A stretch of 64,000 nt of DNA from Dehalococcoidia bacterium. GTDB lineage: Bacteria; Chloroflexota; Dehalococcoidia; Bin125. Each line of letters starts with the position of its first letter. Positions within the stretch are counted from its first letter, which is position 1. Below are positions 1 through 64,000 of this stretch, piece after piece. The notes under the pieces were generated by a model. It had not been told where the DNA came from, did not search any database, and was given only the letters and a program-made list of their open reading frames with translations. Both the position numbers and the translations under genes were made by a program. The stretch spans positions 248,001 through 312,000 of the forward strand of contig JAJDTU010000001.1 of the NCBI GenBank assembly GCA_022826965.1. The letters run 5' to 3'.

Positions 1-1
1 G

Positions 2-367
2 ATCCTCGATCCGCGCCGCCGTCTCGTGTCGGTGCGGCGCGCTCGCGATGCCATCGCGGCCGCAGCCACCCTCGCGGCGCGCGGCCGCTCGGATCTGCAA
101 CCACCCGAACTGGAAGAACTGGCCCTCGGTTCGGAGACGCCGATTCCTGTCACCGCCATGTCGGTGGCGCTTGATCGGCGCACCTCGTGGAACGGCCGCG
201 CCGTCGGCTGGCAACGACCGGCTCCGGACATTGACGACTTCAGTCGCGCCCGTCGGCTGCACCTCAAGGCGCTGGGACTGCTGGCGATGACAGCGGCCGG
301 CGTCGTGGCCGTCGGCGATCTGTTCCGGCCCACGCCAACCTCGAACGGCGAGGAGTGGGAGGAATAG
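2..367 (+). CDS. 3' end of a gene cut by the window edge; possibly CobD/CbiB-like (cobamide biosynthesis)
   Basis: The frame is open from the first complete codon to the TAG at 365-367, so only the C-terminal ~120 residues are present. A GTG at 26 lies in frame but is probably internal. The segment has a P-x-x-A-M-x-x-A-L pattern, then an aromatic and acidic stretch, an Arg-rich helix and a hydrophobic helix (A-L-G-L-L-A-M-T). This order resembles the C-terminus of adenosylcobinamide-phosphate synthase (CobD/CbiB), but the match is from memory and weak. The acidic end (E-E-W-E-E) is not typical of that family. The function is tentative. Confidence 0.45.
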   Translation: MLDPRRRLVSVRRARDAIAAAATLAARGRSDLQPPELEELALGSETPIPVTAMSVALDRRTSWNGRAVGWQRPAPDIDDFSRARRLHLKALGLLAMTAAGVVAVGDLFRPTPTSNGEEWEE

Positions 368-468
368 CGCTATGCAGACAATTCGCCCATGCTTGCTAAG
401 ATCAGCCACGTACCGCAGGCACGTACCACCGAGATGTGACACCGAGACACGACGACCGGAGACCGACC

Positions 469-894
469 ATGCCGCAGTTCCCCTCCGTTGAATGGTTCGA
501 AGCGCTTCGCGACACCGTTCAGGACGACCCGCACTGGCGCGATTTCGGGATGATGGACTGCGCCATGGGCGTCAATGTGGGCGAGACCACGATCAAGCTC
601 GTCTTCGACGGCTACGAGATCCCGGAGATCGCGGATATCTCCAGCTCCACCGATGAGGAAGACCTCGACTTCACGCTCGTGATGCCCGAAGACCGCTGGC
701 AGGAAATGATCGAGAACATCCAGAACAACGGCCACGCCGATCTGCATCACACCCTCAACACGATCGACCTCGAGAGTCCGGAGGAACTCGCAAAGGGCGA
801 GGACTACACCCGCCGAGACCTCTTCTATCGCTTCAACCAGACCCTCCAGGACTTTTTCGACGCGTCGTCCTCGGTAGAGACGACCTTCGCCTAG
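469..894 (+). CDS. SCP2 sterol-binding-like small protein
   Basis: A 141-residue protein with no signal peptide or membrane segment. The opening P-S-V-E-W-F-E-A-L-R followed by a D-P-x-W block and a compact alpha/beta pattern (V-G-E-T-T-I-K-L-V-F-D-G) is typical of the SCP2/alkyl-sulfatase-dimerisation-like fold, which binds hydrophobic ligands or acyl-CoAs. An in-frame GTG at 436 exists, but the ATG at 469 follows a GGAGA-like site and begins exactly at the family's usual N-terminus. A role in lipid or acyl-CoA binding is inference; the gene stands alone between unrelated neighbours. Confidence 0.6.
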   Translation: MPQFPSVEWFEALRDTVQDDPHWRDFGMMDCAMGVNVGETTIKLVFDGYEIPEIADISSSTDEEDLDFTLVMPEDRWQEMIENIQNNGHADLHHTLNTIDLESPEELAKGEDYTRRDLFYRFNQTLQDFFDASSSVETTFA

Positions 895-927
895 ACCCGC
901 CGTCCACGCCATTCCCCTGCGCAATCC

Positions 928-1242
928 ATGACCATCGCCGAACCGCGTCTTCGCGAAGTACTGCGTGCTGCCGGCTGGCCCGACAACGAACTGGAGAACG
1001 CCCTCACGATCTCCTACCACGAGAGTCGTTGGAACCCCCGAGCGGTCAACAAGGATGACCCGTCCGGTGGCAGTTACGGTCTCTTCCAGATCAATGCCTG
1101 GTGGCAGTATTTCGGCGACGCCGAGATCGGTGAAAAACTCGATCCGGTCCTCGCGATGCGCCCGCTCTACAACGCGCGCTATGCCCTGCGAATCTGGCGC
1201 AAAAGCGGCTGGAAGCCGTGGAGCACCGCTCGGTACATCTGA
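928..1242 (+). CDS. Small lytic-transglycosylase/lysozyme-like domain protein
   Basis: A 104-residue single-domain protein. The motif S-Y-H-E-S-R-W-N-P (catalytic Glu candidate E32) and G-L-F-Q-I-N (51-56) are the two signature blocks of the SLT/goose-lysozyme superfamily that cleaves peptidoglycan glycan strands. It is much shorter than usual transglycosylases and shows no signal peptide, so either it is exported some other way or it acts only on lysis. It starts 33 nt after the SCP2-like gene and may be co-transcribed with it. Confidence 0.65.
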   Translation: MTIAEPRLREVLRAAGWPDNELENALTISYHESRWNPRAVNKDDPSGGSYGLFQINAWWQYFGDAEIGEKLDPVLAMRPLYNARYALRIWRKSGWKPWSTARYI

Positions 1243-1330
1243 GGCGAACCATGCCAATCGCAATTCGTCCTCCGCTATATTCAGTTGACATATTCACCAC
1301 CCCTCCTGTGAACCGAGTGGACGAGTAGAC

Positions 1331-2164
1331 GTGGCTATCTCCGTCAAGCTGATCGACCACACCAAGGATCCGATCCGCGCGCTCTACATGGCGTACCGCG
1401 TCTGCTACTCGGCCCTGACGCCGCAGCAGGTGCTCGACCGGATCGACGACGAGCGCATCTCACGGGAGAAGATGCTCGAATTCGTCGAGGCCCGCTTGCT
1501 CACCGGCCACATGTCCCCGCTCGAGCAGGTCCATTTCGAGTTCGGCATCTCCGGCGTCTCGCGCGCCTTCTCGCACCAGTTCGTGCGCCACCGCATCGGG
1601 ATCAGCTTCGAGCAGCAGAGCCAGCGCTATGTCACCTACAAGGGCGGCGCCTTTCCTTACACCGTGCCCAAGACCGTGGAGAAAGCGGGGCTCGGCGACG
1701 ATATGACGGCGCTCTTCGCTCAGGCCGGCGCGCTCTACGAGAAGATGGTCGAGGCCGGCGTGCCCGCCGAGGATGCCCGCTTCCTGCTGCCCAATGCCAC
1801 CAACACCAACTTCAAGATCACGGTCAACTTCGCCTCGCTCCTGCACATCTCCGACCTCCGTCTCTGCACCCGGGCACAGTGGGAGTTCCGCAAGGTCGTC
1901 TCCCTGATGCGGGCCGAAGTCGTCAAGGTCGCCCCGGAACTGGGCCGCCAGCTCCAGCCCAAGTGCGGCGAACGCCGCCTCGGCTACTGCGACGAGGACT
2001 ACGAGGCCTGGGAAGCCTGCCCCATCGGCCGCAAGCGCCCGCACAAGACCGAACTCTTCAACCTCTACGACGCCTACCGTCAGGGCGAACTCGACGACCT
2101 CAACGCCGAAGACATGGCCATCATCGCCGCCGACACCGACGACGCCCCCGCCTACATCCGCTGA
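1331..2164 (+). CDS. thyX: Flavin-dependent thymidylate synthase ThyX
   Basis: A 277-residue protein that would make dTMP from dUMP using FAD and methylene-tetrahydrofolate. The ThyX signature appears at residues 86-100 (R-H-R-...-S-Q-R-Y). Counted directly there are eight residues between RHR and the Ser, where the textbook motif has seven. Flanking blocks also fit the family: H-M-S-P-L-E-Q near 60-66, and N-A-T-N-T-N-F in the second half. The start is a GTG. It is isolated, and a dispersed palindromic repeat follows about 100 nt after its stop. No ThyA is seen in the window. Confidence 0.93.
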   Translation: MAISVKLIDHTKDPIRALYMAYRVCYSALTPQQVLDRIDDERISREKMLEFVEARLLTGHMSPLEQVHFEFGISGVSRAFSHQFVRHRIGISFEQQSQRYVTYKGGAFPYTVPKTVEKAGLGDDMTALFAQAGALYEKMVEAGVPAEDARFLLPNATNTNFKITVNFASLLHISDLRLCTRAQWEFRKVVSLMRAEVVKVAPELGRQLQPKCGERRLGYCDEDYEAWEACPIGRKRPHKTELFNLYDAYRQGELDDLNAEDMAIIAADTDDAPAYIR

Positions 2165-2270
2165 TTCCCGGTCCCCACTTCACACGGGGGACCAGCTTAC
2201 CTCCCGCGGCATCGCAGCGACCGGCTGCCCTCTCCCCTGTTCCGTCCGGGAGACGCCGTCCCTGTTCTTT

Positions 2271-2315
2271 TCTCCCCCCGCGCAGCGGGGGGAGATGCCG
2301 AAGGCAGAGGGGGGC
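2271..2315. repeat. Dispersed palindromic repeat, family A (copy 1)
   Basis: A C-run/G-run hairpin (CTCCCCCCG-CGCAG-CGGGGGGAG) is followed by ATGCCGAAGGCAGAGGGGGG. The same unit recurs at 7727, 28125 and 32452 and as a variant at 24741. It lies between ThyX (plus strand) and the minus-strand SRPBCC gene, so it could act as a bidirectional transcript end. Confidence 0.85.
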
Positions 2316-2330
2316 CCCCAGCCCCAGCAA

Positions 2331-2762
2331 CTATCGCAACTCCCCCTCAACAACCCGCTTCAGCGCCGCAATCTGACCACCATCCGTCCGACGAATCGCG
2401 AACCGGATCAACGGCCCCAGCAGCAGATACTGCAGCCCGCTGAACTGGCACTCGGCCTCGAGACTGACCCGACTCCTGCCATCCCCGGCCGGCTCAACCG
2501 AGTACGTGTAGTCGGCCGTGACGCCGCCTTGCCGCGAACGCAGCGTGACCGACCGCCCCGGATCGCAGCGCGCAATCACGGATTCGCGATCCTGCCCCCG
2601 CGTGAAGAACTGGACCCGAGCCCCCTCCACGGTCTCCCCGTCGATCGACATCGACTCGATCCCGTTCATCCAGCGCACCGCACCCGGCCAGTCCGTCAGC
2701 ACGGCCCACACCTCTTCGGGCGGCCGATTGATCGTCTCGCCGACCGATATCGTCCGGCCCAT
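2331..2762 (-). CDS. SRPBCC (START/polyketide cyclase-like) ligand-binding protein
   Basis: A 143-residue protein with the usual size and pattern of the SRPBCC fold: an opening beta-strand with I-N-R-P-P-E-E-V-W-A-V-L-T-D-W, W-M-N-G-I in the first third, a strand-rich middle, and a C-terminal helix. These proteins bind hydrophobic small molecules in a deep cavity. The ATG is preceded by AAGGAG about 8 nt upstream on the minus strand. It is the last of four same-strand genes that starts with the MBL hydrolase at 4334. No ligand can be deduced. Confidence 0.75.
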   Translation of the reverse strand: MGRTISVGETINRPPEEVWAVLTDWPGAVRWMNGIESMSIDGETVEGARVQFFTRGQDRESVIARCDPGRSVTLRSRQGGVTADYTYSVEPAGDGRSRVSLEAECQFSGLQYLLLGPLIRFAIRRTDGGQIAALKRVVEGELR

Positions 2763-2818
2763 GTGATCGCTCCTTGCGCTATTCCGTCGTCTGAAGGCAC
2801 GCTCTCACGACGGACGGG

Positions 2819-3082
2819 TCAGTCATCCATCAGTTCGTCCTCATACCCCCGGTCGTCTGGCAGCGCGCCGTTGTGGTCATCCCCGTCGATCGGTGCATCG
2901 CCATCGAGCAGATCGCCGCCCACGACTCCGAACCCGACCAGCGGAACAATGTCGTCCTCCACGTGCCGCTGCGCCCGCTGCTCGCTCTCCTCTCTTGTCG
3001 CCTCGTTGGGGACGGAGGACAGGTATCGGATAGCTAGGAGAATCACAACGACCACTGCGACGATGACCACGATCGCTTCCAT
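2819..3082 (-). CDS. Small single-pass membrane protein with acidic tail
   Basis: An 87-residue frame. Residues 3-20 are a near-continuous Val/Ile/Ala/Leu membrane helix, followed by a charged E/R/Q stretch and a very acidic Asp-rich C-terminus. It resembles no family I can name. It sits in the minus-strand group between the SRPBCC and VOC genes with short spacers, which supports it being real. A chance frame cannot be excluded. Confidence 0.5.
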   Translation of the reverse strand: MEAIVVIVAVVVVILLAIRYLSSVPNEATREESEQRAQRHVEDDIVPLVGFGVVGGDLLDGDAPIDGDDHNGALPDDRGYEDELMDD

Positions 3083-3135
3083 CTCGATCTCCGTTCTGGG
3101 TCAATCGCCTGAGCTTCAGGAGCATCAGCCGGGGA

Positions 3136-3501
3136 TCAATCCCCCACCAATTCAAGCAACTGGACAAAGTTACCGTCCGGATCGAGCAGAGTAGCGACTT
3201 CGCCGCCCCAGGACTCACGCTCCGGCTCACGATGCACCCCGATGTCAGGGTCCGCCGAGATCACCCGACGGAACTCGCCGGAAACATCGTCGACAAAGAG
3301 GTTGATCTGCATCCGCGCCGGCTCCAGCGTCGGCCCCGAGATCTCCGAGTGGTCGAGCAACCGGATGAACCCGCCCGCAGCCTCGAACACCGGATCGCGG
3401 TACTTCGCCACCCGCTCGAGCCCCAGCGTCGGCCCGTAGAACCGAGTCATCGCCTCGATCTGGCCGGTGCCGACCATTAGCGTCAGCTCGTGCACCTCCA
3501 T
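3136..3501 (-). CDS. VOC (glyoxalase/bleomycin-resistance) family protein
   Basis: A ~121-residue single VOC module: an opening E-V-H-E-L-T-L-M-V-G, then M-T-R-F-Y-G-P-T-L-G-L-E, and a closing D-P-D-G-N-F-V-Q-L-L-E. VOC proteins bind a metal through His/Glu on paired beta-alpha-beta-beta-beta units and act as lyases, isomerases or dioxygenases. The likely start is the ATG at 3501 (GAGG 6 nt upstream); a GTG at 3513 that overlaps the stop of the upstream MBL gene is the alternative. The overlap implies translational coupling to that hydrolase. The substrate is unknown. Confidence 0.8.
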   Translation of the reverse strand: MEVHELTLMVGTGQIEAMTRFYGPTLGLERVAKYRDPVFEAAGGFIRLLDHSEISGPTLEPARMQINLFVDDVSGEFRRVISADPDIGVHREPERESWGGEVATLLDPDGNFVQLLELVGD

Positions 3502-3509
3502 CGCCAACC

Positions 3510-4334
3510 TCACACCTCTAGCGACAGACCGTCCGACGCCACCACGATCGTGCCGTCAAACGCCCGCCGTGCCTCTTCCACCAACTCCCAGTCTTGCTCG
3601 AGCGGCATGATATGCGTCAGCACGAGCGTCCCCACCCCAGCGTCACGAGCGACCTGACCGGCCGACTCCGCCCGCGAGTGAGTGCCCCGCACCCCGCGTA
3701 ACAGGCCCGCTCGCCCCGACTCCGACATGCCCTCCGTCATCCGCTCCAGGCACGACTCCGTGTACGCCTCATGCACCAACACATCGGCGCCGTCGGCCAG
3801 CGGGACCAGTATCTCGGGCGCGTAGGTCGTGTCCCCCGTGTAGACCAGCGAGCGTCCCCCAGCCTCAAAGCGCCGCGCCAGGCACTCCAGGTACGGCGCA
3901 TGCGGAACCTCGACCGAGCGCACCTCGACCCCGCCAATCTCCCGCTCATCCCCCGGGCGAGTCAACTCGACCGACACTCCCTCCAGCCAGGTTCTGACGA
4001 AGTCGTTCGTGGCATTGACTTGGGCAAAACCCAGCGCCGCCTCGATGTACATGTCGGTGTCCCGGGGTCCATACACCGTCACCGGACGCCCCTGCCGCAC
4101 GATCAACCGGCTAAACAGTTCAACGACCCCCATTGCATGGTCGAAGTGCAGATGCGAGAAGACCACGTCCCCAACCAGGTCCGGATCCAGCCCCGAATCC
4201 GCCATCCGCTCCATGAACCCCGGCCCCGTATCCACCAACATCCGAGCATCCCCATGAGCCAGATGAATCGAAGAAGCCCCCCGCCGAGGATTCACCGCCG
4301 CCCCCGCCCCCGAACCGCAGAAGGTGATTCTCAT
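3510..4334 (-). CDS. Metallo-beta-lactamase-fold hydrolase, RNase Z-like
   Basis: A 274-residue protein starting M-R-I-T-F-C-G-S-G with the zinc motif H61-x-H63-x-D65-H66, a later Y-T-G-D-T block and a C-terminal L-T-H-I-M-P block. This is the arrangement of the RNase Z/ElaC-like branch of the MBL fold. It could be an RNase Z or a small-molecule ester or phosphodiester hydrolase; the very long exosite arm typical of true RNase Z is not obvious. GGAGGAG lies about 8 nt before the ATG. Its stop overlaps the possible GTG of the VOC gene. Confidence 0.82.
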   Translation of the reverse strand: MRITFCGSGAGAAVNPRRGASSIHLAHGDARMLVDTGPGFMERMADSGLDPDLVGDVVFSHLHFDHAMGVVELFSRLIVRQGRPVTVYGPRDTDMYIEAALGFAQVNATNDFVRTWLEGVSVELTRPGDEREIGGVEVRSVEVPHAPYLECLARRFEAGGRSLVYTGDTTYAPEILVPLADGADVLVHEAYTESCLERMTEGMSESGRAGLLRGVRGTHSRAESAGQVARDAGVGTLVLTHIMPLEQDWELVEEARRAFDGTIVVASDGLSLEV

Positions 4335-4471
4335 GGCTCAAGCTCCTCCCCGCAGGCTACCTCTACGCAACGCCACAGCGGTCCCGGTTCGCGTTCTGCC
4401 ACGCCCGCCAAAACGGGCACCTCCCTTTGTCCGCCTGTCCTTCGTCCGTCAACGAGTGAACAGTCCCGGCC

Positions 4472-4499
4472 TTGGCAATCGAACGCATGTCCGTATAAC
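4472..4499 (+). promoter_or_regulatory. Candidate sigma70-type promoter TTGGCA-16-TATAAC
   Basis: TTGGCA at 4472-4477 and TATAAC at 4494-4499 are separated by 16 nt and lie upstream of the CoA-transferase gene on the same strand. This is a good match for a housekeeping promoter in a G+C-rich background. It is a prediction from sequence alone. Confidence 0.4.
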
Positions 4500-4698
4500 A
4501 TCATCCCGGACCAAACTGCGATCGCGGCAAAGAATCCGAACGATGACCACTCCGACTTCAGCGAGCGCTACCGACCGTTCCCGCCGAGCCCATATCCGTC
4601 CGCTCAGGACCATCTGAATCCGAACAGACCCGAACATGACCGAACAAAACCGAACAGAGAAACCTGAAGAAAGCTGAAACAACCTGAAAGTCTGAAAG

Positions 4699-4729
4699 CA
4701 CGATCTCCAGTGAATCGCTGGAGATCGTG
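4699..4729. other. Perfect 12-bp stem hairpin in the leader
   Basis: CACGATCTCCAG, a 7-nt loop (TGAATCG), then CTGGAGATCGTG. Only a weak T-rich stretch (GTGTTTCC) follows, so it is a poor intrinsic terminator but could be an RNA structural element or a protein-binding site in the leader of the CoA-transferase gene. Confidence 0.6.
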
Positions 4730-4808
4730 TGTTTCCACTGCCGAAAAAATTTTTCGCCGAAAACCTGAAACTTGCAAGATCGACCCACGTCCGAACAATC
4801 CCAACGAG

Positions 4809-6074
4809 ATGCATCACGCCCTAAACTCCCAAACCATGCCGCCCCTCACCGGACTCCGAGTCCTCGACCATGGCCACGTCTGGGCCGGCCCCCTGCTCGG
4901 CATGTTCCTCGCCGATCTCGGCGCCGAGGTCATCAAGGTCGGCGCGCCCCACCGACTCTCCGGCGTCTCGATCGGCGGCCAACGCGCCCCTGTCGGCTCG
5001 ATCGGCGGCGACCGCGGCTCCACGCCGGCCGACGATCCCCGCGCTTTCCACGGCCTCGACCGCGGCAAGAAGTCGATCGCCATCCACCTCGGCGATCCGC
5101 GCGGACGCGACCTCTACCTCGAGTTGGTCGAGCGATCGGACATCGTCTTGGAGAATTTCTCGCCGCGCGTGATGCCCTCGCTGGGGCTCTCCTACGACGT
5201 GCTCTCCGACGTCAATCCCCGGCTCATCATGGTCGCCCTGTCCGCCTCCGGCGCGACCGACGGTCCCTGGCGCAACCTGGTCACCTACGGACCCTCCCTG
5301 GCCGCCCTCTACGGGCTCAAGTCGCTGCTCGGCTATCCCGACGACCCACAACCGCGCGAGGACACCGCCGACCTCGACCCGACCGCCGCCGGCCACGCCT
5401 TCGTCGCCCTCCTCGCCGCGCTCGAGTATCGCGAACGCACCGGTCGCGGCCAGTTCATCGACCTCGCTCAGGGTGAAGCGACGCTGCAGCGCGCCGCCCG
5501 GCCCTTGATGGACTGGCTGCTCAACCGGCGCGACGCCGGACCACAGGGCAACCGGAGTTCGGCCATGGCGCCGCACGGCGTCTACCCCGCACTGGACGAG
5601 GACTCGTGGCTGGCGATCGTGGTGCGCTCCGACGACGAGTGGTCGGCGCTCTGCGAGCTCGCCCCACACCTTGATCAACCCGATTGGTCAACCATGCGAG
5701 GCCGTCTCAACGACCAGGACGCGCTCGATGACGCCGTTGCGAGCTGGACTCGAAACTACGAAGCGATGGAGTTGAGCATCCAGCTCCAGGGCGCGGGCGT
5801 TCCCGCCTTCCCGATGATGGATCCGACTGCCCTGCTGATCGATGAGGACTATGCCACCCTGTCCCACGCGAACATCGACCTCAGCGCTGAGGCCGCCGAG
5901 CCGCTGCGCGGCGGATCGCTCTACACGGGCACCCCATGGAAGATGGCCCGAAGCCCGGCCGCGCTCACGGCGCCGATTCCCAACCGCGGCGAGCACGATG
6001 ACGAGATCTACGGCGATCTCCTCGGCCTCGGCGAAACCGCCAGAGCCGAGCTTCGCGAGGCCGGCGTCATCTGA
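4809..6074 (+). CDS. CaiB/BaiF family CoA-transferase (class III)
   Basis: About 421 residues from the ATG at 4809; an ATG at 4836 (M-P-P-L-T-G-L-R-V-L-D) is an alternative and begins right at the family domain. Family hallmarks are the opening G-L-R-V-L-D-H-G-H-V-W-A-G-P, A-D-L-G-A-E-V-I-K-V, and the D-L-D-P-T-A-A-G-H block holding the candidate catalytic Asp that forms the acyl-enzyme anhydride. These enzymes move CoA between carboxylates by a ping-pong or ordered mechanism. It is the first of three CaiB genes here. The donor and acceptor acids cannot be read from the sequence. Confidence 0.9.
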   Translation: MHHALNSQTMPPLTGLRVLDHGHVWAGPLLGMFLADLGAEVIKVGAPHRLSGVSIGGQRAPVGSIGGDRGSTPADDPRAFHGLDRGKKSIAIHLGDPRGRDLYLELVERSDIVLENFSPRVMPSLGLSYDVLSDVNPRLIMVALSASGATDGPWRNLVTYGPSLAALYGLKSLLGYPDDPQPREDTADLDPTAAGHAFVALLAALEYRERTGRGQFIDLAQGEATLQRAARPLMDWLLNRRDAGPQGNRSSAMAPHGVYPALDEDSWLAIVVRSDDEWSALCELAPHLDQPDWSTMRGRLNDQDALDDAVASWTRNYEAMELSIQLQGAGVPAFPMMDPTALLIDEDYATLSHANIDLSAEAAEPLRGGSLYTGTPWKMARSPAALTAPIPNRGEHDDEIYGDLLGLGETARAELREAGVI

Positions 6075-6109
6075 TCCCGCGCGATAACAGCATCGAACGC
6101 CGGGCGGGT

Positions 6110-6115
6110 TATCCT
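6110..6115 (+). promoter_or_regulatory. Candidate -10 box TATCCT upstream of the dienelactone hydrolase pair
   Basis: TATCCT lies about 35 nt before the ATG at 6151. The same hexamer precedes genes at 44426, 46436 and 52683. The implied short leader contains GAGAGGAC as ribosome binding site. Confidence 0.35.
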
Positions 6116-6150
6116 CGCAAGGCTGATACCAGCCTGAGAGGACACCAACC

Positions 6151-6909
6151 ATGTGCCACCGATACGAAGCCCTGCCCGCCATCACTCCGATTGCCGGAGC
6201 CGCCGTCGACGTTGAAGACCTCACTCTGACCGCTTCGGACGGCGTCCAGTTCGCAGCATTCCACGCCAAGGCCGAATCACCGAGCGGACCGGGAATGGTC
6301 ATCCTGCCGGACGTGCGCGGACTCTTCCGCTTCTACGAAGAGCTTGCCATCCGCTTCGCCGAGATCGGCGTTGACGCCGTCGCGATTGACTACTTCGGCC
6401 GTACCGCCGGCGTCTCCAAGCGCGACGCCGAGTTCGACTTCTGGCCACACGTCCGCAGCACGACCGCCGACGGTGTTTCCGCCGACACCGCCGCCGCGGT
6501 CGCCGTCCTGCGGGCCAACGACGCCGACCGCGCCGTCTTCACCGTCGGCTTCTGCTTCGGCGGCAGCAACAGCTGGTTGCAGGCCTCAGCGGGGCACGGA
6601 CTGGCAGGTGCGATCGGCTTCTACGGTCGTCCGACCGCCGAAGGCCTCAACGGCGCTCCCGCGCCATCAGCCACCGTCTCCGAGATCGAGTGCCCGATCC
6701 TCGGCCTGATGGGCGGAGCGGACGAGAGCATCCCGGCTGACGCCGTCGCCGAGTGGGATGCCGCCCTCGGAGCCGGCGGCGTCACCCGAGAGATCGTAAC
6801 CTACGACGGCGCCCCGCACAGCTTCTTCGACCGCTCCTACGACGAGCACGTCGACGCCTGCGACGACGCCTGGCAGCGAATCCAGTCCTTCATCGCCGCC
6901 AACAGCTAG
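6151..6909 (+). CDS. Dienelactone hydrolase family protein (tandem copy 1)
   Basis: A 252-residue alpha/beta hydrolase. The nucleophile motif G-F-C-F-G-G has Cys135, and the late A-P-H-S-F-F block carries the catalytic His (about 223); an Asp near 187 (G-G-A-D-E) completes the Cys-Asp-His triad. Enzymes of this family open lactone rings such as dienelactone in aromatic catabolism or hydrolyse related esters. The N-terminus M-C-H-R-Y is unusual and shared with the next gene. It is separated by 52 nt from a close paralogue, and GAGGACACC precedes both starts. Confidence 0.92.
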   Translation: MCHRYEALPAITPIAGAAVDVEDLTLTASDGVQFAAFHAKAESPSGPGMVILPDVRGLFRFYEELAIRFAEIGVDAVAIDYFGRTAGVSKRDAEFDFWPHVRSTTADGVSADTAAAVAVLRANDADRAVFTVGFCFGGSNSWLQASAGHGLAGAIGFYGRPTAEGLNGAPAPSATVSEIECPILGLMGGADESIPADAVAEWDAALGAGGVTREIVTYDGAPHSFFDRSYDEHVDACDDAWQRIQSFIAANS

Positions 6910-6961
6910 ACTTCCTTGCTCTCAACGCTGAGCCCAACCAGCGACAAAGAGGACACCGAAG

Positions 6962-7717
6962 ATGTGTCACCGCTATCAAGCCCTGCCCGCCATCACTCCA
7001 ATCGCCGGAGCAGCCGTCGACGTCGAAGACCTAACCCTGACCGCGTCCGACGGCGTCCAGTTTGCGGCCTTCCACGCCAAGGCGGAGTCGCCCACAGGAC
7101 CAGGGATGGTGATCCTGCCCGACGTGCGCGGACTCTTCCGTTTCTACGAGGAGCTCGCCATTCGCTTCGCCGAGATCGGCGTCGACGCCGTCGCGATCGA
7201 CTACTTCGGCCGCTCGGCCGGCGTCTCCAAACGCGACGCGGACTTCGACTTCATGCCGCACGTCCATGCGACGACGCCCGAAGGCATCGTGGCTGACACC
7301 GCAACCGCTGTCGCCGTCCTGCGCGCCAATGTCCCCGAGCGCAAGGTGTTTACTGTTGGCTTCTGCTTCGGCGGCAGCAATAGCTGGCTCCAGGCGTCGT
7401 CCGGACACGGACTCGCTGGTGCGATCGGATTCTACGGTCGGCCAACCGTCGATGGCCTCCACGGGCCCGCTCCCTCTGGCACAGTCGCCGAGATCGAGTG
7501 TCCCATCCTCGGTCTGTTTGGCGGAGCTGACGAGATGATCCCGGCCGACGCAGTCGCCGAATGGGACGCTGCACTCCAGGCCGCCGGCGTCAGCCGCGAG
7601 ATCGTCACCTACGAAGGCGCCCCGCACAGCTTCTTCGACCGCTCCTACGACGAACACGTGGACGCCTGCAATGACGCCTGGCACCGAGTCCAGTCCTTCA
7701 TCGCAACCAACAGCTAA
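6962..7717 (+). CDS. Dienelactone hydrolase family protein (tandem copy 2)
   Basis: A 251-residue paralogue of the preceding gene, with long identical stretches, the same M-C-H-R-Y N-terminus, the same F-C-F-G-G nucleophile block and the same A-P-H-S-F-F His block. Differences cluster between residues 95 and 125 and around 160-175, near segments that often shape substrate pockets. Duplication included the ribosome-binding region (GAGGACACC). Recent gene duplication followed by substrate divergence is the simplest reading. A dispersed repeat follows its stop within 10 nt. Confidence 0.92.
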   Translation: MCHRYQALPAITPIAGAAVDVEDLTLTASDGVQFAAFHAKAESPTGPGMVILPDVRGLFRFYEELAIRFAEIGVDAVAIDYFGRSAGVSKRDADFDFMPHVHATTPEGIVADTATAVAVLRANVPERKVFTVGFCFGGSNSWLQASSGHGLAGAIGFYGRPTVDGLHGPAPSGTVAEIECPILGLFGGADEMIPADAVAEWDAALQAAGVSREIVTYEGAPHSFFDRSYDEHVDACNDAWHRVQSFIATNS

Positions 7718-7726
7718 GTCTCCTTT

Positions 7727-7769
7727 CTCCCCCCCGGAGCGGGGGGAGATGCCGAAGGCAGAGGGGGGC
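7727..7769. repeat. Dispersed palindromic repeat, family A (copy 2)
   Basis: TCTCCCCCC-GGAGC-GGGGGGAGATGCCGAAGGCAGAGGGGGG, 10 nt after the stop of the second dienelactone hydrolase and 34 nt before the cupin ATG. The hairpin loop differs from copy 1, the 3' tail is the same. Confidence 0.85.
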
Positions 7770-7803
7770 ACACGGAAATCGATTCAGAGAAAGGCTCAAC
7801 ACC

Positions 7804-8190
7804 ATGCGCGTGACCAAATCATCCGACGGCGACACCAATCAGGCCAACGCACCGATCTTCACCGGCGGCAACGTCTGGGTCCGGGCCCTGGCCGGCTCGA
7901 TCGGCGGCCAGAATGCCGCCGACGACGAGGACTTCAACCTCGCGATCGTCCAGTTCGGCGCGGGCGCGCGGACGAAGATGCACACGCACAGCTCCGAGCA
8001 GATGCTCTACGTCGTCTCGGGCATCGGCAAGGTTGGCACCGCCGACGAGGAGCACACCATCTCGGTCGGTGACTTCGCCATCATCCCCGCCGGCGAGGAC
8101 CACTTCCACGGTGCCGCCGACACTGGCTCGCCAATGTCGCACCTCGCCATCACCCGTCGCGACTCGGTGACCGAGGTCACCGAAGACTGA
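7804..8190 (+). CDS. Single-domain cupin protein
   Basis: A 128-residue cupin. The first cupin motif (G-A-R-T-K-M-H-T-H-S-S-E-Q) and the second (P-A-G-E-D-H-F-H-G) supply the usual His/Glu metal ligands. Such small cupins act as dioxygenases, isomerases or sensors. It follows the tandem dienelactone hydrolases on the same strand, interrupted by a repeat, so a shared role in ring or lactone catabolism is plausible but not demonstrated. Confidence 0.85.
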   Translation: MRVTKSSDGDTNQANAPIFTGGNVWVRALAGSIGGQNAADDEDFNLAIVQFGAGARTKMHTHSSEQMLYVVSGIGKVGTADEEHTISVGDFAIIPAGEDHFHGAADTGSPMSHLAITRRDSVTEVTED

Positions 8191-8227
8191 TCGACCAGCT
8201 CGCTGGTATGCCCGGTCCGAGCGGACC

Positions 8228-8701
8228 CTAGTAGCCGCTGCGCCGGCCGATCGAGCGCACGTCCCAGGCCGCGATCGCCACGCCGACCAGCAGGAAGAAC
8301 GCGATCAGCCCCAGCAGAATGTTGCCGCCTGCGCCCTCGATCTCTGCCAGTTGCCGCAGCGCAATCATGACTCCGGCGCTGACCACGGCCAGCGAGATGT
8401 AGACCCAGTTGTGAATCCACTCGGCAGCGAAGTTGACCGCGATCGCCACTACCACCGCCGCATTCACCACGATCAGCAGGTGGACATCGGCGTGGCGGCT
8501 CCAACCGCCCCAGGCCGTGCCGGTCAGTTCGTTCAACTCGACCGCTGTGCCGCCTCTGATAGCGAGGAACAGCACCACGATCGCTGCGCCGACCGCCCCG
8601 CCAACCAGTGGACGCAGCATCCGCGGACCCACGACGTCCCAGGCTCGCGAAGGCAGTGATCCAAGACGCGTGCGGCTGTGCTCGTAGCGGTGCTCGGCCA
8701 T
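8228..8701 (-). CDS. Integral membrane protein, about four helices, unknown function
   Basis: A 157-residue protein with a basic, Arg-rich N-terminus. Four hydrophobic segments are visible at roughly 31-48, 74-91, 97-112 and 125-145, joined by short loops, with a basic C-terminal end (R-S-I-G-R-R). I do not recognise a family. It lies head-to-tail with the SDR gene on the minus strand and faces the cupin gene, to which it converges. Confidence 0.65.
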   Translation of the reverse strand: MAEHRYEHSRTRLGSLPSRAWDVVGPRMLRPLVGGAVGAAIVVLFLAIRGGTAVELNELTGTAWGGWSRHADVHLLIVVNAAVVVAIAVNFAAEWIHNWVYISLAVVSAGVMIALRQLAEIEGAGGNILLGLIAFFLLVGVAIAAWDVRSIGRRSGY

Positions 8702-8735
8702 CCCGTCCTCCTGCCGCGTCTGCCTGTCAGTAAGT

Positions 8736-9515
8736 CTAGATGTTGGAGCGCGTCTGGCCGCCGTCCACGTTCAGACAGGCGCCGGTCACCCAGCTCGCTC
8801 TCGGCGAGGCCAGGAACGCGACCACGTCGGCGACCTCCTCGGGTCGTCCGAAGCGGTTGAACGCGATCGTGTCCAGCACGCTGCGCTGAATCCCTTTGGG
8901 ATCGGACTCAAAGCGTGTCTGCCAGCGCGAGTTGGGCCACGCGATCGAGCCCGGCGCGACCGCGTTGGCTCGGATGTTCTGCGGCGCAAGCTCCAACGCC
9001 AACGACTTCGCGTGGCTATGCATCGCCGCCTTCATCGCGTTGTACTGCGCTGATCCGCCCGCTTCCCGACCAAAGATTGAGCCGATGTGAATGATCGACG
9101 AGCTGTCCGCCTCATCGCCGGACGCTGACTCGGCCAGGTGTGGCAACGCGGCACGGGTCGTGCGCACGGCGGCCATCAGGTTGAGATCGAACATGTCTTG
9201 CCAGACCTCGTCGCCCTCGCCGCGCAGTGAGACCCCCATGTTGTTGATCAGGATGTCCAGGCCCCCCAGCGCATCCACGGTGCCGGCGACCGCGCGGTCG
9301 CCGGCATCGACATCACCCAGATCGACCGCGGTCCAGTGCGTTTCACCGGCGCCGGCTGCGCTGATTCTTGCCGCCGCCTGTTCCAGTGCGTCGGCTCGGC
9401 GCGAGCAAATCGATACGTCTGCCCCTTCGGATGCCAGCGACAGCGCGCAGTACAGCCCGATCCCTTCCGAAGCGCCGGTGATCAGCGCCCGCTTGCCCTG
9501 CAAACCCAGATCCAT
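8736..9515 (-). CDS. Short-chain dehydrogenase/reductase
   Basis: About 259 residues from the ATG at 9515, chosen because GGGAGG stands 6 nt upstream; an ATG at 9542 would add nine residues. T-G-A-S-E-G-I-G is the NAD(P)-binding glycine motif, N-N-M-G-V replaces the usual N-N-A-G, and Y-N-A-M-K is the catalytic Y-x-x-x-K. An R-R-A-D after the second strand favours NADP. The C-terminal G-A-C-L-N-V-D-G-G is classical. Substrate unknown. It diverges from the penicillin acylase gene, with 55 nt between starts. Confidence 0.9.
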   Translation of the reverse strand: MDLGLQGKRALITGASEGIGLYCALSLASEGADVSICSRRADALEQAAARISAAGAGETHWTAVDLGDVDAGDRAVAGTVDALGGLDILINNMGVSLRGEGDEVWQDMFDLNLMAAVRTTRAALPHLAESASGDEADSSSIIHIGSIFGREAGGSAQYNAMKAAMHSHAKSLALELAPQNIRANAVAPGSIAWPNSRWQTRFESDPKGIQRSVLDTIAFNRFGRPEEVADVVAFLASPRASWVTGACLNVDGGQTRSNI

Positions 9516-9570
9516 GGCCGCCTCCCTGCGAAATCTCGGCAATCAGTCTATGACGCCGTAGGCTCAGAGC

Positions 9571-11982
9571 ATGGTCGTTTCACAGGACAACGCAATGTTT
9601 GGCGTGGATTGGCGCGCGCTCGCCCTGTCACTGCGTCAGGGCGGCTCGCTCCTCAAGGCGCTCGTCGGTACAACGCTCGCCAATGCTCTGCAGATGCCTC
9701 AGACCCACAAACGACGCGGCAGGACCACGGTGGCCGGGCTCCACGCGCCAGTCGAGATCATCCGCGACCGCTATGACATCCCGCACTGCTTCGCCGAATC
9801 AGCCAGCGACGCGCTCTTCGCGCTGGGCTACGTGCAGGCCCAGGATCGGCTCTGGCAGATGCAATGGAGCCGTCGCGCGGCTATGGGCCGGCTCGCCGAG
9901 ATTGCGGGGCCGGAAGCGCTCGAGGTAGACCGATTCTGCCGAACCTTGGGGATCGGGCGCGCGTCGCAGGAAGCCTGGGACGCGACCGCAGCCGAACGAC
10001 GCGAACAGTTGTCACCCTTCATCGCGGGGATCAACGCCGCCATCGCCCGCGCGCCTCGTCCGTTCGAAGCGCAGATCCTGGGCGACCGGATTGGGCCGTG
10101 GCAGGCACGCGACAGCATCGCCTGGGGCAAGCTGCTCTCGTGCCTGCTCTCGCCGGCCTGGGAACAGCAGCTCATCCGCGCGCGAATTGTCGAAGCGACC
10201 GGTCTCGACGCCTTGCACGAGATCGACCCACCGCTCTCGCCCGAGACCACGGCCGCCGTCCCACCCGACGCACCCTACGCCGAACTCGCCGCTCCGCTTC
10301 AGCAAGCCGCCTCAATGGCATCGGACATGCTGGGACTGCAGCAAGGTGCATCGAACAACTGGGCAGTTGACGGTCGGCACGCTGCCGACGGCGTGCCGCT
10401 CTTCGCCTGCGACCCGCACCTCAATCCGGTCACGCCTCCGCACACCTACTTCGTGCACCTCAAATGTCCCGAGTTCGACGCCGCCGGCGCGAGCGTGCCC
10501 GGGTTGCCGGGCATCGTCTGGGGTTTCAACGACCACATCGCCTGGGGCCCGACCGCCGCACTCATGTCGATGAACATCGCCGTCGTGGAGCAGCTCTCTG
10601 ATGACGGCAAGAAATCCCTCACACCGGATGGCTGGCTCGATATCGCCGAGCGCGAAGAGACAATCGACGTGCGCGGCTATCCCAGCGAGCAGATCACGCT
10701 GCGCGAGACGGTCAATGGGCCGATCGTGAGTGACATCCTTCGATCCGGCATCAACCGGGCAGCGGACGCCAGCCGCGCGATCTCCCTGCATTCACGCATC
10801 CTCGCGCCCCGGCACGGCGGCGGCGGCATCGCCGATGTGCTCTCGGCCCGCGACTGGGAGGAGTTCAGCGCTGCCGCCGCCGACATGGGCGACTTCAACC
10901 TCAGCTACGCCTTCGCCGACAAGAAACGGGTGGGCCTGCGGGTCAGCGCCGACGTGCCCCGTGGCGATATGGCAGCGCTGCGTTTCCCGGCCGCCGGTTG
11001 GGCGCCGATCGATCGCGGCGGCGTGCCGACCAACCCGATTCGAGACGACGAACTGCCCAACGTCATCGATCCGCCCGACGGAATCGTGGTCAGCGCGAAC
11101 GCGCCGCTCGCGCCCTTCGCCGAGAGCTGCTTCGGCGCTGAGTATCTCGATCCCGCGCGCGCCGAACGGATTCGGAGTCAGCTCGACGAACGAGCGCCGC
11201 ACACGCTCGAAAGCTTCGCCGCGATCCAATCCGACCGTGTCTCGCACCCCCTGCGCGCGTTTGCCAGGCACATTCCCGATGAGTCGCTCGCCGCTTGGAG
11301 CGGCGAGATGTCCGCCGACTCTGTCGAGGCCGCCCTCGTCGCCGCGACACTCGTCGAGTATCGACGCCTGACCATCCAGGACATACTTGGTCCGGCCGCG
11401 GAAGAACTGCTCACGCCGCTGCTGACGATTCCGACCCTCGACATCTTCGCCGCCCATGCGACCTCCTGGGCGCTCAAGCAGATCGACGCCCGTCCCGAGC
11501 AATCAGCGGTACAGGTCCGCGAGGCCCACTCCCGCGCCGTCGACGTCCTCCGACGCAGATTCGGACCAGACCGCTCCACCTGGACCTGGGGCCGATGTCG
11601 GCCGCTGATCCTCAAGCACAGCCTCTCCGACGCTCCGCTGGTCGGCTCCTTGCTCTCCCCCGGACCGTTTCCTCATGGCGGCGAGGCCGACACCGTTGCC
11701 CAATCCGGAGTGCTCGGGCTGCGCCACTTTGAGCCCTCAACCGCGATTCCCGCGCTGCGCCTCGTGGTCAAACTGAGTGATCCTCCCGAGGCGCGGTTCG
11801 CGCTCGCCGGCGAACAGATTCACGATCCGCTCCATGCCAACGGACCCTTGACCGACGCCTGGCTCAAGGACCGTCACCTGCCGTTGCTGCGCGACCGCGA
11901 TGAGATCGAAGCAGCGGCGAAGTCAACCCCGGGGCGGCGGGTCGCGCGACTACAACTAGTTCCCAGGCCTTCGGTACACTGA
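9571..11982 (+). CDS. Penicillin acylase (peptidase S45) family Ntn-hydrolase
   Basis: An 803-residue precursor. The autoproteolytic site is G-A-S261-N-N-W-A-V, where Ser261 would become the N-terminal nucleophile of the beta chain (G-x-S-N-x-W is invariant in the family). The alpha-chain opens with D-R-Y-D-I-P-H and A-L-G-Y-V-Q-A-Q-D-R-L-W-Q-M, also family signatures. Downstream H-P-F/P-G-I-V-W-G-F-N-D-H-I-A-W-G matches the oxyanion region. No clear signal peptide is present, unusual because many homologues are periplasmic. Substrates may be acyl amides, acyl-homoserine lactones or other amides. Confidence 0.93.
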   Translation: MVVSQDNAMFGVDWRALALSLRQGGSLLKALVGTTLANALQMPQTHKRRGRTTVAGLHAPVEIIRDRYDIPHCFAESASDALFALGYVQAQDRLWQMQWSRRAAMGRLAEIAGPEALEVDRFCRTLGIGRASQEAWDATAAERREQLSPFIAGINAAIARAPRPFEAQILGDRIGPWQARDSIAWGKLLSCLLSPAWEQQLIRARIVEATGLDALHEIDPPLSPETTAAVPPDAPYAELAAPLQQAASMASDMLGLQQGASNNWAVDGRHAADGVPLFACDPHLNPVTPPHTYFVHLKCPEFDAAGASVPGLPGIVWGFNDHIAWGPTAALMSMNIAVVEQLSDDGKKSLTPDGWLDIAEREETIDVRGYPSEQITLRETVNGPIVSDILRSGINRAADASRAISLHSRILAPRHGGGGIADVLSARDWEEFSAAAADMGDFNLSYAFADKKRVGLRVSADVPRGDMAALRFPAAGWAPIDRGGVPTNPIRDDELPNVIDPPDGIVVSANAPLAPFAESCFGAEYLDPARAERIRSQLDERAPHTLESFAAIQSDRVSHPLRAFARHIPDESLAAWSGEMSADSVEAALVAATLVEYRRLTIQDILGPAAEELLTPLLTIPTLDIFAAHATSWALKQIDARPEQSAVQVREAHSRAVDVLRRRFGPDRSTWTWGRCRPLILKHSLSDAPLVGSLLSPGPFPHGGEADTVAQSGVLGLRHFEPSTAIPALRLVVKLSDPPEARFALAGEQIHDPLHANGPLTDAWLKDRHLPLLRDRDEIEAAAKSTPGRRVARLQLVPRPSVH

Positions 11983-12013
11983 GTGACTTAGACGCACCTG
12001 AGACGACCACCCC

Positions 12014-12718
12014 ATGCCCGCGCAGCGCCTCAGCCTCGAGCGAACCGACGATATTGCCATCATCCGCGGCGGCGGCTCGCTCGACGCCAGATTCGTTACG
12101 GATCTTGGCGATGTCTGCGGTGCGGTAGCTGACGACGTGCGCGTCATCGTCATCGATCCAGATGCCCACGTGTGGGCGGGATACCAGGGCCCGACCGACC
12201 ACGGCGACCTGTTCGCCCCCCTCGCCGACCTGGTGCAACCGACCCTGGCCGTCCTCTCCGGCTCCACCCTTGGCGGAGGCCTGGAACTCGCGTTGGCGGC
12301 CGACATCCGCGTCGCGGCTCGGGAGGTCTCGATCGGCCTGGATTCCCTCAGCGCAGGCTTCCCTCGGGCAGGCGGCCTACAGCGCCTGACCCGCGCGGTT
12401 GGACGTTCACGTGCGTCGCAGCTCGTGCTGCTGGACGAGCGCGTCAACGCTCAGACCGCGCTCGACTGGGGGCTGGTCAATGCGGTCGATGCCAACCCCG
12501 TCGAGGCGGCCATGAGCATCGCCCGATCGATCGCCGCGCGTGGCCCGATTGCCACCCGCTACGCCAAGGACGCAATCCATCACGGCCTCGACATGCCCTT
12601 GGCCCAGGCGCTGCACTACGAGACTGAACTCACGATCCTGCTGCAGGACACCAACGATCGGGCCGAAGGCGTCGACGCCTTCGTCAACAAGCGAACCGCA
12701 GCGTTCAGTGGAACCTGA
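12014..12718 (+). CDS. Crotonase-fold (enoyl-CoA hydratase/isomerase) protein, atypical active site
   Basis: A 234-residue crotonase domain. The G-G-G-L-E-L-A-L-A-A-D block keeps the first catalytic Glu, but the position of the second Glu (usually L-P-E) reads L-D-S, and the usual oxyanion F-S-A-G-A-D segment reads V-W-A-G-Y-Q. This suggests an isomerase, decarboxylase or hydrolase variant rather than a plain hydratase. It starts 31 nt after the penicillin acylase stop and is followed by two small genes and another crotonase, probably in one transcript. Confidence 0.85.
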   Translation: MPAQRLSLERTDDIAIIRGGGSLDARFVTDLGDVCGAVADDVRVIVIDPDAHVWAGYQGPTDHGDLFAPLADLVQPTLAVLSGSTLGGGLELALAADIRVAAREVSIGLDSLSAGFPRAGGLQRLTRAVGRSRASQLVLLDERVNAQTALDWGLVNAVDANPVEAAMSIARSIAARGPIATRYAKDAIHHGLDMPLAQALHYETELTILLQDTNDRAEGVDAFVNKRTAAFSGT

Positions 12719-12787
12719 ACTGGCAGAAACAGCGAGCAGAAACAGCGAATAGCAGCGGAGTGCAACTCCGCACAGGAGGTCCGAGAG

Positions 12788-13036
12788 ATGCGACTGATTC
12801 TGGATGAAGAAGAAACCTGGTCGTTGATGACCCTGATCACCGCCCAGGTGCTCGACCAGGTCGAGCTGTCCGACGAGGCGGTCAAGGCCATCAGAGACTG
12901 GCGCGCCGGCGTCGTCGAAGGCAACTCCGCCATGGAGGACGTCGCCAACGGCGTCAACGAGGCGCTCGGCAACACGATCGACGCGGAGCTGACCCGCCAA
13001 ATCCGCCGTCGCGACTACTACCGCACGGTCCGCTAG
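12788..13036 (+). CDS. Small helical protein, paralogue of the next gene
   Basis: An 82-residue protein beginning M-R-L-I-L-D-E-E-E-T-W with AGGAGG 8-13 nt upstream. It contains V-L-D-Q-V-E-L-S-D-E-A-V-K-A-I-R-D-W-R and a basic C-terminal end (R-R-R-D-Y-Y-R). The arrangement is shared with the 80-residue product at 13074 (acidic amphipathic opening, V/M-L-D-x-V-x-L, a Lys-Ala-I-R-x-W core, Asn/Ala helix, Arg-rich end). No family is recognised. Location between two crotonases suggests a role linked to CoA metabolism or regulation, but nothing in the sequence proves it. Confidence 0.75.
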   Translation: MRLILDEEETWSLMTLITAQVLDQVELSDEAVKAIRDWRAGVVEGNSAMEDVANGVNEALGNTIDAELTRQIRRRDYYRTVR

Positions 13037-13073
13037 CCTCACGCGTTTTTCGAGGACAGAGGGGGAGACGATC

Positions 13074-13316
13074 ATGGTCAAGGTTGAACTGGAAATCGAA
13101 GAAGCCTGGGCGGTGTTCAGTCAGGTGGTCAATCACATGCTGGACGAGGTCGACCTGCACAAGTCGGACAAGGCGGCGATCCGCCGCTGGAAGTCCAGCG
13201 AGATGCGTCCCGGCCGCGAAGAAATGGACGCCCTGCACGAGAAGATGAACGCCGACATCGAACGCCTCTGGGATGTCCGTCGCAAGAGCGAGATCCGCAA
13301 ACCCGACTGGCGCTGA
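13074..13316 (+). CDS. Small helical protein, paralogue of the previous gene
   Basis: An 80-residue, highly charged protein preceded by GGGGGAGA. It begins M-V-K-V-E-L-E-I-E-E-A-W and carries M-L-D-E-V-D-L-H-K-S-D-K-A-A-I-R-R-W-K, aligning without large gaps to the 82-residue neighbour. Its TGA shares one base with the ATG of the crotonase at 13316, so translation is probably coupled. All secondary structure appears helical; there is no Cys, signal peptide or membrane segment. Function unknown. Confidence 0.78.
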   Translation: MVKVELEIEEAWAVFSQVVNHMLDEVDLHKSDKAAIRRWKSSEMRPGREEMDALHEKMNADIERLWDVRRKSEIRKPDWR

Positions 13317-14050
13317 TGACCGATTCGTTCGTCGACTACGACAAACCCTTCGACGGCGTCGCCAGTATCACGCTCAACCGTCCCGAGGCGCTCAACGCGA
13401 TCAATATGTCGATGCGCGACGACCTCTGGACCTTCATCCAGGCGGCGTCAATCGACCCCGACATCCGCGTGCTCATCGTTCGCGGCGAGGGACCGCGTGC
13501 ATTCTCCGCCGGCGCCGACATCTCCGAATTCGGCACCGCGCCGTCGCTGCACGAATCGCGTGAGGCCCGGCGACAGCGAGACCTCTGGGCGCTGCTCGAG
13601 GATCTGCCGATTCCGACCATCGCCGCCTTGCACGGATTCTGTTTCGGCGCGGGAGTCGAGCTGCCGCTCTACTGCGACCTGCGCATCGCCGCCGAAGACA
13701 CGCGCATCGGCCTGCCCGAGGTCACGCTGGGCTATATCCCCTCCGCGGGCGGCACGCAGATGATGCCGCGGATCGCCCCGCAGGGAGCAGCGAAGGGTCT
13801 CATTCTCAGCGGCGATCCGATCGATGCCGATCGTGCCTTGGCCTGGGGCATCATCCACCGCGTCGTTCCGCTTGACCATCTGGATGCCACTGTCGATGAC
13901 GTCGCCCGCCGCTTGACCGAGGTCGATCCAGCCCTCATCGCCGCGCTCAAGCGCAGCCTCAGACGAGGTCTCGATCTGCCTATGTCAGCCGCAATCCGCC
14001 AGGATGCGCTGACCGCACGCCGTTTGGCCAATACACTGTCTGATCGTTAA
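13316..14050 (+). CDS. Enoyl-CoA hydratase/isomerase family protein
   Basis: A 244-residue crotonase with the complete hydratase-type active site: F-S-A-G-A-D-I-S-E-F (oxyanion hole), G-V-E-L-P-L-Y-C-D-L-R (first Glu) and L-P-E-V-T-L-G (second Glu). The ATG overlaps the preceding stop by one base (TGATG). An acyl-CoA synthetase follows 60 nt later, so the group could activate a carboxylic acid and then hydrate its enoyl-CoA. Confidence 0.9.
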   Translation: MTDSFVDYDKPFDGVASITLNRPEALNAINMSMRDDLWTFIQAASIDPDIRVLIVRGEGPRAFSAGADISEFGTAPSLHESREARRQRDLWALLEDLPIPTIAALHGFCFGAGVELPLYCDLRIAAEDTRIGLPEVTLGYIPSAGGTQMMPRIAPQGAAKGLILSGDPIDADRALAWGIIHRVVPLDHLDATVDDVARRLTEVDPALIAALKRSLRRGLDLPMSAAIRQDALTARRLANTLSDR

Positions 14051-14110
14051 CCCCTTCACATCCGCAACGGGCCCGATCCGAGCGTTGGGCCGGGCCATGG
14101 AGACTGACTC

Positions 14111-15682
14111 GTGAACACCGCCGATTTCCTCGAACTGTCCGCCGCCATGGTGCCCGACCGCGCCGCCTTGATCTGTGAAGACACGGTCAAGAGCTACGCC
14201 GACCTCCAGGCCGAAGTCACCCGCCTTGGCAACGCCCTGCAAGGCCTCGGCCTGACCCGCGGCGACCATGTCGGCGTGATGTCGGTCAACTCGGCCGAGT
14301 ACGTGATCATCTACTACGCCTGCGCCAAGATCGGCGTCACCTTCGTGCCGCTCAACTACCGAGCCAAGCGCGAGGAACTGACCTACATGATCAACACGGT
14401 TGAGGCCAAGGCGATCTTCGTCTCCGACCGCTACCAGGACCTTGTCCGCGCGATCAAGGACGACTGCCCGACCGTCCAGAACTACATCGCCCTCGAGCAC
14501 GATGTCCCCCTGGGTCAGCAGCACTACCGCGATCTGATGGCCTCCGGCTCGGACGAATTCCTCTGGGCCGAGGTCGAGGACAAGGACCCGACCGTCGTCA
14601 TCTACACCTCCGGTACCACCGCGATGCCCAAGGGCGTCCAGGTCACGTACCAGGACCTCACGGTCTACGTAACCAACACGATGTCCCCCGCCGACCCCGA
14701 GATGCCGCACGAGAAGACCCTGCTCTCGGTGCCGCTCTTCCACATCGCCGGCGCGACCACGATGGTCTCCTCGGTCTGGGGCGGCCGAACCCTCGTCATC
14801 CTGCCGCAGTTTTCGCCGCACACCTGGATCGACGCGGTGGACGGCCACGGCATCACCCACTCGATGGTCGTCCCGACAATGCTCAAGCGCACGATGGAAG
14901 ACCCACACTTCTCCAACTTCAAGGGCGACACCCTCCAGCTCCTGACCTACGGCGCCGCGCCCATGCCCTACGACGTCATCCGCGCAGCGGTGGATGTCTT
15001 CCCGGCCAACGTCGGCTTCATGAACGCCTACGGCCAGACCGAATCGACCAGCTCAATCTCCTTCCTCGGACCCGACGACCACCGCCTCGACGGCTCTGCC
15101 GAAGAGATCGAGGTCAAGGAACACCGGCTGCGGTCGGTCGGCAAGGTCATGCCCGACATCGAGGTCCTCATCATGGACCCCTCCGACCGCGTGGTCGACG
15201 CTGGCGAAGAGGGCGAAATCTGCGTCCGCGGCGACCGCATCATGGCCGGCTACTACAAGCAGGAAGAAGAAACCGCCTCCGCGATCCGCAACGGCATCCT
15301 CCACACCGGCGATGTCGGCTACCTCGACGACGAGGGCTACCTCTTCATCACTGGCCGGACCAAGGACCTGATCATCCGCGGCGGCGAGAACATCGCCCCC
15401 GGCGAGATCGAGCAGGTGCTCGAAGGTCACCCGGCCGTCGCCGAGGCCGCCGTGATCGGCGCGCCCGATCTCGAGTGGGGCGAAGTCGTCAAGGCCGTGG
15501 TCATCCTGCACGAGGGTGCTTCGCTCTCGTTGGACGAGGCTGTCTCCCACACCAAGAGCCAGCTCGCCAGCTACAAGGCCCCCAGCTATCTCGCCGTCGT
15601 CGACACCCTGCCCCGCAACCACATGGGCAAAGTCCTCAAGAACGACCTCCGCAAAACCCACGGCGAAGCCAAGAACGGCTAG
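14111..15682 (+). CDS. Acyl-CoA synthetase (AMP-forming, ANL superfamily)
   Basis: A 523-residue adenylate-forming enzyme activating a carboxylic acid to its CoA thioester through an acyl-AMP. The P-loop-like motif Y-T-S-G-T-T-A-M-P-K-G is at 166-176, the Y-G-Q-T-E-S motif in the middle, the hinge G-R-T-K-D-L-I-I-R-G-G-E-N-I near 412-427, and the C-terminal catalytic Lys in N-H-M-G-K-V-L-K. Start is a GTG. Chain length preference cannot be read; size fits medium/long-chain or aromatic acid ligases. Same strand as the preceding crotonases. Confidence 0.92.
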   Translation: MNTADFLELSAAMVPDRAALICEDTVKSYADLQAEVTRLGNALQGLGLTRGDHVGVMSVNSAEYVIIYYACAKIGVTFVPLNYRAKREELTYMINTVEAKAIFVSDRYQDLVRAIKDDCPTVQNYIALEHDVPLGQQHYRDLMASGSDEFLWAEVEDKDPTVVIYTSGTTAMPKGVQVTYQDLTVYVTNTMSPADPEMPHEKTLLSVPLFHIAGATTMVSSVWGGRTLVILPQFSPHTWIDAVDGHGITHSMVVPTMLKRTMEDPHFSNFKGDTLQLLTYGAAPMPYDVIRAAVDVFPANVGFMNAYGQTESTSSISFLGPDDHRLDGSAEEIEVKEHRLRSVGKVMPDIEVLIMDPSDRVVDAGEEGEICVRGDRIMAGYYKQEEETASAIRNGILHTGDVGYLDDEGYLFITGRTKDLIIRGGENIAPGEIEQVLEGHPAVAEAAVIGAPDLEWGEVVKAVVILHEGASLSLDEAVSHTKSQLASYKAPSYLAVVDTLPRNHMGKVLKNDLRKTHGEAKNG

Positions 15683-15811
15683 TTAGCTTCTCGACGGTCC
15701 GGTCGGCCGGCACGCCATCGGCTGAGTGCGCCGTGTCGGCTACCCACACTGTCCACACCTGAGTCCACCGCGTTAACGACCGCCAACTCCGACCCTCCCT
15801 AGCGTGTCGCC

Positions 15812-16804
15812 ATGCGACGCCTGCCTGTCCTCGCCGCTTTGGTGCTCGCGGCTCTGATCGCCGCCTCGGCGTGGCTCGCGATCGTCGCCCAATCCGACCC
15901 GGAGCCGCTGCCAACCACCGAGCATCTCCCCCGCGACGACGAGCAATCCCAGCAACAGCAATCGCAGGCGCAGCCTGAGCCGGGCCCGGATGACGAGCAA
16001 GCGGAGCAGCAGTCCGCTCAGTCAGAGCCGTCCGATGAGGAAGCCTCGCAGCGGTCGCAGGAGCAGGACACCGAGCGTGCAGAGTCGGTCGAGCCTGCCT
16101 TCGATCCGGTCGATGTCCTGATAGCAGCGCTCGACGTTCCTCGCCCACCAATCGAACCGCCACCGCCGCCCCAGACGACCACCGTGATCGAGTTTGAAAC
16201 CTACGTCGTCGAGGAGGGCGACACGCTCGCCGACATCGCCGAGTTTCTCGAGATCGATCTGCGCGAGCTCGTCGAGGCCAACGCGCTCGATTCGCCCGAC
16301 CTGCTGCACGTCGACCAGGAATTGGTTGTGCCGATCGAGGTCATTGCTACTGAGCCGGCCGAAGAGCCTCAGCCATCCTTCGAACCGGTCGAGGTTGTCC
16401 CTTCCATCACCGACGCCGGCATTGTCTACGGCACCATTCGCGACCACGAACGCGGAGTCGTCAACAGCGCTGTGATTGCGACATCGCTGACCGACGCATC
16501 GATCCGGCTCGTAGAGGCCTGTATCGATGGGAAGCGTCGCACCTACATCATGGGATTGCCGTTGCTCGAGAGTCCTACCCGCATCTATTGGCGCTTCGAC
16601 GACGGGCCCGTGAGCACCGATCGGTGGATGGCGGGCGACGATCTCATTGAGTCGACCAGTTGGTGCCCCTTCCTCCACACGCTGGACGAACAGGAAGGGA
16701 TCCGCACGCTGTGGATCAGAATCGGCGGTCAGGATCTGACATTCGGTATCGAGAACCTGGTGCCCGACGAAATCCTCGTGAACTTCTCCTACTGCGGCCG
16801 CTGA
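15812..16804 (+). CDS. Membrane-anchored LysM-domain protein with Q/E-rich linker
   Basis: A 330-residue protein with a basic N-terminus and a hydrophobic segment (about 5-26) acting as signal or anchor. Residues 40-95 are a low-complexity Gln/Glu/Asp/Ser linker, then a Pro-rich stretch (110-121), a LysM motif (129-174: Y-V-V-E-E-G-D-T-L-A-D-I-A) that should bind peptidoglycan or chitin-like glycans, and an unrecognised C-terminal domain with Cys residues. The linker resembles that of the substrate-binding lipoprotein at the far end of the window. Confidence 0.82.
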   Translation: MRRLPVLAALVLAALIAASAWLAIVAQSDPEPLPTTEHLPRDDEQSQQQQSQAQPEPGPDDEQAEQQSAQSEPSDEEASQRSQEQDTERAESVEPAFDPVDVLIAALDVPRPPIEPPPPPQTTTVIEFETYVVEEGDTLADIAEFLEIDLRELVEANALDSPDLLHVDQELVVPIEVIATEPAEEPQPSFEPVEVVPSITDAGIVYGTIRDHERGVVNSAVIATSLTDASIRLVEACIDGKRRTYIMGLPLLESPTRIYWRFDDGPVSTDRWMAGDDLIESTSWCPFLHTLDEQEGIRTLWIRIGGQDLTFGIENLVPDEILVNFSYCGR

Positions 16805-16880
16805 CCGTTCCTCGAACATCCACGTGCGATAATGCCCCCACGCAACATTGAAGATCGGCTTGTCGGTTGGGGGTGCTGCG

Positions 16881-19085
16881 GTGACCGAATCGGCTGAGTC
16901 CAAGCGCAAGACCAGCGCGACATCGACAGGCAAGCGGGTCTCGGCCCTGGCCATTCCCGCCTGGTTGCCGCTCGGCGGCATCCTGCTCGTCTCCGGCGCC
17001 GAGACCGTCCGCGTGACCGGCGCGCACCGCGAACTCTTCTTCAACATCGATCACTTCTGGGTGCTCTACATGCTGCTCCCGTTCGTGATCGGGATCATCG
17101 TGTACGGCCTCGTCCGCCGTTCACGCGTCTGGAGACTGGGCAAGCCCAGCTTCAACTTCGACAACATGCCCCAACGCCTGGCCCGGGTGCTCAAGGGTGG
17201 CGCCGGTACCGAGCGGGTGCTCAGCGACCCGTACTCAGGCGTGATGCACCTGTGCATCATGACCTCGATGATCGTGCTCTTCCTCGTGACGGCGCTGCTC
17301 GCGATCGACGACTACATCCCTGTCGACATCCTCGTCGGTCCGCGCTACCTCGGTTACTCGCTGGTCGCTGACATCTTCGGCCTGGTCGGCATCGTCGGCG
17401 TCGCCATGGCCATCGCCCATCGCTGGGTCCGACCGCGCACCGCCTGGTTGCCGACCTGGGAAGACTGGCTGATCCTCGGCGGCCTCGGCATGCTGCTGGT
17501 CACCGGCTTTATCGTCGAGGGTCTGCGCATTCACACCTCCGAAATCGACGTGCATCCCGAGTGGTCGTACTGGTCGCCGGTCGGCTACGTCGTCGCGCTG
17601 ATGTTCTCCGGCGTCAGGATCTCCGCTGCGCTCGACATCCACACCACCTTCTGGTGGATCCACATGGTCGGCGCCCTCTCCTGGATCACATTGCTCGGCT
17701 ACTCGAAGCTCAACCACCTCGTGCTCGCACCGGCCAACGCCTTCCTCAAGCGCACGTCCGCACCGGGCAAGCTCGACATGATCGAGAACATCGAGGAACA
17801 GGAACACTTCGGCGTCTCCCAGCTCGAGCATTTCACCATGAAGCAGATCTTCGAACTCGACGTCTGCGTGCGCTGCGGCCGCTGCACCGACAACTGCCCG
17901 GCCGACATCGCCGGCCAGCCGCTCTCGCCGATGCACATCATCCAGGACCTCAAGTCCTACGCCACCTCCGTCGGTGAACAGAAGGTCGCCAACCTCGTCC
18001 AGGGCAACGACCTCAACTTCGGCCTTGACGATGAGGCGCCCATGGTCGGCGGCGTCGTGCGCGACGAGTCACTCTGGGCCTGCCGCACCTGTGGGGCCTG
18101 CGTCGAGGCCTGCCCGGTCTTCATCGAACACGTGCCCACGATCGTCGACATGCGGCGTTCGTTGGTCATGGAAGAAGCCCGCATGCCCGACACCGTCCAG
18201 GGCACCCTCGAAACGCTCGAACGCCAGGGTCACCCCTGGCGCGGCACGCCGTACACGCGCGAGTCATGGATGGAAGGCTTTGAGGACCAGGTCCCCGAAT
18301 GGACCGGCGAACAGGACTACCTCTACTTCGTCGGTTGCACCGGCGCGTTCGTCGATCGCGCCCAGGAGATCACCCGCTCGGTCGTCTCGCTGCTGCGCGA
18401 GGCCGATGTCTCGTTCGGCGTCATCAAGGGGATGGAATCCTGCAACGGCGACCCGGCCCGGCGGCTGGGCCACGAGTATCTCTACCAGATCCTCGCCGAG
18501 GGCCTGATCGAGCTCTTCAACGAGACCGGCGTCAACGACGAGCAGAAGACGGTCATTACCCATTGTCCGCACTGCTTCAATACCTTCCTCAACGAGTACC
18601 CGGACATGGGCGCGAAGTTCCAGGTCATCCATCACACGCAATTGCTTGAGCAGCTCGTCGACGAGGGCCGCTTGGTTCCGAGCGCTGACGTGCCCGAGCA
18701 GACCATCACCTACCACGACAGCTGTTACCTCGGCCGTCACAACGACATCTTCGAAGCCCCGCGCCGAATCCTCGAGCAGGTACCCAACGTCACCCTGATC
18801 GAAATGCCCCGCAACCGCGAGCAAGGACTCTGCTGCGGAGCCGGCGGCGGCAACATGTGGATGGAGGAGCAGGGCAAGAGCCGCGTCAACGAGGTCCGCG
18901 TTGAGGAAGCCGTCGCCACCGGAGCCGAAGCCGCCTGCACAGCCTGCCCCTTCTGCATCCAGATGTTCGACTCCGGCATCGGAACCGTGCAATTGGACGT
19001 CGAGGACGAAGACAAGCTCAAGGTGCTGGACGTGGCGGAGTTACTGCAGGCGGCGGCCGTTTCCGAGAGGCAGGCAGATGCCTAG
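16881..19085 (+). CDS. Membrane Fe-S/CCG oxidoreductase, EtfAB:(mena)quinone oxidoreductase-like (EMO)
   Basis: A 734-residue fusion from the GTG at 16881 (GGGGG about 6 nt upstream; a TTG at 16848 is the weaker option). The first ~300 residues hold about six membrane helices of the nitrate-reductase-gamma/cytochrome-b type. Two 4Fe-4S motifs follow (C329-x2-C332-x2-C335-x3-C339 and C401-x2-C404-x2-C407-x3-C411), then two cysteine-rich CCG-type domains, the second with C-C-G-A-G-G-G-N. This is the architecture described for EtfAB:menaquinone oxidoreductases, and etfBA follow in the same operon. It should pass acyl-CoA dehydrogenase electrons from ETF to the quinone pool. Confidence 0.88.
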   Translation: MTESAESKRKTSATSTGKRVSALAIPAWLPLGGILLVSGAETVRVTGAHRELFFNIDHFWVLYMLLPFVIGIIVYGLVRRSRVWRLGKPSFNFDNMPQRLARVLKGGAGTERVLSDPYSGVMHLCIMTSMIVLFLVTALLAIDDYIPVDILVGPRYLGYSLVADIFGLVGIVGVAMAIAHRWVRPRTAWLPTWEDWLILGGLGMLLVTGFIVEGLRIHTSEIDVHPEWSYWSPVGYVVALMFSGVRISAALDIHTTFWWIHMVGALSWITLLGYSKLNHLVLAPANAFLKRTSAPGKLDMIENIEEQEHFGVSQLEHFTMKQIFELDVCVRCGRCTDNCPADIAGQPLSPMHIIQDLKSYATSVGEQKVANLVQGNDLNFGLDDEAPMVGGVVRDESLWACRTCGACVEACPVFIEHVPTIVDMRRSLVMEEARMPDTVQGTLETLERQGHPWRGTPYTRESWMEGFEDQVPEWTGEQDYLYFVGCTGAFVDRAQEITRSVVSLLREADVSFGVIKGMESCNGDPARRLGHEYLYQILAEGLIELFNETGVNDEQKTVITHCPHCFNTFLNEYPDMGAKFQVIHHTQLLEQLVDEGRLVPSADVPEQTITYHDSCYLGRHNDIFEAPRRILEQVPNVTLIEMPRNREQGLCCGAGGGNMWMEEQGKSRVNEVRVEEAVATGAEAACTACPFCIQMFDSGIGTVQLDVEDEDKLKVLDVAELLQAAAVSERQADA

Positions 19086-19105
19086 ACTGGAATCTGGGAT
19101 TCTGA

Positions 19106-19480
19106 ATGTCGTCACCTGAACCCGAACCCACCGCGCGCGAGATTGCGCAACGAACCCGCTCGCGGTTGCCGAGTTCGCAGACCGGGAGTGAGCGTCGCAT
19201 TTCCGATGCACTCGTTGACCCACTCGCTCCCGAACTCCACTCCCTCCGTCGCCGCATCGGCGGAGTCGAGCAACGCTTGAGCGAGCACATCGACGGAGTC
19301 GAGCAACGCTTGAGCGAGCGCATCGACGGAGTCGAGGACCGGTTGAACGGTCGCATCGACGGACTCGATGCGAAGATTGACCGCCTTGGAGAACACGTGA
19401 TCGACCGGCTCGGCGAGATGAACGCCAAGGTTGACCGGCTGCTCAGCAGAACTGACAACGGTCAAGCCCCGAGCCGCTGA
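19106..19480 (+). CDS. Small hendecad-repeat coiled-coil protein
   Basis: A 124-residue protein whose C-terminal half is an 11-residue repeat (R-I-D-G-V-E-Q-R-L-S-E type) repeated four times and then decaying into a further helix. Such hendecads form right-handed coiled coils. The N-terminal ~45 residues are disordered-looking and Pro/Ser-rich. There is no membrane segment. It lies between the membrane oxidoreductase and etfB, so it may be a scaffold or assembly factor, but it could also be an unrelated insertion. Confidence 0.65.
   Translation: MSSPEPEPTAREIAQRTRSRLPSSQTGSERRISDALVDPLAPELHSLRRRIGGVEQRLSEHIDGVEQRLSERIDGVEDRLNGRIDGLDAKIDRLGEHVIDRLGEMNAKVDRLLSRTDNGQAPSR
19253..19384 (+). repeat. 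Four tandem 33-nt units coding for 11-residue repeats
   Basis: Units begin at 19253, 19286, 19319 and 19352. Units 1 and 2 are identical except at a few bases, while unit 4 has diverged. The period is exactly 33 nt so the frame is kept, consistent with expansion by slippage. Confidence 0.9.
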
Positions 19481-19628
19481 GTAAATGACGGGCCAGAGCG
19501 CGTCATTCTGTATTCCATCTGACTGCCCGAGTACGGCGGCGGCGACACAATAGCCAATTGGACGCGCGACCAGATTCCCGTCCGGCTGAAACCGCTTCGA
19601 GCTCTTCTTTTGAGTCAGTGAGGAACCG

Positions 19629-20432
19629 ATGGATGTCATCGTCTGCGTGAAGCAGATTCCCGACCCCGAAACGCCCGCCGCCGCCTTCAAGGTCGACGAG
19701 GCCGCCATGCAGGTGCTGCCGGCCCAGGGCATCTCGCCCGTCATCTCCCCCTTCGACGCCCAGGCCGTCGAGGCCGCCCTGAGAATCAAGGACGCCTCCG
19801 GAGACGGCACAGTCAACATCATCTCGCTCGGACCCGACTCCGCGCGCGACGCGATCAAGCACTCGCTCGCCATGGGCGCCGACGAGGGCTACCACCTCAA
19901 GGACGACGCCTTTGAAGGTGGTGACGCCTGGACGATCGCACTCGCCCTGTCCAAGGCGATCCAACACCTCGGCGTGCCCGATGTGCTGATCTTCGGCCGG
20001 CAGGCCGCTGACTGGGACCAGGGCACCGTGGGCAGCATCGTCGCCGAGCTGCTCGACCTGCCCTCCGCGACCGTCCTCCGCGCCGTCGAGTTGAGCGGCG
20101 ACAGTATCACCGTCTCTCGCGTGGTCGCCGACGGCTTCGAAAACATCGAGCTATCGACGCCCTGTGTCCTGACCATCTCCAATGAGTTCGGCGATCCGCG
20201 CTACCCGCAGCTCCGCCAGATCATGCAGGCCGCGCGCAAGCAGGTCACCGAGCTGACAGCCGCAGACCTCGGACTCGACGCATCGGAGGTCGGCTCCGCA
20301 GGCTCACGCATCCAGATGCATGCCCTCTTCCAGCCGACCAGCGATGTCGAAGTCGAAATCATCGAGGGCGACAGCCCCGAAGAGAAGGCCGCTGGCCTCG
20401 TCAACGCCCTCCGCGAAGCCAAGATTCTCTAG
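19629..20432 (+). CDS. etfB: Electron transfer flavoprotein beta subunit
   Basis: A 267-residue EtfB: it begins M-D-V-I-V-C-V-K-Q-I-P-D-P-E, has the A-L-R-I-K-D and S-L-G-P-D-S-A-R-D-A-I blocks, G-A-D-E-G-Y, and G-R-Q-A-A-D-W-D-Q-G-T-V-G, all family hallmarks around the AMP or second FAD site. GAGGAACCG precedes the ATG. It partners EtfA 80 nt downstream; a dispersed repeat is inserted between them. Electrons presumably come from acyl-CoA dehydrogenases outside the window and go to the membrane oxidoreductase upstream. Confidence 0.95.
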   Translation: MDVIVCVKQIPDPETPAAAFKVDEAAMQVLPAQGISPVISPFDAQAVEAALRIKDASGDGTVNIISLGPDSARDAIKHSLAMGADEGYHLKDDAFEGGDAWTIALALSKAIQHLGVPDVLIFGRQAADWDQGTVGSIVAELLDLPSATVLRAVELSGDSITVSRVVADGFENIELSTPCVLTISNEFGDPRYPQLRQIMQAARKQVTELTAADLGLDASEVGSAGSRIQMHALFQPTSDVEVEIIEGDSPEEKAAGLVNALREAKIL

Positions 20433-20442
20433 TAGTCTCAAG

Positions 20443-20482
20443 CGCTCCCCCCTGGGGAGCTGTCCCGAAGGGACTGAGGGGG
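20443..20482. repeat. Dispersed palindromic repeat, family B, inside the etfB-etfA gap
   Basis: GCTCCCCCCTGGGGAGC hairpin followed by TGTCCCGAAGGGACTGAGGGGGC. It is related to family A by layout (C/G hairpin, second small hairpin, G-run) but has a different core. It lies 11 nt after the etfB stop and 31 nt before the etfA ATG. Confidence 0.8.
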
Positions 20483-20513
20483 CCGCCCCTCAACGCAACG
20501 AAGGAACCGACCT

Positions 20514-21488
20514 ATGGCCTCCATCCTCGTCTTTGGCGAATCCGACGACGCCGGCCTGACCGCACCGACCCTCGAAATGCTCGGCGCAGCCTCGCGCCTC
20601 AGCGGCGACCTTGGCGGCGGCGTCGCCCTCGCCTTGATCGGCACAGCTCTGGCCGACGCTGCATCCGCCGCCGGACCGGCGGGCGCCGACACCGTCTACA
20701 CCGCCGACTCCGAGTCGTTCGCGTCGTACCAGACCGACAGCTACCTGCCCGTCGCGCAGGGCATCGTCGAGCAGGACTCACCCTCCGTCGTGCTGATGTC
20801 GCAATCGAGCATGGGCCGCGACCTCGCGCCGCGTCTCGCCACCCGACTCGGCACCGCCGCAATCATGGACTCGCTCGGGCTGGAAGTCGACGGCGATCGT
20901 GTCAAGGCCACGCGGAGCTGCTACGGCGGCAACGCGCGACAGGTCGTCACGGTCCAGACCGATCCACAGGTCATCACCGTCCGTCCCAAATCTCAGGACC
21001 CGCTGGAGGCGGACGACGCCCGCTCCCCTGACGTCATCGCGGTCGACGTGGCCGAGCCAACGCTGCGGGCCAGGACCACGGGCAAGGAACAGGCCGAGTC
21101 CGAGGGTATCCGCCTCGAGGACGCCGAGATCGTTGTCTCCGGTGGTCGCGGACTGGGCGGACCGGAAGCCTTCGCCGACCTCGAGAGCCTCGCCGGCGTG
21201 CTCACCGCCGCCGTCGGCTCCTCGCGAGCGGCCTGCGACCTCGGCTGGTACCCGCCCTCGCAGCAGGTCGGACTGACTGGAACGGTCGTCTCACCGACGC
21301 TCTACGTCGCAATCGCCATCTCCGGCGCGAGCCAGCACATGGCTGGCTGCGGAGGCTCGAAGAACATCGTCGCGATCAACAAGGATCCCGACGCGCCAAT
21401 CTTCAGCTTCTCCCGATTCGGCATCGTCGACGATTACAAGAAGGTCCTGCCCGCCCTCGAAGCCGCCTTCGCCGAAGCCCTCGACTAG
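20514..21488 (+). CDS. etfA: Electron transfer flavoprotein alpha subunit
   Basis: A 324-residue EtfA. The C-terminal FAD-binding domain is clear: [45 protein letters not shown], and N-K-D-P-D-A-P-I-F. The ATG is preceded by GAAGGAACC. It completes the oxidoreductase-coiled coil-EtfB-EtfA operon. Sequence alone does not show whether the ETF is of the bifurcating type. Confidence 0.95.
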
Positions 21489-21679
21489 CGGAACCAACCA
21501 GGTAACTGTCCGGCGGGCTCCCAACAGGGTCGACCCTGGTGGTCGCCTTCCGCATCTTCGCCCAAGAAGAGGTTCCCCCGAACTGGGAGGACGCTGCCTA
21601 GTTCAGACTGGGCAGCCACGAGAGCCTGCCCCTGCACATGGGGGCGCCGCCCGACAGTTCGTTGGGCCGAGATTGCGGG

Positions 21680-22174
21680 CTACACGCCCTGTGTTTTGCG
21701 CCAGGTGCGGATCTGGCCGGCGTGTTCCATCTCATGCTCGATCAAGCCGTCGACCAGTTCGTTGACCGAGATCTCGGTCTCATCGATCGACAACGTCTTC
21801 TCGTCTCGCTCTTCGTCGGTCAGTTGACTGACCCGGTTCGCCATCGTGTCGCGAATCGAGCGAAGCATGTTCAGCAAGTCGTCGAGCGGGCGCCCCGCCC
21901 AGTCTCCCGGTGCGGCGTCGTTGATCTCACGCTCGGTCGGGAACGGACCAACAGGCATACCTGCGACCGAGCGCTCCAGCGCGTTCACGGCCCAGGCATC
22001 CCAGCCGACCAGATGAGCGAGGCAGTCGCGGACGCTCCAGCTTCCGACGACATTGGGGATATCGAATGCCTCCGCCCTCAGCCCTTCAACCGCTTCCAAC
22101 AGGCAAGTGCGACCATCGGTGCAATCAATCGTGTCGGACTTGATTCCTTCCGACCTGTCAGTAGCAACCATCAA
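21680..22174 (-). CDS. DinB-superfamily (maleylpyruvate isomerase-like) protein
   Basis: A 164-residue four-helix-bundle protein. G-S-W-S-V-R-D-C-L-A-H-L-V-G-W-D and the late H-E-M-E-H-A-G-Q-I supply the three His of the DinB metal triad. Family members are metal-dependent thiol transferases or isomerases using mycothiol, bacillithiol or glutathione, or are of unknown function. The N-terminal ~20 residues are variable, so the exact start is uncertain. It converges on etfA. Confidence 0.8.
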   Translation of the reverse strand: MMVATDRSEGIKSDTIDCTDGRTCLLEAVEGLRAEAFDIPNVVGSWSVRDCLAHLVGWDAWAVNALERSVAGMPVGPFPTEREINDAAPGDWAGRPLDDLLNMLRSIRDTMANRVSQLTDEERDEKTLSIDETEISVNELVDGLIEHEMEHAGQIRTWRKTQGV

Positions 22175-22546
22175 TGGCTCCCCACATGCTCGTCAACGGC
22201 GCAGTGAACTGTGTCGTTCGGAGTGCGCGGTGGTTGCGCGCTGCGCCTGTCGGATTCCGAGAGCAGCAGCCGCCGATTTCGTCAATTGGTTGTTAACCCT
22301 AGCAATCTGGTAGGAGGCGTCCTGCTGACTGTGATACACAACACATCCCCCACCATCTATCTCCCGATCATCTGCCCGGCGAACGCCGGTTGACCGGTTT
22401 CGGCCACAGCAATAGCCTGAGCCCTCAGCGTGCGTCCGCGTGGCCAGTTGCCCAGCCACCCGCCCTCAGCCTGAACGAGGGTCGGTAATCGGTCAGTTGG
22501 TAGAGGCGGCTGGACGACGCCACACATGCGGAGACGCGAACCGACC
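22175..22546. other. Intergenic stretch before coaE; nothing firmly identified
   Basis: These 372 nt separate the divergent DinB-like and coaE genes and presumably hold both promoters. There is an AT-richer patch around 22288-22370 with GTTAACC and TGATACACAACACA. A stretch near 22485-22510 looks superficially like a tRNA D-arm but has no matching acceptor stem or T-arm. No gene is supported. Confidence 0.4.
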
Positions 22547-23143
22547 ATGCGCTCGATTGGACTCACCGGCGGCATCGCCTCGGGCAAATCGACCGTCGTC
22601 AACCAGCTCCGTGAACTCGGGGCCGCTACGATCGACGCTGACCTCCTCGGTCATCAGACCTATGAACCTGGCACCGATACCTTCCATCAGGTCGTCGCCG
22701 CGTTCGGTGACGACCTTGTCGCCGATGATGGCACGATCGACCGCAGCAAGCTCGGGCCCAAGGTGTTCGGTCACCCGGACGGCATGAAGCGCCTGACCGA
22801 CATCGTCTGGCCCGGCATCCGAGCGCTCGCCGAGGCGGAGTTGGAGCGGCTGGCCGCTGACGGAACCGGCGTCGCTGTGCTCGAAGCCGCGGTCATGATC
22901 GAAGCCGGCTGGCAGGATCTCGTTGACGAGGTCTGGGTCGTCGCTGTCAGCCGCGATACGGCGCGCGAGCGATTGATGGCTCGCAACAACTTCTCCGCCG
23001 AAGAGGCGGACAAGCGGATCGATTCACAGATCACCAACGACGAGCGGCTCAAGCACGCCGATGTCATGATCTCAAACGACTGCAGCATGGAGGTCGCCGC
23101 TGAGCGGGTCGCCCGCGCCTGGGCCGGGATGCAGTCCCAATAG
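22547..23143 (+). CDS. coaE: Dephospho-CoA kinase
   Basis: A 198-residue P-loop kinase that phosphorylates the 3'-hydroxyl of dephospho-CoA, the last step of CoA synthesis. M-R-S-I-G-L-T-G-G-I-A-S-G-K-S-T gives the Walker A at 8-16; D-A-D and the lid region Q-x-x-x-E/D (with R-D-T-A-R-E-R-L and R-I-D-S-Q) follow. The ATG at 22547 is chosen over an upstream in-frame ATG at 22526 because it begins exactly at the kinase domain. CoA supply matches the CoA-thioester chemistry in the rest of the window. Confidence 0.93.
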   Translation: MRSIGLTGGIASGKSTVVNQLRELGAATIDADLLGHQTYEPGTDTFHQVVAAFGDDLVADDGTIDRSKLGPKVFGHPDGMKRLTDIVWPGIRALAEAELERLAADGTGVAVLEAAVMIEAGWQDLVDEVWVVAVSRDTARERLMARNNFSAEEADKRIDSQITNDERLKHADVMISNDCSMEVAAERVARAWAGMQSQ

Positions 23144-23232
23144 CGTCGAGCAATAGGCTGGAACCACAGACCACCATCACCATTTGTGCACACACTCGCC
23201 GCTGACGATGCGGCAGAGCGGGAGAGCGTTTG

Positions 23233-24129
23233 ATGACCACTGCCACCGGACCGATCACCGAATACCGTAGCTGGGCTGTTGAGGAATACCGAGCCGAAGA
23301 AGAGCCGTACTATGTGCCGGTTTCGGATGAAGTCGAAGTCTTCGAGGCGGCCTGGAACAACAAGATTCCAGTGCTGCTGAAGGGACCGACCGGCTGCGGC
23401 AAGACCCGGTTCGTTGAGTACATGGCCTACCACCTCAACCGCCCGCTCGCCGTCGTCCGCGATGGCAGGGCCGAGGTCGAGTCCGAGTCCAACCTGCCGC
23501 TCGTCACCGTCGCCTGCCACGAGGACTTGACTGCCTCCGACCTCGTCGGCCGATACCTGCTCGAAGGCAACGAGACCGTCTGGATCGACGGACCGCTCAC
23601 GCGCGCCGTCAAGGCCGGCGCCATCTGCTACCTCGACGAGGTCGTCGAAGCGCGCAAGGACACCACCGTCCTGATTCACCCGCTCACTGACCACCGCCGC
23701 ATCCTGCCGGTCGAGAAGAAGTCGCAGCTCCTCCAGGCGCGCGACGGCTTCCTGCTCGTGATCTCCTTCAACCCCGGCTACCAGTCGGCGCTCAAGGACC
23801 TCAAGCAGTCGACCCGACAGCGTTTCGTCGCGGTCGAGTTCGACTACCCGCCGCGCGAGACCGAGGCGGAAATCGTCCAGCACGAGGCCGAGTGCAGCCC
23901 CGAGGTTGCCCTCAATCTCGCCAAGATGGCCGAGAAGATTCGCAACCTGCGCGAACACGGCCTCGCCGAAGGCGCCTCCACGCGCCTGCTGATCTACGCC
24001 GGCCGTATGATTGCCGCCGGCGTCTCTCCGCGCCGAGCCTGCCAGGTCTCCATCGTCTGGCCGCTGACCGATGACGGAGAAGTGCAGCGCTCGATCGAGG
24101 AAGTCGTCTCCTCGATCTTCGAGGACTAG
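23233..24129 (+). CDS. MoxR-type AAA+ ATPase (CbbQ/NirQ/NorQ-like)
   Basis: A 298-residue AAA+ ATPase: Walker A G-P-T-G-C-G-K-T (51-58), Walker B around I-C-Y-L-D-E-V near 137, and a typical sensor region S-F-N-P-G-Y-Q. The family remodels metalloenzymes together with a VWA partner (CbbO/NorD). Here the VWA partner lies two genes downstream with the same strand. The ATG at 23233 follows GGGAGAGCG. No RuBisCO, NO reductase or methanol dehydrogenase is in the window, so the client is unknown. Confidence 0.9.
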
Positions 24130-24147
24130 GACCGGACCCGGCGTCCA

Positions 24148-24723
24148 GTGCGGATCGGCATCGTCTCCGACATTCACTGCAACGCGGCGGCGCTCGATCG
24201 CGCCGTCGAGCAAATGGGCGACATCGACGAACTGCTCTGCGCCGGCGACGCCTGCTACCAGTACCGCTTCTCCAACGACGTCGCCGAGCGGCTCAAGCAG
24301 TTCGGCGGTCGCTACGTGCTCGGCAACCACGAGGAGATCCTGCTGTCTGAGGCGGGAGCACGCGCCCAGGCTTCGGCCAGCGTGGACAAATCTCTGTTGG
24401 AATGGACCCGCGATCAGCCGTATCTGATCCGCACCGAGCTCGGCTCGAAGAAGCTGCTCATGTTCCATGCCACGCCTTGGGCGCCGTACCGCGACTACCT
24501 GTTTCCGCACGATCCGCAGCTCCAGCGGCTGGCCGAAGAAGAAGCCGATTTCATCATCTACGGGCACACCCACGCACCGTTGGTCAAGCGAATCGGCGGC
24601 GCGTTGATCGTGAACCCCGGCTCAGCCGGCGAAATGCGAGGGACAGAGCAGGTCCTGACCTATGCTGTGCTGGATACCTCAGATGATCACGCCGAGATCC
24701 ACGAGATCCGCCTGACGCAGTGA
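24148..24723 (+). CDS. YfcE/calcineurin-like metallophosphoesterase
   Basis: A 191-residue phosphoesterase with a GTG start 18 nt after the MoxR stop. Metal-binding motifs occur in order: D8-x-H10 (V-S-D-I-H-C-N), A-G-D, L-G-N-H-E, a lone H in F-H-A-T-P, and G-H-T-H (Y-G-H-T-H-A-P). These small enzymes act on phosphodiesters or phosphomonoesters. Placement inside a MoxR-VWA pair is unusual and suggests co-expression. Confidence 0.9.
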   Translation: MRIGIVSDIHCNAAALDRAVEQMGDIDELLCAGDACYQYRFSNDVAERLKQFGGRYVLGNHEEILLSEAGARAQASASVDKSLLEWTRDQPYLIRTELGSKKLLMFHATPWAPYRDYLFPHDPQLQRLAEEEADFIIYGHTHAPLVKRIGGALIVNPGSAGEMRGTEQVLTYAVLDTSDDHAEIHEIRLTQ

Positions 24724-24740
24724 TGCGCAGTAATCCGCAT

Positions 24741-24789
24741 GCTCCCCCCGCGCAGCGGGGGGAGATGTCACGGAGTGACAGAGGGGGGC
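24741..24789. repeat. Dispersed palindromic repeat, family A/B hybrid (copy 4)
   Basis: The 5' half (GCTCCCCCCGCGCAGCGGGGGGAGATG) matches family A, while the 3' half (TCACGGAGTGACAGAGGGGGGC) matches the tail of the repeat at 42551. It lies in the gap between the phosphoesterase and the giant VWA gene. Confidence 0.8.
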
Positions 24790-24832
24790 CGCTCCCGAGA
24801 CCGGTCCCAAGCCCCCTCGAAACGAGACGCCC

Positions 24833-27800
24833 ATGACCGCACAACTCGTCGAAGAAGCCCGAGAAGGACTGCGCCAGTTCCCGCCGGCCCTGGCCCAGGA
24901 GTTTGAGTCCGCGCTCGAAGCGGTCCAACCGATCCTCGAACCCGACGAACTCGCCCGGTGGTTGCGAGACGGGCTCGAGATCGCTCGTCATTCACTGCGC
25001 AGCTGGGAAGCCTCGTCCGAGTACTTCCGCGCCTCCGGCCCGGTCCTCGAACAGATTACCTACGACCGCATGCGTGAGTGGTGCACTGTTGGCATCGACC
25101 TGATGGAGACATCTCCCGCCCTCTCCGGCGCCCTCTTCCGAGCCTCTCCGGCCGTGCTGCCCCACCTCTCCGTGCCGCAGGCCAACGACTGGGCCTCCCA
25201 GGGCAAGTCGCTTTACAAGGGCACCTGGAAGTCGGGATCGCTCTCCGCCCAGTACTTCGACGTGTCCCCTCAGATTCTGCCCCATCTGCCCCTATCCCAG
25301 ATGCGCCTGCTGGTCGACCTGATCGACTCGCTCGCCTCGCACTCCTACGAGCTGGCCTCCGCCTGCCTCGGCATGGCCCCCGGCGTGCTCTCGCAGCTCG
25401 ACCGCGCCGACCGTGCGCCCTTCCTCGAGTTCGGTGGCATCGTCGCTCACACCGCCTGGGTCGACGCTCGTGTCTACTTCGAGCGCGGACCGGGAGCCCT
25501 GCGCCAGGTCGGCGAAGAGCAGCGGCCCCGATTCCTCTCGCTGGCCGGACAGGTCGCGATGCAGGTCGGACGGCTGGGCCACCCCTACTTCATCGAGTCC
25601 GCGCAGGCCATGTCCGAAGTCGACAAGGACATCCACGAAGGACTGCTCGAACTGGCAGAGCAGCTTGCTCAGCACTCCGGTGACGCGGCCATGGAGTTCC
25701 TCAAGTCGTCGCCCCGTGTCGCCCTGCGGCTCGGCATCGACGACATCGCCCGTTGGCAGGAATTCGGACTGCAGATCCTCCAACAATCGCGCGACGGCGG
25801 CGAGGCCTTCTTCCGCCTCGAATCCGCCCGCGGCGAAGAGGTCATGGAGGCGCTCAGCAGCCGTGTCGACCTCGACCGCGTCTCCGAGCTCATCCGCATG
25901 TACTGCAAGGCGCTGACCGGCGTCGACGTCGGCGTCAAGGCCTCGGAGGAGCTGACCGCCAAGGGTGTCGGCTGGGTCGATGAGAGCAGCCCGACCACCG
26001 AGGGCACCACGATCTACCTGCCCGAGAACGTCGAGCGCTATCCCACCAAGGAAGAGAACTTCTCGGTCTACAAGGTCTTTGCCACCCACCAGGCCGGTCG
26101 CCTCGAGTTCGGCTCGTTTGAGTACCAGTCTCGACTAGATCCGAGCCTGTTCCCGTCGCCTCAGAACGGTACGCAGAACGGCCACGGCAACGGTGTCGCC
26201 CCTGCCGCGGTTGAAGGCGAAGAGGGTGAGATCCACACCGATATGGAACTCTTCTTCGACCAGTTCGAGGATCGTCGCCTCGCCCACGACCTCTTCACAA
26301 TCGTTGAGGACACGCGAATCGACACGATCGTTAAGCGCGAGTACGCCGGCGTCCGCCGCGCCTTCTCGCGCCTGCAGCAGGCGGCGATTGACCGTCGCCG
26401 GCCGGTCGAGGGCATGCCTGCCCGCCAGGCAATGGTCGAGAACCTGCTCCGTGCCTCGCTCGATGAGATCGGCCGCATCCGCTGGCCGAACGAGCTGGCC
26501 GAGGAGATGCGCACCCCGTTGCGCATCCTCAACCGAATACGCAACGACGGCGCCACTGTCCAGGACAGCGCCGCCGCTACAGCCCTGCTCTACGAATGGC
26601 TTTCGCAGATCCCCAACGTCGAACTCGATAGCGAGGACTGGTCCGACTTCGAGCAGGAGATGTCCGCCGATCCCGACGGCGGCGAAGACTCCGACATGAT
26701 GCCCGGTTCCGGTTCGTCCGGACTCGAAGAGTCGTTCATGCCGTTCATGCCCGGCTCCGAGGAACGCCCCTACGACAGCCCCGACCCCGTCGACTTCCGC
26801 GGCGACTTCAAGCCCGAACTCGTCCAGCTGCTGATGAAGCTCAAGGGTGAAACCGGCACCGGCGACGCGCCTCCGATCCCGCTGACCAAGGAACAGCTCC
26901 AGGAACTGCTGGAGAAATCCGTCGAGATCTCGATCAACGAGTTGATGGACATGGATCTGGCCGAGTCGTCCGGCATGTTCCTCGACAACTTGCTCAAGGA
27001 AGTCAACCAGATCCAGGGCGAGCGCCAGGAAGGCCAGCAGGCCATGGGCGACGACTCGACCGGCGCCGACGACGGCGAAGAGCTGCCGGTCGAGGCCGCA
27101 TCGTTCTACTACGACGAGTGGGATTTCCGCGCCGCCGACTACAAGCCGCGCTGGTGCCGCGTCCAGGAGCAGCGCGGCGAGTCCGGCACCTCGAACTACT
27201 ACACCGAAACCCTGCACGAGCACACCCAGCTTGTTCAGGAGACGCGCAAGCAGTTCGAGATGCTCCGCCCTGAGATGTTCCGCAAGATGAAGCGCCTGAC
27301 CGACGGCGAGGACTACGACCTCGACGCCGTGATCGAGTGGTACACGGAGAAGATCGCCGGCGCGACTTCCGAGACCAAGCTCTTCTACCGCCGCAACAAG
27401 GTCGAACGCGATGTCGCCGTCGCCTTCCTGCTCGACGTCTCCGCCTCAACCGACGAGGAGATCCAGAAGCACCACGACCAACGCCAGGACGACCAGTTCG
27501 ATGACGACCCGCGCAAGTACCTGAGCTGGTGGGCCCAGCGACGCGCCGAGGCCGCCCGCCACCCCGGCAAGCGGATCATCGACCTCGAGAAAGAGGCGAC
27601 CGTCCTCCTGATCGAGGCCCTCGAAACCATCGGCGACAAATACGGCGTCTACGGCTTCTCCGGCTACGGTCGCGACAACGTCGAGTTCTTCGTCTACAAG
27701 GACATGGACGAGCCGTTCGGTGATCGGATCAAGGAGCGAATCGACAAGATCGCGCCGGTCCGCTCGACCCGCATGGGCCCCGCGATCCGCCACTGTATCT

Positions 27801-28096
27801 GGAAGCTGCAGAACACCGACGCCAAGGTCAAGATCCTGATGCTGCTCTCCGACGGGCGACCGCAGGACCACGGCTACGGGCGCGACCGCACCGAGAAGGA
27901 ATACGCGATCCACGACACCAAAATGGCGCTCACCGAGGCCCGTCGAGAGGGTATGGTCCCCTTCGCCCTCACCGTCGACCGCGCCGGCCACGACTACCTC
28001 AAGCAGATGTGCCAGGACATGGCCTACGAGGTCGTCGCCGACATCGAGTCCCTCCCCCGCCGCCTCCCCGCCCTCTACCGCCGCCTCACCGGTTAA
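24833..28096 (+). CDS. Giant VWA-domain protein (CbbO/NorD-like) with N-terminal helical repeats
   Basis: A 1087-residue protein. Residues ~50-370 contain about eight degenerate ~37-residue units, each with an E/A-x-F-x-x-S/A-P-x-x-L core (for example Y-F-R-A-S-G-P-V-L and Y-F-D-V-S-P-Q-I-L), suggesting an alpha-solenoid. The middle is acidic, with Asp/Gly/Ser-rich linkers. The last ~220 residues are a VWA domain with MIDAS motif D-V-S-A-S (about 868-872). It is the partner of the MoxR ATPase upstream. NorD/CbbO proteins are usually clearly shorter, so the repeat region is an extension. Confidence 0.88.
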   Translation: MTAQLVEEAREGLRQFPPALAQEFESALEAVQPILEPDELARWLRDGLEIARHSLRSWEASSEYFRASGPVLEQITYDRMREWCTVGIDLMETSPALSGALFRASPAVLPHLSVPQANDWASQGKSLYKGTWKSGSLSAQYFDVSPQILPHLPLSQMRLLVDLIDSLASHSYELASACLGMAPGVLSQLDRADRAPFLEFGGIVAHTAWVDARVYFERGPGALRQVGEEQRPRFLSLAGQVAMQVGRLGHPYFIESAQAMSEVDKDIHEGLLELAEQLAQHSGDAAMEFLKSSPRVALRLGIDDIARWQEFGLQILQQSRDGGEAFFRLESARGEEVMEALSSRVDLDRVSELIRMYCKALTGVDVGVKASEELTAKGVGWVDESSPTTEGTTIYLPENVERYPTKEENFSVYKVFATHQAGRLEFGSFEYQSRLDPSLFPSPQNGTQNGHGNGVAPAAVEGEEGEIHTDMELFFDQFEDRRLAHDLFTIVEDTRIDTIVKREYAGVRRAFSRLQQAAIDRRRPVEGMPARQAMVENLLRASLDEIGRIRWPNELAEEMRTPLRILNRIRNDGATVQDSAAATALLYEWLSQIPNVELDSEDWSDFEQEMSADPDGGEDSDMMPGSGSSGLEESFMPFMPGSEERPYDSPDPVDFRGDFKPELVQLLMKLKGETGTGDAPPIPLTKEQLQELLEKSVEISINELMDMDLAESSGMFLDNLLKEVNQIQGERQEGQQAMGDDSTGADDGEELPVEAASFYYDEWDFRAADYKPRWCRVQEQRGESGTSNYYTETLHEHTQLVQETRKQFEMLRPEMFRKMKRLTDGEDYDLDAVIEWYTEKIAGATSETKLFYRRNKVERDVAVAFLLDVSASTDEEIQKHHDQRQDDQFDDDPRKYLSWWAQRRAEAARHPGKRIIDLEKEATVLLIEALETIGDKYGVYGFSGYGRDNVEFFVYKDMDEPFGDRIKERIDKIAPVRSTRMGPAIRHCIWKLQNTDAKVKILMLLSDGRPQDHGYGRDRTEKEYAIHDTKMALTEARREGMVPFALTVDRAGHDYLKQMCQDMAYEVVADIESLPRRLPALYRRLTG

Positions 28097-28124
28097 GGGT
28101 TGGGCGCCCCCTTCTTCATTCCCT

Positions 28125-28170
28125 TCTCCCCCCGCGCAAGCGGGGGGAGATGCCGAAGGCAGAGGGGGGC
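28125..28170. repeat. Dispersed palindromic repeat, family A (copy 5)
   Basis: CTCCCCCCGCGCAAGCGGGGGGAG, then ATGCCGAAGGCAGAGGGGGGC; 29 nt after the stop of the VWA gene. Confidence 0.85.
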
Positions 28171-28225
28171 TCCCGTCCTCGGCTACTCCCTCAATCCGCG
28201 ATTCATTCGCTGACCCGCTCCCCGC

Positions 28226-28231
28226 TACCAT
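28226..28231 (+). promoter_or_regulatory. Candidate -10 box TACCAT, 6 nt before the ATG (leaderless start)
   Basis: TACCAT is followed by GACCCC and then the ATG at 28238. A -10 box at this distance would put the transcription start at or next to the A of the start codon. Confidence 0.4.
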
Positions 28232-28237
28232 GACCCC

Positions 28238-28585
28238 ATGACAGCCGCCGCTGCCACCCTGACCACCGCAGGCATCGCCGCCGCCTTCGTCGCCACTCTG
28301 ATCGGCCGCGACTCCACCGGCCTCTACATCATCTGCGCAACAATCGCCGCGGCCGGCCTCCTGCTGATGCTCCTCCACGTGGCTCGGCGCCGACGAGACG
28401 CCGCACCCTGGTACGCCCTCACCCCGATGGCCGTCGTCGTCACCCTGCTCGGCATCGCCGCCTCAGGAGCCACCTGCGGGGTCGCCTGCATCGCCTGGGG
28501 TTCCCCCTTCGCCGCCGCGACCCTCGTCATCCCCGACATCCGAAGCTGGTTCACCCGCAAACGGCCTCTTCGCCGTCTGACCTGA
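28238..28585 (+). CDS. Small integral membrane protein, about three helices
   Basis: A 115-residue hydrophobic protein: segments at roughly 8-22, 28-47 and 60-95 could span the membrane, followed by a basic C-terminal end (R-K-R-P-L-R-R). It lacks a ribosome binding site but has the TANNNT-6 nt-ATG layout seen at other starts here. Two Cys (C-G-V-A-C) lie between the last hydrophobic segments. No family recognised. Confidence 0.55.
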   Translation: MTAAAATLTTAGIAAAFVATLIGRDSTGLYIICATIAAAGLLLMLLHVARRRRDAAPWYALTPMAVVVTLLGIAASGATCGVACIAWGSPFAAATLVIPDIRSWFTRKRPLRRLT

Positions 28586-28894
28586 CCTCATCCTCAATCC
28601 GCCAGCTCCGGAACAGACCGACCAGTGGACGCTGCTGAATACCTCGGTGGGAGCGCCCTCGCTACCTGAACGGGCCCTTCAGTCGTTGCCGTTCGGTTTG
28701 GGTCGTCGTTGTTCCAGGCCCGGCACCATACGGTCCCCCGGAATCTGCCCGTTGGCGCGGTGCATTGCGTTCACCGGCGAGCCACCAGCGGCGGATCGCC
28801 TCCGCCACACGCCTCAGTTTCGCTTTCATCGCCGTCTCCCGAGAGGCCGGACCGACTCGGCGGCCCGCGCGACCAATGATAGACAGCCTTCCGA
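28586..28894. other. Intergenic region between convergent genes; nothing identified
   Basis: About 309 nt between the small membrane protein and the stop of the first giant permease. Frames of 80-95 codons exist on both strands, but their composition (Arg/Pro-rich, no start context) looks like chance. No hairpin-T-tract terminator was found. Confidence 0.4.
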
Positions 28895-31800
28895 CTAGTT
28901 CGTCAGCCGCAATTCCCGGTTCAACTCCAACTTCAGGAACCACCGCCACGTCGCGAGAACCCCGATGATCAACACGCCGACCAGCGCAGCAAACGCGATC
29001 CCCAGAATCTGCCAGTCCGTCTCGATCAGGAACGGAGGCAGCACCGTCCGTCCGGTCTCATCGATCTCTAGGTAAGCCAGCAGCAACTGCGAAATCCGGT
29101 TGCCCAGCAGAACGCCCAGCGCCAGACCGGTCCCGACGATGATCGCGTACTCCAGGAACAACTGGATCAGGATGCTCAGGTTGCCCACGCCCACCGTCCG
29201 CAGCAACGCCATCTCCAGCCGGCGCTGACGCGCTGAGACCGCCATCGACACCAGGAACGCCAGAGCCAACAGCAACGAGATCGCAATGAACGCGACCAGC
29301 AGGATGCCCGAGCCGCCGGCGGTCGTCAGTGGATCGCGCCCACTGTCTTCCAGTCGTTCGTTGCGATCGAAGAGCTTCCCCAACGCGTAACGCGGCCGGT
29401 CAATCTCTTCCTTGGCAGCCGCCCGAATCTCGGGGTCCTCGGACAGGTCCAACCACGCCTCGCTGGGAGTCACCGAGGGACGCAGGCCCGTCACCGAACC
29501 CATGTGGAACAGCGCGTCGTAGTCCGCCACGACGAACGACAGCGCGTCGGGCCGCAGCGTCGGGAACAGCTCCACGATGCTCGCCACGCGCGCCATTACC
29601 ACCATGGTGTCCATCCGCAACGGATACCGATCGCCCACCTCCAGCCGCTGCCGTTCCGCGAAATCGGCGCTGATGATCGTCGGGATCGTGCAGCGACGGC
29701 TCGTACAGAACGATGGGTCCGCGAAATGGGCGGCCCGCAAACCGGGCGACTGCCCAACTCCGGGGTAGAACGCCATCACGCGTTCGCCCGAGATCGGATC
29801 TTCGTCCTGCTCGAACTCGATGTTGTCGCCCGTGCCCCGACGCTGCACGAACTCGATCCAGCCCCGATTCTCGAAGTCCTCGATGATCAGCTCTCGTCCG
29901 TCCGGCTGGATCGCCGTGACGGCGTCGAGATAGATCGTCGACGGCTCCGCCGCGAACAATCCGAACGGCTCACTCATGGCGATCGCGTGCAACGAGTACG
30001 GCGCGCTGGCGTCCGAACCGACGATCTCGGTCTGGAAATCGATCTCCATCGCCGTCCACGGGGTCCCCGGCGGCGGCATCTGCAGTCCGCCTGCGGTGTG
30101 GTACCGACCGTCGCCGTCGCGGATCCGGAACCAGAGCGATTGGTCCGACTCCCCCTCGCCCATGCGTAGCCAAACGCGAAGAGTCTGGGTTTCCGGCGGA
30201 ATGCTCACCCCCCGACCGACCGGCGGCACGTCGATTGTGGCGATCAGCTCCTCAAAGCTCAGCAGCGAGAGGTCCTCGCGGAACCACATCATCTCCACCG
30301 CCGCTCTCGGTTCGATACCCAGCAGCTCGACGCTCGACGACGTACCGATGCTCCGCCCCGCCGACACCTTGCTGCGATGCACGGCAGCGATGCCCTCAAC
30401 TCCCTCGATCGGCCCTAACCGATTGCGAATCCCGGCCGCCGACGAATAGCCGGAATCGTTCAACTCGACCCGGAACTCGACCCCGTTGTCGTACTCGATC
30501 CGTTCGGCCAACGACAGCTCGACCGTGTCGGCATACGAAGCCGCGAACGTGCCCAGGGCAGCCCCGAGCATCAACAGAATCGTCAGCCGCGCCGCCGGAC
30601 CGACGGTGCGACTCACATAGCGCAACGTCGAAGCGATCGAGAGTGGGAATCGATCGTAGGTCAGCCACGCGAAGAACCGGTAGATGTACGGCAGGAAGCG
30701 CAGAATCACCAGGGTCGCGGCCAGCGCGAAGAGAATCGGCGTGCTCAGCAATAGCGGATCGGCTGAGAGGCCGCCCACGCTGTTGCGCTCGAACACGGTG
30801 CCCTTGAGATCGGCCTCGAAGATCAGGCCGACCGCGACCAACACCAGCGCCACATCCAGGAAGTAGCGTTGCAGCGCGTTAGGACCGGCCGGTCGTGAGA
30901 CGTTGCGCAGCCGTTCTGAGAGGACCCGCGTACGGCTCGCGATCACCAGCGGCGCCAGTGTGAAGATCACAGCAACGATCGCCCCCGCCGCCGACAGCAG
31001 GAATGCCATGTCGGTCAGCGTGGTCGGGATCGTGTGGCCGCCGGTCAACGATTCGAACACCGGCGTGTACCCCAGTAGCCCAATCACGCCCATGGCGATG
31101 AACGGAGCGACCGCGGCGGCGATGATCGCCAACAGAATCCCCTCAATCGCCGTGTGCGAAATCACCTGCACGATCGACGCGCCACGCGAACGCATCGAGA
31201 ACAGCTCTTCGCGACGCTCCGCTACCTGCACCCCGGACACAATCACCACGTAGAACAGTGCAATCCCGACCACCTGCGCCAGCAGCATCAGGATCGGCAC
31301 TTGGGTGAAGTTGAGATCCTTGACGAACGACTCCAGCCGAGGCTCAATCGGCGAACGTACGCCCCCTCCAACTGAGCGCAGATCCTCGCGCAACAGGTCG
31401 AACGACTCGCGAGTCTGGTCGAGCACGGCCACGTTCAGTTGGTCGGTGTCCAACTCCGAAATCCACGTGGTGTTGACCAGGTAACCGCTCATCACACTCG
31501 CCATCGCGACGTCGAACGTCTCCGACGCAATGATCAGCGGAACCGTCTGCGGACGCGGGGGCCCGGAGTACACGCCGAACGTGATCTCTCGCGGTACCCG
31601 CGTCCAGTACGAACTGTTGCTGTTGTCGGGACCGACAATCCCCGTCACAACCACCGGAACCAACCGCGAGACCGACATGGTCGGTTCGCAAGGCGGACGC
31701 GGCGGTGGCGGCGGACCGCCGGGTGGTGGATCCGGTTCGCGGTCGCATTCATCGAATGCGTCAACGATCTGCCATTCCGTTCCAACCCCTACCCCGTACA

Positions 31801-32314
31801 CGCTGGAGGTGCGCTGCGTCAGCGCAACCTCGATCGGTCCCTGCAGCCAGCCTTCTTCATCGAGCTCCGCCGGCGTCGGGAAGCGCCCTTCGATCAGTTC
31901 CACGTTGTCGTTTGCGTCGTCCAACGCCGCAAAGTACGCCGTCGTCGGAATGACCTGGCTGGGCCTCAGCGGGAAGTTGATCAACGTTGGCACGGTCGAG
32001 CGGAACCGCAATCGCTGCGTCTCAAGCTCCCCAAAGCGCTGGCTGATTGAATCCTCGGCGTATGCGCGAGCCGACACGTTCGGACCGCCGGCGACCGGCA
32101 GACCGTACATGAACGTGAACATTTGCCGACGCGTTTCCAGGTCCTCGCGCAGGCTGACAGTCAGCGACAGGTCCGAGACGGCGCGCGTGTAGATCGTCGT
32201 CGACGACATCAACACCGCGGCCACGAGGATGCCGGCGGCAATCACCAACTGCAGCCGCCAACTATCGCGCATGCGCCGCATGACAAAGCCGAGAACGGCC
32301 CCGAACGACTCCAC
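28895..32314 (-). CDS. Giant FtsX/MacB-type ABC transporter permease (divergent pair, copy 1)
   Basis: About 1139 residues from the GTG at 32314 (GGGGG about 6 nt upstream; a TTG at 32326 is in frame). It opens with a membrane helix followed by S-S-T-T-I-Y-T-R-A, has a large extracytoplasmic domain, a core block of three to four helices (~345-460), further helices near 490-610, a second large extracytoplasmic domain, and a C-terminal three-helix FtsX block. This is the duplicated MacB_PCD-FtsX layout of lipoprotein-release or peptide-export permeases. No ATPase subunit is adjacent. Confidence 0.88.
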   Translation of the reverse strand: MESFGAVLGFVMRRMRDSWRLQLVIAAGILVAAVLMSSTTIYTRAVSDLSLTVSLREDLETRRQMFTFMYGLPVAGGPNVSARAYAEDSISQRFGELETQRLRFRSTVPTLINFPLRPSQVIPTTAYFAALDDANDNVELIEGRFPTPAELDEEGWLQGPIEVALTQRTSSVYGVGVGTEWQIVDAFDECDREPDPPPGGPPPPPRPPCEPTMSVSRLVPVVVTGIVGPDNSNSSYWTRVPREITFGVYSGPPRPQTVPLIIASETFDVAMASVMSGYLVNTTWISELDTDQLNVAVLDQTRESFDLLREDLRSVGGGVRSPIEPRLESFVKDLNFTQVPILMLLAQVVGIALFYVVIVSGVQVAERREELFSMRSRGASIVQVISHTAIEGILLAIIAAAVAPFIAMGVIGLLGYTPVFESLTGGHTIPTTLTDMAFLLSAAGAIVAVIFTLAPLVIASRTRVLSERLRNVSRPAGPNALQRYFLDVALVLVAVGLIFEADLKGTVFERNSVGGLSADPLLLSTPILFALAATLVILRFLPYIYRFFAWLTYDRFPLSIASTLRYVSRTVGPAARLTILLMLGAALGTFAASYADTVELSLAERIEYDNGVEFRVELNDSGYSSAAGIRNRLGPIEGVEGIAAVHRSKVSAGRSIGTSSSVELLGIEPRAAVEMMWFREDLSLLSFEELIATIDVPPVGRGVSIPPETQTLRVWLRMGEGESDQSLWFRIRDGDGRYHTAGGLQMPPPGTPWTAMEIDFQTEIVGSDASAPYSLHAIAMSEPFGLFAAEPSTIYLDAVTAIQPDGRELIIEDFENRGWIEFVQRRGTGDNIEFEQDEDPISGERVMAFYPGVGQSPGLRAAHFADPSFCTSRRCTIPTIISADFAERQRLEVGDRYPLRMDTMVVMARVASIVELFPTLRPDALSFVVADYDALFHMGSVTGLRPSVTPSEAWLDLSEDPEIRAAAKEEIDRPRYALGKLFDRNERLEDSGRDPLTTAGGSGILLVAFIAISLLLALAFLVSMAVSARQRRLEMALLRTVGVGNLSILIQLFLEYAIIVGTGLALGVLLGNRISQLLLAYLEIDETGRTVLPPFLIETDWQILGIAFAALVGVLIIGVLATWRWFLKLELNRELRLTN

Positions 32315-32352
32315 CCGGACCCCCAACTACGAACGCCGACTCGCTCAAAACT

Positions 32353-32380
32353 CGCCGCCGCCGTACGTACGGCGGCGGCG
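32353..32380. promoter_or_regulatory. 28-bp perfect palindrome between the divergent permease genes
   Basis: CGCCGCCGCCGTAC (32353-32366) is followed directly by its exact reverse complement (32367-32380), centred on a GTAC-GTAC core. It lies about 40 nt upstream of the minus-strand start and 157 nt from the plus-strand start. It could be an operator for a dimeric regulator or an RNA hairpin in the minus-strand leader. Confidence 0.6.
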
Positions 32381-32451
32381 ATGAATCAGACGGTTCGCCT
32401 AGTAGTCTACGAAGGCCAGGCGGTCGAACATACCCCCACTCACCAATCTCA

Positions 32452-32498
32452 CTCTCCCCCCTGCGCCGCAGGAGGAGATGCCGAAGGCCGAGGGGGGC
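32452..32498. repeat. Dispersed palindromic repeat, family A (diverged copy 6)
   Basis: CTCTCCCCCCTGCGCCGCAGGAGGAGATGCCGAAGGCCGAGGGGGGC; the first hairpin has changed pairing relative to other copies. It lies in the divergent promoter region, 38 nt before the second permease ATG. Confidence 0.8.
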
Positions 32499-32507
32499 GT
32501 ACGCTTT

Positions 32508-32532
32508 GATCATATGATCGGTCCTCGCGAGG
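32508..32532 (+). promoter_or_regulatory. Palindromic promoter region of the second permease
   Basis: GATCATATGATC (32508-32519) is a perfect 12-bp palindrome containing TATGAT, a good -10 candidate for the gene at 32537. A second short palindrome, CCTCGCGAGG (32523-32532), overlaps the ribosome binding region (GAGG). An overlapping operator is plausible. Confidence 0.45.
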
Positions 32533-32536
32533 CAGC

Positions 32537-35500
32537 ATGAGCGGCATCCTCCGGTCTCTACCCACCGCGTTTCGCATCGCCGTCCGCCGTCTCAACGGCA
32601 ACCGGCGGCTCATGGCCGCCGTCGCCGTCGGCGTCATCCTCGCCGTTGCCCTGATGGCCTCGACCACGATCTACCGGAACGCCCTGCGCGACCTCGGCCT
32701 GCAGACCGACCTGCGCCGCGTGTCCGACGCCGAGCTCGATGTCCGCATCCTCAACGCCGCCCACGGCCTCTCAAGCAACCTGGCCGAAGACTCCTTCGAA
32801 CTCATTGACCGCCGCCTGCGCATACCTGATGACTACATTTCCGACGTCAGGCACTCGCTGACCAGCGCCACCTTCTTCATGACCGAGGTCGGCGGCATCC
32901 CGCCCGAGGAGGACCCCCGCGATCGCGCCAGGGTTCTCTGGTTCGAAGGCGTGCGCGACCGCATCGAACTGGTCGACGGTCGCTGGCCCGATGCCGCTCC
33001 AGCCGCCACCCCGGACAAGCCCCCGGTCATCGAGGTGGCGATGGGCACTGATGCGGCCGCATCCGGAGGCTTCACGCTCGGCGAGACCCGCGATATCCAC
33101 GCCTCCTGGCGCGACGACGCCCTTCCGATCCAGCTCCGCGTCGTCGGTCTGATCCGCCCCATCGACTACACCGAACGCTATTGGGGCGTCCGGCGCGATC
33201 ACTTCCTGGTCCCGACGGAGAAGACCGACGCCTTTGCCTTCTTCGCCCCCAGGTCCTCACTGATCGACGCCATGGCCGGTTACATGCCCGAACTGCGGGC
33301 CCGCCTCGAGGTCTACGCCCACATCGACCGTGCAACCTTCACCGCGGACCAGGCTGGACTCGCCGCTCTCCAGTTCCGCGCAGCGTTCGAGTCGATCGCC
33401 AAGGAGATCGAGCGCTCCCGCGTCGAAACGGAAATCGTCAACGTTCTCAACAACTACGAGACCAAGGAGTTCTTCTCCTCGATCCCCTTGCTGGTGCTGA
33501 CCCTGCAGATCGTCGGCATCGTGCTCTTCTATCTCGTCCTCGTCTCAACCATGGTCGTGGAGCGCCAGTCCTCCGAGGTCGCGCTGCTCAAGTCGCGCGG
33601 CGCCGGCCTCGGCCACATCATGTCCATCTCCACGCTTGAGGGTCTGTTGCTGGTCGCCCTCGCGTTAGGAGTCGGCCCGATCGTAGCTCGCGAAGCGATC
33701 GCATTCCTCGGTCATTCACCTGCCTTCGAAGGCTTGACTGGTGGGGCCCGGCTGACCGTCGAGCTGACCGGCGAGGTCTACATCTGGGCCGGAGTCGGCG
33801 CGGCGCTCAGCTTCATCGCCCTGATCTGGCCGGCCTGGCGCTCCAACCGCGCCACCGTCGTGCACCATGCACGCTCAACCTCGCGACCACAGGACAAGCC
33901 CGTCTTCCAGCGCTACTACCTCGATCTCGTCGTCGTCGGAGTCGGCGCGTTGCTCTTCTTCCAACTCCAGGAGTCTGGCTCGCTGGTCACGGAAGACCTG
34001 TTTGGCGGCTTGCAACAGGACCCGCTGCTGCTGATCGCGCCGGCCGTCTTCGTCGTCACCGTGGCCGTGCTCTTCCTGCGCCTCTTCCCCTTGGTCCTCT
34101 CCGCATTTGGCGGCATCGCGCGGATCCTGGGCGGTGCGTCCACGCAAATGGTGCTCTGGCACTTGACCCGCGCCCCGGTGCAACCCGGGCGACTCGCGTT
34201 GCTGCTGATCATGGCAACCTCGCTCGGAATGTTTGGCGGGACCTTCGGCGCCACGCTGGACAAGTCATTCGACGATCGCGCCGCCTATCAGTCCGGCGCA
34301 GCGCTGCGTCTCTCCGATGTGCGCAGCAGCGGCGCTTCCGTGCAGATGCTGGAGGAAGACTTGGCCGAAGCGCCCGGCATCGGCAACGCCTCCTTCGTCG
34401 TCCGGCAGAATGCCTCCTTCTCACGAGGCGCGCTCGACGTCACCGACGCCACCGTGCTCGGCATCGATCCCGATTCCTTCTCCAACGTCCTCTGGTACCG
34501 CGAGGATTTCGCCGTTCAGGACATCCACGAGCTCGTCAGCCGCGCGACCGGCCCCCAGTTCGAGGTTGAACAGATCACCATCGCGGCCGACGCCACGTTC
34601 GTCGGCATGTGGGTCTGGCTGCCCCACACGAGCGGCGTCATCACGCCCGCGCTCCGCTTGCGCGACGGCAAAGGCCGGTACCGCGATGTCGGCTTGCTCG
34701 GGCTTCCTCGTGGTCGAGGGTTTGGCGGCGTCGAACTTGAAGAGGGTTGGCGATTCCTCTACGCCGACCTCCACGCGGGGTCCGGCGGGCCCCACATTGG
34801 ACCCTGGACGCTCCAGGGCATTTCCATTCGCACCGCAGGCACGACCAACTTCTCCGGCACGGTCGGTTACGACGCCGTGCAGTTCACGACCGCCCGTTCG
34901 GTGCCCGACAACATCATCGATGTCGGCTTCGCCGAGAGCACCATCGTTGAGAGCTTCGAGCAACAAGGCCGCTGGACCGTCTACACCGACACAACCCGCG
35001 CCGGACCACTGCCCGACGACGCCCGCCTCGACAGTGATCAGGCCCGCGACGGCGAGTTCGGCATGCGCTATCGCTGGAATCGCGACGTACGCACCGGCAT
35101 GCCGCGTGGCGTCCGCCTGGTCGGTCCCGATGCGCCAGTGCCCGTCTTGGTCAGCAACACATTCCTTGCCGAAGCCTCCCTCGATCTCGGAGCGCTCATC
35201 AAGCTCAACATGTCCAGCGTCTACGTCCCCGTCCAGATCGTCGGCAGCTTCGATCTCTTCCCCACCTGGAATCCCGAGGATGCCCGGTCGCTGATTGTCG
35301 CCAATCGCGACTACCTCTACTACCGCGTCAACCGCAACCCCGCCTCGCTCGGCGCGGTGGCTCCCAATGAGGTGTGGATCCAGCCCACCGACGAAGACGG
35401 CCTGCGCCAGTTGCGCACCTTCCTCGAGGTCACTCCACCCTGGAAGCACGAAGCCTTCGACGTCGACGCCATCCGCAACCTGCAGGACGAGGATCCCCTC

Positions 35501-35935
35501 GTTGCCGCCGGCTGGGAGGGCCTGCTCTTCCTCACCTTCATCGCCATCGTCCTCTTGGCAGCTCTCGGGTTCCTCGTCGCCTCCGTTCTCGTTGCGCAAC
35601 AACAACAGGGAGAGTTCGCCGTCCTCCGCACGGTGGGGTTCTCGCTTCCGCAGGTGCTGATCGTGGTCGGGATCGAGAAGATCCTGATCATCGCGGTGTC
35701 GATGGCCCTCGGCACCGCCGTCGGATTGCAACTCGGAACGATGATGCTCGAGTTCGTCGGCTTCGTCGAAACCGGCGAGTCCGTTCTGCCGCCCTTCGTC
35801 ACCGTTACCGACTGGGCCACCATCGGCGGTGCCTACGGAGTCCTCGGTCTGGTCTTCCTCGGAGCCATCGCCGTGATCGTCGCCCTCTACATGAGAATGA
35901 CGATCGGCCAAATCCTCCGCATCGGCGCCGACTAG
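32537..35935 (+). CDS. Giant FtsX/MacB-type ABC transporter permease (divergent pair, copy 2)
   Basis: A 1132-residue paralogue of the divergent neighbour: the opening (membrane helix, then A-S-T-T-I-Y-R-N-A-L-R-D-L), the central K-S-R-G-A-G block that precedes the core helices, the A-W-R-S-N-R segment, and the C-terminal FtsX three-helix block (F-A-V-L-R-T-V-G-F-S) align. Both extracytoplasmic domains have diverged strongly. The two may form a heterodimeric permease using a remote ATPase, or the ATPase may be encoded elsewhere. Function (lipoprotein release, peptide export or envelope stress) is not determined. Confidence 0.88.
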   Translation: MSGILRSLPTAFRIAVRRLNGNRRLMAAVAVGVILAVALMASTTIYRNALRDLGLQTDLRRVSDAELDVRILNAAHGLSSNLAEDSFELIDRRLRIPDDYISDVRHSLTSATFFMTEVGGIPPEEDPRDRARVLWFEGVRDRIELVDGRWPDAAPAATPDKPPVIEVAMGTDAAASGGFTLGETRDIHASWRDDALPIQLRVVGLIRPIDYTERYWGVRRDHFLVPTEKTDAFAFFAPRSSLIDAMAGYMPELRARLEVYAHIDRATFTADQAGLAALQFRAAFESIAKEIERSRVETEIVNVLNNYETKEFFSSIPLLVLTLQIVGIVLFYLVLVSTMVVERQSSEVALLKSRGAGLGHIMSISTLEGLLLVALALGVGPIVAREAIAFLGHSPAFEGLTGGARLTVELTGEVYIWAGVGAALSFIALIWPAWRSNRATVVHHARSTSRPQDKPVFQRYYLDLVVVGVGALLFFQLQESGSLVTEDLFGGLQQDPLLLIAPAVFVVTVAVLFLRLFPLVLSAFGGIARILGGASTQMVLWHLTRAPVQPGRLALLLIMATSLGMFGGTFGATLDKSFDDRAAYQSGAALRLSDVRSSGASVQMLEEDLAEAPGIGNASFVVRQNASFSRGALDVTDATVLGIDPDSFSNVLWYREDFAVQDIHELVSRATGPQFEVEQITIAADATFVGMWVWLPHTSGVITPALRLRDGKGRYRDVGLLGLPRGRGFGGVELEEGWRFLYADLHAGSGGPHIGPWTLQGISIRTAGTTNFSGTVGYDAVQFTTARSVPDNIIDVGFAESTIVESFEQQGRWTVYTDTTRAGPLPDDARLDSDQARDGEFGMRYRWNRDVRTGMPRGVRLVGPDAPVPVLVSNTFLAEASLDLGALIKLNMSSVYVPVQIVGSFDLFPTWNPEDARSLIVANRDYLYYRVNRNPASLGAVAPNEVWIQPTDEDGLRQLRTFLEVTPPWKHEAFDVDAIRNLQDEDPLVAAGWEGLLFLTFIAIVLLAALGFLVASVLVAQQQQGEFAVLRTVGFSLPQVLIVVGIEKILIIAVSMALGTAVGLQLGTMMLEFVGFVETGESVLPPFVTVTDWATIGGAYGVLGLVFLGAIAVIVALYMRMTIGQILRIGAD

Positions 35936-35941
35936 CCCCGC

Positions 35942-37384
35942 CTAGCCACCACCGCCGCCGCCCCCACCGCCCCCACCACTGCCGATCCGACTCTCAGCTT
36001 CAGAGTGCTGTTGCGCCGGACGTGCCGCCAGTTCCAGAGGTCGAATCGCCGAGTTCACTGACGCCACCGCCTGTCGCGCCACTTCCCGCACCATGCGCCG
36101 CCCTTCCTCGACCAGCTCACCATTGCGAACCACTGATCGGATGCCAGGCAGGACCAGAGCGATGATCATGATTACAGCGAAGATGATGCCCGGACCGATC
36201 AGCAACGGGCGGATGCTGATGAAGTCCGCCGCCAGGCCGTTCGCGAGGATCATGACCGCCATGATTCCTCCGGCGAACATCGCGTAGAGCGACATCACTC
36301 GTCCGCGTACGGAGTCCGGAACCACCGCCTGGATCATCGCGCTGGTCAGCACCATGAACATCGCCTGACTCGCCCCCGCGATCACGCTGCCGATCAGCGC
36401 GATCAGCAGCGAATCAGCAAACCCGACCCAGACCAGCGACAGCCCCGAAAAGATCCCGGCGACCATGAACACGCGCCCGCGGACCGCGCCCATCGGCAAC
36501 ATCGACAGTCCCACCGAAGAAACCAGCGCGCCACTGCCCAGCGCCATCAGCAGATACCCGTACTCCGACTGCCCGCCGCCCAGGATCAGGTCCGCGTAGG
36601 CCGGCAACAGCGAGAAGTCGAACGCCATCGTGAACATGCAATGCAACGAAACCATGATGATCATCAGCCGCACCGCTGGCGCTCGGCCGAGATAGCGCAA
36701 TCCATCGCGAATATGTCCCGCGGTGTCCCGAAACACTCCACCGGCGTGACCCTGGATGCCACCGGTCGATCGAGTCGTCATTCGCGTCATCTGCAGGATC
36801 GACAGCACCAGGAACAGCGCCGCCCCGATGAACACCCACTCCGCGCCGAACGCCTGCAGGATCGGACCCGCAACCGGGCCAACCACCTTCGAGCCGAACT
36901 GCATCATCGAGGCCATCGTGACCGCGCTCAGCAAGGCGTTCATCTTGACCGTGTTCGGCAACAGCGCCTGCAGTGCCGGCATCTCACCCGAACGAATCAC
37001 GCCCGAGATCAGCGTGATGATCACCAGGTTCCATATCGTGATCTGACCGCTGAACGCCAGGACCGCGAGTCCGAGCGCGCAGACTGCTGCTCCGCAGCGG
37101 CAGATGATGACGATCCTGGCCCGATCGAATCGGTCCGCCAGTGCGCCGGCAAAGGGTGCCAGCACCCATGGAAAAATCGCCGCAAACGTGACGATCCCGG
37201 TGCCCGATGGATTGCCGGTCAGCTCATAGCCCAGCCAGCCGCTGGCGACGATCATCGCCCACAGAGACACGGACGACAGTCCAGCCGCGTAGAACATGCG
37301 GCGGTACTCGAGGTACTGCATCGCCGGGAAGATGCGGAGCAGGAACCCCTGCGGTTTAACCTCTGCCCCGACCTGCTGACTCAT
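35942..37384 (-). CDS. MFS efflux transporter (EntS/MFS_3-like) with poly-Gly tail
   Basis: About 480 residues from the ATG at 37384, chosen for AGGAGA about 8 nt upstream (longer in-frame starts reach 37564). About 12 hydrophobic helices are visible, and the loop [11 protein letters not shown] matches the MFS loop 2-3 motif (G-x-L-a-D-R-x-G-R). The C-terminus ends in an unbroken run of eleven Gly after S-R-I-G-S. The gene converges on the second permease with only 6 nt between stops. Confidence 0.87.
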
Positions 37385-37509
37385 CCGCGCTTCTCCTGCC
37401 GATTCATCGCATGTTACGGCTTCTGACGGCTTCGCGAATCGCCCACGCCAGACCTGCGAGTACGCTATCGGCGATACCGCCGTCCAACCCATCCAGAGCA
37501 GGCAGACCC

Positions 37510-39192
37510 ATGACCTCGCAAGACCATCTCCGCGAACGTTCCAGCGTCCTCGTCGACGGCCCAAATCGCGCCGCCGCCCGATCGCAGTTGTACTCCGTCG
37601 GCTTCGACGACGAGGCCCTCTCCAAGCCCCTCGTCATGGTCGCCCACAATTGGATCGGCACCATGCCCTGCAACTTCTCGCACCGGGAACTGGCCCAGGA
37701 CGTCATGCGCGGCATCCGCGAGGCCGGCGGCACCCCGATGGAAGTCAACACCGTCTCCATCTCCGACGGCATCACCATGGGCACCGAGGGCATGAAAGCC
37801 TCGCTCATCTCGCGCGAGATCATCACCGACTCAATCGAGCTCTGCGCCGTCGGCTACGCCTTCGACGCCGCCGTCGTCATCTGTGGCTGCGACAAGACGA
37901 TCCCCGCTGCCGCCATGGCCATGGCCCGCATAAACATCCCCTCAGTCGCGCTCTACTCCGGCTCCATCGCCCCCGGACGCCACCACGACGGGCGCGACCT
38001 CACTATCCAGGACGTCTTCGAAGCCGTCGGCCAACACTCGGCCGGCACGATCGACGACAACGAACTGCACCAGGTCGCGCTCAACGCCTGCCCCGGCGCA
38101 GGCGCCTGCGGCGCCCAGTACACCGCCAACACGATGGCCACCACGCTCGAGTTCCTCGGCCTCTCGCCGATGGGTTCGGCCACCGTCGGCGCGACCGACC
38201 CGCGCAAGCACAACGTCGGCGAAGCCGCCGGACAGCTCGTCATGGACGTCCTCCGACGCGGAGTCAAGCCGCGCGACATCCTCACCCGCGAGGCCTTCGA
38301 GAACGGCATCGCCTGCGCCGCCTCGACCGGCGGCTCGACCAATGTCGTCCTCCACCTGCTCGCCCTCGCCCGCGAGGCCGGAGTCGAACTCAGCATCGAC
38401 GACTTCGACGAAATCTCCGAGCGCACCCCGCTAATCGGAGACCTCCGGCCCGGCGGCCGCTACGTCGCGCTCGACATGGACCGCGCCGGTGGCACACCCC
38501 TCCTGGCCAAGCGACTGCTCGAAGGCGGCAAGCTCCACGGCGGCGCCGCAACGGTCACCGGACAGACCATCGCCGAGGCAGCCGACGCCGCACAGGAGAC
38601 CCCCGGCCAGGACGTCATCCTGCCCGTCGACCAGGCGCTCAAGGAGACCGGCGGCCTCGTCATCCTCAAGGGCTCGCTCGCCCCTGACGGCTGCGTCGTC
38701 AAGGTCGCCGGCTACGAGCGCCAGCTCCAGACCGGCCCCGCCCGCGTCTTCGAGCGCGAAGAAGACGCCATGGACGCCGTCACCAACAACCAGATCAACG
38801 CCGGCGACATCGTCGTCATCCGTTACGAGGGCCCCAAGGGCGGCCCCGGCATGCGCGAGATGCTCGGCGTCACCGCCGCCATCGTCGGAGCCGGCCTGGG
38901 CGAATCCGTCTCGCTGCTCACCGACGGCCGCTTCTCCGGAGCCACCCGAGGCCTGATGGCCGGACACGTCGCCCCCGAAGCCTACGTCGGAGGCCCCATC
39001 GCGCTCGTCGAAGAAGGAGACCAGATCACTCTCGACATCGCTAACCGGGAACTCAACCTCGACGTCGACGAAGCCGAACTCGCCCGTCGCCGAGCCAACT
39101 GGTCAGCGCCAAGTCCAAACTACGCCAACGGAGTCTTCGCCAAGTACGCCACCCTCGTTTCCGGAGCCGAACGCGGCGCCGTCACTAGCTAG
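37510..39192 (+). CDS. ilvD: Dihydroxy-acid dehydratase
   Basis: A 560-residue IlvD/Edd family enzyme; it dehydrates 2,3-dihydroxy-acids to 2-oxo-acids in valine, leucine and isoleucine synthesis. Fe-S ligands are candidates C54 (T-M-P-C-N), the Cys of C-G-C-D-K-T near 127, and that of P-G-A-G-A-C-G near 203. G-R-F-S-G-A-T-R-G near the C-terminus is the classical DHAD signature. Start is the ATG at 37510 (longer in-frame options upstream lack the domain). Length matches IlvD rather than the longer Edd, though sugar-acid dehydratases remain possible. Confidence 0.93.
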
Positions 39193-39205
39193 CTAAGCTG
39201 ACCCC

Positions 39206-40603
39206 ATGCCAGTCATGGAAAGCGTCACCCTGGAAAACTTCCGCTGCTTCCGAGAGAAGCAAACGGTCAAACTAGCCCCACTGACGCTGCTGGTTGGAGA
39301 GAACAGCACGGGCAAGACGTCGTTCATGGCGTTGATACAGGCGCTGGCAGAGTACGCCTTCGAAGGAGTCGAGCCTCACTTCAAGAGAGCGCCGTTCGAC
39401 CTAGGGTCATTCGATGACATTGCATACACATCAACCAATGGCCGCACACGTGCGGAGTCATTTGAAGCAGCAATGACGGGCCGAGTGACCTGGGGGTCCC
39501 TAGACAGCGAACGTGAGCCGAAGCCTACGTTAACTAGCCTTGCACTCACCTTCAGTAAGCCAACGCGAGGAACAGTGCCAACATTGGTGCGCCAACGAGC
39601 TGCCGCAGGCGAATCGTGGATCGATGAATCAGTGGTTGTCGAGCAAAAGGAATACAAGGCTATTCTGCATACGGAGAGCGGAAAGTGGAGTCTATCTATC
39701 GACTCAGGTAGCTTTGGGACCGTTGGTCTGTTTCTACGATTCAACGATTCCTTTGATGCTCATCCTCCTAACGTCACGCTTCCGTACAGCCAGTTCGATC
39801 TGTTCGGCCCCGTAGGCGACTCGCCCGCACTTACGAAGCAAGACGTACAGCAACTTCGTCAGCTCGACTTCCAGCGTGAACCAGTGTTCGCCTACGAAGC
39901 GCCATATCACGGCATTGCAGCGATTGCGCCGATAAGATCTCGTCCATTGCGAACATACCAACCATCATTCATCGCCCAGGATCCTGAGGGCCACTCCGTT
40001 GCATCATTTCTTGCCGATCTGGTGTATCGACAAGATCCTGTATGGCCATCGCTGAAAGGGCACCTTGAGCGTATTGGCCGCCAATTCGAGATCTTCGATG
40101 AGATCAACGTTCGATTACTTGGGGCTGGCTCAGGAGATCCGTTCCAGCTGCAGATTCGAATCAGTGATGAGAGACGAAAGGGCATGCTGCGCAATCTCGT
40201 CGATGTCGGTTATGGAGTCAGCCAGGTTCTACCCCTGATTGTGGAACTCCTGAAACCTGGTGGCGCTGCGCAGTTTTTGATTCAACAACCGGAAGTACAT
40301 CTCCATCCGGGGGCCCAGGCGGAGCTCGGCAGCCTGTTCTGCGAGGTAGCCGCACAAGGACGCCAACTCATCGTCGAAACACACAGTGATCACCTCATAG
40401 ACCGAATCAGGATGGATGTCCGAGATGGCAAGACGTCTCTAACGCCAGACGACGTCCGCATCCTCTACTTCGAGCGAGGCGATCTGGATGTGAAGATTCA
40501 TGAGATTTGGTACGACGATATGGGCAATCTCCAGAACACACCGTCCGGCTATCGTTCGTTCTTCATGAAGGAGGTCGAGAGGTCCCTGTGGCCTCCCGAT
40601 TAG
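39206..40603 (+). CDS. AAA/OLD-like (ABC-fold) ATPase, likely DUF3696-type
   Basis: A 465-residue ATPase of the RecF/OLD-like class. It begins with a L-E-N-F-R-C-F strand-helix block, Walker A G-E-N-S-T-G-K-T (31-38), a Walker B segment F-L-I-Q-Q-P-E-V-H-L-H-P near 357-368, and an H-loop E-T-H-S-D-H-L-I near 391-398. The Walker B reads QQPE, where many relatives have E-E-P-E or E-Q-P-E. Codon use and base composition differ clearly from ilvD next door. The PIN-like gene downstream overlaps its end, so they form a unit, probably defensive or toxin-like. Confidence 0.87.
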   Translation: MPVMESVTLENFRCFREKQTVKLAPLTLLVGENSTGKTSFMALIQALAEYAFEGVEPHFKRAPFDLGSFDDIAYTSTNGRTRAESFEAAMTGRVTWGSLDSEREPKPTLTSLALTFSKPTRGTVPTLVRQRAAAGESWIDESVVVEQKEYKAILHTESGKWSLSIDSGSFGTVGLFLRFNDSFDAHPPNVTLPYSQFDLFGPVGDSPALTKQDVQQLRQLDFQREPVFAYEAPYHGIAAIAPIRSRPLRTYQPSFIAQDPEGHSVASFLADLVYRQDPVWPSLKGHLERIGRQFEIFDEINVRLLGAGSGDPFQLQIRISDERRKGMLRNLVDVGYGVSQVLPLIVELLKPGGAAQFLIQQPEVHLHPGAQAELGSLFCEVAAQGRQLIVETHSDHLIDRIRMDVRDGKTSLTPDDVRILYFERGDLDVKIHEIWYDDMGNLQNTPSGYRSFFMKEVERSLWPPD

Positions 40604-41064
40604 GGTGTGCAATCATCGATGCAAACGTGGCAGCGGAGATGTTCGGTGAGACGCCGACTCCTGCTGGCGCGGGAGTACGGCGGTGGATTAGCAACGGCGA
40701 CGGCCGGTTGGTATCTGGCGGCAAACTCCAGAGAGAATTGGAGCTAGCATCTTCTGAGTTTCGCCAGTGGGCGTTCGTAGCTCAAGGTACGGCTCAGTTC
40801 CAACTCGTCTCCGAAGAGCACTTGAAGGATGCTGTTGCTGAGTTCACGCAACATGCTCAACGGGAATCAGACGACCCTCATGTACTCGCGGTCGCTTCTG
40901 TGAGTGGCGCTCGGTTGTTGTACACAAACGATGTTGCCCTGCAACGCGACTTCACTGATACACGGTTGATACGCAATCCGCGAGGTCGGGTCCTGTCAAC
41001 ACGCGTGAACTCGAACTTCGATAGAAGCAAGCGGGAACTCTTACGAACTGCGACCCCCTGTTGA
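40588..41064 (+). CDS. PIN-like nuclease-fold protein coupled to the ATPase
   Basis: About 158 residues from a GTG at 40588 that overlaps the end of the ATPase gene by 16 nt, with AAGGAGG 13 nt and GAGAGG 5 nt upstream. Conserved acidic residues sit in PIN positions: D11 in C-A-I-I-D-A-N, E50, D95/D96 in S-D-D-P-H-V-L-A-V-A, and D115 in Y-T-N-D-V-A-L. The C-terminal end is basic. PIN domains cleave single-stranded RNA. Overlap with the ATPase argues for stoichiometric expression. Confidence 0.72.
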   Translation: MASRLGCAIIDANVAAEMFGETPTPAGAGVRRWISNGDGRLVSGGKLQRELELASSEFRQWAFVAQGTAQFQLVSEEHLKDAVAEFTQHAQRESDDPHVLAVASVSGARLLYTNDVALQRDFTDTRLIRNPRGRVLSTRVNSNFDRSKRELLRTATPC

Positions 41065-41211
41065 GTCCGGCTTACCACCTCCGCTGCGGCCTGCGCCTCC
41101 TCCGACCGCCAGAACTCGCCGACGCCTTCAGCATTGCCACCAGAATCATCCCTCCCAACTTGAACACTCCGCCAATCAAGATCCGTCGCGGCGACCCTGC
41201 CTCACTCCAAT

Positions 41212-41658
41212 TCATCTCTGCACCGCTCGATTCAGTCTTCTATGGCTCCATGGCCTCCCCCTGCTCTCCTGGCCCCAGAGCCCAACCCGATCGGCCTTTG
41301 CGTAGCGCTCCAACGTGTCGAGGCCCAGCTCCTCGCCGCCGTACTCGCTGTACCAATAGGCGATGCCCGCCTTGATCATCGCGCTGTTAGCCGAGTCTTG
41401 AATCGTCTCGCTCTCAGGAAAGAGAACTCCGACCAGCCGTCCATAAGGATCTTTCCTCACCACGTGCAGAACCCACTCACGTCGACTCGATACGATTCCC
41501 CGTAGATAGTCCCTCGACTCTCGACCTCCTTGCTGGTCCATCTCCGGCGCGTCAATTCCGTCCAGGCGCACCGAGTGCTCTGCCCCGTCCCCCAGCCGAA
41601 CCCTGACCGAGTCCCCGTCGATCACTGGCACCACTTGTACCGGATGGTCATCAGCCAT
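41212..41658 (-). CDS. Thermonuclease (SNase-like) domain protein
   Basis: A 148-residue protein: V-P-V-I-D-G-D-S-V-R-V-R, V-R-L-D-G-I-D-A-P-E, then D-P-Y-G-R-L-V-G-V-L-F with the candidate catalytic Arg, and A-Y-W-Y-S-E-Y near the end. This is the OB-fold of staphylococcal nuclease. No signal peptide is visible, so it may be intracellular. It converges on the PIN gene and has the normal base composition of the region, so it may not belong to the island. Confidence 0.88.
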   Translation of the reverse strand: MADDHPVQVVPVIDGDSVRVRLGDGAEHSVRLDGIDAPEMDQQGGRESRDYLRGIVSSRREWVLHVVRKDPYGRLVGVLFPESETIQDSANSAMIKAGIAYWYSEYGGEELGLDTLERYAKADRVGLWGQESRGRPWSHRRLNRAVQR

Positions 41659-41677
41659 GGGCGGAGCATAGCTGCGT

Positions 41678-41683
41678 TACGAT
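41678..41683 (+). promoter_or_regulatory. Candidate -10 box TACGAT, 7 nt before the ATG
   Basis: TACGAT then CCCCGCC then the ATG at 41691: the leaderless-type layout seen also at 28238, 46436 and 55214. Confidence 0.4.
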
Positions 41684-41690
41684 CCCCGCC

Positions 41691-42482
41691 ATGGCCCGAT
41701 TGCAGATCGCCCCCGACCTCTCGCTGGACGTAGTCGATCAGGGCGAGGGCCCGCTCGTCATCCTCATTGCCGGTGGTTTCATGGACATGGACCAGTGGGC
41801 GCCCGTCGCCGACGCACTGTCCGACTCCAACCGTGTCGTCCGCTACGACCAGCGCGGGATCGGCGAGTCCGACCAGCCGACCGAGGGTTACACCGTCGAC
41901 CAGTTCGCCCAGGACGCGCTCAATCTGATCAGGACACTCGACGCCGGCCCGGCCGTCCTGATCGGCAACTCGCTCGGCGGCACCGTCGCCATGGCCGCCG
42001 CGTTCCTGGATCCGGAACTGGTACGAGGGATTGTCACCTGCGCGACCTCAGCCGGCCCCACCGGTCCGCCGACGCCGCCCGAGACCATGCAGCACATGAT
42101 GCGCGGCGCTCAGCTCCCCGTGGCCCAGGCCGCCGCTGCCATGATGGACATCCTCTTCGCCACCGACTTCATCGACGAGCACCCGGATGTACTCGACGCC
42201 GCCGTCGAAAAGCGAAGCAAGGGAGCCCCGATGATCGCCACCCTCGGCCCGCTCCAGTCCGCCCTCATCTTCGATCCGATCGAACGCCTCAAGACCCTCG
42301 AAGCCCCCATGCGCGTCCTCCACGGAGAGGAGGACGCCCTCATCCTCCCCGATCACGCCCAACTCCTGGCCGACGCCGCAGGGGCTGAAGCCAAACTGAT
42401 CTCGGATGCAGGACACGCACTAGTGGTTGAGCAGTCAGAGGCGGTCGCAGAGGCGCTGACGATTTTTCTTTCTGAGCTGTAA
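41691..42482 (+). CDS. Alpha/beta hydrolase
   Basis: A 263-residue hydrolase. G-N-S94-L-G-G is the nucleophile elbow; R-Y-D-Q-R-G-I-G-E-S-D precedes it as in most of the family; the late D-A-G-H-A carries the catalytic His and G-E-E-D-A-L the Asp/Glu region. The substrate may be an ester, lactone or C-C bond of a catabolic intermediate; nothing decides. It diverges from the SNase with short spacing. Confidence 0.88.
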   Translation: MARLQIAPDLSLDVVDQGEGPLVILIAGGFMDMDQWAPVADALSDSNRVVRYDQRGIGESDQPTEGYTVDQFAQDALNLIRTLDAGPAVLIGNSLGGTVAMAAAFLDPELVRGIVTCATSAGPTGPPTPPETMQHMMRGAQLPVAQAAAAMMDILFATDFIDEHPDVLDAAVEKRSKGAPMIATLGPLQSALIFDPIERLKTLEAPMRVLHGEEDALILPDHAQLLADAAGAEAKLISDAGHALVVEQSEAVAEALTIFLSEL

Positions 42483-42550
42483 GTAAGGACGAGTGAGCAC
42501 TCGGCGCTCACAGAATGAAGAATCCTTGCTCGGCGTTGGTTTCCCCTTTG

Positions 42551-42672
42551 CTCCCCCTCCCAGGGGGAGCTGTCACGGAGTGACTGAGGGGTTCCCCCGG
42601 CCGTCGGCTGCTGCAGCGGCGCTCCGTCAGAGCGATCCCCTCCGCCTTCGGCACCTCCCCCTGCAAGCGGAG
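42551..42672. repeat. Two dispersed repeats in opposite orientation (families B and A)
   Basis: 42551-42597 is CTCCCCCTCCCAGGGGGAG followed by CTGTCACGGAGTGACTGAGGGG. 42637-42672 is a minus-strand copy of the family A layout (CCGCCTTCGGCACCTCCCCCTGCAAGCGGAGG). They sit 40 nt apart between convergent genes. Confidence 0.8.
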
Positions 42673-42711
42673 GCAAGAAAGCGCAAGCTACGACCTACCC
42701 GCTGTCGACTC

Positions 42712-44094
42712 TCACACCGCCAACTCCGGACGCTGCAGCACCCAGTCCGTCGACTGCTCATACGCGTGAGCCACCCGACACACCGTCGCCTCATCGAAAT
42801 GCCGACCGCCGATCATCAACCCGATCGGCATCCCGTTGCGGTCGTACCCGCAGGGAATCGAGATCGCCGGAATCCCGGTCACGTCGTATGGAGCCGTCAA
42901 CCGAGCCAGCTCCGCGGTCGGGTCACCGTCTTCGATCAGTGGAGCAGTCCGTGAGCAGGTCGGCGAGATCAGCACATCGACCTCCTGCAGCACCTCGACC
43001 GTCTCGTCGATGAACTTCCGACGCAGTCGCTGGTCGTTGATGTACTCAACGGCTGATACGGCCAACCCAGGCTCGATTCGGCTAATGATGTCGCCATATT
43101 CGTCGCGGCGTTCGTGCAGCCATTTGGCGTGATAGGCCGCCGCCTCCGCGATGATCGTCAACCCGCGCGGCCGATCAGTCTGCAGCGGCATCTCGACCTC
43201 TGTCACCGTCGCGCCCATGCTGCGCAGGTGGTCTACCGCAATCTCGCAGTGCTCGACCACATCGTCCTCGCAACCCTGCCAGAGCATCTGCCTTGGGATG
43301 CCAATCCGGATGCCGTCCACTCCTTCGATTAGTGTCTCCGTGCAATCCCCGACCGGTACGTCGGCGCTACCCGGATCCTCAGCGTCGTACCCCGCGATCG
43401 CGTTCAGTATCAGCCCCGCATCTTCAACGGTTTTGGTCAGCGGACCGACATGATCCAGCGTCCACGACAGCGGCAGCACGCCCCGTCTCGACACTCGGCC
43501 GTACGTCCCCATCAGCCCCGTCACCCCGCACACGCTCGCAGGAATCCGGATGCTGCCGCCCGTATCCGAGCCCAACGCGCCCAACGACGATCCCACCGCG
43601 ACCGACGCGCCCGATCCGCCGCTGCTGCCGCCCGGTGACTTCGTCACGTTCCATGGATTGTGTACCGCGCCATAGTGCGGATTCCGGCTGGTCGTGCCAA
43701 ACGCGAACTCATGCAGATTGAGCTTGCCCGGCATCACCGCGCCCGCTTCCTTGAGCTTCGTGTAGACCACCGCGTCGGAGTCCGGAACCCGGTCGCGCAG
43801 GAAACTGCCGCCGCCAGTCGTCCGAATCCCCGCCGTGTCCACAAGGTCCTTGAGCGCCACCGGAATCCCGTGCAACGGACCCAGATCCCGGCCGTCGCGC
43901 AACAGATCGTCCGCAGCCGATGCCTGTTCTCGCGCCAGATCACCAGTCACCGTGATGTAGGCGTTGAGCAGCGGCTCCGTCGCCTCCAGCCGCGACAGCA
44001 CGGACTCCGTCAGCGCCATCGCCGTCAGCGAGCCATCGCGCAACGCCACGCCCGCCTCGACAATCGAGAGCTCATACGGTTCACGATGATCCAT
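42712..44094 (-). CDS. Amidase-signature enzyme (GatA/AtzE-like)
   Basis: A 460-residue amidase with the Ser-cisSer-Lys triad visible: K82 (A-L-K-D-L-V-D-T-A-G-I), S157 (S-P-G-G-S-S-G-G), S181 (S-D-T-G-G-S-I-R-I-P-A). The ATG at 44094 is chosen for a nearby GAGG and lies 1 nt from the stop of the small upstream gene. Substrates may be amides or biuret-type compounds, or it may be the transamidosome GatA; absence of GatB nearby and the small partner favour an AtzE-type catabolic amidase. Confidence 0.9.
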   Translation of the reverse strand: MDHREPYELSIVEAGVALRDGSLTAMALTESVLSRLEATEPLLNAYITVTGDLAREQASAADDLLRDGRDLGPLHGIPVALKDLVDTAGIRTTGGGSFLRDRVPDSDAVVYTKLKEAGAVMPGKLNLHEFAFGTTSRNPHYGAVHNPWNVTKSPGGSSGGSGASVAVGSSLGALGSDTGGSIRIPASVCGVTGLMGTYGRVSRRGVLPLSWTLDHVGPLTKTVEDAGLILNAIAGYDAEDPGSADVPVGDCTETLIEGVDGIRIGIPRQMLWQGCEDDVVEHCEIAVDHLRSMGATVTEVEMPLQTDRPRGLTIIAEAAAYHAKWLHERRDEYGDIISRIEPGLAVSAVEYINDQRLRRKFIDETVEVLQEVDVLISPTCSRTAPLIEDGDPTAELARLTAPYDVTGIPAISIPCGYDRNGMPIGLMIGGRHFDEATVCRVAHAYEQSTDWVLQRPELAV

Positions 44095-44095
44095 C

Positions 44096-44311
44096 TCAGC
44101 CCTCCGCTCCGCCACGCAGGTCTCCGCCGACGTCGAAGCGCAGACCCGTCGCGGGCTCCGTCTCGCCCAGGTCGGCCAGCGGCTCAGTCCGCAACTGGTT
44201 TCTGAGCGTCCGCGTCACGATCGGCAGCGCGCGCTCAAGCTCTGCCTCGCTCGCCGAAGCGCCAAGCGACTCCGCGAACGCCGCCAATGCCTCCAGTGGT
44301 GTGTCGGCCAT
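44096..44311 (-). CDS. Small GatC/AtzG-like (DUF4089-type) amidase partner
   Basis: A 71-residue protein: an N-terminal helix (A-L-A-A-F-A-E-S-L-G), a second helix with R-T-L-R-N-Q-L, then L-A-D-L-G-E-T-E-P-A-T-G-L-R-F. This is the pattern of GatC and of the AtzG subunit that wraps around its amidase. GAGGAG lies 6 nt before the ATG and the stop is 1 nt from the amidase start, so translation is coupled. A frame on the same strand runs far upstream to 45253, but only this end has coding support. Confidence 0.75.
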   Translation of the reverse strand: MADTPLEALAAFAESLGASASEAELERALPIVTRTLRNQLRTEPLADLGETEPATGLRFDVGGDLRGGAEG

Positions 44312-44425
44312 ACCCGCTCCTCTCCCGCTCAGCTTTCGGCTAGATGATACGGGCGCGACCCCTATCCTGCCCTCATCCAGTCCGCATCCACCAACCGAAC
44401 GACAACGCGCTGAGGAGTCTCCAAG

Positions 44426-45214
44426 ATGGCCGATGAAGTCCTGTTCGATGTGTCCGAGCGAGTCGCCACCATAACCCTCAATCGCCCCGACAAGATGAAC
44501 ACGATCAACAGCGCCCTCGGCTCCCAGTTGATCGAGTCGCTGGTCGAAGTCCGCAACAACGACGAGATCCGCTCGGCCGTCATCACCGGCGCCGGCGACC
44601 GCGCCTTCTGCGCCGGCGCCGACCTCACCCAGGGCGACGGCCCCGCCGCCTCCGCCGGTCCCGCTGGCCATTTCCCCACCAACGCCGGCGACCGCTTCGA
44701 CGAGTTCGACGCCAAGAAACCCTTGATCGCCGCAATCAACGGCCACGCCCTCGGCGGCGGCTTCGAAATCGCCCTCGTCTGCGACCTGCGCATCGGCGCC
44801 GAGAACGCCCGCGCCCGCCTCGGCCTGCCCGAGATCACGCTCGGCTTCTTCCCCCTCGCCGGCGGACCCATGCGTCTGCCCCGAGCCATCCCCCAGGCCT
44901 ACGCCAACGAGATGCTCTACCTCGGCCGCCGCCTGAGCATGGAGGAAGCGCTCCAGTGGGGCGTCATCTCCCGCCTCGTCCCCCAGGACCAGCTCCTCCC
45001 GACCGCCCAGGAAATGGCCGCCCAGGTCGCCGGCTACGCCCCCATCGCCGTCCGAGCCATGAAAGAACTGATCAACGCCCAAGGCGACATGACCCTCGCC
45101 CAGGCCAACCGCTTTGGAGGCTCCCTCCGCTGGATCGTCGGCCAGACCGCCGACTCCAAAGAAGGCCCCCGAGCCTTCGCCGAAGGCCGCCAACCCGAGT
45201 TCAAGGGCGAGTGA
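44426..45214 (+). CDS. Enoyl-CoA hydratase family protein with both catalytic Glu
   Basis: A 262-residue crotonase: F-C-A-G-A-D-L-T (oxyanion hole), G-G-G-F-E-I-A-L-V-C-D-L-R (first Glu) and L-P-E-I-T-L-G (second Glu). It is therefore competent as a hydratase. TATCCT at 44363 is a possible -10, with a ~50-nt leader. It diverges from the amidase operon. Confidence 0.92.
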   Translation: MADEVLFDVSERVATITLNRPDKMNTINSALGSQLIESLVEVRNNDEIRSAVITGAGDRAFCAGADLTQGDGPAASAGPAGHFPTNAGDRFDEFDAKKPLIAAINGHALGGGFEIALVCDLRIGAENARARLGLPEITLGFFPLAGGPMRLPRAIPQAYANEMLYLGRRLSMEEALQWGVISRLVPQDQLLPTAQEMAAQVAGYAPIAVRAMKELINAQGDMTLAQANRFGGSLRWIVGQTADSKEGPRAFAEGRQPEFKGE

Positions 45215-45234
45215 TCGAGACAGGATCCACCACC

Positions 45235-45819
45235 ATGAGAAGCCAGGAATCACTCAACGAACTCCGCTACCTCCGACGCATCGACGAAGAGATCGACGCG
45301 ATCTGGCGCGCGCGCCAGCCCGACCTGGACCGCCTCCGTCGCGTGGCGGGAATGCTCTACACCTCGCATGGATTGGTCTGGAAGTCGCAAGGGTGCAACG
45401 GCTCCGGCGAGCACGACCCGTACGCATCAGACATCGTCGACCGCTGCCTGATGGTCGAGCGTTCGGCTGGGCCGCACCGTCGCGCGATTGATGCCTTCAT
45501 GGATTGGCGGTGCGACTCCTGTGGCTGGAATCACCGCACCGAGTACACATATTGGGCCCTCGAGGCGCAGCCGGGAGATACCTTCGATCCGGACCGGCAG
45601 CTCGGCCTCGATGCCTGCTGCGAGCCAAACGATGAAGGCGCTGAGACTAAGCGCCGCCGAGCCGTATTCCTGCGCGACAACGCCGCAACGGTCAGGCTGG
45701 AGTCGAACCGATTGGTGGCGGAGAGACTGTCTGAGTGGGCCAGCCAAGGCCTCCTCAGCAACAACGTCGACCAGCGTTACGCCACCGAACTCACCGCCCC
45801 CATCCCCGTGGCCACCTGA
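45235..45819 (+). CDS. Protein of unknown function with a Cys cluster
   Basis: A 194-residue protein starting 21 nt after the crotonase stop. The first third is helical and Arg/Glu-rich (R-R-I-D-E-E-I-D-A-I-W-R-A-R). Residues ~85-130 contain D-W-R-C-D-S-C-G-W-N-H and, later, D-A-C-C-E-P, which could bind a metal, with a C-G-N-G-like C at ~53. No known family. It is probably co-transcribed with the crotonase. The frame extends further upstream, but inside the crotonase coding sequence. Confidence 0.55.
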   Translation: MRSQESLNELRYLRRIDEEIDAIWRARQPDLDRLRRVAGMLYTSHGLVWKSQGCNGSGEHDPYASDIVDRCLMVERSAGPHRRAIDAFMDWRCDSCGWNHRTEYTYWALEAQPGDTFDPDRQLGLDACCEPNDEGAETKRRRAVFLRDNAATVRLESNRLVAERLSEWASQGLLSNNVDQRYATELTAPIPVAT

Positions 45820-45856
45820 CGTCGAGCGGCCGGCACGAGTGGCTCAACGGCGAGGC

Positions 45857-46120
45857 CTAGTCCGCGGCCAACTCACAGTGATCCGCAATCTGCGGCGGCA
45901 TCATCGTCACAAGCGCATCTCGTAGCCGCGTGCTGTCCGGAAGCCCCCGTAGATCGAGCTTGCCTTCGATGCCGATGAACTCCGCCCCAATCACCATCCC
46001 ATCGGCGTCGAAGTCCACGAGCCGGTCATCCCCAAACGCCCGCGTCTTGGCCACCTCCCCGTCGCGCAGCCGCACATACAGAATGTCCCCTGGTTCATTC
46101 AGCGTCACCGAGGTTGTCAC
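45857..46120 (-). CDS. DUF2283-type small protein (antitoxin candidate)
   Basis: About 87 residues from a GTG at 46120 with GGAGGAGGA upstream. I-L-Y-V-R-L-R-D-G-E, D-D-R-L-V-D-F-D-A-D-G and V-I-G-A-E-F-I-G are typical of DUF2283, small beta-rich proteins usually next to a DUF4258 gene. The gene overlaps the upstream DUF4258-type gene by 26 nt in another frame, so they are coupled. In related pairs this one is thought to be the antitoxin; that is inference. Confidence 0.7.
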   Translation of the reverse strand: MTTSVTLNEPGDILYVRLRDGEVAKTRAFGDDRLVDFDADGMVIGAEFIGIEGKLDLRGLPDSTRLRDALVTMMPPQIADHCELAAD

Positions 46121-46385
46121 GGCCTCTGTCCTCCTCCCCGTGCCAGGCGACTGTCGCGACCACAGGCGGATCTGAGCCCCTCCTAATGTAGACCTTGCAG
46201 ACCCGCTCTCCAATCGTCTTCAACAGAATCTCGCACGGAGTCTGGAGCCTCCTGGCGGGGCGCCGCTCGTCAGGTGCACTCAATGTCAGGGCAACGTCCG
46301 CTTCAGACACTCCTCGCTGGCTCATTCTCTCCCGTGCGTGCTGCTCATAGACGATGAGTGGCAGGCGCTCTGGCGAAGATTCCAT
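46095..46385 (-). CDS. DUF4258-type small protein (toxin candidate)
   Basis: About 96 residues from the ATG at 46385. Y-E-Q-H-A-R-E-R-M-S-Q-R-G-V-S-E-A-D-V is the H-A-x-x-R-M motif of DUF4258; a basic middle (R-R-P-A-R-R) and V-C-K-V-Y-I-R follow, consistent with a RelE/BrnT-like RNase fold. The tail (G-E-E-D-R-G-R-D) overlaps the start of the DUF2283 gene. The DUF4258-DUF2283 order and overlap match a frequent bacterial gene pair of proposed toxin-antitoxin type. Confidence 0.72.
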   Translation of the reverse strand: MESSPERLPLIVYEQHARERMSQRGVSEADVALTLSAPDERRPARRLQTPCEILLKTIGERVCKVYIRRGSDPPVVATVAWHGEEDRGRDNLGDAE

Positions 46386-46421
46386 GAGCCGCAAGTCTAA
46401 CGACGCACCGAACGCGCCCCT

Positions 46422-46427
46422 TATCCT
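46422..46427 (+). promoter_or_regulatory. Candidate -10 box TATCCT, 8 nt before the ATG
   Basis: TATCCT, then GACCAACC, then ATG at 46436. Another leaderless-type start, with no ribosome binding site visible. Confidence 0.45.
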
Positions 46428-46435
46428 GACCAACC

Positions 46436-47614
46436 ATGACCTACCTCCCCCTCGACCACCTCTTCGTCCTCGACCTCACCCGAGCCCGCGCCGGTCCCAC
46501 CGCCACCCGACAACTCGGCGACTGGGGCGCCGACGTGCTCAAAGTCGAGCAACCCGAAGAGGGCGAGGGCATGACCGGCGGCCGCGAGTCCTCCGACTTC
46601 CTCAACCTGCACCGCAACAAGCGCTCCCTGACCCTCAACCTCAAGGAGCCCGAGGCCGTCGAGATCTTCCTCACCCTCGTCGAACGCGCCGACGTCGTCG
46701 TCGAGAACTACCGCGCCGACGTCAAGCGTCGCCTCGGCATCGACTACGACGCCTGCCGCGCCCGCAACCCGCGCATCGTCTACGGCAGCATCTCCGGCTT
46801 CGGCCAGGACGGACCCTACGCCTGGCGCGCCGGCGTCGACCAGATTGCCCAGGGACTCGGCGGCATCATGACCGTCAACGGACTGCCCGGCGGTGGACCT
46901 GTCCGCGTCGGCATCCCCATCGCCGACCTCACCGCCGGAGGCTTCCTCGCCCAGGCCATCCTGATCGCGTTGCTCGAGCGCGAGCGTTCGGGCGAAGGCC
47001 AGTGGGTCCACACCTCCCTGCTCGAGGCCCAGATCGCCATGCTCGACCTCCAGGCCACTCGCTGGACGATCGACAGCGAGGTCCCGCCCCAGGCCGGCAA
47101 CGATCATCCCACCTCGATGCCGACCGGCGTCTATGAAACCGCCGACGGCCACATCAACATCGCCGCATCGGGTGGCGTCATGTTCGCCCGACTCTGCCGA
47201 GCCATCGAAGCCGAGGAACTGCTCGACCACCCCGACTTCGCCTCCTCGGTCCGACGCTCAAAGAACCGCGCCGACCTCAACGAGCAGATCAACCAGCGCA
47301 CCCGCACCAATACCTCCGACCACTGGATCCAGTGCCTCAACGAGGCCGGCGTCCCCTGCGGACCGATCTACGACATCCCCGCAACCTTCGAAGACGAGCA
47401 GGTCAAACACCTCGGCATCGCCCGCCAGGCCCCACACCCCGACCGGGGAGAGATCACCGTCGTCGGACAACCAATCAACCTCACCCGAACCCCCCAACCC
47501 GAAAAAATGCGCCTCCCAACCCCCGCTCTCGGCCAACACACCGACGAAGTCCTCACAGACCTCGGCTACACCCCCGACGCCATCACCGACCTCCGCACCC
47601 GCGGCGTCATCTAA
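46436..47614 (+). CDS. CaiB/BaiF CoA-transferase (second in window)
   Basis: A 392-residue class III CoA-transferase: V-L-D-L-T-R-A-R-A-G-P, L-G-D-W-G-A-D-V-L-K-V-E, N-K-R-S-L-T-L-N-L-K, and I-P-I-A-D164-L-T-A-G-G containing the candidate catalytic Asp. These fit formyl-CoA/succinyl-CoA:carboxylate transferases. It is followed 74 nt later by a crotonase, separated by a dispersed repeat, so an acid could be activated here and then processed as a CoA ester. Confidence 0.92.
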   Translation: MTYLPLDHLFVLDLTRARAGPTATRQLGDWGADVLKVEQPEEGEGMTGGRESSDFLNLHRNKRSLTLNLKEPEAVEIFLTLVERADVVVENYRADVKRRLGIDYDACRARNPRIVYGSISGFGQDGPYAWRAGVDQIAQGLGGIMTVNGLPGGGPVRVGIPIADLTAGGFLAQAILIALLERERSGEGQWVHTSLLEAQIAMLDLQATRWTIDSEVPPQAGNDHPTSMPTGVYETADGHINIAASGGVMFARLCRAIEAEELLDHPDFASSVRRSKNRADLNEQINQRTRTNTSDHWIQCLNEAGVPCGPIYDIPATFEDEQVKHLGIARQAPHPDRGEITVVGQPINLTRTPQPEKMRLPTPALGQHTDEVLTDLGYTPDAITDLRTRGVI

Positions 47615-47619
47615 CTCCG

Positions 47620-47658
47620 GTCCCCTCTCCCCGAGGGAGAGGGTTAGGGTGAGGGCCG
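47620..47658. repeat. Dispersed palindromic repeat, family C
   Basis: CCCCTCTCCCCGAGGGAGAGGGTTAGGGTGAGGGCC; the layout matches the widely distributed CCCTCTCCC-GGGAGAGGG type. It lies in the gap between the CoA-transferase and a crotonase. Related copies are at 48554, 52488 and 58551. Confidence 0.85.
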
Positions 47659-47688
47659 TCTGGCCCCGATATCGACAGGAGACCAACC

Positions 47689-48495
47689 ATGAAACACCAC
47701 ATCCCCCTCGACACCGACAAAATGCTCGCCTGGTCCGAGGACGGCATCGGCTGGATGGTCTTCAACAACCCCGACAAACTCAACGCCATGGGCGTCGCCA
47801 TGAACGCCGCCATCCCCACCATCATGCACACCTTCCGCGACGACCCCGACGTCCGCGTCGTCGTCATGAAAGGCGCCGGCGACCGCGCCTTCGTCTCCGG
47901 CGCCGACATCTCCGAGTTCGAGGCCCAGCGCTCCAACCCCGAGACCATCGCCAAGTACGACCGCATCGGCGCCGCCGCCGGCCGAGCCTACGGCGAGCTC
48001 GACAAGCCCATCATCGCCATGATCCAGGGCTATTGCATGGGCGGCGGACTGCTCACCGCCCTTCGCGCCGACCTGCGCATCGCCTCCGACGACTCCCAGT
48101 TCGGCGTCCCCGCCGCGCGCCTCGGGCTCGGCTACGGCTACGCCGGTGTCAAGACCCTCTGCGACCTCGTTGGCTTCGCCGCCGCCCAGGAAATCCTGCT
48201 CACCGGCAAACGCTTCCCCGCCGCCGACGCCGCCCGCTGGGGCCTCGTCAACCGAGTCACCACCCTCGAAGACCTCGAACCCACCGTCCACGAACTCGCC
48301 GCCACCATCGCCCAGAACGCCCCCATGACCATCCGAGCCATCCGCCGAGCCATCCAGGAAATCCCCAAAGACCCCGACCACCGAGACCTCGACCAGGTCC
48401 AGGCCCTCGTCAACGCCTGCTTCGCCTCCAACGACTACAAAGAAGGCCGAACCGCCTTCATGCAAAAGCGCCGCCCCACCTTCCAGGACGCCTAA
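47689..48495 (+). CDS. Crotonase-fold protein lacking both catalytic Glu
   Basis: A 268-residue crotonase. The oxyanion block F-V-S-G-A-D-I-S-E-F is intact, but the first Glu position reads G-G-G-L-L-T-A and the second reads G-V-P-A-A-R-L-G, so neither hydratase Glu is present. Many crotonases with this pattern are isomerases, hydrolases or have unknown activity. The fold is not in doubt; the reaction is. The C-terminus carries typical Y-K-E-G-R-x-A-F. Confidence 0.88.
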   Translation: MKHHIPLDTDKMLAWSEDGIGWMVFNNPDKLNAMGVAMNAAIPTIMHTFRDDPDVRVVVMKGAGDRAFVSGADISEFEAQRSNPETIAKYDRIGAAAGRAYGELDKPIIAMIQGYCMGGGLLTALRADLRIASDDSQFGVPAARLGLGYGYAGVKTLCDLVGFAAAQEILLTGKRFPAADAARWGLVNRVTTLEDLEPTVHELAATIAQNAPMTIRAIRRAIQEIPKDPDHRDLDQVQALVNACFASNDYKEGRTAFMQKRRPTFQDA

Positions 48496-48553
48496 CCCCC
48501 CCCCCACCGCCCCCGCCTCCGAGCGGGGACCCGCCCCCACGCCCGGCTCTCTA

Positions 48554-48614
48554 GTCCCCTCTCCCCGATAGAGAGGGCTAGAACCTGCCCCCGCGTAGGC
48601 GGGGGGTGAGGGCC
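48554..48614. repeat. Dispersed palindromic repeat, family C, composite copy
   Basis: CCCCTCTCCCCGATAGAGAGGG, then CTAGAACCTGCCCCCGCGTAGGCGGGGGGTGAGGGCC. The extra segment (CTAGA..CCTGCCCCCGCG..GGCGGGGGG) is shared with the copy at 58551, so the two form a subfamily. Confidence 0.85.
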
Positions 48615-48642
48615 GCCCCCGAACCTGTGCGACAATCCCCGC

Positions 48643-48730
48643 ATGCTAGCCGAGTCCGCGTGCGGGAAGTGGGCACGCACTTCTCCGACCACCCACTGTT
48701 CACCGATCGATCATCCAACAGCGGATGCGG
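48643..48730 (+). pseudogene. Possible 5' stub of a gene cut by the restriction-modification insert
   Basis: An ATG at 48643 has GACAAT six nt upstream, the leaderless-type layout used by other genes here. The frame continues for about 29 codons to 48730, where the stop region of the low-G+C restriction-modification gene begins, and runs on to 48831 inside it. It may be the remains of a host gene interrupted by the insertion, or a chance start. Confidence 0.2.
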
Positions 48731-51700
48731 TTATCGCGCCTCTAGTGGATCGGACTTTGCTGCAGCGAAGTGCGCATCGGCGACTGTCTCCAGACGCCGA
48801 AGCTCGGCGATTCGACGTACCATTATGGTGACTCGCCTTCTGGTTTCCAAAGTCAATGTCTCACCTACGAAGTAAGAGAGATACTTTTCCACCGGACTCC
48901 AACCTCCAAGTGAATACTCCGTGATCTCCTTGGGAACGGTTCGCCAACCGGAGCTGTTGTTCCACAGCAAATCGCCTGCTACGTGCCGTCCGCCGCTACG
49001 ATTGCGGGAACCGTATTCGAGCACCGGGTCCGGTCCAGTGACTAAGTCGGGCACAGCCAAGTCTCTAAGGTGTTGCGTTATATGCCCTTTGGTGACTCCT
49101 TCAACGTCTGTCCACGGATCCACGAGTTGGGCATATCTACGCCCTGTCTGCGAGGCCGCAACGAGTTCGTGAGGATCGGAAGGAACGGGCACCATTGGGA
49201 AGTCGTCGTGCTCGACGGGTTGCGAATCAAGCCAATCCGCTGAGGCCACAACGCCACAAAGAGCAAAGAAGATCGCTTGCGCAACCTCGTCCACTGTGCC
49301 CTGGACACCCGCCTTCATCGCAGCCGCAATGTAGCTCTCGCTAATGTTCGGGCGTTCACCGGCTTCCGGAGACGCACCGCTTTCGCCTTGTTCTCCTAAC
49401 AAAGCACGTAGCGCCGGCGACCAAAGAGGAAGAACCCGAGCGTCGGGATCCATTGCTCCGAAGGTCGGGACTGCTATCGACACCAACGGACGGGCTGCAC
49501 CTATCCGACGTCGCGTTTGAGTCGAAATGAGGCATACCTGCTTGGGAATCTGCATGAAGGGAACCAGATCTCGTCGCGCTTCGTTCAGGAGCTTTGTATC
49601 AGTTTCCCAATAAAGCCACCGGCCATGCAGCGGCCGCCAAAGGCAAGGGACCACCCGCAACGGACTGATTCCCTTCCATCCACGGGCGTTGTTTCGGCTT
49701 AGAAGGGCTGACCGAATCTTCGGGCCGTCGTATCGCGATTGCCTCACTCCAAAACCTGGATGCCTTTCAACCAGTTCATCCCATGACGTGTCCGGGTCGA
49801 AGTAATCACCCATTCGACTGGTCAAAGCACTCTCTTCGATATCGGTGACTACAGGGTCCCTCACGGGCTGAACGCCAGAGTTGTTGTAAGAAAAGTACTC
49901 GTCCAAGGTTGCCCACTCGTCGACACCGAGCGGCGCACTCAATTTCCATCGCTTTGATTTGGTCGCAATCCAACCTTTTGTTCCACTATTGATCTCTGCC
50001 TCGCTGAAGCTCCTTAATGCCTTCCTTTTCGCTTTGGCCGACCCTGCCACAATCCTGCGGTGTACCTTAGCACTCACTGGATCGTCTTCATGAAACACTC
50101 CGCTCGCCAAGTCGCCATCCGGGTACCTGACGGCCGTTACGATTGCGGTGCCGATCGTCACGCCGGGCGCGACGTCCGTAGCAAACACCGATTGGTCCTC
50201 TGCGTGTCCACCGGCACCTCGCGTATCGCCGCCTAGGTCGTCTACGATGATTCGATCAAACCTCGACAGAATGTCTTCTCGCATGGCGGGATAGCTTCTA
50301 CCGGCAAGCCACTTCCGATTCGTAATGAAGGTGACGATTCCCGTCGCCGTGTAGTCAGTGATTCGTAAAGCTGCAGCCGCCCAAAATCGAGCATACAAAT
50401 CATTTAGGCGGTGCTTCCGCAGTCCCCACTTCGATTTCAGCGGGTCAGTCCAGGGCGCGATGAGTTTCTTTTCCTCATCTGTTGTCGCTGAAGAGTAGCC
50501 TTCGTAGGGTGGGTTGCCAAGCACAACCAACACCCTTTTGTGGCGTTTGAACTGACTCGCAAACTCGACTTCGCTCTTGGCTCCAATCCACGGCAAAGTC
50601 ATCTGCGCAATATTCGGCTCGTCAAACCATCCCAGTAGACTGTTCGTCAAGTAGAGACCGGACCTCTGGCCTCTGGCAAGAGGAACTTTCTTTTCGCGGA
50701 GATGTCTGCGCAAGTGGAGATCGCCGACCAAAAGAGCGGCCGGCAGTATCTCGAATCCCACGATTCGTGTCGTGGCAGCATCTCTCAGTAGTTCTGCTGC
50801 CTGCTGGGCTGATTCACCTTGCTCTTCCCAATGGTGCGTGAGGTGGTCATAGATTGCTGCAATGTACGTACCGGTACCTGCAGCCGGGTCTAAGATAACC
50901 ACACTGTCATCCGCTAGGCCAGCATCTATACCAAGATCCTCCTTCAGATGGTGGTCCGCTCGAGCTACTTGGTACTCCGCGATCTCGCGTGGCGTGTACC
51001 AAACGCCTAGTTTGTCCCGCAACTTAGAATCGAACTTTGCGAGAAACGGTTCGTAAAAGTACTCGATCGCACGGTCGTCGAATTGAGCTCCAAGAGCGTC
51101 TCTATCAATGCGCCTCAACGCTCCTGCGACGCTCTCTAGAAGGGCGCTGACATGTGGTATGCCCAAGACAGCTGGAGACAGTGCTGAGTACACAATCTCC
51201 GCCATGACGCCGATCTCAGGGCCGTCGCGGGCCTCCTTCCATTGGAAGCTCTCTGGTTCAGCGGATTCTAGCCAGGTTGCGAACATACCGTAGACGATGG
51301 CCTGCACTGCAGTAGATACCAGGAACTCGTCGTCTAGATCTGCTCCTAGCCAGTCCCTAAACCCCGCCTTCATCTGGCCAAAGGCACTGGGTGGCAATGC
51401 GTGGGCCAAGCTCCGTGCGTGATTGGCGAGCACATCAGCTATTAGGTACGGAGCGCTGACGCTCTGTTGGTTTACACAGCCTGACTTCAGGATCTCCCGG
51501 AGTAACTTCGCAGCGTCTGTTGTCGTCTTGGGCTTCGGTTGGCCTATCGGATCGCCGGTGAAGAGGCGGACATTGTCTTGCTGGACGAGAGAGTCTCCTT
51601 CGAGTCGAGCTAGGACAAAGTCATTGAGGTTCGTTAGTAAGACCCATCCTGCCAACTGCCTCGCATATCGCTGAGCCTGTTCGAGTTTGAGCAACTCAGC

Positions 51701-51934
51701 GACGGACACGTGGGGAAGCTTGACCTCGACGTAGAGGAGCGGGAGGTTCGCTTGGTACAGACCGAGGTCCGGCTTGTCTGCCGGGTTGGCGGCTAGGCCA
51801 CTGTGAGCCTCAACCCCGTCTTCGCTTCGGTCATTTAGCAGGTCTACCAATGCTGGATAGTAGGACTCTTCTGTCGTGTCAGGATTGGCGTGGATCTGCC
51901 GACATCTCTGTAGGAACGTTGAGATTGCCGTCAT
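48731..51934 (-). CDS. Single-chain type IIG/ISP-like restriction-modification enzyme
   Basis: A 1067-residue enzyme. An N-terminal nuclease-like segment has P-D56-L-G-L-Y and E70-V-K72 in D-(x13)-E-x-K spacing. The linker Y-F-Y-E-P-F-L-A-K-F-D-S-K-L and G-V-W-Y-T-P precede methylase motif I, D349-P-A-A-G-T-G-T-Y, and motif IV, N474-P-P-Y, as in N6-adenine methylases. The last third is the probable target-recognition region. It lacks the helicase domain of true type ISP enzymes (about 1600 residues), so it is closer to type IIG. Base composition is much lower in G+C than flanking genes. Confidence 0.88.
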   Translation of the reverse strand: MTAISTFLQRCRQIHANPDTTEESYYPALVDLLNDRSEDGVEAHSGLAANPADKPDLGLYQANLPLLYVEVKLPHVSVAELLKLEQAQRYARQLAGWVLLTNLNDFVLARLEGDSLVQQDNVRLFTGDPIGQPKPKTTTDAAKLLREILKSGCVNQQSVSAPYLIADVLANHARSLAHALPPSAFGQMKAGFRDWLGADLDDEFLVSTAVQAIVYGMFATWLESAEPESFQWKEARDGPEIGVMAEIVYSALSPAVLGIPHVSALLESVAGALRRIDRDALGAQFDDRAIEYFYEPFLAKFDSKLRDKLGVWYTPREIAEYQVARADHHLKEDLGIDAGLADDSVVILDPAAGTGTYIAAIYDHLTHHWEEQGESAQQAAELLRDAATTRIVGFEILPAALLVGDLHLRRHLREKKVPLARGQRSGLYLTNSLLGWFDEPNIAQMTLPWIGAKSEVEFASQFKRHKRVLVVLGNPPYEGYSSATTDEEKKLIAPWTDPLKSKWGLRKHRLNDLYARFWAAAALRITDYTATGIVTFITNRKWLAGRSYPAMREDILSRFDRIIVDDLGGDTRGAGGHAEDQSVFATDVAPGVTIGTAIVTAVRYPDGDLASGVFHEDDPVSAKVHRRIVAGSAKAKRKALRSFSEAEINSGTKGWIATKSKRWKLSAPLGVDEWATLDEYFSYNNSGVQPVRDPVVTDIEESALTSRMGDYFDPDTSWDELVERHPGFGVRQSRYDGPKIRSALLSRNNARGWKGISPLRVVPCLWRPLHGRWLYWETDTKLLNEARRDLVPFMQIPKQVCLISTQTRRRIGAARPLVSIAVPTFGAMDPDARVLPLWSPALRALLGEQGESGASPEAGERPNISESYIAAAMKAGVQGTVDEVAQAIFFALCGVVASADWLDSQPVEHDDFPMVPVPSDPHELVAASQTGRRYAQLVDPWTDVEGVTKGHITQHLRDLAVPDLVTGPDPVLEYGSRNRSGGRHVAGDLLWNNSSGWRTVPKEITEYSLGGWSPVEKYLSYFVGETLTLETRRRVTIMVRRIAELRRLETVADAHFAAAKSDPLEAR

Positions 51935-52245
51935 CGTGCTGAGCCCCTAGCGAATCACGTCCAGCGCGACACCTCTACGCAGATTAGCAACCTTTTGTGG
52001 TCGGTCCTATTGAGCGAGGCCGCCCTAAGCCAAGACCCACGCGCCGCCAAGCAGGATGTGGAGGCACTGGCGGCAGACCGCAGGCCTGGTGCACTCGGTG
52101 CTGAGGCAATCCGGTTGGTTTAGTCGCCCCGAGACCATGGAGATCGTCGACAACCTCCCACCCCTCCGAGAAGCCGACTAACCCCACCCGACCCAATCTC
52201 CGCTACAATAAGAACAAACGTACCGATATCCGGTAGGCCCGAACC
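51935..52245. other. Intergenic region with one short frame; nothing firmly identified
   Basis: About 311 nt between the restriction-modification start and the small gene at 52246. A 41-codon plus-strand frame (52056-52181) ends in L-P-P-L-R-E-A-D and could be a gene remnant, but has no further support. TACAAT at 52204-52209 is a possible -10 for the gene at 52246; no -35 is apparent. Confidence 0.35.
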
Positions 52246-52569
52246 ATGCCCAACCAATTCCACCTCCGAGCCAAGATCGACCGACTCTGGCGACGCTCCG
52301 AGGCGCACAACCCCGGCTACATCCGAGTCGCCGCCCTCGACGCCATCGTCCGCGAGCTCCACGCCCCCAACGAACGCGCCCGCGCCAACTACCGCCTCTA
52401 CCTCGCCACCGACCCCTTCGACGTCGCCCGCCACAAGCTCCGAGACCTCCACGACCGGGCGTCCCTTTCTCCCCCCGCCTCCCTCTATCCCCCTCTCCCT
52501 CTGGGAGAGGGCTGGGGTGAGGGTCCCCCCGAGGACCAAGAACCACCCGAAGACGACGACCCCTTGTAA
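52246..52569 (+). CDS. Small protein whose 3' end is formed by a dispersed repeat
   Basis: A 107-residue product. Residues 1-75 are a helical, Arg/Leu-rich segment (A-K-I-D-R-L-W-R-R-S-E, L-D-A-I-V-R-E-L) that looks like a genuine coding sequence. Then L-Y-P-P-L-P-L-G-E-G-W-G-E-G-P-P-E is simply the translation of family C repeat (52488-52528), followed by a Glu/Asp/Pro tail. The insertion kept the frame and gave the protein a new C-terminus. No function can be named. Confidence 0.55.
   Translation: MPNQFHLRAKIDRLWRRSEAHNPGYIRVAALDAIVRELHAPNERARANYRLYLATDPFDVARHKLRDLHDRASLSPPASLYPPLPLGEGWGEGPPEDQEPPEDDDPL
52488..52528. repeat. Dispersed repeat, family C, inserted in the reading frame
   Basis: CCCCTCTCCCTCTGGGAGAGGGCTGGGGTGAGGGT within the coding sequence of the preceding entry. 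This core is the widespread form whose translation is P-L-P-L-G-E-G-W-G-E-G. Confidence 0.9.
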
Positions 52570-52682
52570 CCACCCCCGCCCAACCCCACCGTTTTTTTCT
52601 TCCTCGAAGTCCACCGACCACTTGGCCTCGCCGTGCCTGAACGCTCCCCTATCCTGATCCTCTGACTGGATCGAGGTGAGCC

Positions 52683-53795
52683 ATGCCCGTCGAATTCCTG
52701 GGAATGATCGGCGTCAAGCCGTCCGAGTCCAACGCCGCCATGCACATCATCGGCGGCGGCATCGACCACGACTACCTCTGTCGCTTCACCAAAGCCCACG
52801 AAGACTCCGACTTCGACGGCGTCCTCGTCGGCTACACCTCCGCCGCCGCCGACGGACTCCACGTCGCCCAGGCCGCCGCCGCCTGCTCCGAGCGGATCAA
52901 GTTTCTCATCGCCCACCGACCGGGCTTCGTCGCCCCCACCCTCGCCGCCCGCAAGTTCGCCACCCTCGACTTCTTCACCGGCGGACGCGTCTCCGTCCAC
53001 ATCATCACCGGCGGCCACGATGCTGAGCAACGTCGCGACGGCGACTGGAAGGACCACGACGAGCGCTACCGCCGCACCGACGAATACCTCACCATCCTCC
53101 GCCGCACCTGGGAGCACGACGCCCACGGACGCGAACCCTTCGACTTCGACGGCGAGTTCTACCAGGTCGTCGGCCAGAATCCCGAGGTCGCGCCGGTCCA
53201 GCCCGACGGCATCCCGCTCTACTTCGGCGGCGCCTCCGACATCGCCTTCGAGACCGGCACCAAGCACGCCGACGTCTACATGATGTGGGGCGAACCCCGG
53301 GCCTCAATCAAATCCACCATCGAGCGAGTCCACAGCATGGCCGCCCGGCACGGCCGCAAGCCAAGACTCTCCGTCTCCTTCCGCCCCATCATCGCCCCGA
53401 CCGAGGACCAGGCCTGGGAGAAGGCCCACAACTACCTCGCCGCCGTGCAGAAGCTCGCCAAGCAACCGCTCGACTTCCGCCCCCAATCGCGAGGCTCACA
53501 GCGCCTGCTCGAGTTCGCCGCCCAGGGCGAAGTCCACGACGAACGCCTCTGGATGCCGATCGCCGGAGCCACCGGCGCGGCCGGCAACAGCACTGCCCTC
53601 GTCGGCACACCCGAGCAGGTCGCCGAGGTCCTGCTCAAGTACATCGACCTCGGCGTCACCACCATCCTCATCCGCGGCTTCGAGCCTCTCCCCGACGCCA
53701 TCGACTACGGCCACGAACTCATTCCCATGGTCAAGGCCGAAGTCGCCCGCCGAGACGCCGAAGCAGAGCGCCAGACCGCCGCGGTCGCAGACTGA
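52683..53795 (+). CDS. Luciferase-like (LLM) flavin-dependent monooxygenase, SsuD-type
   Basis: A 370-residue (beta/alpha)8 protein with the SsuD/LLM pattern: opening strand E-F-L-G-M-I-G, E-D-S-D-F-D-G-V-L-V, S-G/A-R-x-x-H-I-I-T-G-G, then D-H-D-E-R-Y-R-R-T-D-E-Y, F-D-F-D-G-E-F-Y, and P-L-Y-F-G-G-A-S. These use reduced FMN and O2 to oxidise organosulfonates, nitriles or similar compounds. TATCCT at 52650 is a possible -10, and GAGGTGAG precedes the ATG. A metal-ligand-depleted M28-like gene follows in the same orientation after 11 nt, so the two are probably co-expressed. The substrate is unknown. Confidence 0.9.
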   Translation: MPVEFLGMIGVKPSESNAAMHIIGGGIDHDYLCRFTKAHEDSDFDGVLVGYTSAAADGLHVAQAAAACSERIKFLIAHRPGFVAPTLAARKFATLDFFTGGRVSVHIITGGHDAEQRRDGDWKDHDERYRRTDEYLTILRRTWEHDAHGREPFDFDGEFYQVVGQNPEVAPVQPDGIPLYFGGASDIAFETGTKHADVYMMWGEPRASIKSTIERVHSMAARHGRKPRLSVSFRPIIAPTEDQAWEKAHNYLAAVQKLAKQPLDFRPQSRGSQRLLEFAAQGEVHDERLWMPIAGATGAAGNSTALVGTPEQVAEVLLKYIDLGVTTILIRGFEPLPDAIDYGHELIPMVKAEVARRDAEAERQTAAVAD

Positions 53796-53806
53796 ACGAG
53801 CGCTAC

Positions 53807-54937
53807 ATGCATGACTCCGAGCGCCGAATCCGCGCCTACGAGGAGATGGGCATCCACCGAACCGGCCGCCAGGCCGACAACAGGACAACCTGGTGGATGA
53901 TCGAGGAACTGCGCAAGATCGGCGTCGACGCCGACCGCCAGACCTGGCGCTTCCCGCGCGTCGAAATCCAGGACGCCTCAATCCGCTTCGGTGGCCGGGA
54001 CATCCCCGCTGTCCCGACCTTCGACAGCGCCTTCACCGATCACCACGGCCTCACCGGAACGCTGCGCACCGACAACGGACCCGGAATCGTCGTCTGGGAG
54101 TTCGAACCCGACGATCAGGAGCGCATGGCGGCCGGCATCTACACCTCGTTCGAGCTGGCCAGGCAGGACGGCGCCGATGGCATCATCCTCGTCATGGGCG
54201 ATCCCGACGGCCATCCCGTCCTGCGCAACGCCGAGCGGCCCCTCGAGCCGATCGAAGTGCCCGTCCTCCAGGTCGCGCCCTTGGACGCCGGACCGCTGTT
54301 GGACGCCGTCGGTTCCGAGATCACCATCGTCAACGACGGCGACCGCGTCGACGCCCCTGCCGACAACGTGATTGGAACCATTCCCGGCACGGATCCAGAC
54401 GCGGATCCCGTCGTCCTGATGACCCCAAAATCCGGCTGGTACACCTGCGCCGCCGAACGCGGCGGCGGCATCGCCATCTGGCTGGAAATCGCCGGACGGA
54501 TCGCGGCTAACCCCGGCCGACGACCCCTCAACCTCGTCGCCTCCACCGGACACGAGCTGCACCACCTCGGCCTCGACCACTACATCCAACAGCTCGGCGA
54601 CGCCGCCCACAACGTCCACGCCTGGATGCACCTCGGGGCCTCGATCGGCTCCCGCAACGGCCAACCCGGCTACGCCGCCTCCGACGACGAACTCTTCGGA
54701 GTCGCCACGGATGCGCTCAACGCTCAGGGCCTCAAGCGCCGGCCCTTTCCCGTCGGCAACGCCGGCTACGGAGAAGCCCGGAACATCGGAGAGATCAACG
54801 GCCGCTTCGTCTCCCTCCTCGGAGGCCACCCCTACTTCCACAGCCCCCAGGACACCTACGACCGCTGCGTCAACCCCGACGCCCTCGCCAACCACACCGA
54901 CGCCACCGAGCAAATCATCCGCCACATGCTCACCTAA
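53807..54937 (+). CDS. M28-peptidase-like protein lacking most zinc ligands
   Basis: A 376-residue protein with the general order of an M28 peptidase: a protease-associated-like middle segment (~85-170), then the catalytic region. The first metal block (usually H-Y-D-S) reads M-T-P-K-S-G-W, and the second (D-N-G/A-S-G) reads E-R-G-G-G. T-G-H-E-L-H-H-L-G-L and the terminal H-S-P-Q-D-T remain. So the fold is plausible but zinc binding is doubtful. The ATG at 53807 lies 11 nt after the LLM stop, so it belongs to the same transcript. Confidence 0.78.
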   Translation: MHDSERRIRAYEEMGIHRTGRQADNRTTWWMIEELRKIGVDADRQTWRFPRVEIQDASIRFGGRDIPAVPTFDSAFTDHHGLTGTLRTDNGPGIVVWEFEPDDQERMAAGIYTSFELARQDGADGIILVMGDPDGHPVLRNAERPLEPIEVPVLQVAPLDAGPLLDAVGSEITIVNDGDRVDAPADNVIGTIPGTDPDADPVVLMTPKSGWYTCAAERGGGIAIWLEIAGRIAANPGRRPLNLVASTGHELHHLGLDHYIQQLGDAAHNVHAWMHLGASIGSRNGQPGYAASDDELFGVATDALNAQGLKRRPFPVGNAGYGEARNIGEINGRFVSLLGGHPYFHSPQDTYDRCVNPDALANHTDATEQIIRHMLT

Positions 54938-55004
54938 CCCTCGATAAATCCCGCACCCCCCTCCATCGTTCCCGCACCCCCTCCGTCATTCCTGCGCCCC
55001 CCTC

Positions 55005-55188
55005 CGTCATTCCTGCGAAGGCAGGAACCACGAACCTCCCAACCCCATTCGCGAGACCAACCCTCGACGTCCTCCGAACGTCCGTGTGCGCACGCCCCCC
55101 CGTCATTCCTGCGAAGGCAGGAATCACGAACCTCTCAGCATCATTCGCGAGACCAGACATGGACGTCCCCCGAACGTCCTTGGGTGCG
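55005..55188. repeat. Direct duplication of a ~90-bp block carrying inverted repeat family D
   Basis: CGTCATTCCTGCGAAGGCAGGAA begins at 55005 and again at 55101 (period 96 nt). Each is followed by CACGAACCT..., CATTCGCGAGACCA and CGAACGTCC at matching positions, with substitutions. The inverted core ATTCCTGC..GCAGGAAT is the widespread type whose translation gives V-I-P-A-F-A-G-M-T. Two shorter partial copies (TCATTCCTGCG) precede at 54985. Confidence 0.85.
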
Positions 55189-55201
55189 ATCCGGCCGGCT
55201 C

Positions 55202-55207
55202 TATACT
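55202..55207 (+). promoter_or_regulatory. Candidate promoter TTGGGT-16-TATACT, 6 nt before the ATG
   Basis: TTGGGT (55180-55185), 16 nt, then TATACT (55202-55207), then CCGCCG and the ATG at 55214. The best-formed leaderless promoter in the window. Confidence 0.5.
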
Positions 55208-55213
55208 CCGCCG

Positions 55214-55507
55214 ATGCCCAAGCAACCCGCCGTTTACATGCTGATGAATCGTCCACCATACGGACCCATCTACACGGGCGTCACTTCAGATCTCGCACAG
55301 CGAACCTTCCAGCACAAAGAGCGAAAGGGCAGTCGGTTCGCAAGTCGTTACAACATCACCAGGCTCGTCTGGTACGAGCTTCACGACACAATGGAAGAAG
55401 CGATCCTGAAGGAGAAACGTCTCAAGCGTTGGAAGCGAGATTGGAAGCTGCGGGAGATTCGGGAGTTGAATCCGACGCTTCGCGATCTGTTTGAGGACCT
55501 GGCTTGA
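55214..55507 (+). CDS. GIY-YIG nuclease-domain protein
   Basis: A 97-residue single GIY-YIG domain of the UPF0213/COG2827 type. A-V-Y-M-L at 6-10 and I-Y-T-G-V-T-S-D-L at 19-27 are the motif strands; R30, H34 and the C-terminal E (in K-E-K-R-L-K) occupy catalytic positions. The rest is basic. Family D repeats lie on both sides (55005-55188 and 55583-55610). Real function in such stand-alone proteins is unclear; DNA repair or mobile-element activity are the usual proposals. Confidence 0.85.
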   Translation: MPKQPAVYMLMNRPPYGPIYTGVTSDLAQRTFQHKERKGSRFASRYNITRLVWYELHDTMEEAILKEKRLKRWKRDWKLREIRELNPTLRDLFEDLA

Positions 55508-55582
55508 GCGCGGCGAAGGAATCCGCCTCGGAACGTCGGAAGGACGGCTGGCTCTCGTGCAATGACTGAGGTTCGGAGCCTC

Positions 55583-55610
55583 GTGATTCCTGCCTACGCA
55601 GGAATGACCG
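55583..55610. repeat. Inverted repeat, family D, downstream of the GIY-YIG gene
   Basis: GTGATTCCTGCCTACGCAGGAATGAC, the same inverted core as the repeats at 55005 and 55101 with the loop changed. With those copies it brackets the GIY-YIG gene. Confidence 0.85.
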
Positions 55611-55671
55611 AGGAGAGCGCAGGATGGATTCGATCAAACCACCCCCGACCACCGCAACCGAACCGGGTCGT

Positions 55672-56406
55672 TCAGGCGGCGTCGGCCCGCAACGCGATCA
55701 GTGGCGGCGAGGCGAGGAAGTCATCCCAGAACGGATCGCCCCGACTGCCCGGTTCGAGCTGCAGGTCAACCCACTCAATGTTCACGAATCCAGCCTCTGT
55801 GAGCGCGTTGCCGTACGTCTCGGGCTCCAGGAAGTAGTTGTCGAACTCAAAGTCCTCGCCGTCTTGGGTCGTAAACCGATAGCGAATCGCCGTGCCCTCG
55901 CGCAGCGTACCGACGAGCGTCCGATCGAACCCGTACTTCGTCCAGGCGCCGGACTCGGTCGGAGGCGGATTGAGGCAGTTGTCGTTGAGCGCGACCAGGC
56001 GTCCGCCCGCGCGAAGCGCTGCCCTCGCAGCCTGACACATGTGCAGCAGCTGCGCGGGTGTGCTCGCGTAGTTGAACAGGTACGCCGCCGTGACGATGTC
56101 AGCGGGTTCCTCTGGAGCGAACTCGGCGGCGTCCTGACAGACGTAGCGGCAACCGAGCGGTTGACGACGTTCGGCTTCCCGGGCGAGTTGGACCATTTCA
56201 GCCGAGATATCGACTCCCGTCACGGCGGCAGCTCCAGCCTGCTTGATCTGCCTCGTGTAGAAGCCGTCGCCGCAGGCGAGGTCGTAGACAGTCGCGCCCC
56301 GTATGTCGCCGAGCAGCTGGAAGAGCGTGTACGCCTCCAGTGCTCCGCGGAACGGCAACTGCTTCGATTCCCGGTACTCGCTGGCGATGGAGTCGTAAAC
56401 CTCCAT
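55672..56406 (-). CDS. Class I SAM-dependent methyltransferase
   Basis: About 244 residues from the ATG at 56406, chosen for GGGAGGG about 8 nt upstream; an ATG at 56421 that overlaps the CoA-transferase stop is an alternative. V-Y-D-L-A-C-G-D-G-F-Y-T is motif I for SAM binding, and G-V-D-I-S-A-E-M-V motif II with the acidic residue. Acceptor unknown. It is directly downstream of a CoA-transferase on the same strand and likely co-transcribed. Confidence 0.9.
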   Translation of the reverse strand: MEVYDSIASEYRESKQLPFRGALEAYTLFQLLGDIRGATVYDLACGDGFYTRQIKQAGAAAVTGVDISAEMVQLAREAERRQPLGCRYVCQDAAEFAPEEPADIVTAAYLFNYASTPAQLLHMCQAARAALRAGGRLVALNDNCLNPPPTESGAWTKYGFDRTLVGTLREGTAIRYRFTTQDGEDFEFDNYFLEPETYGNALTEAGFVNIEWVDLQLEPGSRGDPFWDDFLASPPLIALRADAA

Positions 56407-56420
56407 GTCGCGCCCTCCCA

Positions 56421-57662
56421 TTAGATCACGTGCGCCCGTCGCAACCGCGCCAGCTCCCGCGCACCCACCCCAACCTCCGACAACACCTCAGCCGTGTGCT
56501 CCCCCAGCAGCGGCGGCCGACGCCTGATTGCCCAGGGACTCTCGCTCAGCCTGTACGGCGCACCCGGCAGTCTGACCGGCTCTTCGAACTCCGGATGCTC
56601 AATCCCCGACCAGAACTCTCGAGCTCTGAGGTGCTCCGACTCCCCCACCTCACCGATCGTGTGGACCGGTTGGAACGAAATGTGATTCTCCCCGAACAGC
56701 TCCATCAGCTCGGCCCTCGTGTGTTGCTTCATCCAGGGATGCCAGAACGCATCGAGCTCGTCCGTGTGCTGGAAGGCGAGCCAGCGATTCTTCAGCCGCT
56801 CATCGTGCTGCCACTCCGGGTCGCCCAGCAGCTCCATGAACCGATTCCACTGGCGATCGACCATCGTGATCACCTCGTAGTAGCCGTCCTTGACCGGCGT
56901 CACCTGCCATGGATAGAACGCGTTCATGTGCGTCCCGGCTCGGCCGCGCGCCTGTCCGGTGAATACAAACGGCGCCACCCCCGCGCCGGCCATCACGTTA
57001 CTGATGATGTCCACGATCGAGAGCCAGGCATGCTGCCCCAGGCCGTCTTCTCGGGTCGCTCGGCGAGCCAGTATGGCGGCGATCGCGGCGTGGATCCCAC
57101 CCTGGAACTGCGGCGCGTCGTGCGGCAGACCCAGCGGCGCGCGGTCCGGATCGCCGATCTTGAACGAGATCCCGCTGGCCAGCGACGCAATCAACGACTC
57201 CGATCGCCAGCCCTCGCGTTGAGTGCCGATGCCAAAGACCGTGATCGTCACCTGGTTGAGCTCGGGCGCGCCCGTCGAGAGCTCCTCCCAGGTCAGGCCA
57301 AGCTCTCGTTGCTCTGCGATGTGGCGCGAGCTGATGACGGTCCCGCAGCGCTGCGCCAGATCGCGGTAGAGCCGACGACCGGCCGCGCATCCCAGATTCA
57401 GCGTCACGCTGCGCTTGTTCGTGTCGAGGAAGAGATGAAGCCCGCTGCGTTCGCGACCCGGCTCATCCGCCGCGAACGGGGACTTCCGCCGAACCTCGTC
57501 ACCGCCCGGGCCCTCGACCTTGACCACCTCCGCGCCGAGGTCCGCCAGCAGCTTGCCCGCGTATGAAGCGGCGATCCCGCCGCCGTCTTCGAGCACGCGC
57601 ATGCCCGCCAATGCCCCGATCGACGTGGACCTTGCCGGCTCCGTACTCGTCTCGGTCGTCAT
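56421..57662 (-). CDS. CaiB/BaiF CoA-transferase (third in window)
   Basis: A 413-residue class III CoA-transferase: A-G-M-R-V-L-E-D-G-G-G-I-A-A-S-Y-A-G-K-L-L-A-D-L-G-A-E-V-V-K-V is the N-terminal nucleotide/CoA block in shortened form, followed by N-K-R-S-V-T-L-N-L and, further on, a Q-F/H-A-A-I-A-A-I-L-A-R region near the usual active-site Asp. The Asp (D) in P-H-D-A-P-Q-F is the nearest acid to the usual position, so activity should be checked. It diverges from the SDR at 57722. Confidence 0.88.
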   Translation of the reverse strand: MTTETSTEPARSTSIGALAGMRVLEDGGGIAASYAGKLLADLGAEVVKVEGPGGDEVRRKSPFAADEPGRERSGLHLFLDTNKRSVTLNLGCAAGRRLYRDLAQRCGTVISSRHIAEQRELGLTWEELSTGAPELNQVTITVFGIGTQREGWRSESLIASLASGISFKIGDPDRAPLGLPHDAPQFQGGIHAAIAAILARRATREDGLGQHAWLSIVDIISNVMAGAGVAPFVFTGQARGRAGTHMNAFYPWQVTPVKDGYYEVITMVDRQWNRFMELLGDPEWQHDERLKNRWLAFQHTDELDAFWHPWMKQHTRAELMELFGENHISFQPVHTIGEVGESEHLRAREFWSGIEHPEFEEPVRLPGAPYRLSESPWAIRRRPPLLGEHTAEVLSEVGVGARELARLRRAHVI

Positions 57663-57721
57663 CGCAGAGAGGGTAACGCTAGCCTCTGCTCAATCAGTCG
57701 CGAGCAAAAGGGAGGCGCCCG

Positions 57722-58543
57722 ATGGACAAACTGAGCGGCAAAGTGGCGCTGATAACCGGTGCCGGTTCCGGGATCGGACGGGGTATCGCACTCGCCTGCG
57801 CCGATGAGGGGATGCACGTCATCCTCGCCGATGTCCAGGAAGGCACCGCGCAAGCGGTAGCGACAGAGGTCGAAGCGAAGGAGGTCCAGGCGCTGCCCGT
57901 CGACCTCGACGTCACCGACACCGTTGGCTACGAATGGCTGGCCGAGCAGGTCTACGCCGAATTCGGCGAGCTCAACCTGCTCGTCAACAACGCCGGCGTC
58001 CTGACCGGCGGAGTCGTCAGCGAGGCGACCCAGGCTGATTGGGACTGGACCTTCTCGGTCAACATGTACGGCATCGTCAACGGCGTCCAGACCTTCCTCC
58101 CGCGCATGCGAGCGCAGGACGGAGAGGCGCACATCGTGAACACGGTCTCGATGGCCGGGTTGCGGCTCAACGAGGTCATCCCGCTCGGCGTGTACAGCGC
58201 CAGCAAGCACGCCGCCTTCGCCTACTCCGAGTCTCTGCGAGACGAGTTGGCGGCCGAGGGCATCGGCGTTTCCGCACTCTGCCCCGGCGGCGTCGACACC
58301 CTGATCGGCGAGGCCGGCCGGAATCGTCCGGACCAGTTCGGCGGCCCGAGTGATGGCGCCGCACGAGGCTTCAGCCCCGGCGCGATGTCGCAACAGATGG
58401 ACCCGGAAGACGTCGGTCGCATCGTGATCAAAGGCGTCAAAGCCAACCGCTGGCTGATCTTCTCCCACCCCGAGCTCCGCCCCCACGTCGAGCGCCGCTA
58501 CCAGCGCATCATGGACGACTTCGAGTTCTTCGCCAACGACTAA
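57722..58543 (+). CDS. Short-chain dehydrogenase/reductase
   Basis: A 273-residue classical SDR: T-G-A-G-S-G-I-G (12-19), N-N-A-G-V, Y-S-A-S-K catalytic pair (V-Y-S-A-S-K-H-A), and C-P-G-G-V-D-T. An Asp ending the second strand (I-L-A-D-V) favours NAD. GGGAGG lies about 8 nt before the ATG. It diverges from the CoA-transferase with 59 nt between starts. Confidence 0.92.
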   Translation: MDKLSGKVALITGAGSGIGRGIALACADEGMHVILADVQEGTAQAVATEVEAKEVQALPVDLDVTDTVGYEWLAEQVYAEFGELNLLVNNAGVLTGGVVSEATQADWDWTFSVNMYGIVNGVQTFLPRMRAQDGEAHIVNTVSMAGLRLNEVIPLGVYSASKHAAFAYSESLRDELAAEGIGVSALCPGGVDTLIGEAGRNRPDQFGGPSDGAARGFSPGAMSQQMDPEDVGRIVIKGVKANRWLIFSHPELRPHVERRYQRIMDDFEFFAND

Positions 58544-58550
58544 ACCGCTG

Positions 58551-58610
58551 TCCCCTCTCCCCGTGGGAGAGGGCTAGAGCCTGCCCCCGCGAAGGCGGGG
58601 GGTGAGGGCC
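58551..58610. repeat. Dispersed palindromic repeat, family C, composite copy
   Basis: CCCCTCTCCCCGTGGGAGAGGG followed by CTAGAGCCTGCCCCCGCGAAGGCGGGGGGTGAGGGCC. Same two-part structure as the copy at 48554; it lies 8 nt after the SDR stop. Confidence 0.88.
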
Positions 58611-58646
58611 CGCAGACTAGAGAGGCACGAGAGAGAGCATAGGCAC

Positions 58647-59597
58647 GTGAGCACAGAACACACTTCCGCCAGCGATATCCTCCCCGATCCTGAAGTGGTC
58701 GAAGTCTCCGCCGGCATCTTCGCCTACATCCAACACGACGGATCGTGGTGCCTGAACAATCCGGCGTTCATCGACGTCGGCGACCAAGTAGTGGCCATCG
58801 ACGCCTGCGCCAACGAGCGCCGCACCAGACTCTTCCGCGAGGCGATCGCCGAGGTCTCCAGCAATCCCGTGCGGACCCTGGTCAACACCCATTCGCACAT
58901 GGACCACACCTACGGCAACTGCCTGTTCGCCGATGATGCAGTGATCATCGGACATCGAAACTGCCGCAACGACATCCTGCGCGACGCCCCCAATCAGCGC
59001 GAGCGAGTGTCAGTGATGTTCCCGACGGTCGAGTGGGGCGAGGTGACACCTGTCGCCCCAAACGTCGTCTTCGACGACACGATGACCCTCTACGCCGGCG
59101 ACCTTGAGCTGCAGTTGATCTACGTCTCGCCCGCGCACACTATGACCGATGCCGTCGTCTGGATTCCCGAGCGCCGGCTCTTGATCGCCGGCGACATCAT
59201 CTTCAACCAGGGCACCCCGTTCGCGCTGATGGGCTCGGTCGCCGGTTGGCGCTCGGCGCTCGAACGCCTCAAGCAGCTCCCGATCGAGACGGTCATCGCC
59301 GGCCACGGCCCGGTCGCCGACGCGTCCGTCCTCGACGATGTCGACGCCTACCTGGAGTTCGTCCAGGATTCCGCCAAGGCCGCATCCGACGCCGGAGTCG
59401 ATCCACTCCAGGCTGCCCGAGACCTTGACCTCGGGCGCTTCGGCGAATGGACGGACGCAGAGCGAATCGTCGGCAACCTGCACCGCGCCTACAGCGAACT
59501 CCGAGGCGAGGAATGGGGAGCCGAGATCGACATGGCCACAGCCTTCGGCCAGATGATCGAGTTCAACGGCGGCCAACCACTCCGCTGCCTGGCCTAG
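58647..59597 (+). CDS. Metallo-beta-lactamase-fold hydrolase, SoxH/quinoprotein-relay-like
   Basis: About 316 residues from a GTG at 58647 just after the repeat. H82-S-H84-M-D86-H87 is the zinc motif; A-H-T-M-T-D-A-V and A-G-D-I-I-F, plus V-I-A-G-H-G-P, are the further ligand blocks. The N-terminal V-E-V-S-A-G-I-F-A-Y-I-Q and a C-terminal helical tail fit the hydrolase group that acts on lactones, thioesters or sulfur compounds. No signal peptide seen. Confidence 0.88.
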   Translation: MSTEHTSASDILPDPEVVEVSAGIFAYIQHDGSWCLNNPAFIDVGDQVVAIDACANERRTRLFREAIAEVSSNPVRTLVNTHSHMDHTYGNCLFADDAVIIGHRNCRNDILRDAPNQRERVSVMFPTVEWGEVTPVAPNVVFDDTMTLYAGDLELQLIYVSPAHTMTDAVVWIPERRLLIAGDIIFNQGTPFALMGSVAGWRSALERLKQLPIETVIAGHGPVADASVLDDVDAYLEFVQDSAKAASDAGVDPLQAARDLDLGRFGEWTDAERIVGNLHRAYSELRGEEWGAEIDMATAFGQMIEFNGGQPLRCLA

Positions 59598-59604
59598 CAG
59601 GCCC

Positions 59605-59630
59605 TGTAGGGGCGACCCTTGCGGTCGCCC
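59605..59630. repeat. Short hairpin repeat, family E
   Basis: GTAGGGGCGACCCTTGCGGTCGCCC: a GGCGACC/GGTCGCC stem with a CTTGC loop, in the convergent gap between the MBL gene and the first ferritin-like gene. This short form is common in G+C-rich genomes; I saw only this copy here. Confidence 0.7.
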
Positions 59631-59654
59631 TCGCTAGCTCGTGCGAAAGCGCGG

Positions 59655-60749
59655 CTAGACCGGGATCTTCTCGACCTCTTCCGCCGGCATGATCCCGGCC
59701 CACTTGCGAAGTTCCTCGTTCAACCGATCATCACGATCCCCGAGGTGGCATTGGCGCAGGTAACCGAGATACGTCTCGACCTGTTCGCGTCGCAGCTCCG
59801 CCACGTCCGCCATCGCCTCTTCGGCGCCCTCGCGCCCGTCGCCCATGATCACGGCGAGCGCGCTGTACAGTGTGTCGTCGCCGTCTTTGGCCAGGTACCA
59901 CTCCGCCTTGTTCAGGTAGCGATGGACCTCCTCGCGCCGAACGGGCTCCCTGAGCATCAGGTAACGCATGTGATCGACGAAGTACGCCAGGTGTCGCTCG
60001 ATGTCCTTCTGGCAGAGCTCGTAAATCGTGCGCTCCGCGTCGGTCTGGGCCAGTTGCTCGCCGCGGCGCAGCAGCCCGATCAGCATGGCGTCGTGCATGA
60101 TCGACGCGACACAAAACTCGCTGAATGTGTATGACTGTGTCAGCGGCAGGAACTTCCAGTTGCGGCCGCCCCGACCCAGGCCCCCGCCGTTGGCCAGCGC
60201 CCGCTTGCGCCAGACCTCGTACAGCCGCGCCCCATCGAACACGACCGTGCCCAGGAACAGCTTCACCTCGATGTAGCCGTACGAGATTTCCTGCAGCCAG
60301 CGACCGGTCGTCTGTGCCTTGGTCCACCCGTATTCCGACATCAGCGTCGCGATCTGACACACCGCACGCTCGAGGTCTGAGCCAATCGGCGCCAGCGTGT
60401 CCCAGGGGATGTCGGCCGACGAGTTCCAGCGATCGGCGATGGCGTCCTCGTACAGACCAGCGCAGAGATCCGACCAGACTTCCGACTTGTTGAAGATCGA
60501 GTAGCCCATCTGCTCGGTGCGTGTGTCGGGAATCGCGCCGCGCGGGATCTCGGTGTTGTTCTCCCAGTACTCCGGCACTTCTCCGTAGACATCGACGTTG
60601 AGGTACTCGAAGCGCAGGCCGCCGTTCTCCGGCGTCGCCTGTTCCTTCGCCTTGACCCCCCAATGCACCGGCGTGTCGAGCCAGTCCGATGGCAAACCGG
60701 ACTCTTCCAGTCGCTCCTTGGCCGCAGCGACGACGTCGTTCTCAGGCAT
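59655..60749 (-). CDS. Ferritin-like diiron-family protein, most metal ligands lost
   Basis: A 364-residue helical protein and clear paralogue of the next gene (W-N-S-S-A-D-I-P-W-D-T-L, W-R-K-R-A-L-A-N-G-G-G-L). Where the neighbour has E-x-x-H in two helices, this one has G173-A-R-L176 and I250-E-R-H253; the helix-3 Glu is D220 and the helix-1 position is Gly. So at most a His and an Asp remain. It should keep the fold but is unlikely to bind a diiron centre. Probably a structural or regulatory partner. Confidence 0.8.
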   Translation of the reverse strand: MPENDVVAAAKERLEESGLPSDWLDTPVHWGVKAKEQATPENGGLRFEYLNVDVYGEVPEYWENNTEIPRGAIPDTRTEQMGYSIFNKSEVWSDLCAGLYEDAIADRWNSSADIPWDTLAPIGSDLERAVCQIATLMSEYGWTKAQTTGRWLQEISYGYIEVKLFLGTVVFDGARLYEVWRKRALANGGGLGRGGRNWKFLPLTQSYTFSEFCVASIMHDAMLIGLLRRGEQLAQTDAERTIYELCQKDIERHLAYFVDHMRYLMLREPVRREEVHRYLNKAEWYLAKDGDDTLYSALAVIMGDGREGAEEAMADVAELRREQVETYLGYLRQCHLGDRDDRLNEELRKWAGIMPAEEVEKIPV

Positions 60750-60771
60750 GTCGGTTCTCCTCCGCAGACAA

Positions 60772-60801
60772 AAGCGGCGCGGGCGTCAACCCGCGCCGCT
60801 T
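60772..60801 (-). terminator. Hairpin with T-run between the two ferritin-like genes
   Basis: On the minus strand: AAGCGGCGCGGG, a 6-nt loop (TTGACG), CCCGCGCCGCTT and then TT(GT): a 12-bp stem ending in a short T-tract (T4 including the stem). It lies after the stop of the upstream diiron gene and 23 nt before the ATG of the second. It may be a partial terminator or attenuator that sets the ratio of the two proteins. Confidence 0.5.
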
Positions 60802-60821
60802 GCGAACTCCGATGACTGGTC

Positions 60822-61889
60822 CTAGTTCTCGTCGAGCGCGCCGACCAGGGCCGAGTGCAACCGGCCGCTCTCGAGCCGGCCGCCGAGTCCCGCCACGTCC
60901 AGCCGGTGCAGATACTCCAGCACCTGCTTGCGCCGCACGTGCCAGAACAGCCGCCAGCCCTCGTCGACGTCGCCGTCGCCAAGCAGGTAGATCAGCGCGC
61001 CGGCGAGGCCCGGGTTGGCCTGGTCCGGGTCAACGATCGTGTTTTCGAACATGTCGAGCGTCCAGTGGACTTCCTCGGCCTTGTCCGGTTCGTTGTCCAG
61101 CGTGTACTTGAGGTGCGTCACGCCGAACGCCACGTGCCGCGACTCGTCCTGTGCGGCCAGGCGGAAGATCCTCTTCTCGGCCTCGTTGTGCGCAATCAGC
61201 TCACCCAGGCGGAACAGCGACTGGACGAAGCCCTCGCCCAGGATGTGCAGCATCGAGGACATCTGCGTGAAGTCCTCGGCTTCGAGGATCTGGCGCAGAC
61301 CGCCACCGCCGCCCTGCAGCAGCAGGCCGCCGCCGTTGGCCAGCGCGCGCTTGCGGAACACGTCGGTGTGACGCGCTTCATCCATCACCTGCGACATCAG
61401 GAACAGGCCGGACTCGAAGTGGTCGGCCGCGATTCTCGGTAGCCACTTGCCCGGCACGTCGCCTGCGATGAACTCGACCTCGGTCAGCGAGGTGCAGAGC
61501 TGCGCCATGGCGCGCTCGATGTCCTCGGGCAGCTCGTCCAGAGTGTCCCAGGGGATGTCGGTTGCCGACGACCACTGGCGCGAAACGGCCTCGTCGTACA
61601 GCAACCCGGCCGAGTCGGAGAACGTCTCCGTCGCATCGCCGAGCACCCACGGCGTCATCCGCGGGGTCGCCCCCTCGGGCGGAGCCGCCCCGCGCGGTCG
61701 CGCCGAACTGTCTTCGGAGGTCGCCGGAATGTCGCCGTACAGCGTCTTGTTGATCTGCTGCAGGGTGAGACCCTTGCGCCCAGGTTCAGCCGAGACGCCC
61801 CACTCCGTATCCAGGTTCAGCCAGGAGAGATCAAGCTCCGGAACCTCCGGCTCAAGTTGCAGTTCGTCCAGCTTGTCAGCGGTCACCAT
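60822..61889 (-). CDS. Ferritin-like diiron protein with a complete ligand set
   Basis: A 355-residue protein from the ATG at 61889 (TGAGGAG 7 nt upstream). The four-helix diiron site is visible: Glu near 137-139 (T-E-V-E-F), E171-A-R-H174, E219 (G-E-G-F-V-Q), E249-S-R-H252. This is the E / E-x-x-H / E / E-x-x-H layout of ferritin-like oxidases, R2-like and AurF-like oxygenases. A Gly-rich loop (L-Q-G-G-G-G-G-L) sits between helices 2 and 3. A degenerate paralogue is the next gene on the strand. The substrate is unknown. Confidence 0.85.
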   Translation of the reverse strand: MVTADKLDELQLEPEVPELDLSWLNLDTEWGVSAEPGRKGLTLQQINKTLYGDIPATSEDSSARPRGAAPPEGATPRMTPWVLGDATETFSDSAGLLYDEAVSRQWSSATDIPWDTLDELPEDIERAMAQLCTSLTEVEFIAGDVPGKWLPRIAADHFESGLFLMSQVMDEARHTDVFRKRALANGGGLLLQGGGGGLRQILEAEDFTQMSSMLHILGEGFVQSLFRLGELIAHNEAEKRIFRLAAQDESRHVAFGVTHLKYTLDNEPDKAEEVHWTLDMFENTIVDPDQANPGLAGALIYLLGDGDVDEGWRLFWHVRRKQVLEYLHRLDVAGLGGRLESGRLHSALVGALDEN

Positions 61890-62017
61890 CGTCAGACTCC
61901 TCAGGCACTCGCGGGCAGACCCGCACGGGCAACTGTGTACTCGTAGACAAGATAAGGGGTTGACCCATAGGTTGTCGAGACTTCGTGGATGTCGCCACGA
62001 CTGAAGCGAGGTGGACG

Positions 62018-64000
62018 TCAATCCGTGCGATACAGATGGCGAACATCCCACAGGCCGTACAGCGTCGGCGTCGTGTTGCCGAACACGTTTCGCACCGCCG
62101 ACAGCCGCTCGGCGTGTGATGTGTAGATCAGCGGCAGGTTCTCGGCCACGAGCTCCTGGGCCCGGTGGTACAGCTCAACCCGCAACTCGCGATCCAACTC
62201 CTGGCTGGCGCGGACGTAGAGGTCGTCAAGCTCCGCCTCCCAGTCCGTCGCCGGCTCTGCCTGATTCGGGTACCAGAGGTGCAGATTCTCCGAGCTGTGC
62301 CACAGCACGATCCCGCCGTACGGGTCGGGGCCGCCGGTGAAGCCGATCACGATCGCGTCCCAGTCGTACGTGGCGGTGAGCTGCCCAACCAGTACCCCGA
62401 AATCGACAACCTGAAACTCCACATTCAGGCCGATCTCGGTCATGCCCTGATGAATGATCTCCGTGACCTGTTCGCGAACCTCGTTGCCCTCGTTGGTCGC
62501 CATCGTGAAGGCGATCTCGTTGCCGCCGTCGTCCTCGCGGTAGCCGTTGCCGTCCCGGTCGGTCCAGCCGAGTTCATCGAGGATGGCGCTCGCGCGATCC
62601 AGGTCGTACTCGTAGGTCGCGACGTCCGGATTGTGGAATCCACCGGCAGCCGGACTGATCGGCGACCACTGCGGATAGCCAAGTCCGTGCTGAACCTGCT
62701 CGATGATCGCGTCTTTGTCGACGACGTGCGCCACGGCGCGCCGGAACTCCAGGTTGCCGAACCAGTGCAGCTTCTCCTCCGAGACGTACGCCTCGCCGGA
62801 GTCCGGGTTCACGCCCTGATTCTGATTGAATGTCAGGAACGTCGAGCCGAAGTTAGGTCCGCGGCGGTGAATCGTGAAGTTCTCTGCCTCCTGGAGCGGT
62901 TCCAGGTCCGCGTACTCGCGGCCGAGGACTCCATGCACGTCGGCCACGCCTTCGCGAAACGCCTGGAGCTCGCTTTCCAGGTCGGGTACGACCACCTGGA
63001 CGATCCGGTCGAGGTAGGGCAGGTGGTTGCCCTCCGCGTCGGTCTTCCAGTAGTCGGGATTGCGGCGGAACACGACGCGCTCTCCGGCGATGTACTGGTC
63101 GATCAGGAACGGACCGGTGCCGATGATCTCGGCCGGATCAGTGCTCAGGTCCCAGACCTCGTTGAACGTGCCCGCGTCGACGTACGGCTGCAGGATGTGC
63201 TGCGGATAGATCGCCGTCGCCATTGAGCGCAGGAACGGCGCGAACGAGACGGGCAGCACGAACTGAACGGTGTAGTCGTCAATCGCCTCGACCGTCATCG
63301 GGGCGATCTGCCACTCGCCGTTCTCGTCCAGCAGGCGGAAGTTGAATGCGGCGCGAGTAGAGGTTGGGATGTCCGCGTTGTAGATGATCTGGTTGAATGT
63401 GAACTCGACATCGCGGGCCGTGAACGGCTCGCCGTCGTGCCAGCGGACATCGCGGCGCAGGTAGAAGGTCCAGGCCAAGCCGTCGGCAGACACATCCCAT
63501 GACTCGGCCAGGTTCGGTTCCGGCTCGCCGCTGAGCCAGGAGACGTCGGTCAGGCCTTCAAACAGGTAACCAAGCACGCCCGACGACCCGGCATCGTTGG
63601 CCAGCGCGAGGTTGAAGGTCAGCGGTTCCGAAATCGTGGCGAACGTCAGCTCGCCGCCAAACTCGCCGATCTCGTACTCGAACGCATCGGCGCTGGCCCT
63701 GAGCAGCGAGACAGTGTCGCCTCGGCGTTCCTCAACCGGCTGATCCGCCTCGGCCTCCTGAACCGCCTCTGCTTCCTCCGCCTCCTGCGCCTCCTCGACT
63801 TCCTGCATGTCCTCCGCTTGCTGATCCTGCTGATCGTCCTGGACCTGCTGAGCCTGCTGGGCCTGTTGCTCAGCCTCAGCTTCCTGAGGTTCCTCGACGT
63901 CTTCAGTGCTCGACTGTGTCGCGTCCTGGTCAGCACGATCCTGCTGTGCGGCCCTCGGTTCCGGCGTCTCGGGAATGTCATCGCCACAGCCGACCACCAA
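62018..64000 (-). CDS. ABC transporter substrate-binding lipoprotein, SBP_bac_5 type (5' end cut)
   Basis: 660 residues run off the window edge. The first visible residues V-V-G-C-G fit a lipobox, so the signal peptide lies outside. Residues ~10-95 are a Glu/Gln-rich low-complexity linker. The remainder is a family 5 solute-binding protein (peptide/nickel/opine type): F-A-T-I-S-E-P-L-T-F-N, W-T-F-Y-L-R-R-D-V-R-W-H-D-G, G-T-G-P-F, and R-R-A-V-A-H-V-V-D-K-D. It should deliver peptides or other solutes to an ABC permease beyond the window. It is the first of a same-strand run with the ferritin-like genes. Confidence 0.9.
   Translation of the reverse strand: MVVGCGDDIPETPEPRAAQQDRADQDATQSSTEDVEEPQEAEAEQQAQQAQQVQDDQQDQQAEDMQEVEEAQEAEEAEAVQEAEADQPVEERRGDTVSLLRASADAFEYEIGEFGGELTFATISEPLTFNLALANDAGSSGVLGYLFEGLTDVSWLSGEPEPNLAESWDVSADGLAWTFYLRRDVRWHDGEPFTARDVEFTFNQIIYNADIPTSTRAAFNFRLLDENGEWQIAPMTVEAIDDYTVQFVLPVSFAPFLRSMATAIYPQHILQPYVDAGTFNEVWDLSTDPAEIIGTGPFLIDQYIAGERVVFRRNPDYWKTDAEGNHLPYLDRIVQVVVPDLESELQAFREGVADVHGVLGREYADLEPLQEAENFTIHRRGPNFGSTFLTFNQNQGVNPDSGEAYVSEEKLHWFGNLEFRRAVAHVVDKDAIIEQVQHGLGYPQWSPISPAAGGFHNPDVATYEYDLDRASAILDELGWTDRDGNGYREDDGGNEIAFTMATNEGNEVREQVTEIIHQGMTEIGLNVEFQVVDFGVLVGQLTATYDWDAIVIGFTGGPDPYGGIVLWHSSENLHLWYPNQAEPATDWEAELDDLYVRASQELDRELRVELYHRAQELVAENLPLIYTSHAERLSAVRNVFGNTTPTLYGLWDVRHLYRTD

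Follow-up and report, generated by a model that had tools for sequence, protein, structure and literature searches.

The window, the whole stretch of 64,000 nt that was analysed, carries two paralogous genes, here named A and B, and a third gene, C, which sits 59 kb away from them (Table 1). A and B lie head-to-tail on the minus strand, as the original prediction had it, and their products align over 322 residues with an identity of 34% (E 7e-54). The segments IPWDTL and RKRALANGGGL, from which a common origin had been proposed, match exactly in both proteins. A purine-rich ribosome-binding site is found 5' of each gene.

Table 1. Coordinates of the genes and of the A-B junction in the window.
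Feature	Position	Strand	Description
Gene A	60822..61889	-	R2-like ferritin-fold oxidase (putative), 355 aa; diiron ligands complete (E139, E171xxH174, E219, E249xxH252)
A-B intergenic stretch	60750..60821	-	72 nt; 12-bp hairpin (arms 60772-60783 and 60790-60801) and ribosome-binding site of B
Gene B	59655..60749	-	Paralogue of A without metal site (G141, G173/L176, D220, I250, H253), 364 aa
Gene C	469..894	+	SCP2-related protein, 141 aa; sole copy in host genome

The full E, ExxH, E, ExxH set claimed for the upstream protein is present in A. The losses described for B at the two ExxH motifs and at the third glutamate are likewise found, together with one that had been overlooked, the change of the helix-1 glutamate to Gly141. 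In all, four glutamates and one histidine of A are gone from B, and His253 is the sole ligand to survive.

The hairpin between the genes had been suggested to set the ratio of A to B. It is seen in some congeners only, it was not flagged by a terminator scan of the window, and perfect 11-bp hairpins occur at five further places in the window; it was rejected as a ratio-setting element, being neither conserved across the genus nor terminator-like by the scan. Unrelated palindromes often fill the A-B junction of related genomes, for instance long near-perfect ones such as GTAGGGGCGACC...GGTCGCCCC in five congeners (G009, G010, G011, G012, and G013), and a motif resembling these junction palindromes lies at 59605-59635 of the window. 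Scanning the window for Rfam families and tRNA genes returned nothing, and a dispersed repeat pattern searched for in the window had no match. Two ORFs that resemble CoA-transferase family III by eye are located at 4710-6074 and 56421-57662; this family recurs around A/B loci and is probably part of the background of these genomes.

Fold, metal ligands and selection in A and B

Neither A nor B reaches a Pfam or NCBIfam cut-off. The NCBIfam R2lox model NF006200 gives A a score of 26.9 bits, below the curated cut-off of 194, and has no match to B. Ribonucleotide reductase R2 (PF00268) is matched weakly by 20 of the 43 A members (best E 1e-4) and Pfam Ferritin, also weakly, by three of the 43, while the multicomponent monooxygenase hydroxylase Pfam family is absent among the matches of these members. 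Against PDB chains, the A profile matched VlmB-type and R2lox/R2 proteins, and its ligand motifs align with those of the VlmB type. The AlphaFold models (mean pLDDT of 86 for A and 87 for B) match VlmB, aldehyde deformylating oxygenase, R2lox, R2, and methane monooxygenase alpha with Z scores of 20-24, the best matches being 8wvr and 6d9f (Z 23.7 and 23.3 for A; 23.5 and 23.1 for B). A combines an R2lox-type fold with all six dinuclear ligands, and B has the fold only. By homology and modelled fold, A looks like an O2-activating dinuclear metalloprotein. In R2, the radical tyrosine stands four residues beyond the histidine of the first ExxH motif; A has an invariant phenylalanine there (F178), as does class Ic R2.

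The ligand sets are bimodal across homologues, with 100 reading EEHEEH and 65 degenerate. In non-redundant counts, which leave out a few divergent rows, all six ligands are kept in 46 of 46 A homologues, and none of the four glutamates is kept in 43 of 44 B homologues. No homologue with a full ligand set was found in the B clade, in keeping with the original view of B as a protein stripped of its site. The six former ligand positions of B fall between the 33rd and the 80th percentile of variability, about that of an average B column, and thus no alternative metal site is conserved in B, whose own conserved residues include W58, Y155, and G156 (A numbering).

In a maximum-likelihood tree, the root of which is uncertain, 44 rows of B group as one clade with a support of 100/96. 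One degenerate row falls outside this main clade. It belongs to a divergent A-B-C cluster of family f30 (L086 9092-12060 / L085), whose B has a degenerate set of its own (QYHNTH) and may have lost the metal site independently. The outgroup of the tree is a distant ferritin-like ORF of approximately 277 aa with a full EEHEEH set, present in the host genome (L102 7440-8270, C4) and at L103. Within the genus, the median dN/dS is approximately 0.05 for A and 0.09 for B, with one A row (L019) left out, indicating strong purifying selection on B.

Gene order, co-retention and the third gene

Co-occurrence of the two genes in a constant order had been proposed as a check, and where the two are adjacent the order was constant: the 73 distinct adjacent same-strand pairs comprise 70 of A followed by B, three of A followed by A, and none of B followed by A, so that A comes first in 70 of 70 adjacent A/B pairs. 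The distances of A and B correlate in a mirror-tree comparison with r of 0.92, against a shuffled maximum of 0.14. When partners were swapped within genomes, which controls for species history, the observed fit was reached in 0 of 5000 draws (11 genomes carrying two or three A-B pairs each); with one genome per lineage, the true A/B pairing ranks 1 of 288. The host genome itself (3.0 Mb, 14 contigs), whose closest named relatives are MAGs of Dehalococcoidia/Chloroflexota, possesses three A-B pairs.

A sample of 245 Dehalococcoidia-class genomes was found to contain the A/B family in 81 and to lack it in 164, presence being called from the best score with the A profile and with the B profile. 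With five genomes of divergent forms set aside (G023, G048, G075, G105, and G119), every A/B-holding genome that is at least 90% complete has both genes. A occurs without B in G049, G174, and G242, and B without A in G142 and G236 only, all five being less than 90% complete. Both genes are retained even where they lie on different contigs (G018, G019, family f59). Several A genes and no B are present in G174; tandem A-A arrangements occur at L221 and L215, and A-A-B-C at L220. Tepidiforma flava is a cultured host with an A-B pair, and at one of its loci (G274, L216 2796-3843) the A of one pair is broken up across three reading frames next to an intact B, which reflects either a damaged gene or assembly indels.

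The third component, overlooked in the original prediction although it lies in the same window, was found through the small ORFs that follow solo A genes; automatic neighbour clustering was overwhelmed by frames antisense to A and B. In Myxococcota, Gammaproteobacteria, and Actinomycetota, the short ORFs that follow A constitute one family, C, which is also located 3' of B, both in A-B-C clusters and where A sits elsewhere. In the window, C is followed on its 3' side by a short lysozyme-like ORF and then a thyX-like ORF, as judged by eye. Strong C matches (E below 1e-30) were identified in 77 of the 81 A/B holders of the class sample vs two of the 164 other genomes, counts that share ancestry. 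The holders without a strong match are G012, G023, G040, and G049, among which the A-B contig of G040 is only 3.6 kb long, and the two non-holders with C (G024 and G145) are incomplete. All three genes are absent together from G016 (family f1, genus g3) and G020 (family f2, genus g6), both more than 90% complete. Similarly, in a phylum sample of 400 genomes, A was present in 17 of 17 C holders and C in 17 of 19 A holders, and two genomes of another family have A, B, and C in a row.

The copy number of C is mostly one per genome, even beside three A-B pairs. The distinct cluster arrangements, counted together with clusters cut by locus ends, are A-B (57), A alone (30), A-C (19), A-B-C (17), B-C (13), and B alone (5), besides single instances of A-B-C-C, C-A-B, A-A-B-C, and A-A. 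About 50 distinct clusters have C directly beside A or B, and C and B are each sometimes found away from A. No reductase, other conserved neighbour or redox partner was recognised among the sampled neighbours of the examined A/B loci.

Among the Myxococcota, Gammaproteobacteria, and Actinomycetota, most A-bearing genomes that were reached show the A-C arrangement and lack B, and all A-C loci belong to phyla other than Chloroflexota. The exceptions outside Chloroflexota are A-B-C-C in a Pseudomonadales genome (L180) and C-A-B in a proteobacterial cluster (L217). As A occurs without B in three other phyla, it can evidently work in the absence of B, which is an added partner, not always required by this type of enzyme. 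The A-C and A-B-C gene orders suggest that a tandem duplication of A, within an A-C unit, gave rise to B. The regular occurrence of one gene without the other, named beforehand as refuting the pairing, is seen in one direction only: A without B is the usual state in these phyla, while B without A is limited to the two incomplete genomes. On the genetics, an obligate A-B partnership as first proposed is well supported by the single origin of B, the general loss of its metal site, the fixed order, the mirrored trees, and the co-retention even of unlinked copies; the A genes that lack B in three phyla stand against it.

C of the window has no match in Pfam, and its family does not reach the gathering cut-off of PF02036 (SCP2), with a best E of 0.12 in two of 41 members; the Pfam SCP2 model found no SCP2 family member in the host genome. 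The C profile, however, finds seven weak relatives in other genomes, and the four of these that were scanned all pass the PF02036 cut-off. A profile-profile comparison of C with all seven gave E 1.1e-10 over 130 columns, and by this measure C is related to SCP2 proteins. SCP2 domains form cavities that bind lipids, and UbiJ reportedly binds the hydrophobic intermediates used by hydroxylases (PMC6747719); by analogy with UbiJ, the cargo of C would most likely be a hydrophobic substrate or ligand.

A putative oxygen-dependent system

The combined evidence of genes and models favours, with a probability of about 0.62, a reading in which A, B, and C belong to a single O2-dependent metalloenzyme system, A and B forming a heteromer and C supplying a hydrophobic ligand. 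A, a four-helix bundle of the R2/R2lox/VlmB type, would bind a dinuclear metal centre (Fe/Fe or Mn/Fe) and perform the oxidation chemistry. B, a duplicate of A that lost the metal site, would be its non-catalytic heteromer partner and may stabilise A, shape the access of substrate or dock C. C would deliver a hydrophobic ligand or substrate to the enzyme, in the way reported for UbiJ in ubiquinone hydroxylation. A more tentative extension is a new and widespread class of modular oxygenases, in which one SCP2-like carrier C serves several diversified pairs of A and pseudoenzyme B, with B docking the carrier; in that case, Chloroflexota would have expanded the pairs to oxidise different hydrophobic compounds.

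Alternatively, B could be an independent protein that has acquired a new function, such as ligand binding or docking with C, and that is tied to the pathway of A but forms no heteromer with it. The 13 loci and the family f59 in which B lies away from A but beside C are consistent with such a role, as are the own conserved residues of B and the restriction of A-C loci to other phyla, C being unseen beside solo A where B exists. This explanation is nevertheless unlikely, as the pair-specific co-evolution within genomes, the constant order of adjacent pairs, and the very close fold and profile similarity of A and B suit a shared dimer interface.

It is less probable still that B acts as a regulator or assembly helper that binds A transiently and serves metal loading, stability or protein-level control. 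The lack of a conserved alternative site in B agrees with a helper, and in yeast the diiron centre of Rnr2 depends on Rnr4 for its activation and stability (PMC2704937); Rnr4 itself, however, is a stable subunit, and nothing here separates a helper from a permanent heteromer. There is very little likelihood that A, rather than being an oxygenase, handles iron or removes peroxide as a ferritin-like protein, with C unrelated to its chemistry: its ferritin-like fold and the few weak Pfam Ferritin matches point that way, but the closest folds are those of R2lox, VlmB, aldehyde deformylating oxygenase, and R2, and A co-occurs strictly with an SCP2-related protein. A decaying duplicate, as the missing metal site of B might indicate, or a chance neighbourhood is refuted by the single B clade of 44 rows, the fixed order and mirrored trees, the strong purifying selection on B, and the co-retention of A and B across many families.

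The putative heteromer of A and B would add a further case of a diiron enzyme retained with a metal-free twin, a question studied in few systems so far, and the role of the pseudoenzyme could be followed along a natural series of A-only, A-B, and unlinked forms. The proposed metalloenzyme system has no Pfam or NCBIfam family and is found in a third of the sampled class genomes and in several phyla.

Comparison with known systems

The statement that no described system has this architecture was mistaken, as it is preceded by yeast Rnr2/Rnr4 (PMC2704937), Plasmodium falciparum R2/R4 (PMC3824934), and methane monooxygenase alpha/beta. Yeast Rnr4, which is without three iron ligands, forms a heterodimer with Rnr2 (PMC2704937), and the R2/R4 of P. 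falciparum is a mixed complex of R2 paralogues (PMC3824934). Rnr2/Rnr4 resembles the putative A/B heteromer in joining an R2-fold protein that can bind metal with a metal-less paralogue. Unlike Rnr2/Rnr4, A/B is bacterial, is not a subunit of ribonucleotide reductase, is encoded by tandem genes with several diversified pairs per genome, has F178 and no tyrosine at the R2 radical position, and is linked to an SCP2-related third component.

The multicomponent monooxygenases share with A/B a metal-free paralogue beside the diiron subunit, a likeness that holds here at gene level only. In methane monooxygenase, a diiron alpha subunit is accompanied by a homologous beta subunit without a diiron site. 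The fold of A matches the MMOH alpha subunit with Z of 20-21, whereas A and B have no Pfam match to that family and are both about 360 aa long, and no reductase, gamma or effector genes of the methane monooxygenase type were recognised among the A/B neighbours examined.

R2lox resembles A in its fold (Z about 22), its ligand set, and a helix-1 Glu rather than Asp. It binds a fatty acid (PMC6399176), and one R2lox has been reported as an alkane oxidiser (PMC10867098); unlike A/B/C, no metal-less or SCP2-like partner of R2lox is described in the open-licence papers searched. The VlmB azoxy synthase and the Kitasatospora aldehyde deformylating oxidase (8wvr and 6d9f), the best structural matches of both A and B, share an identity of only 14-18% with them, and the metal-less partner and the SCP2-related component set A/B/C apart from these enzymes, as far as searched. 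UbiJ and UbiT are, as C is proposed to be, SCP2 accessory proteins, theirs acting in ubiquinone biosynthesis, whereas C falls below the Pfam SCP2 threshold and its presumed partner is R2-like. No description of the A/B/C system was found in the open-licence literature. An R2-fold protein with a metal-less duplicate is thus already known, and what is new here is the family, its breadth, its diversified pairs, and the link to an SCP2-related protein.
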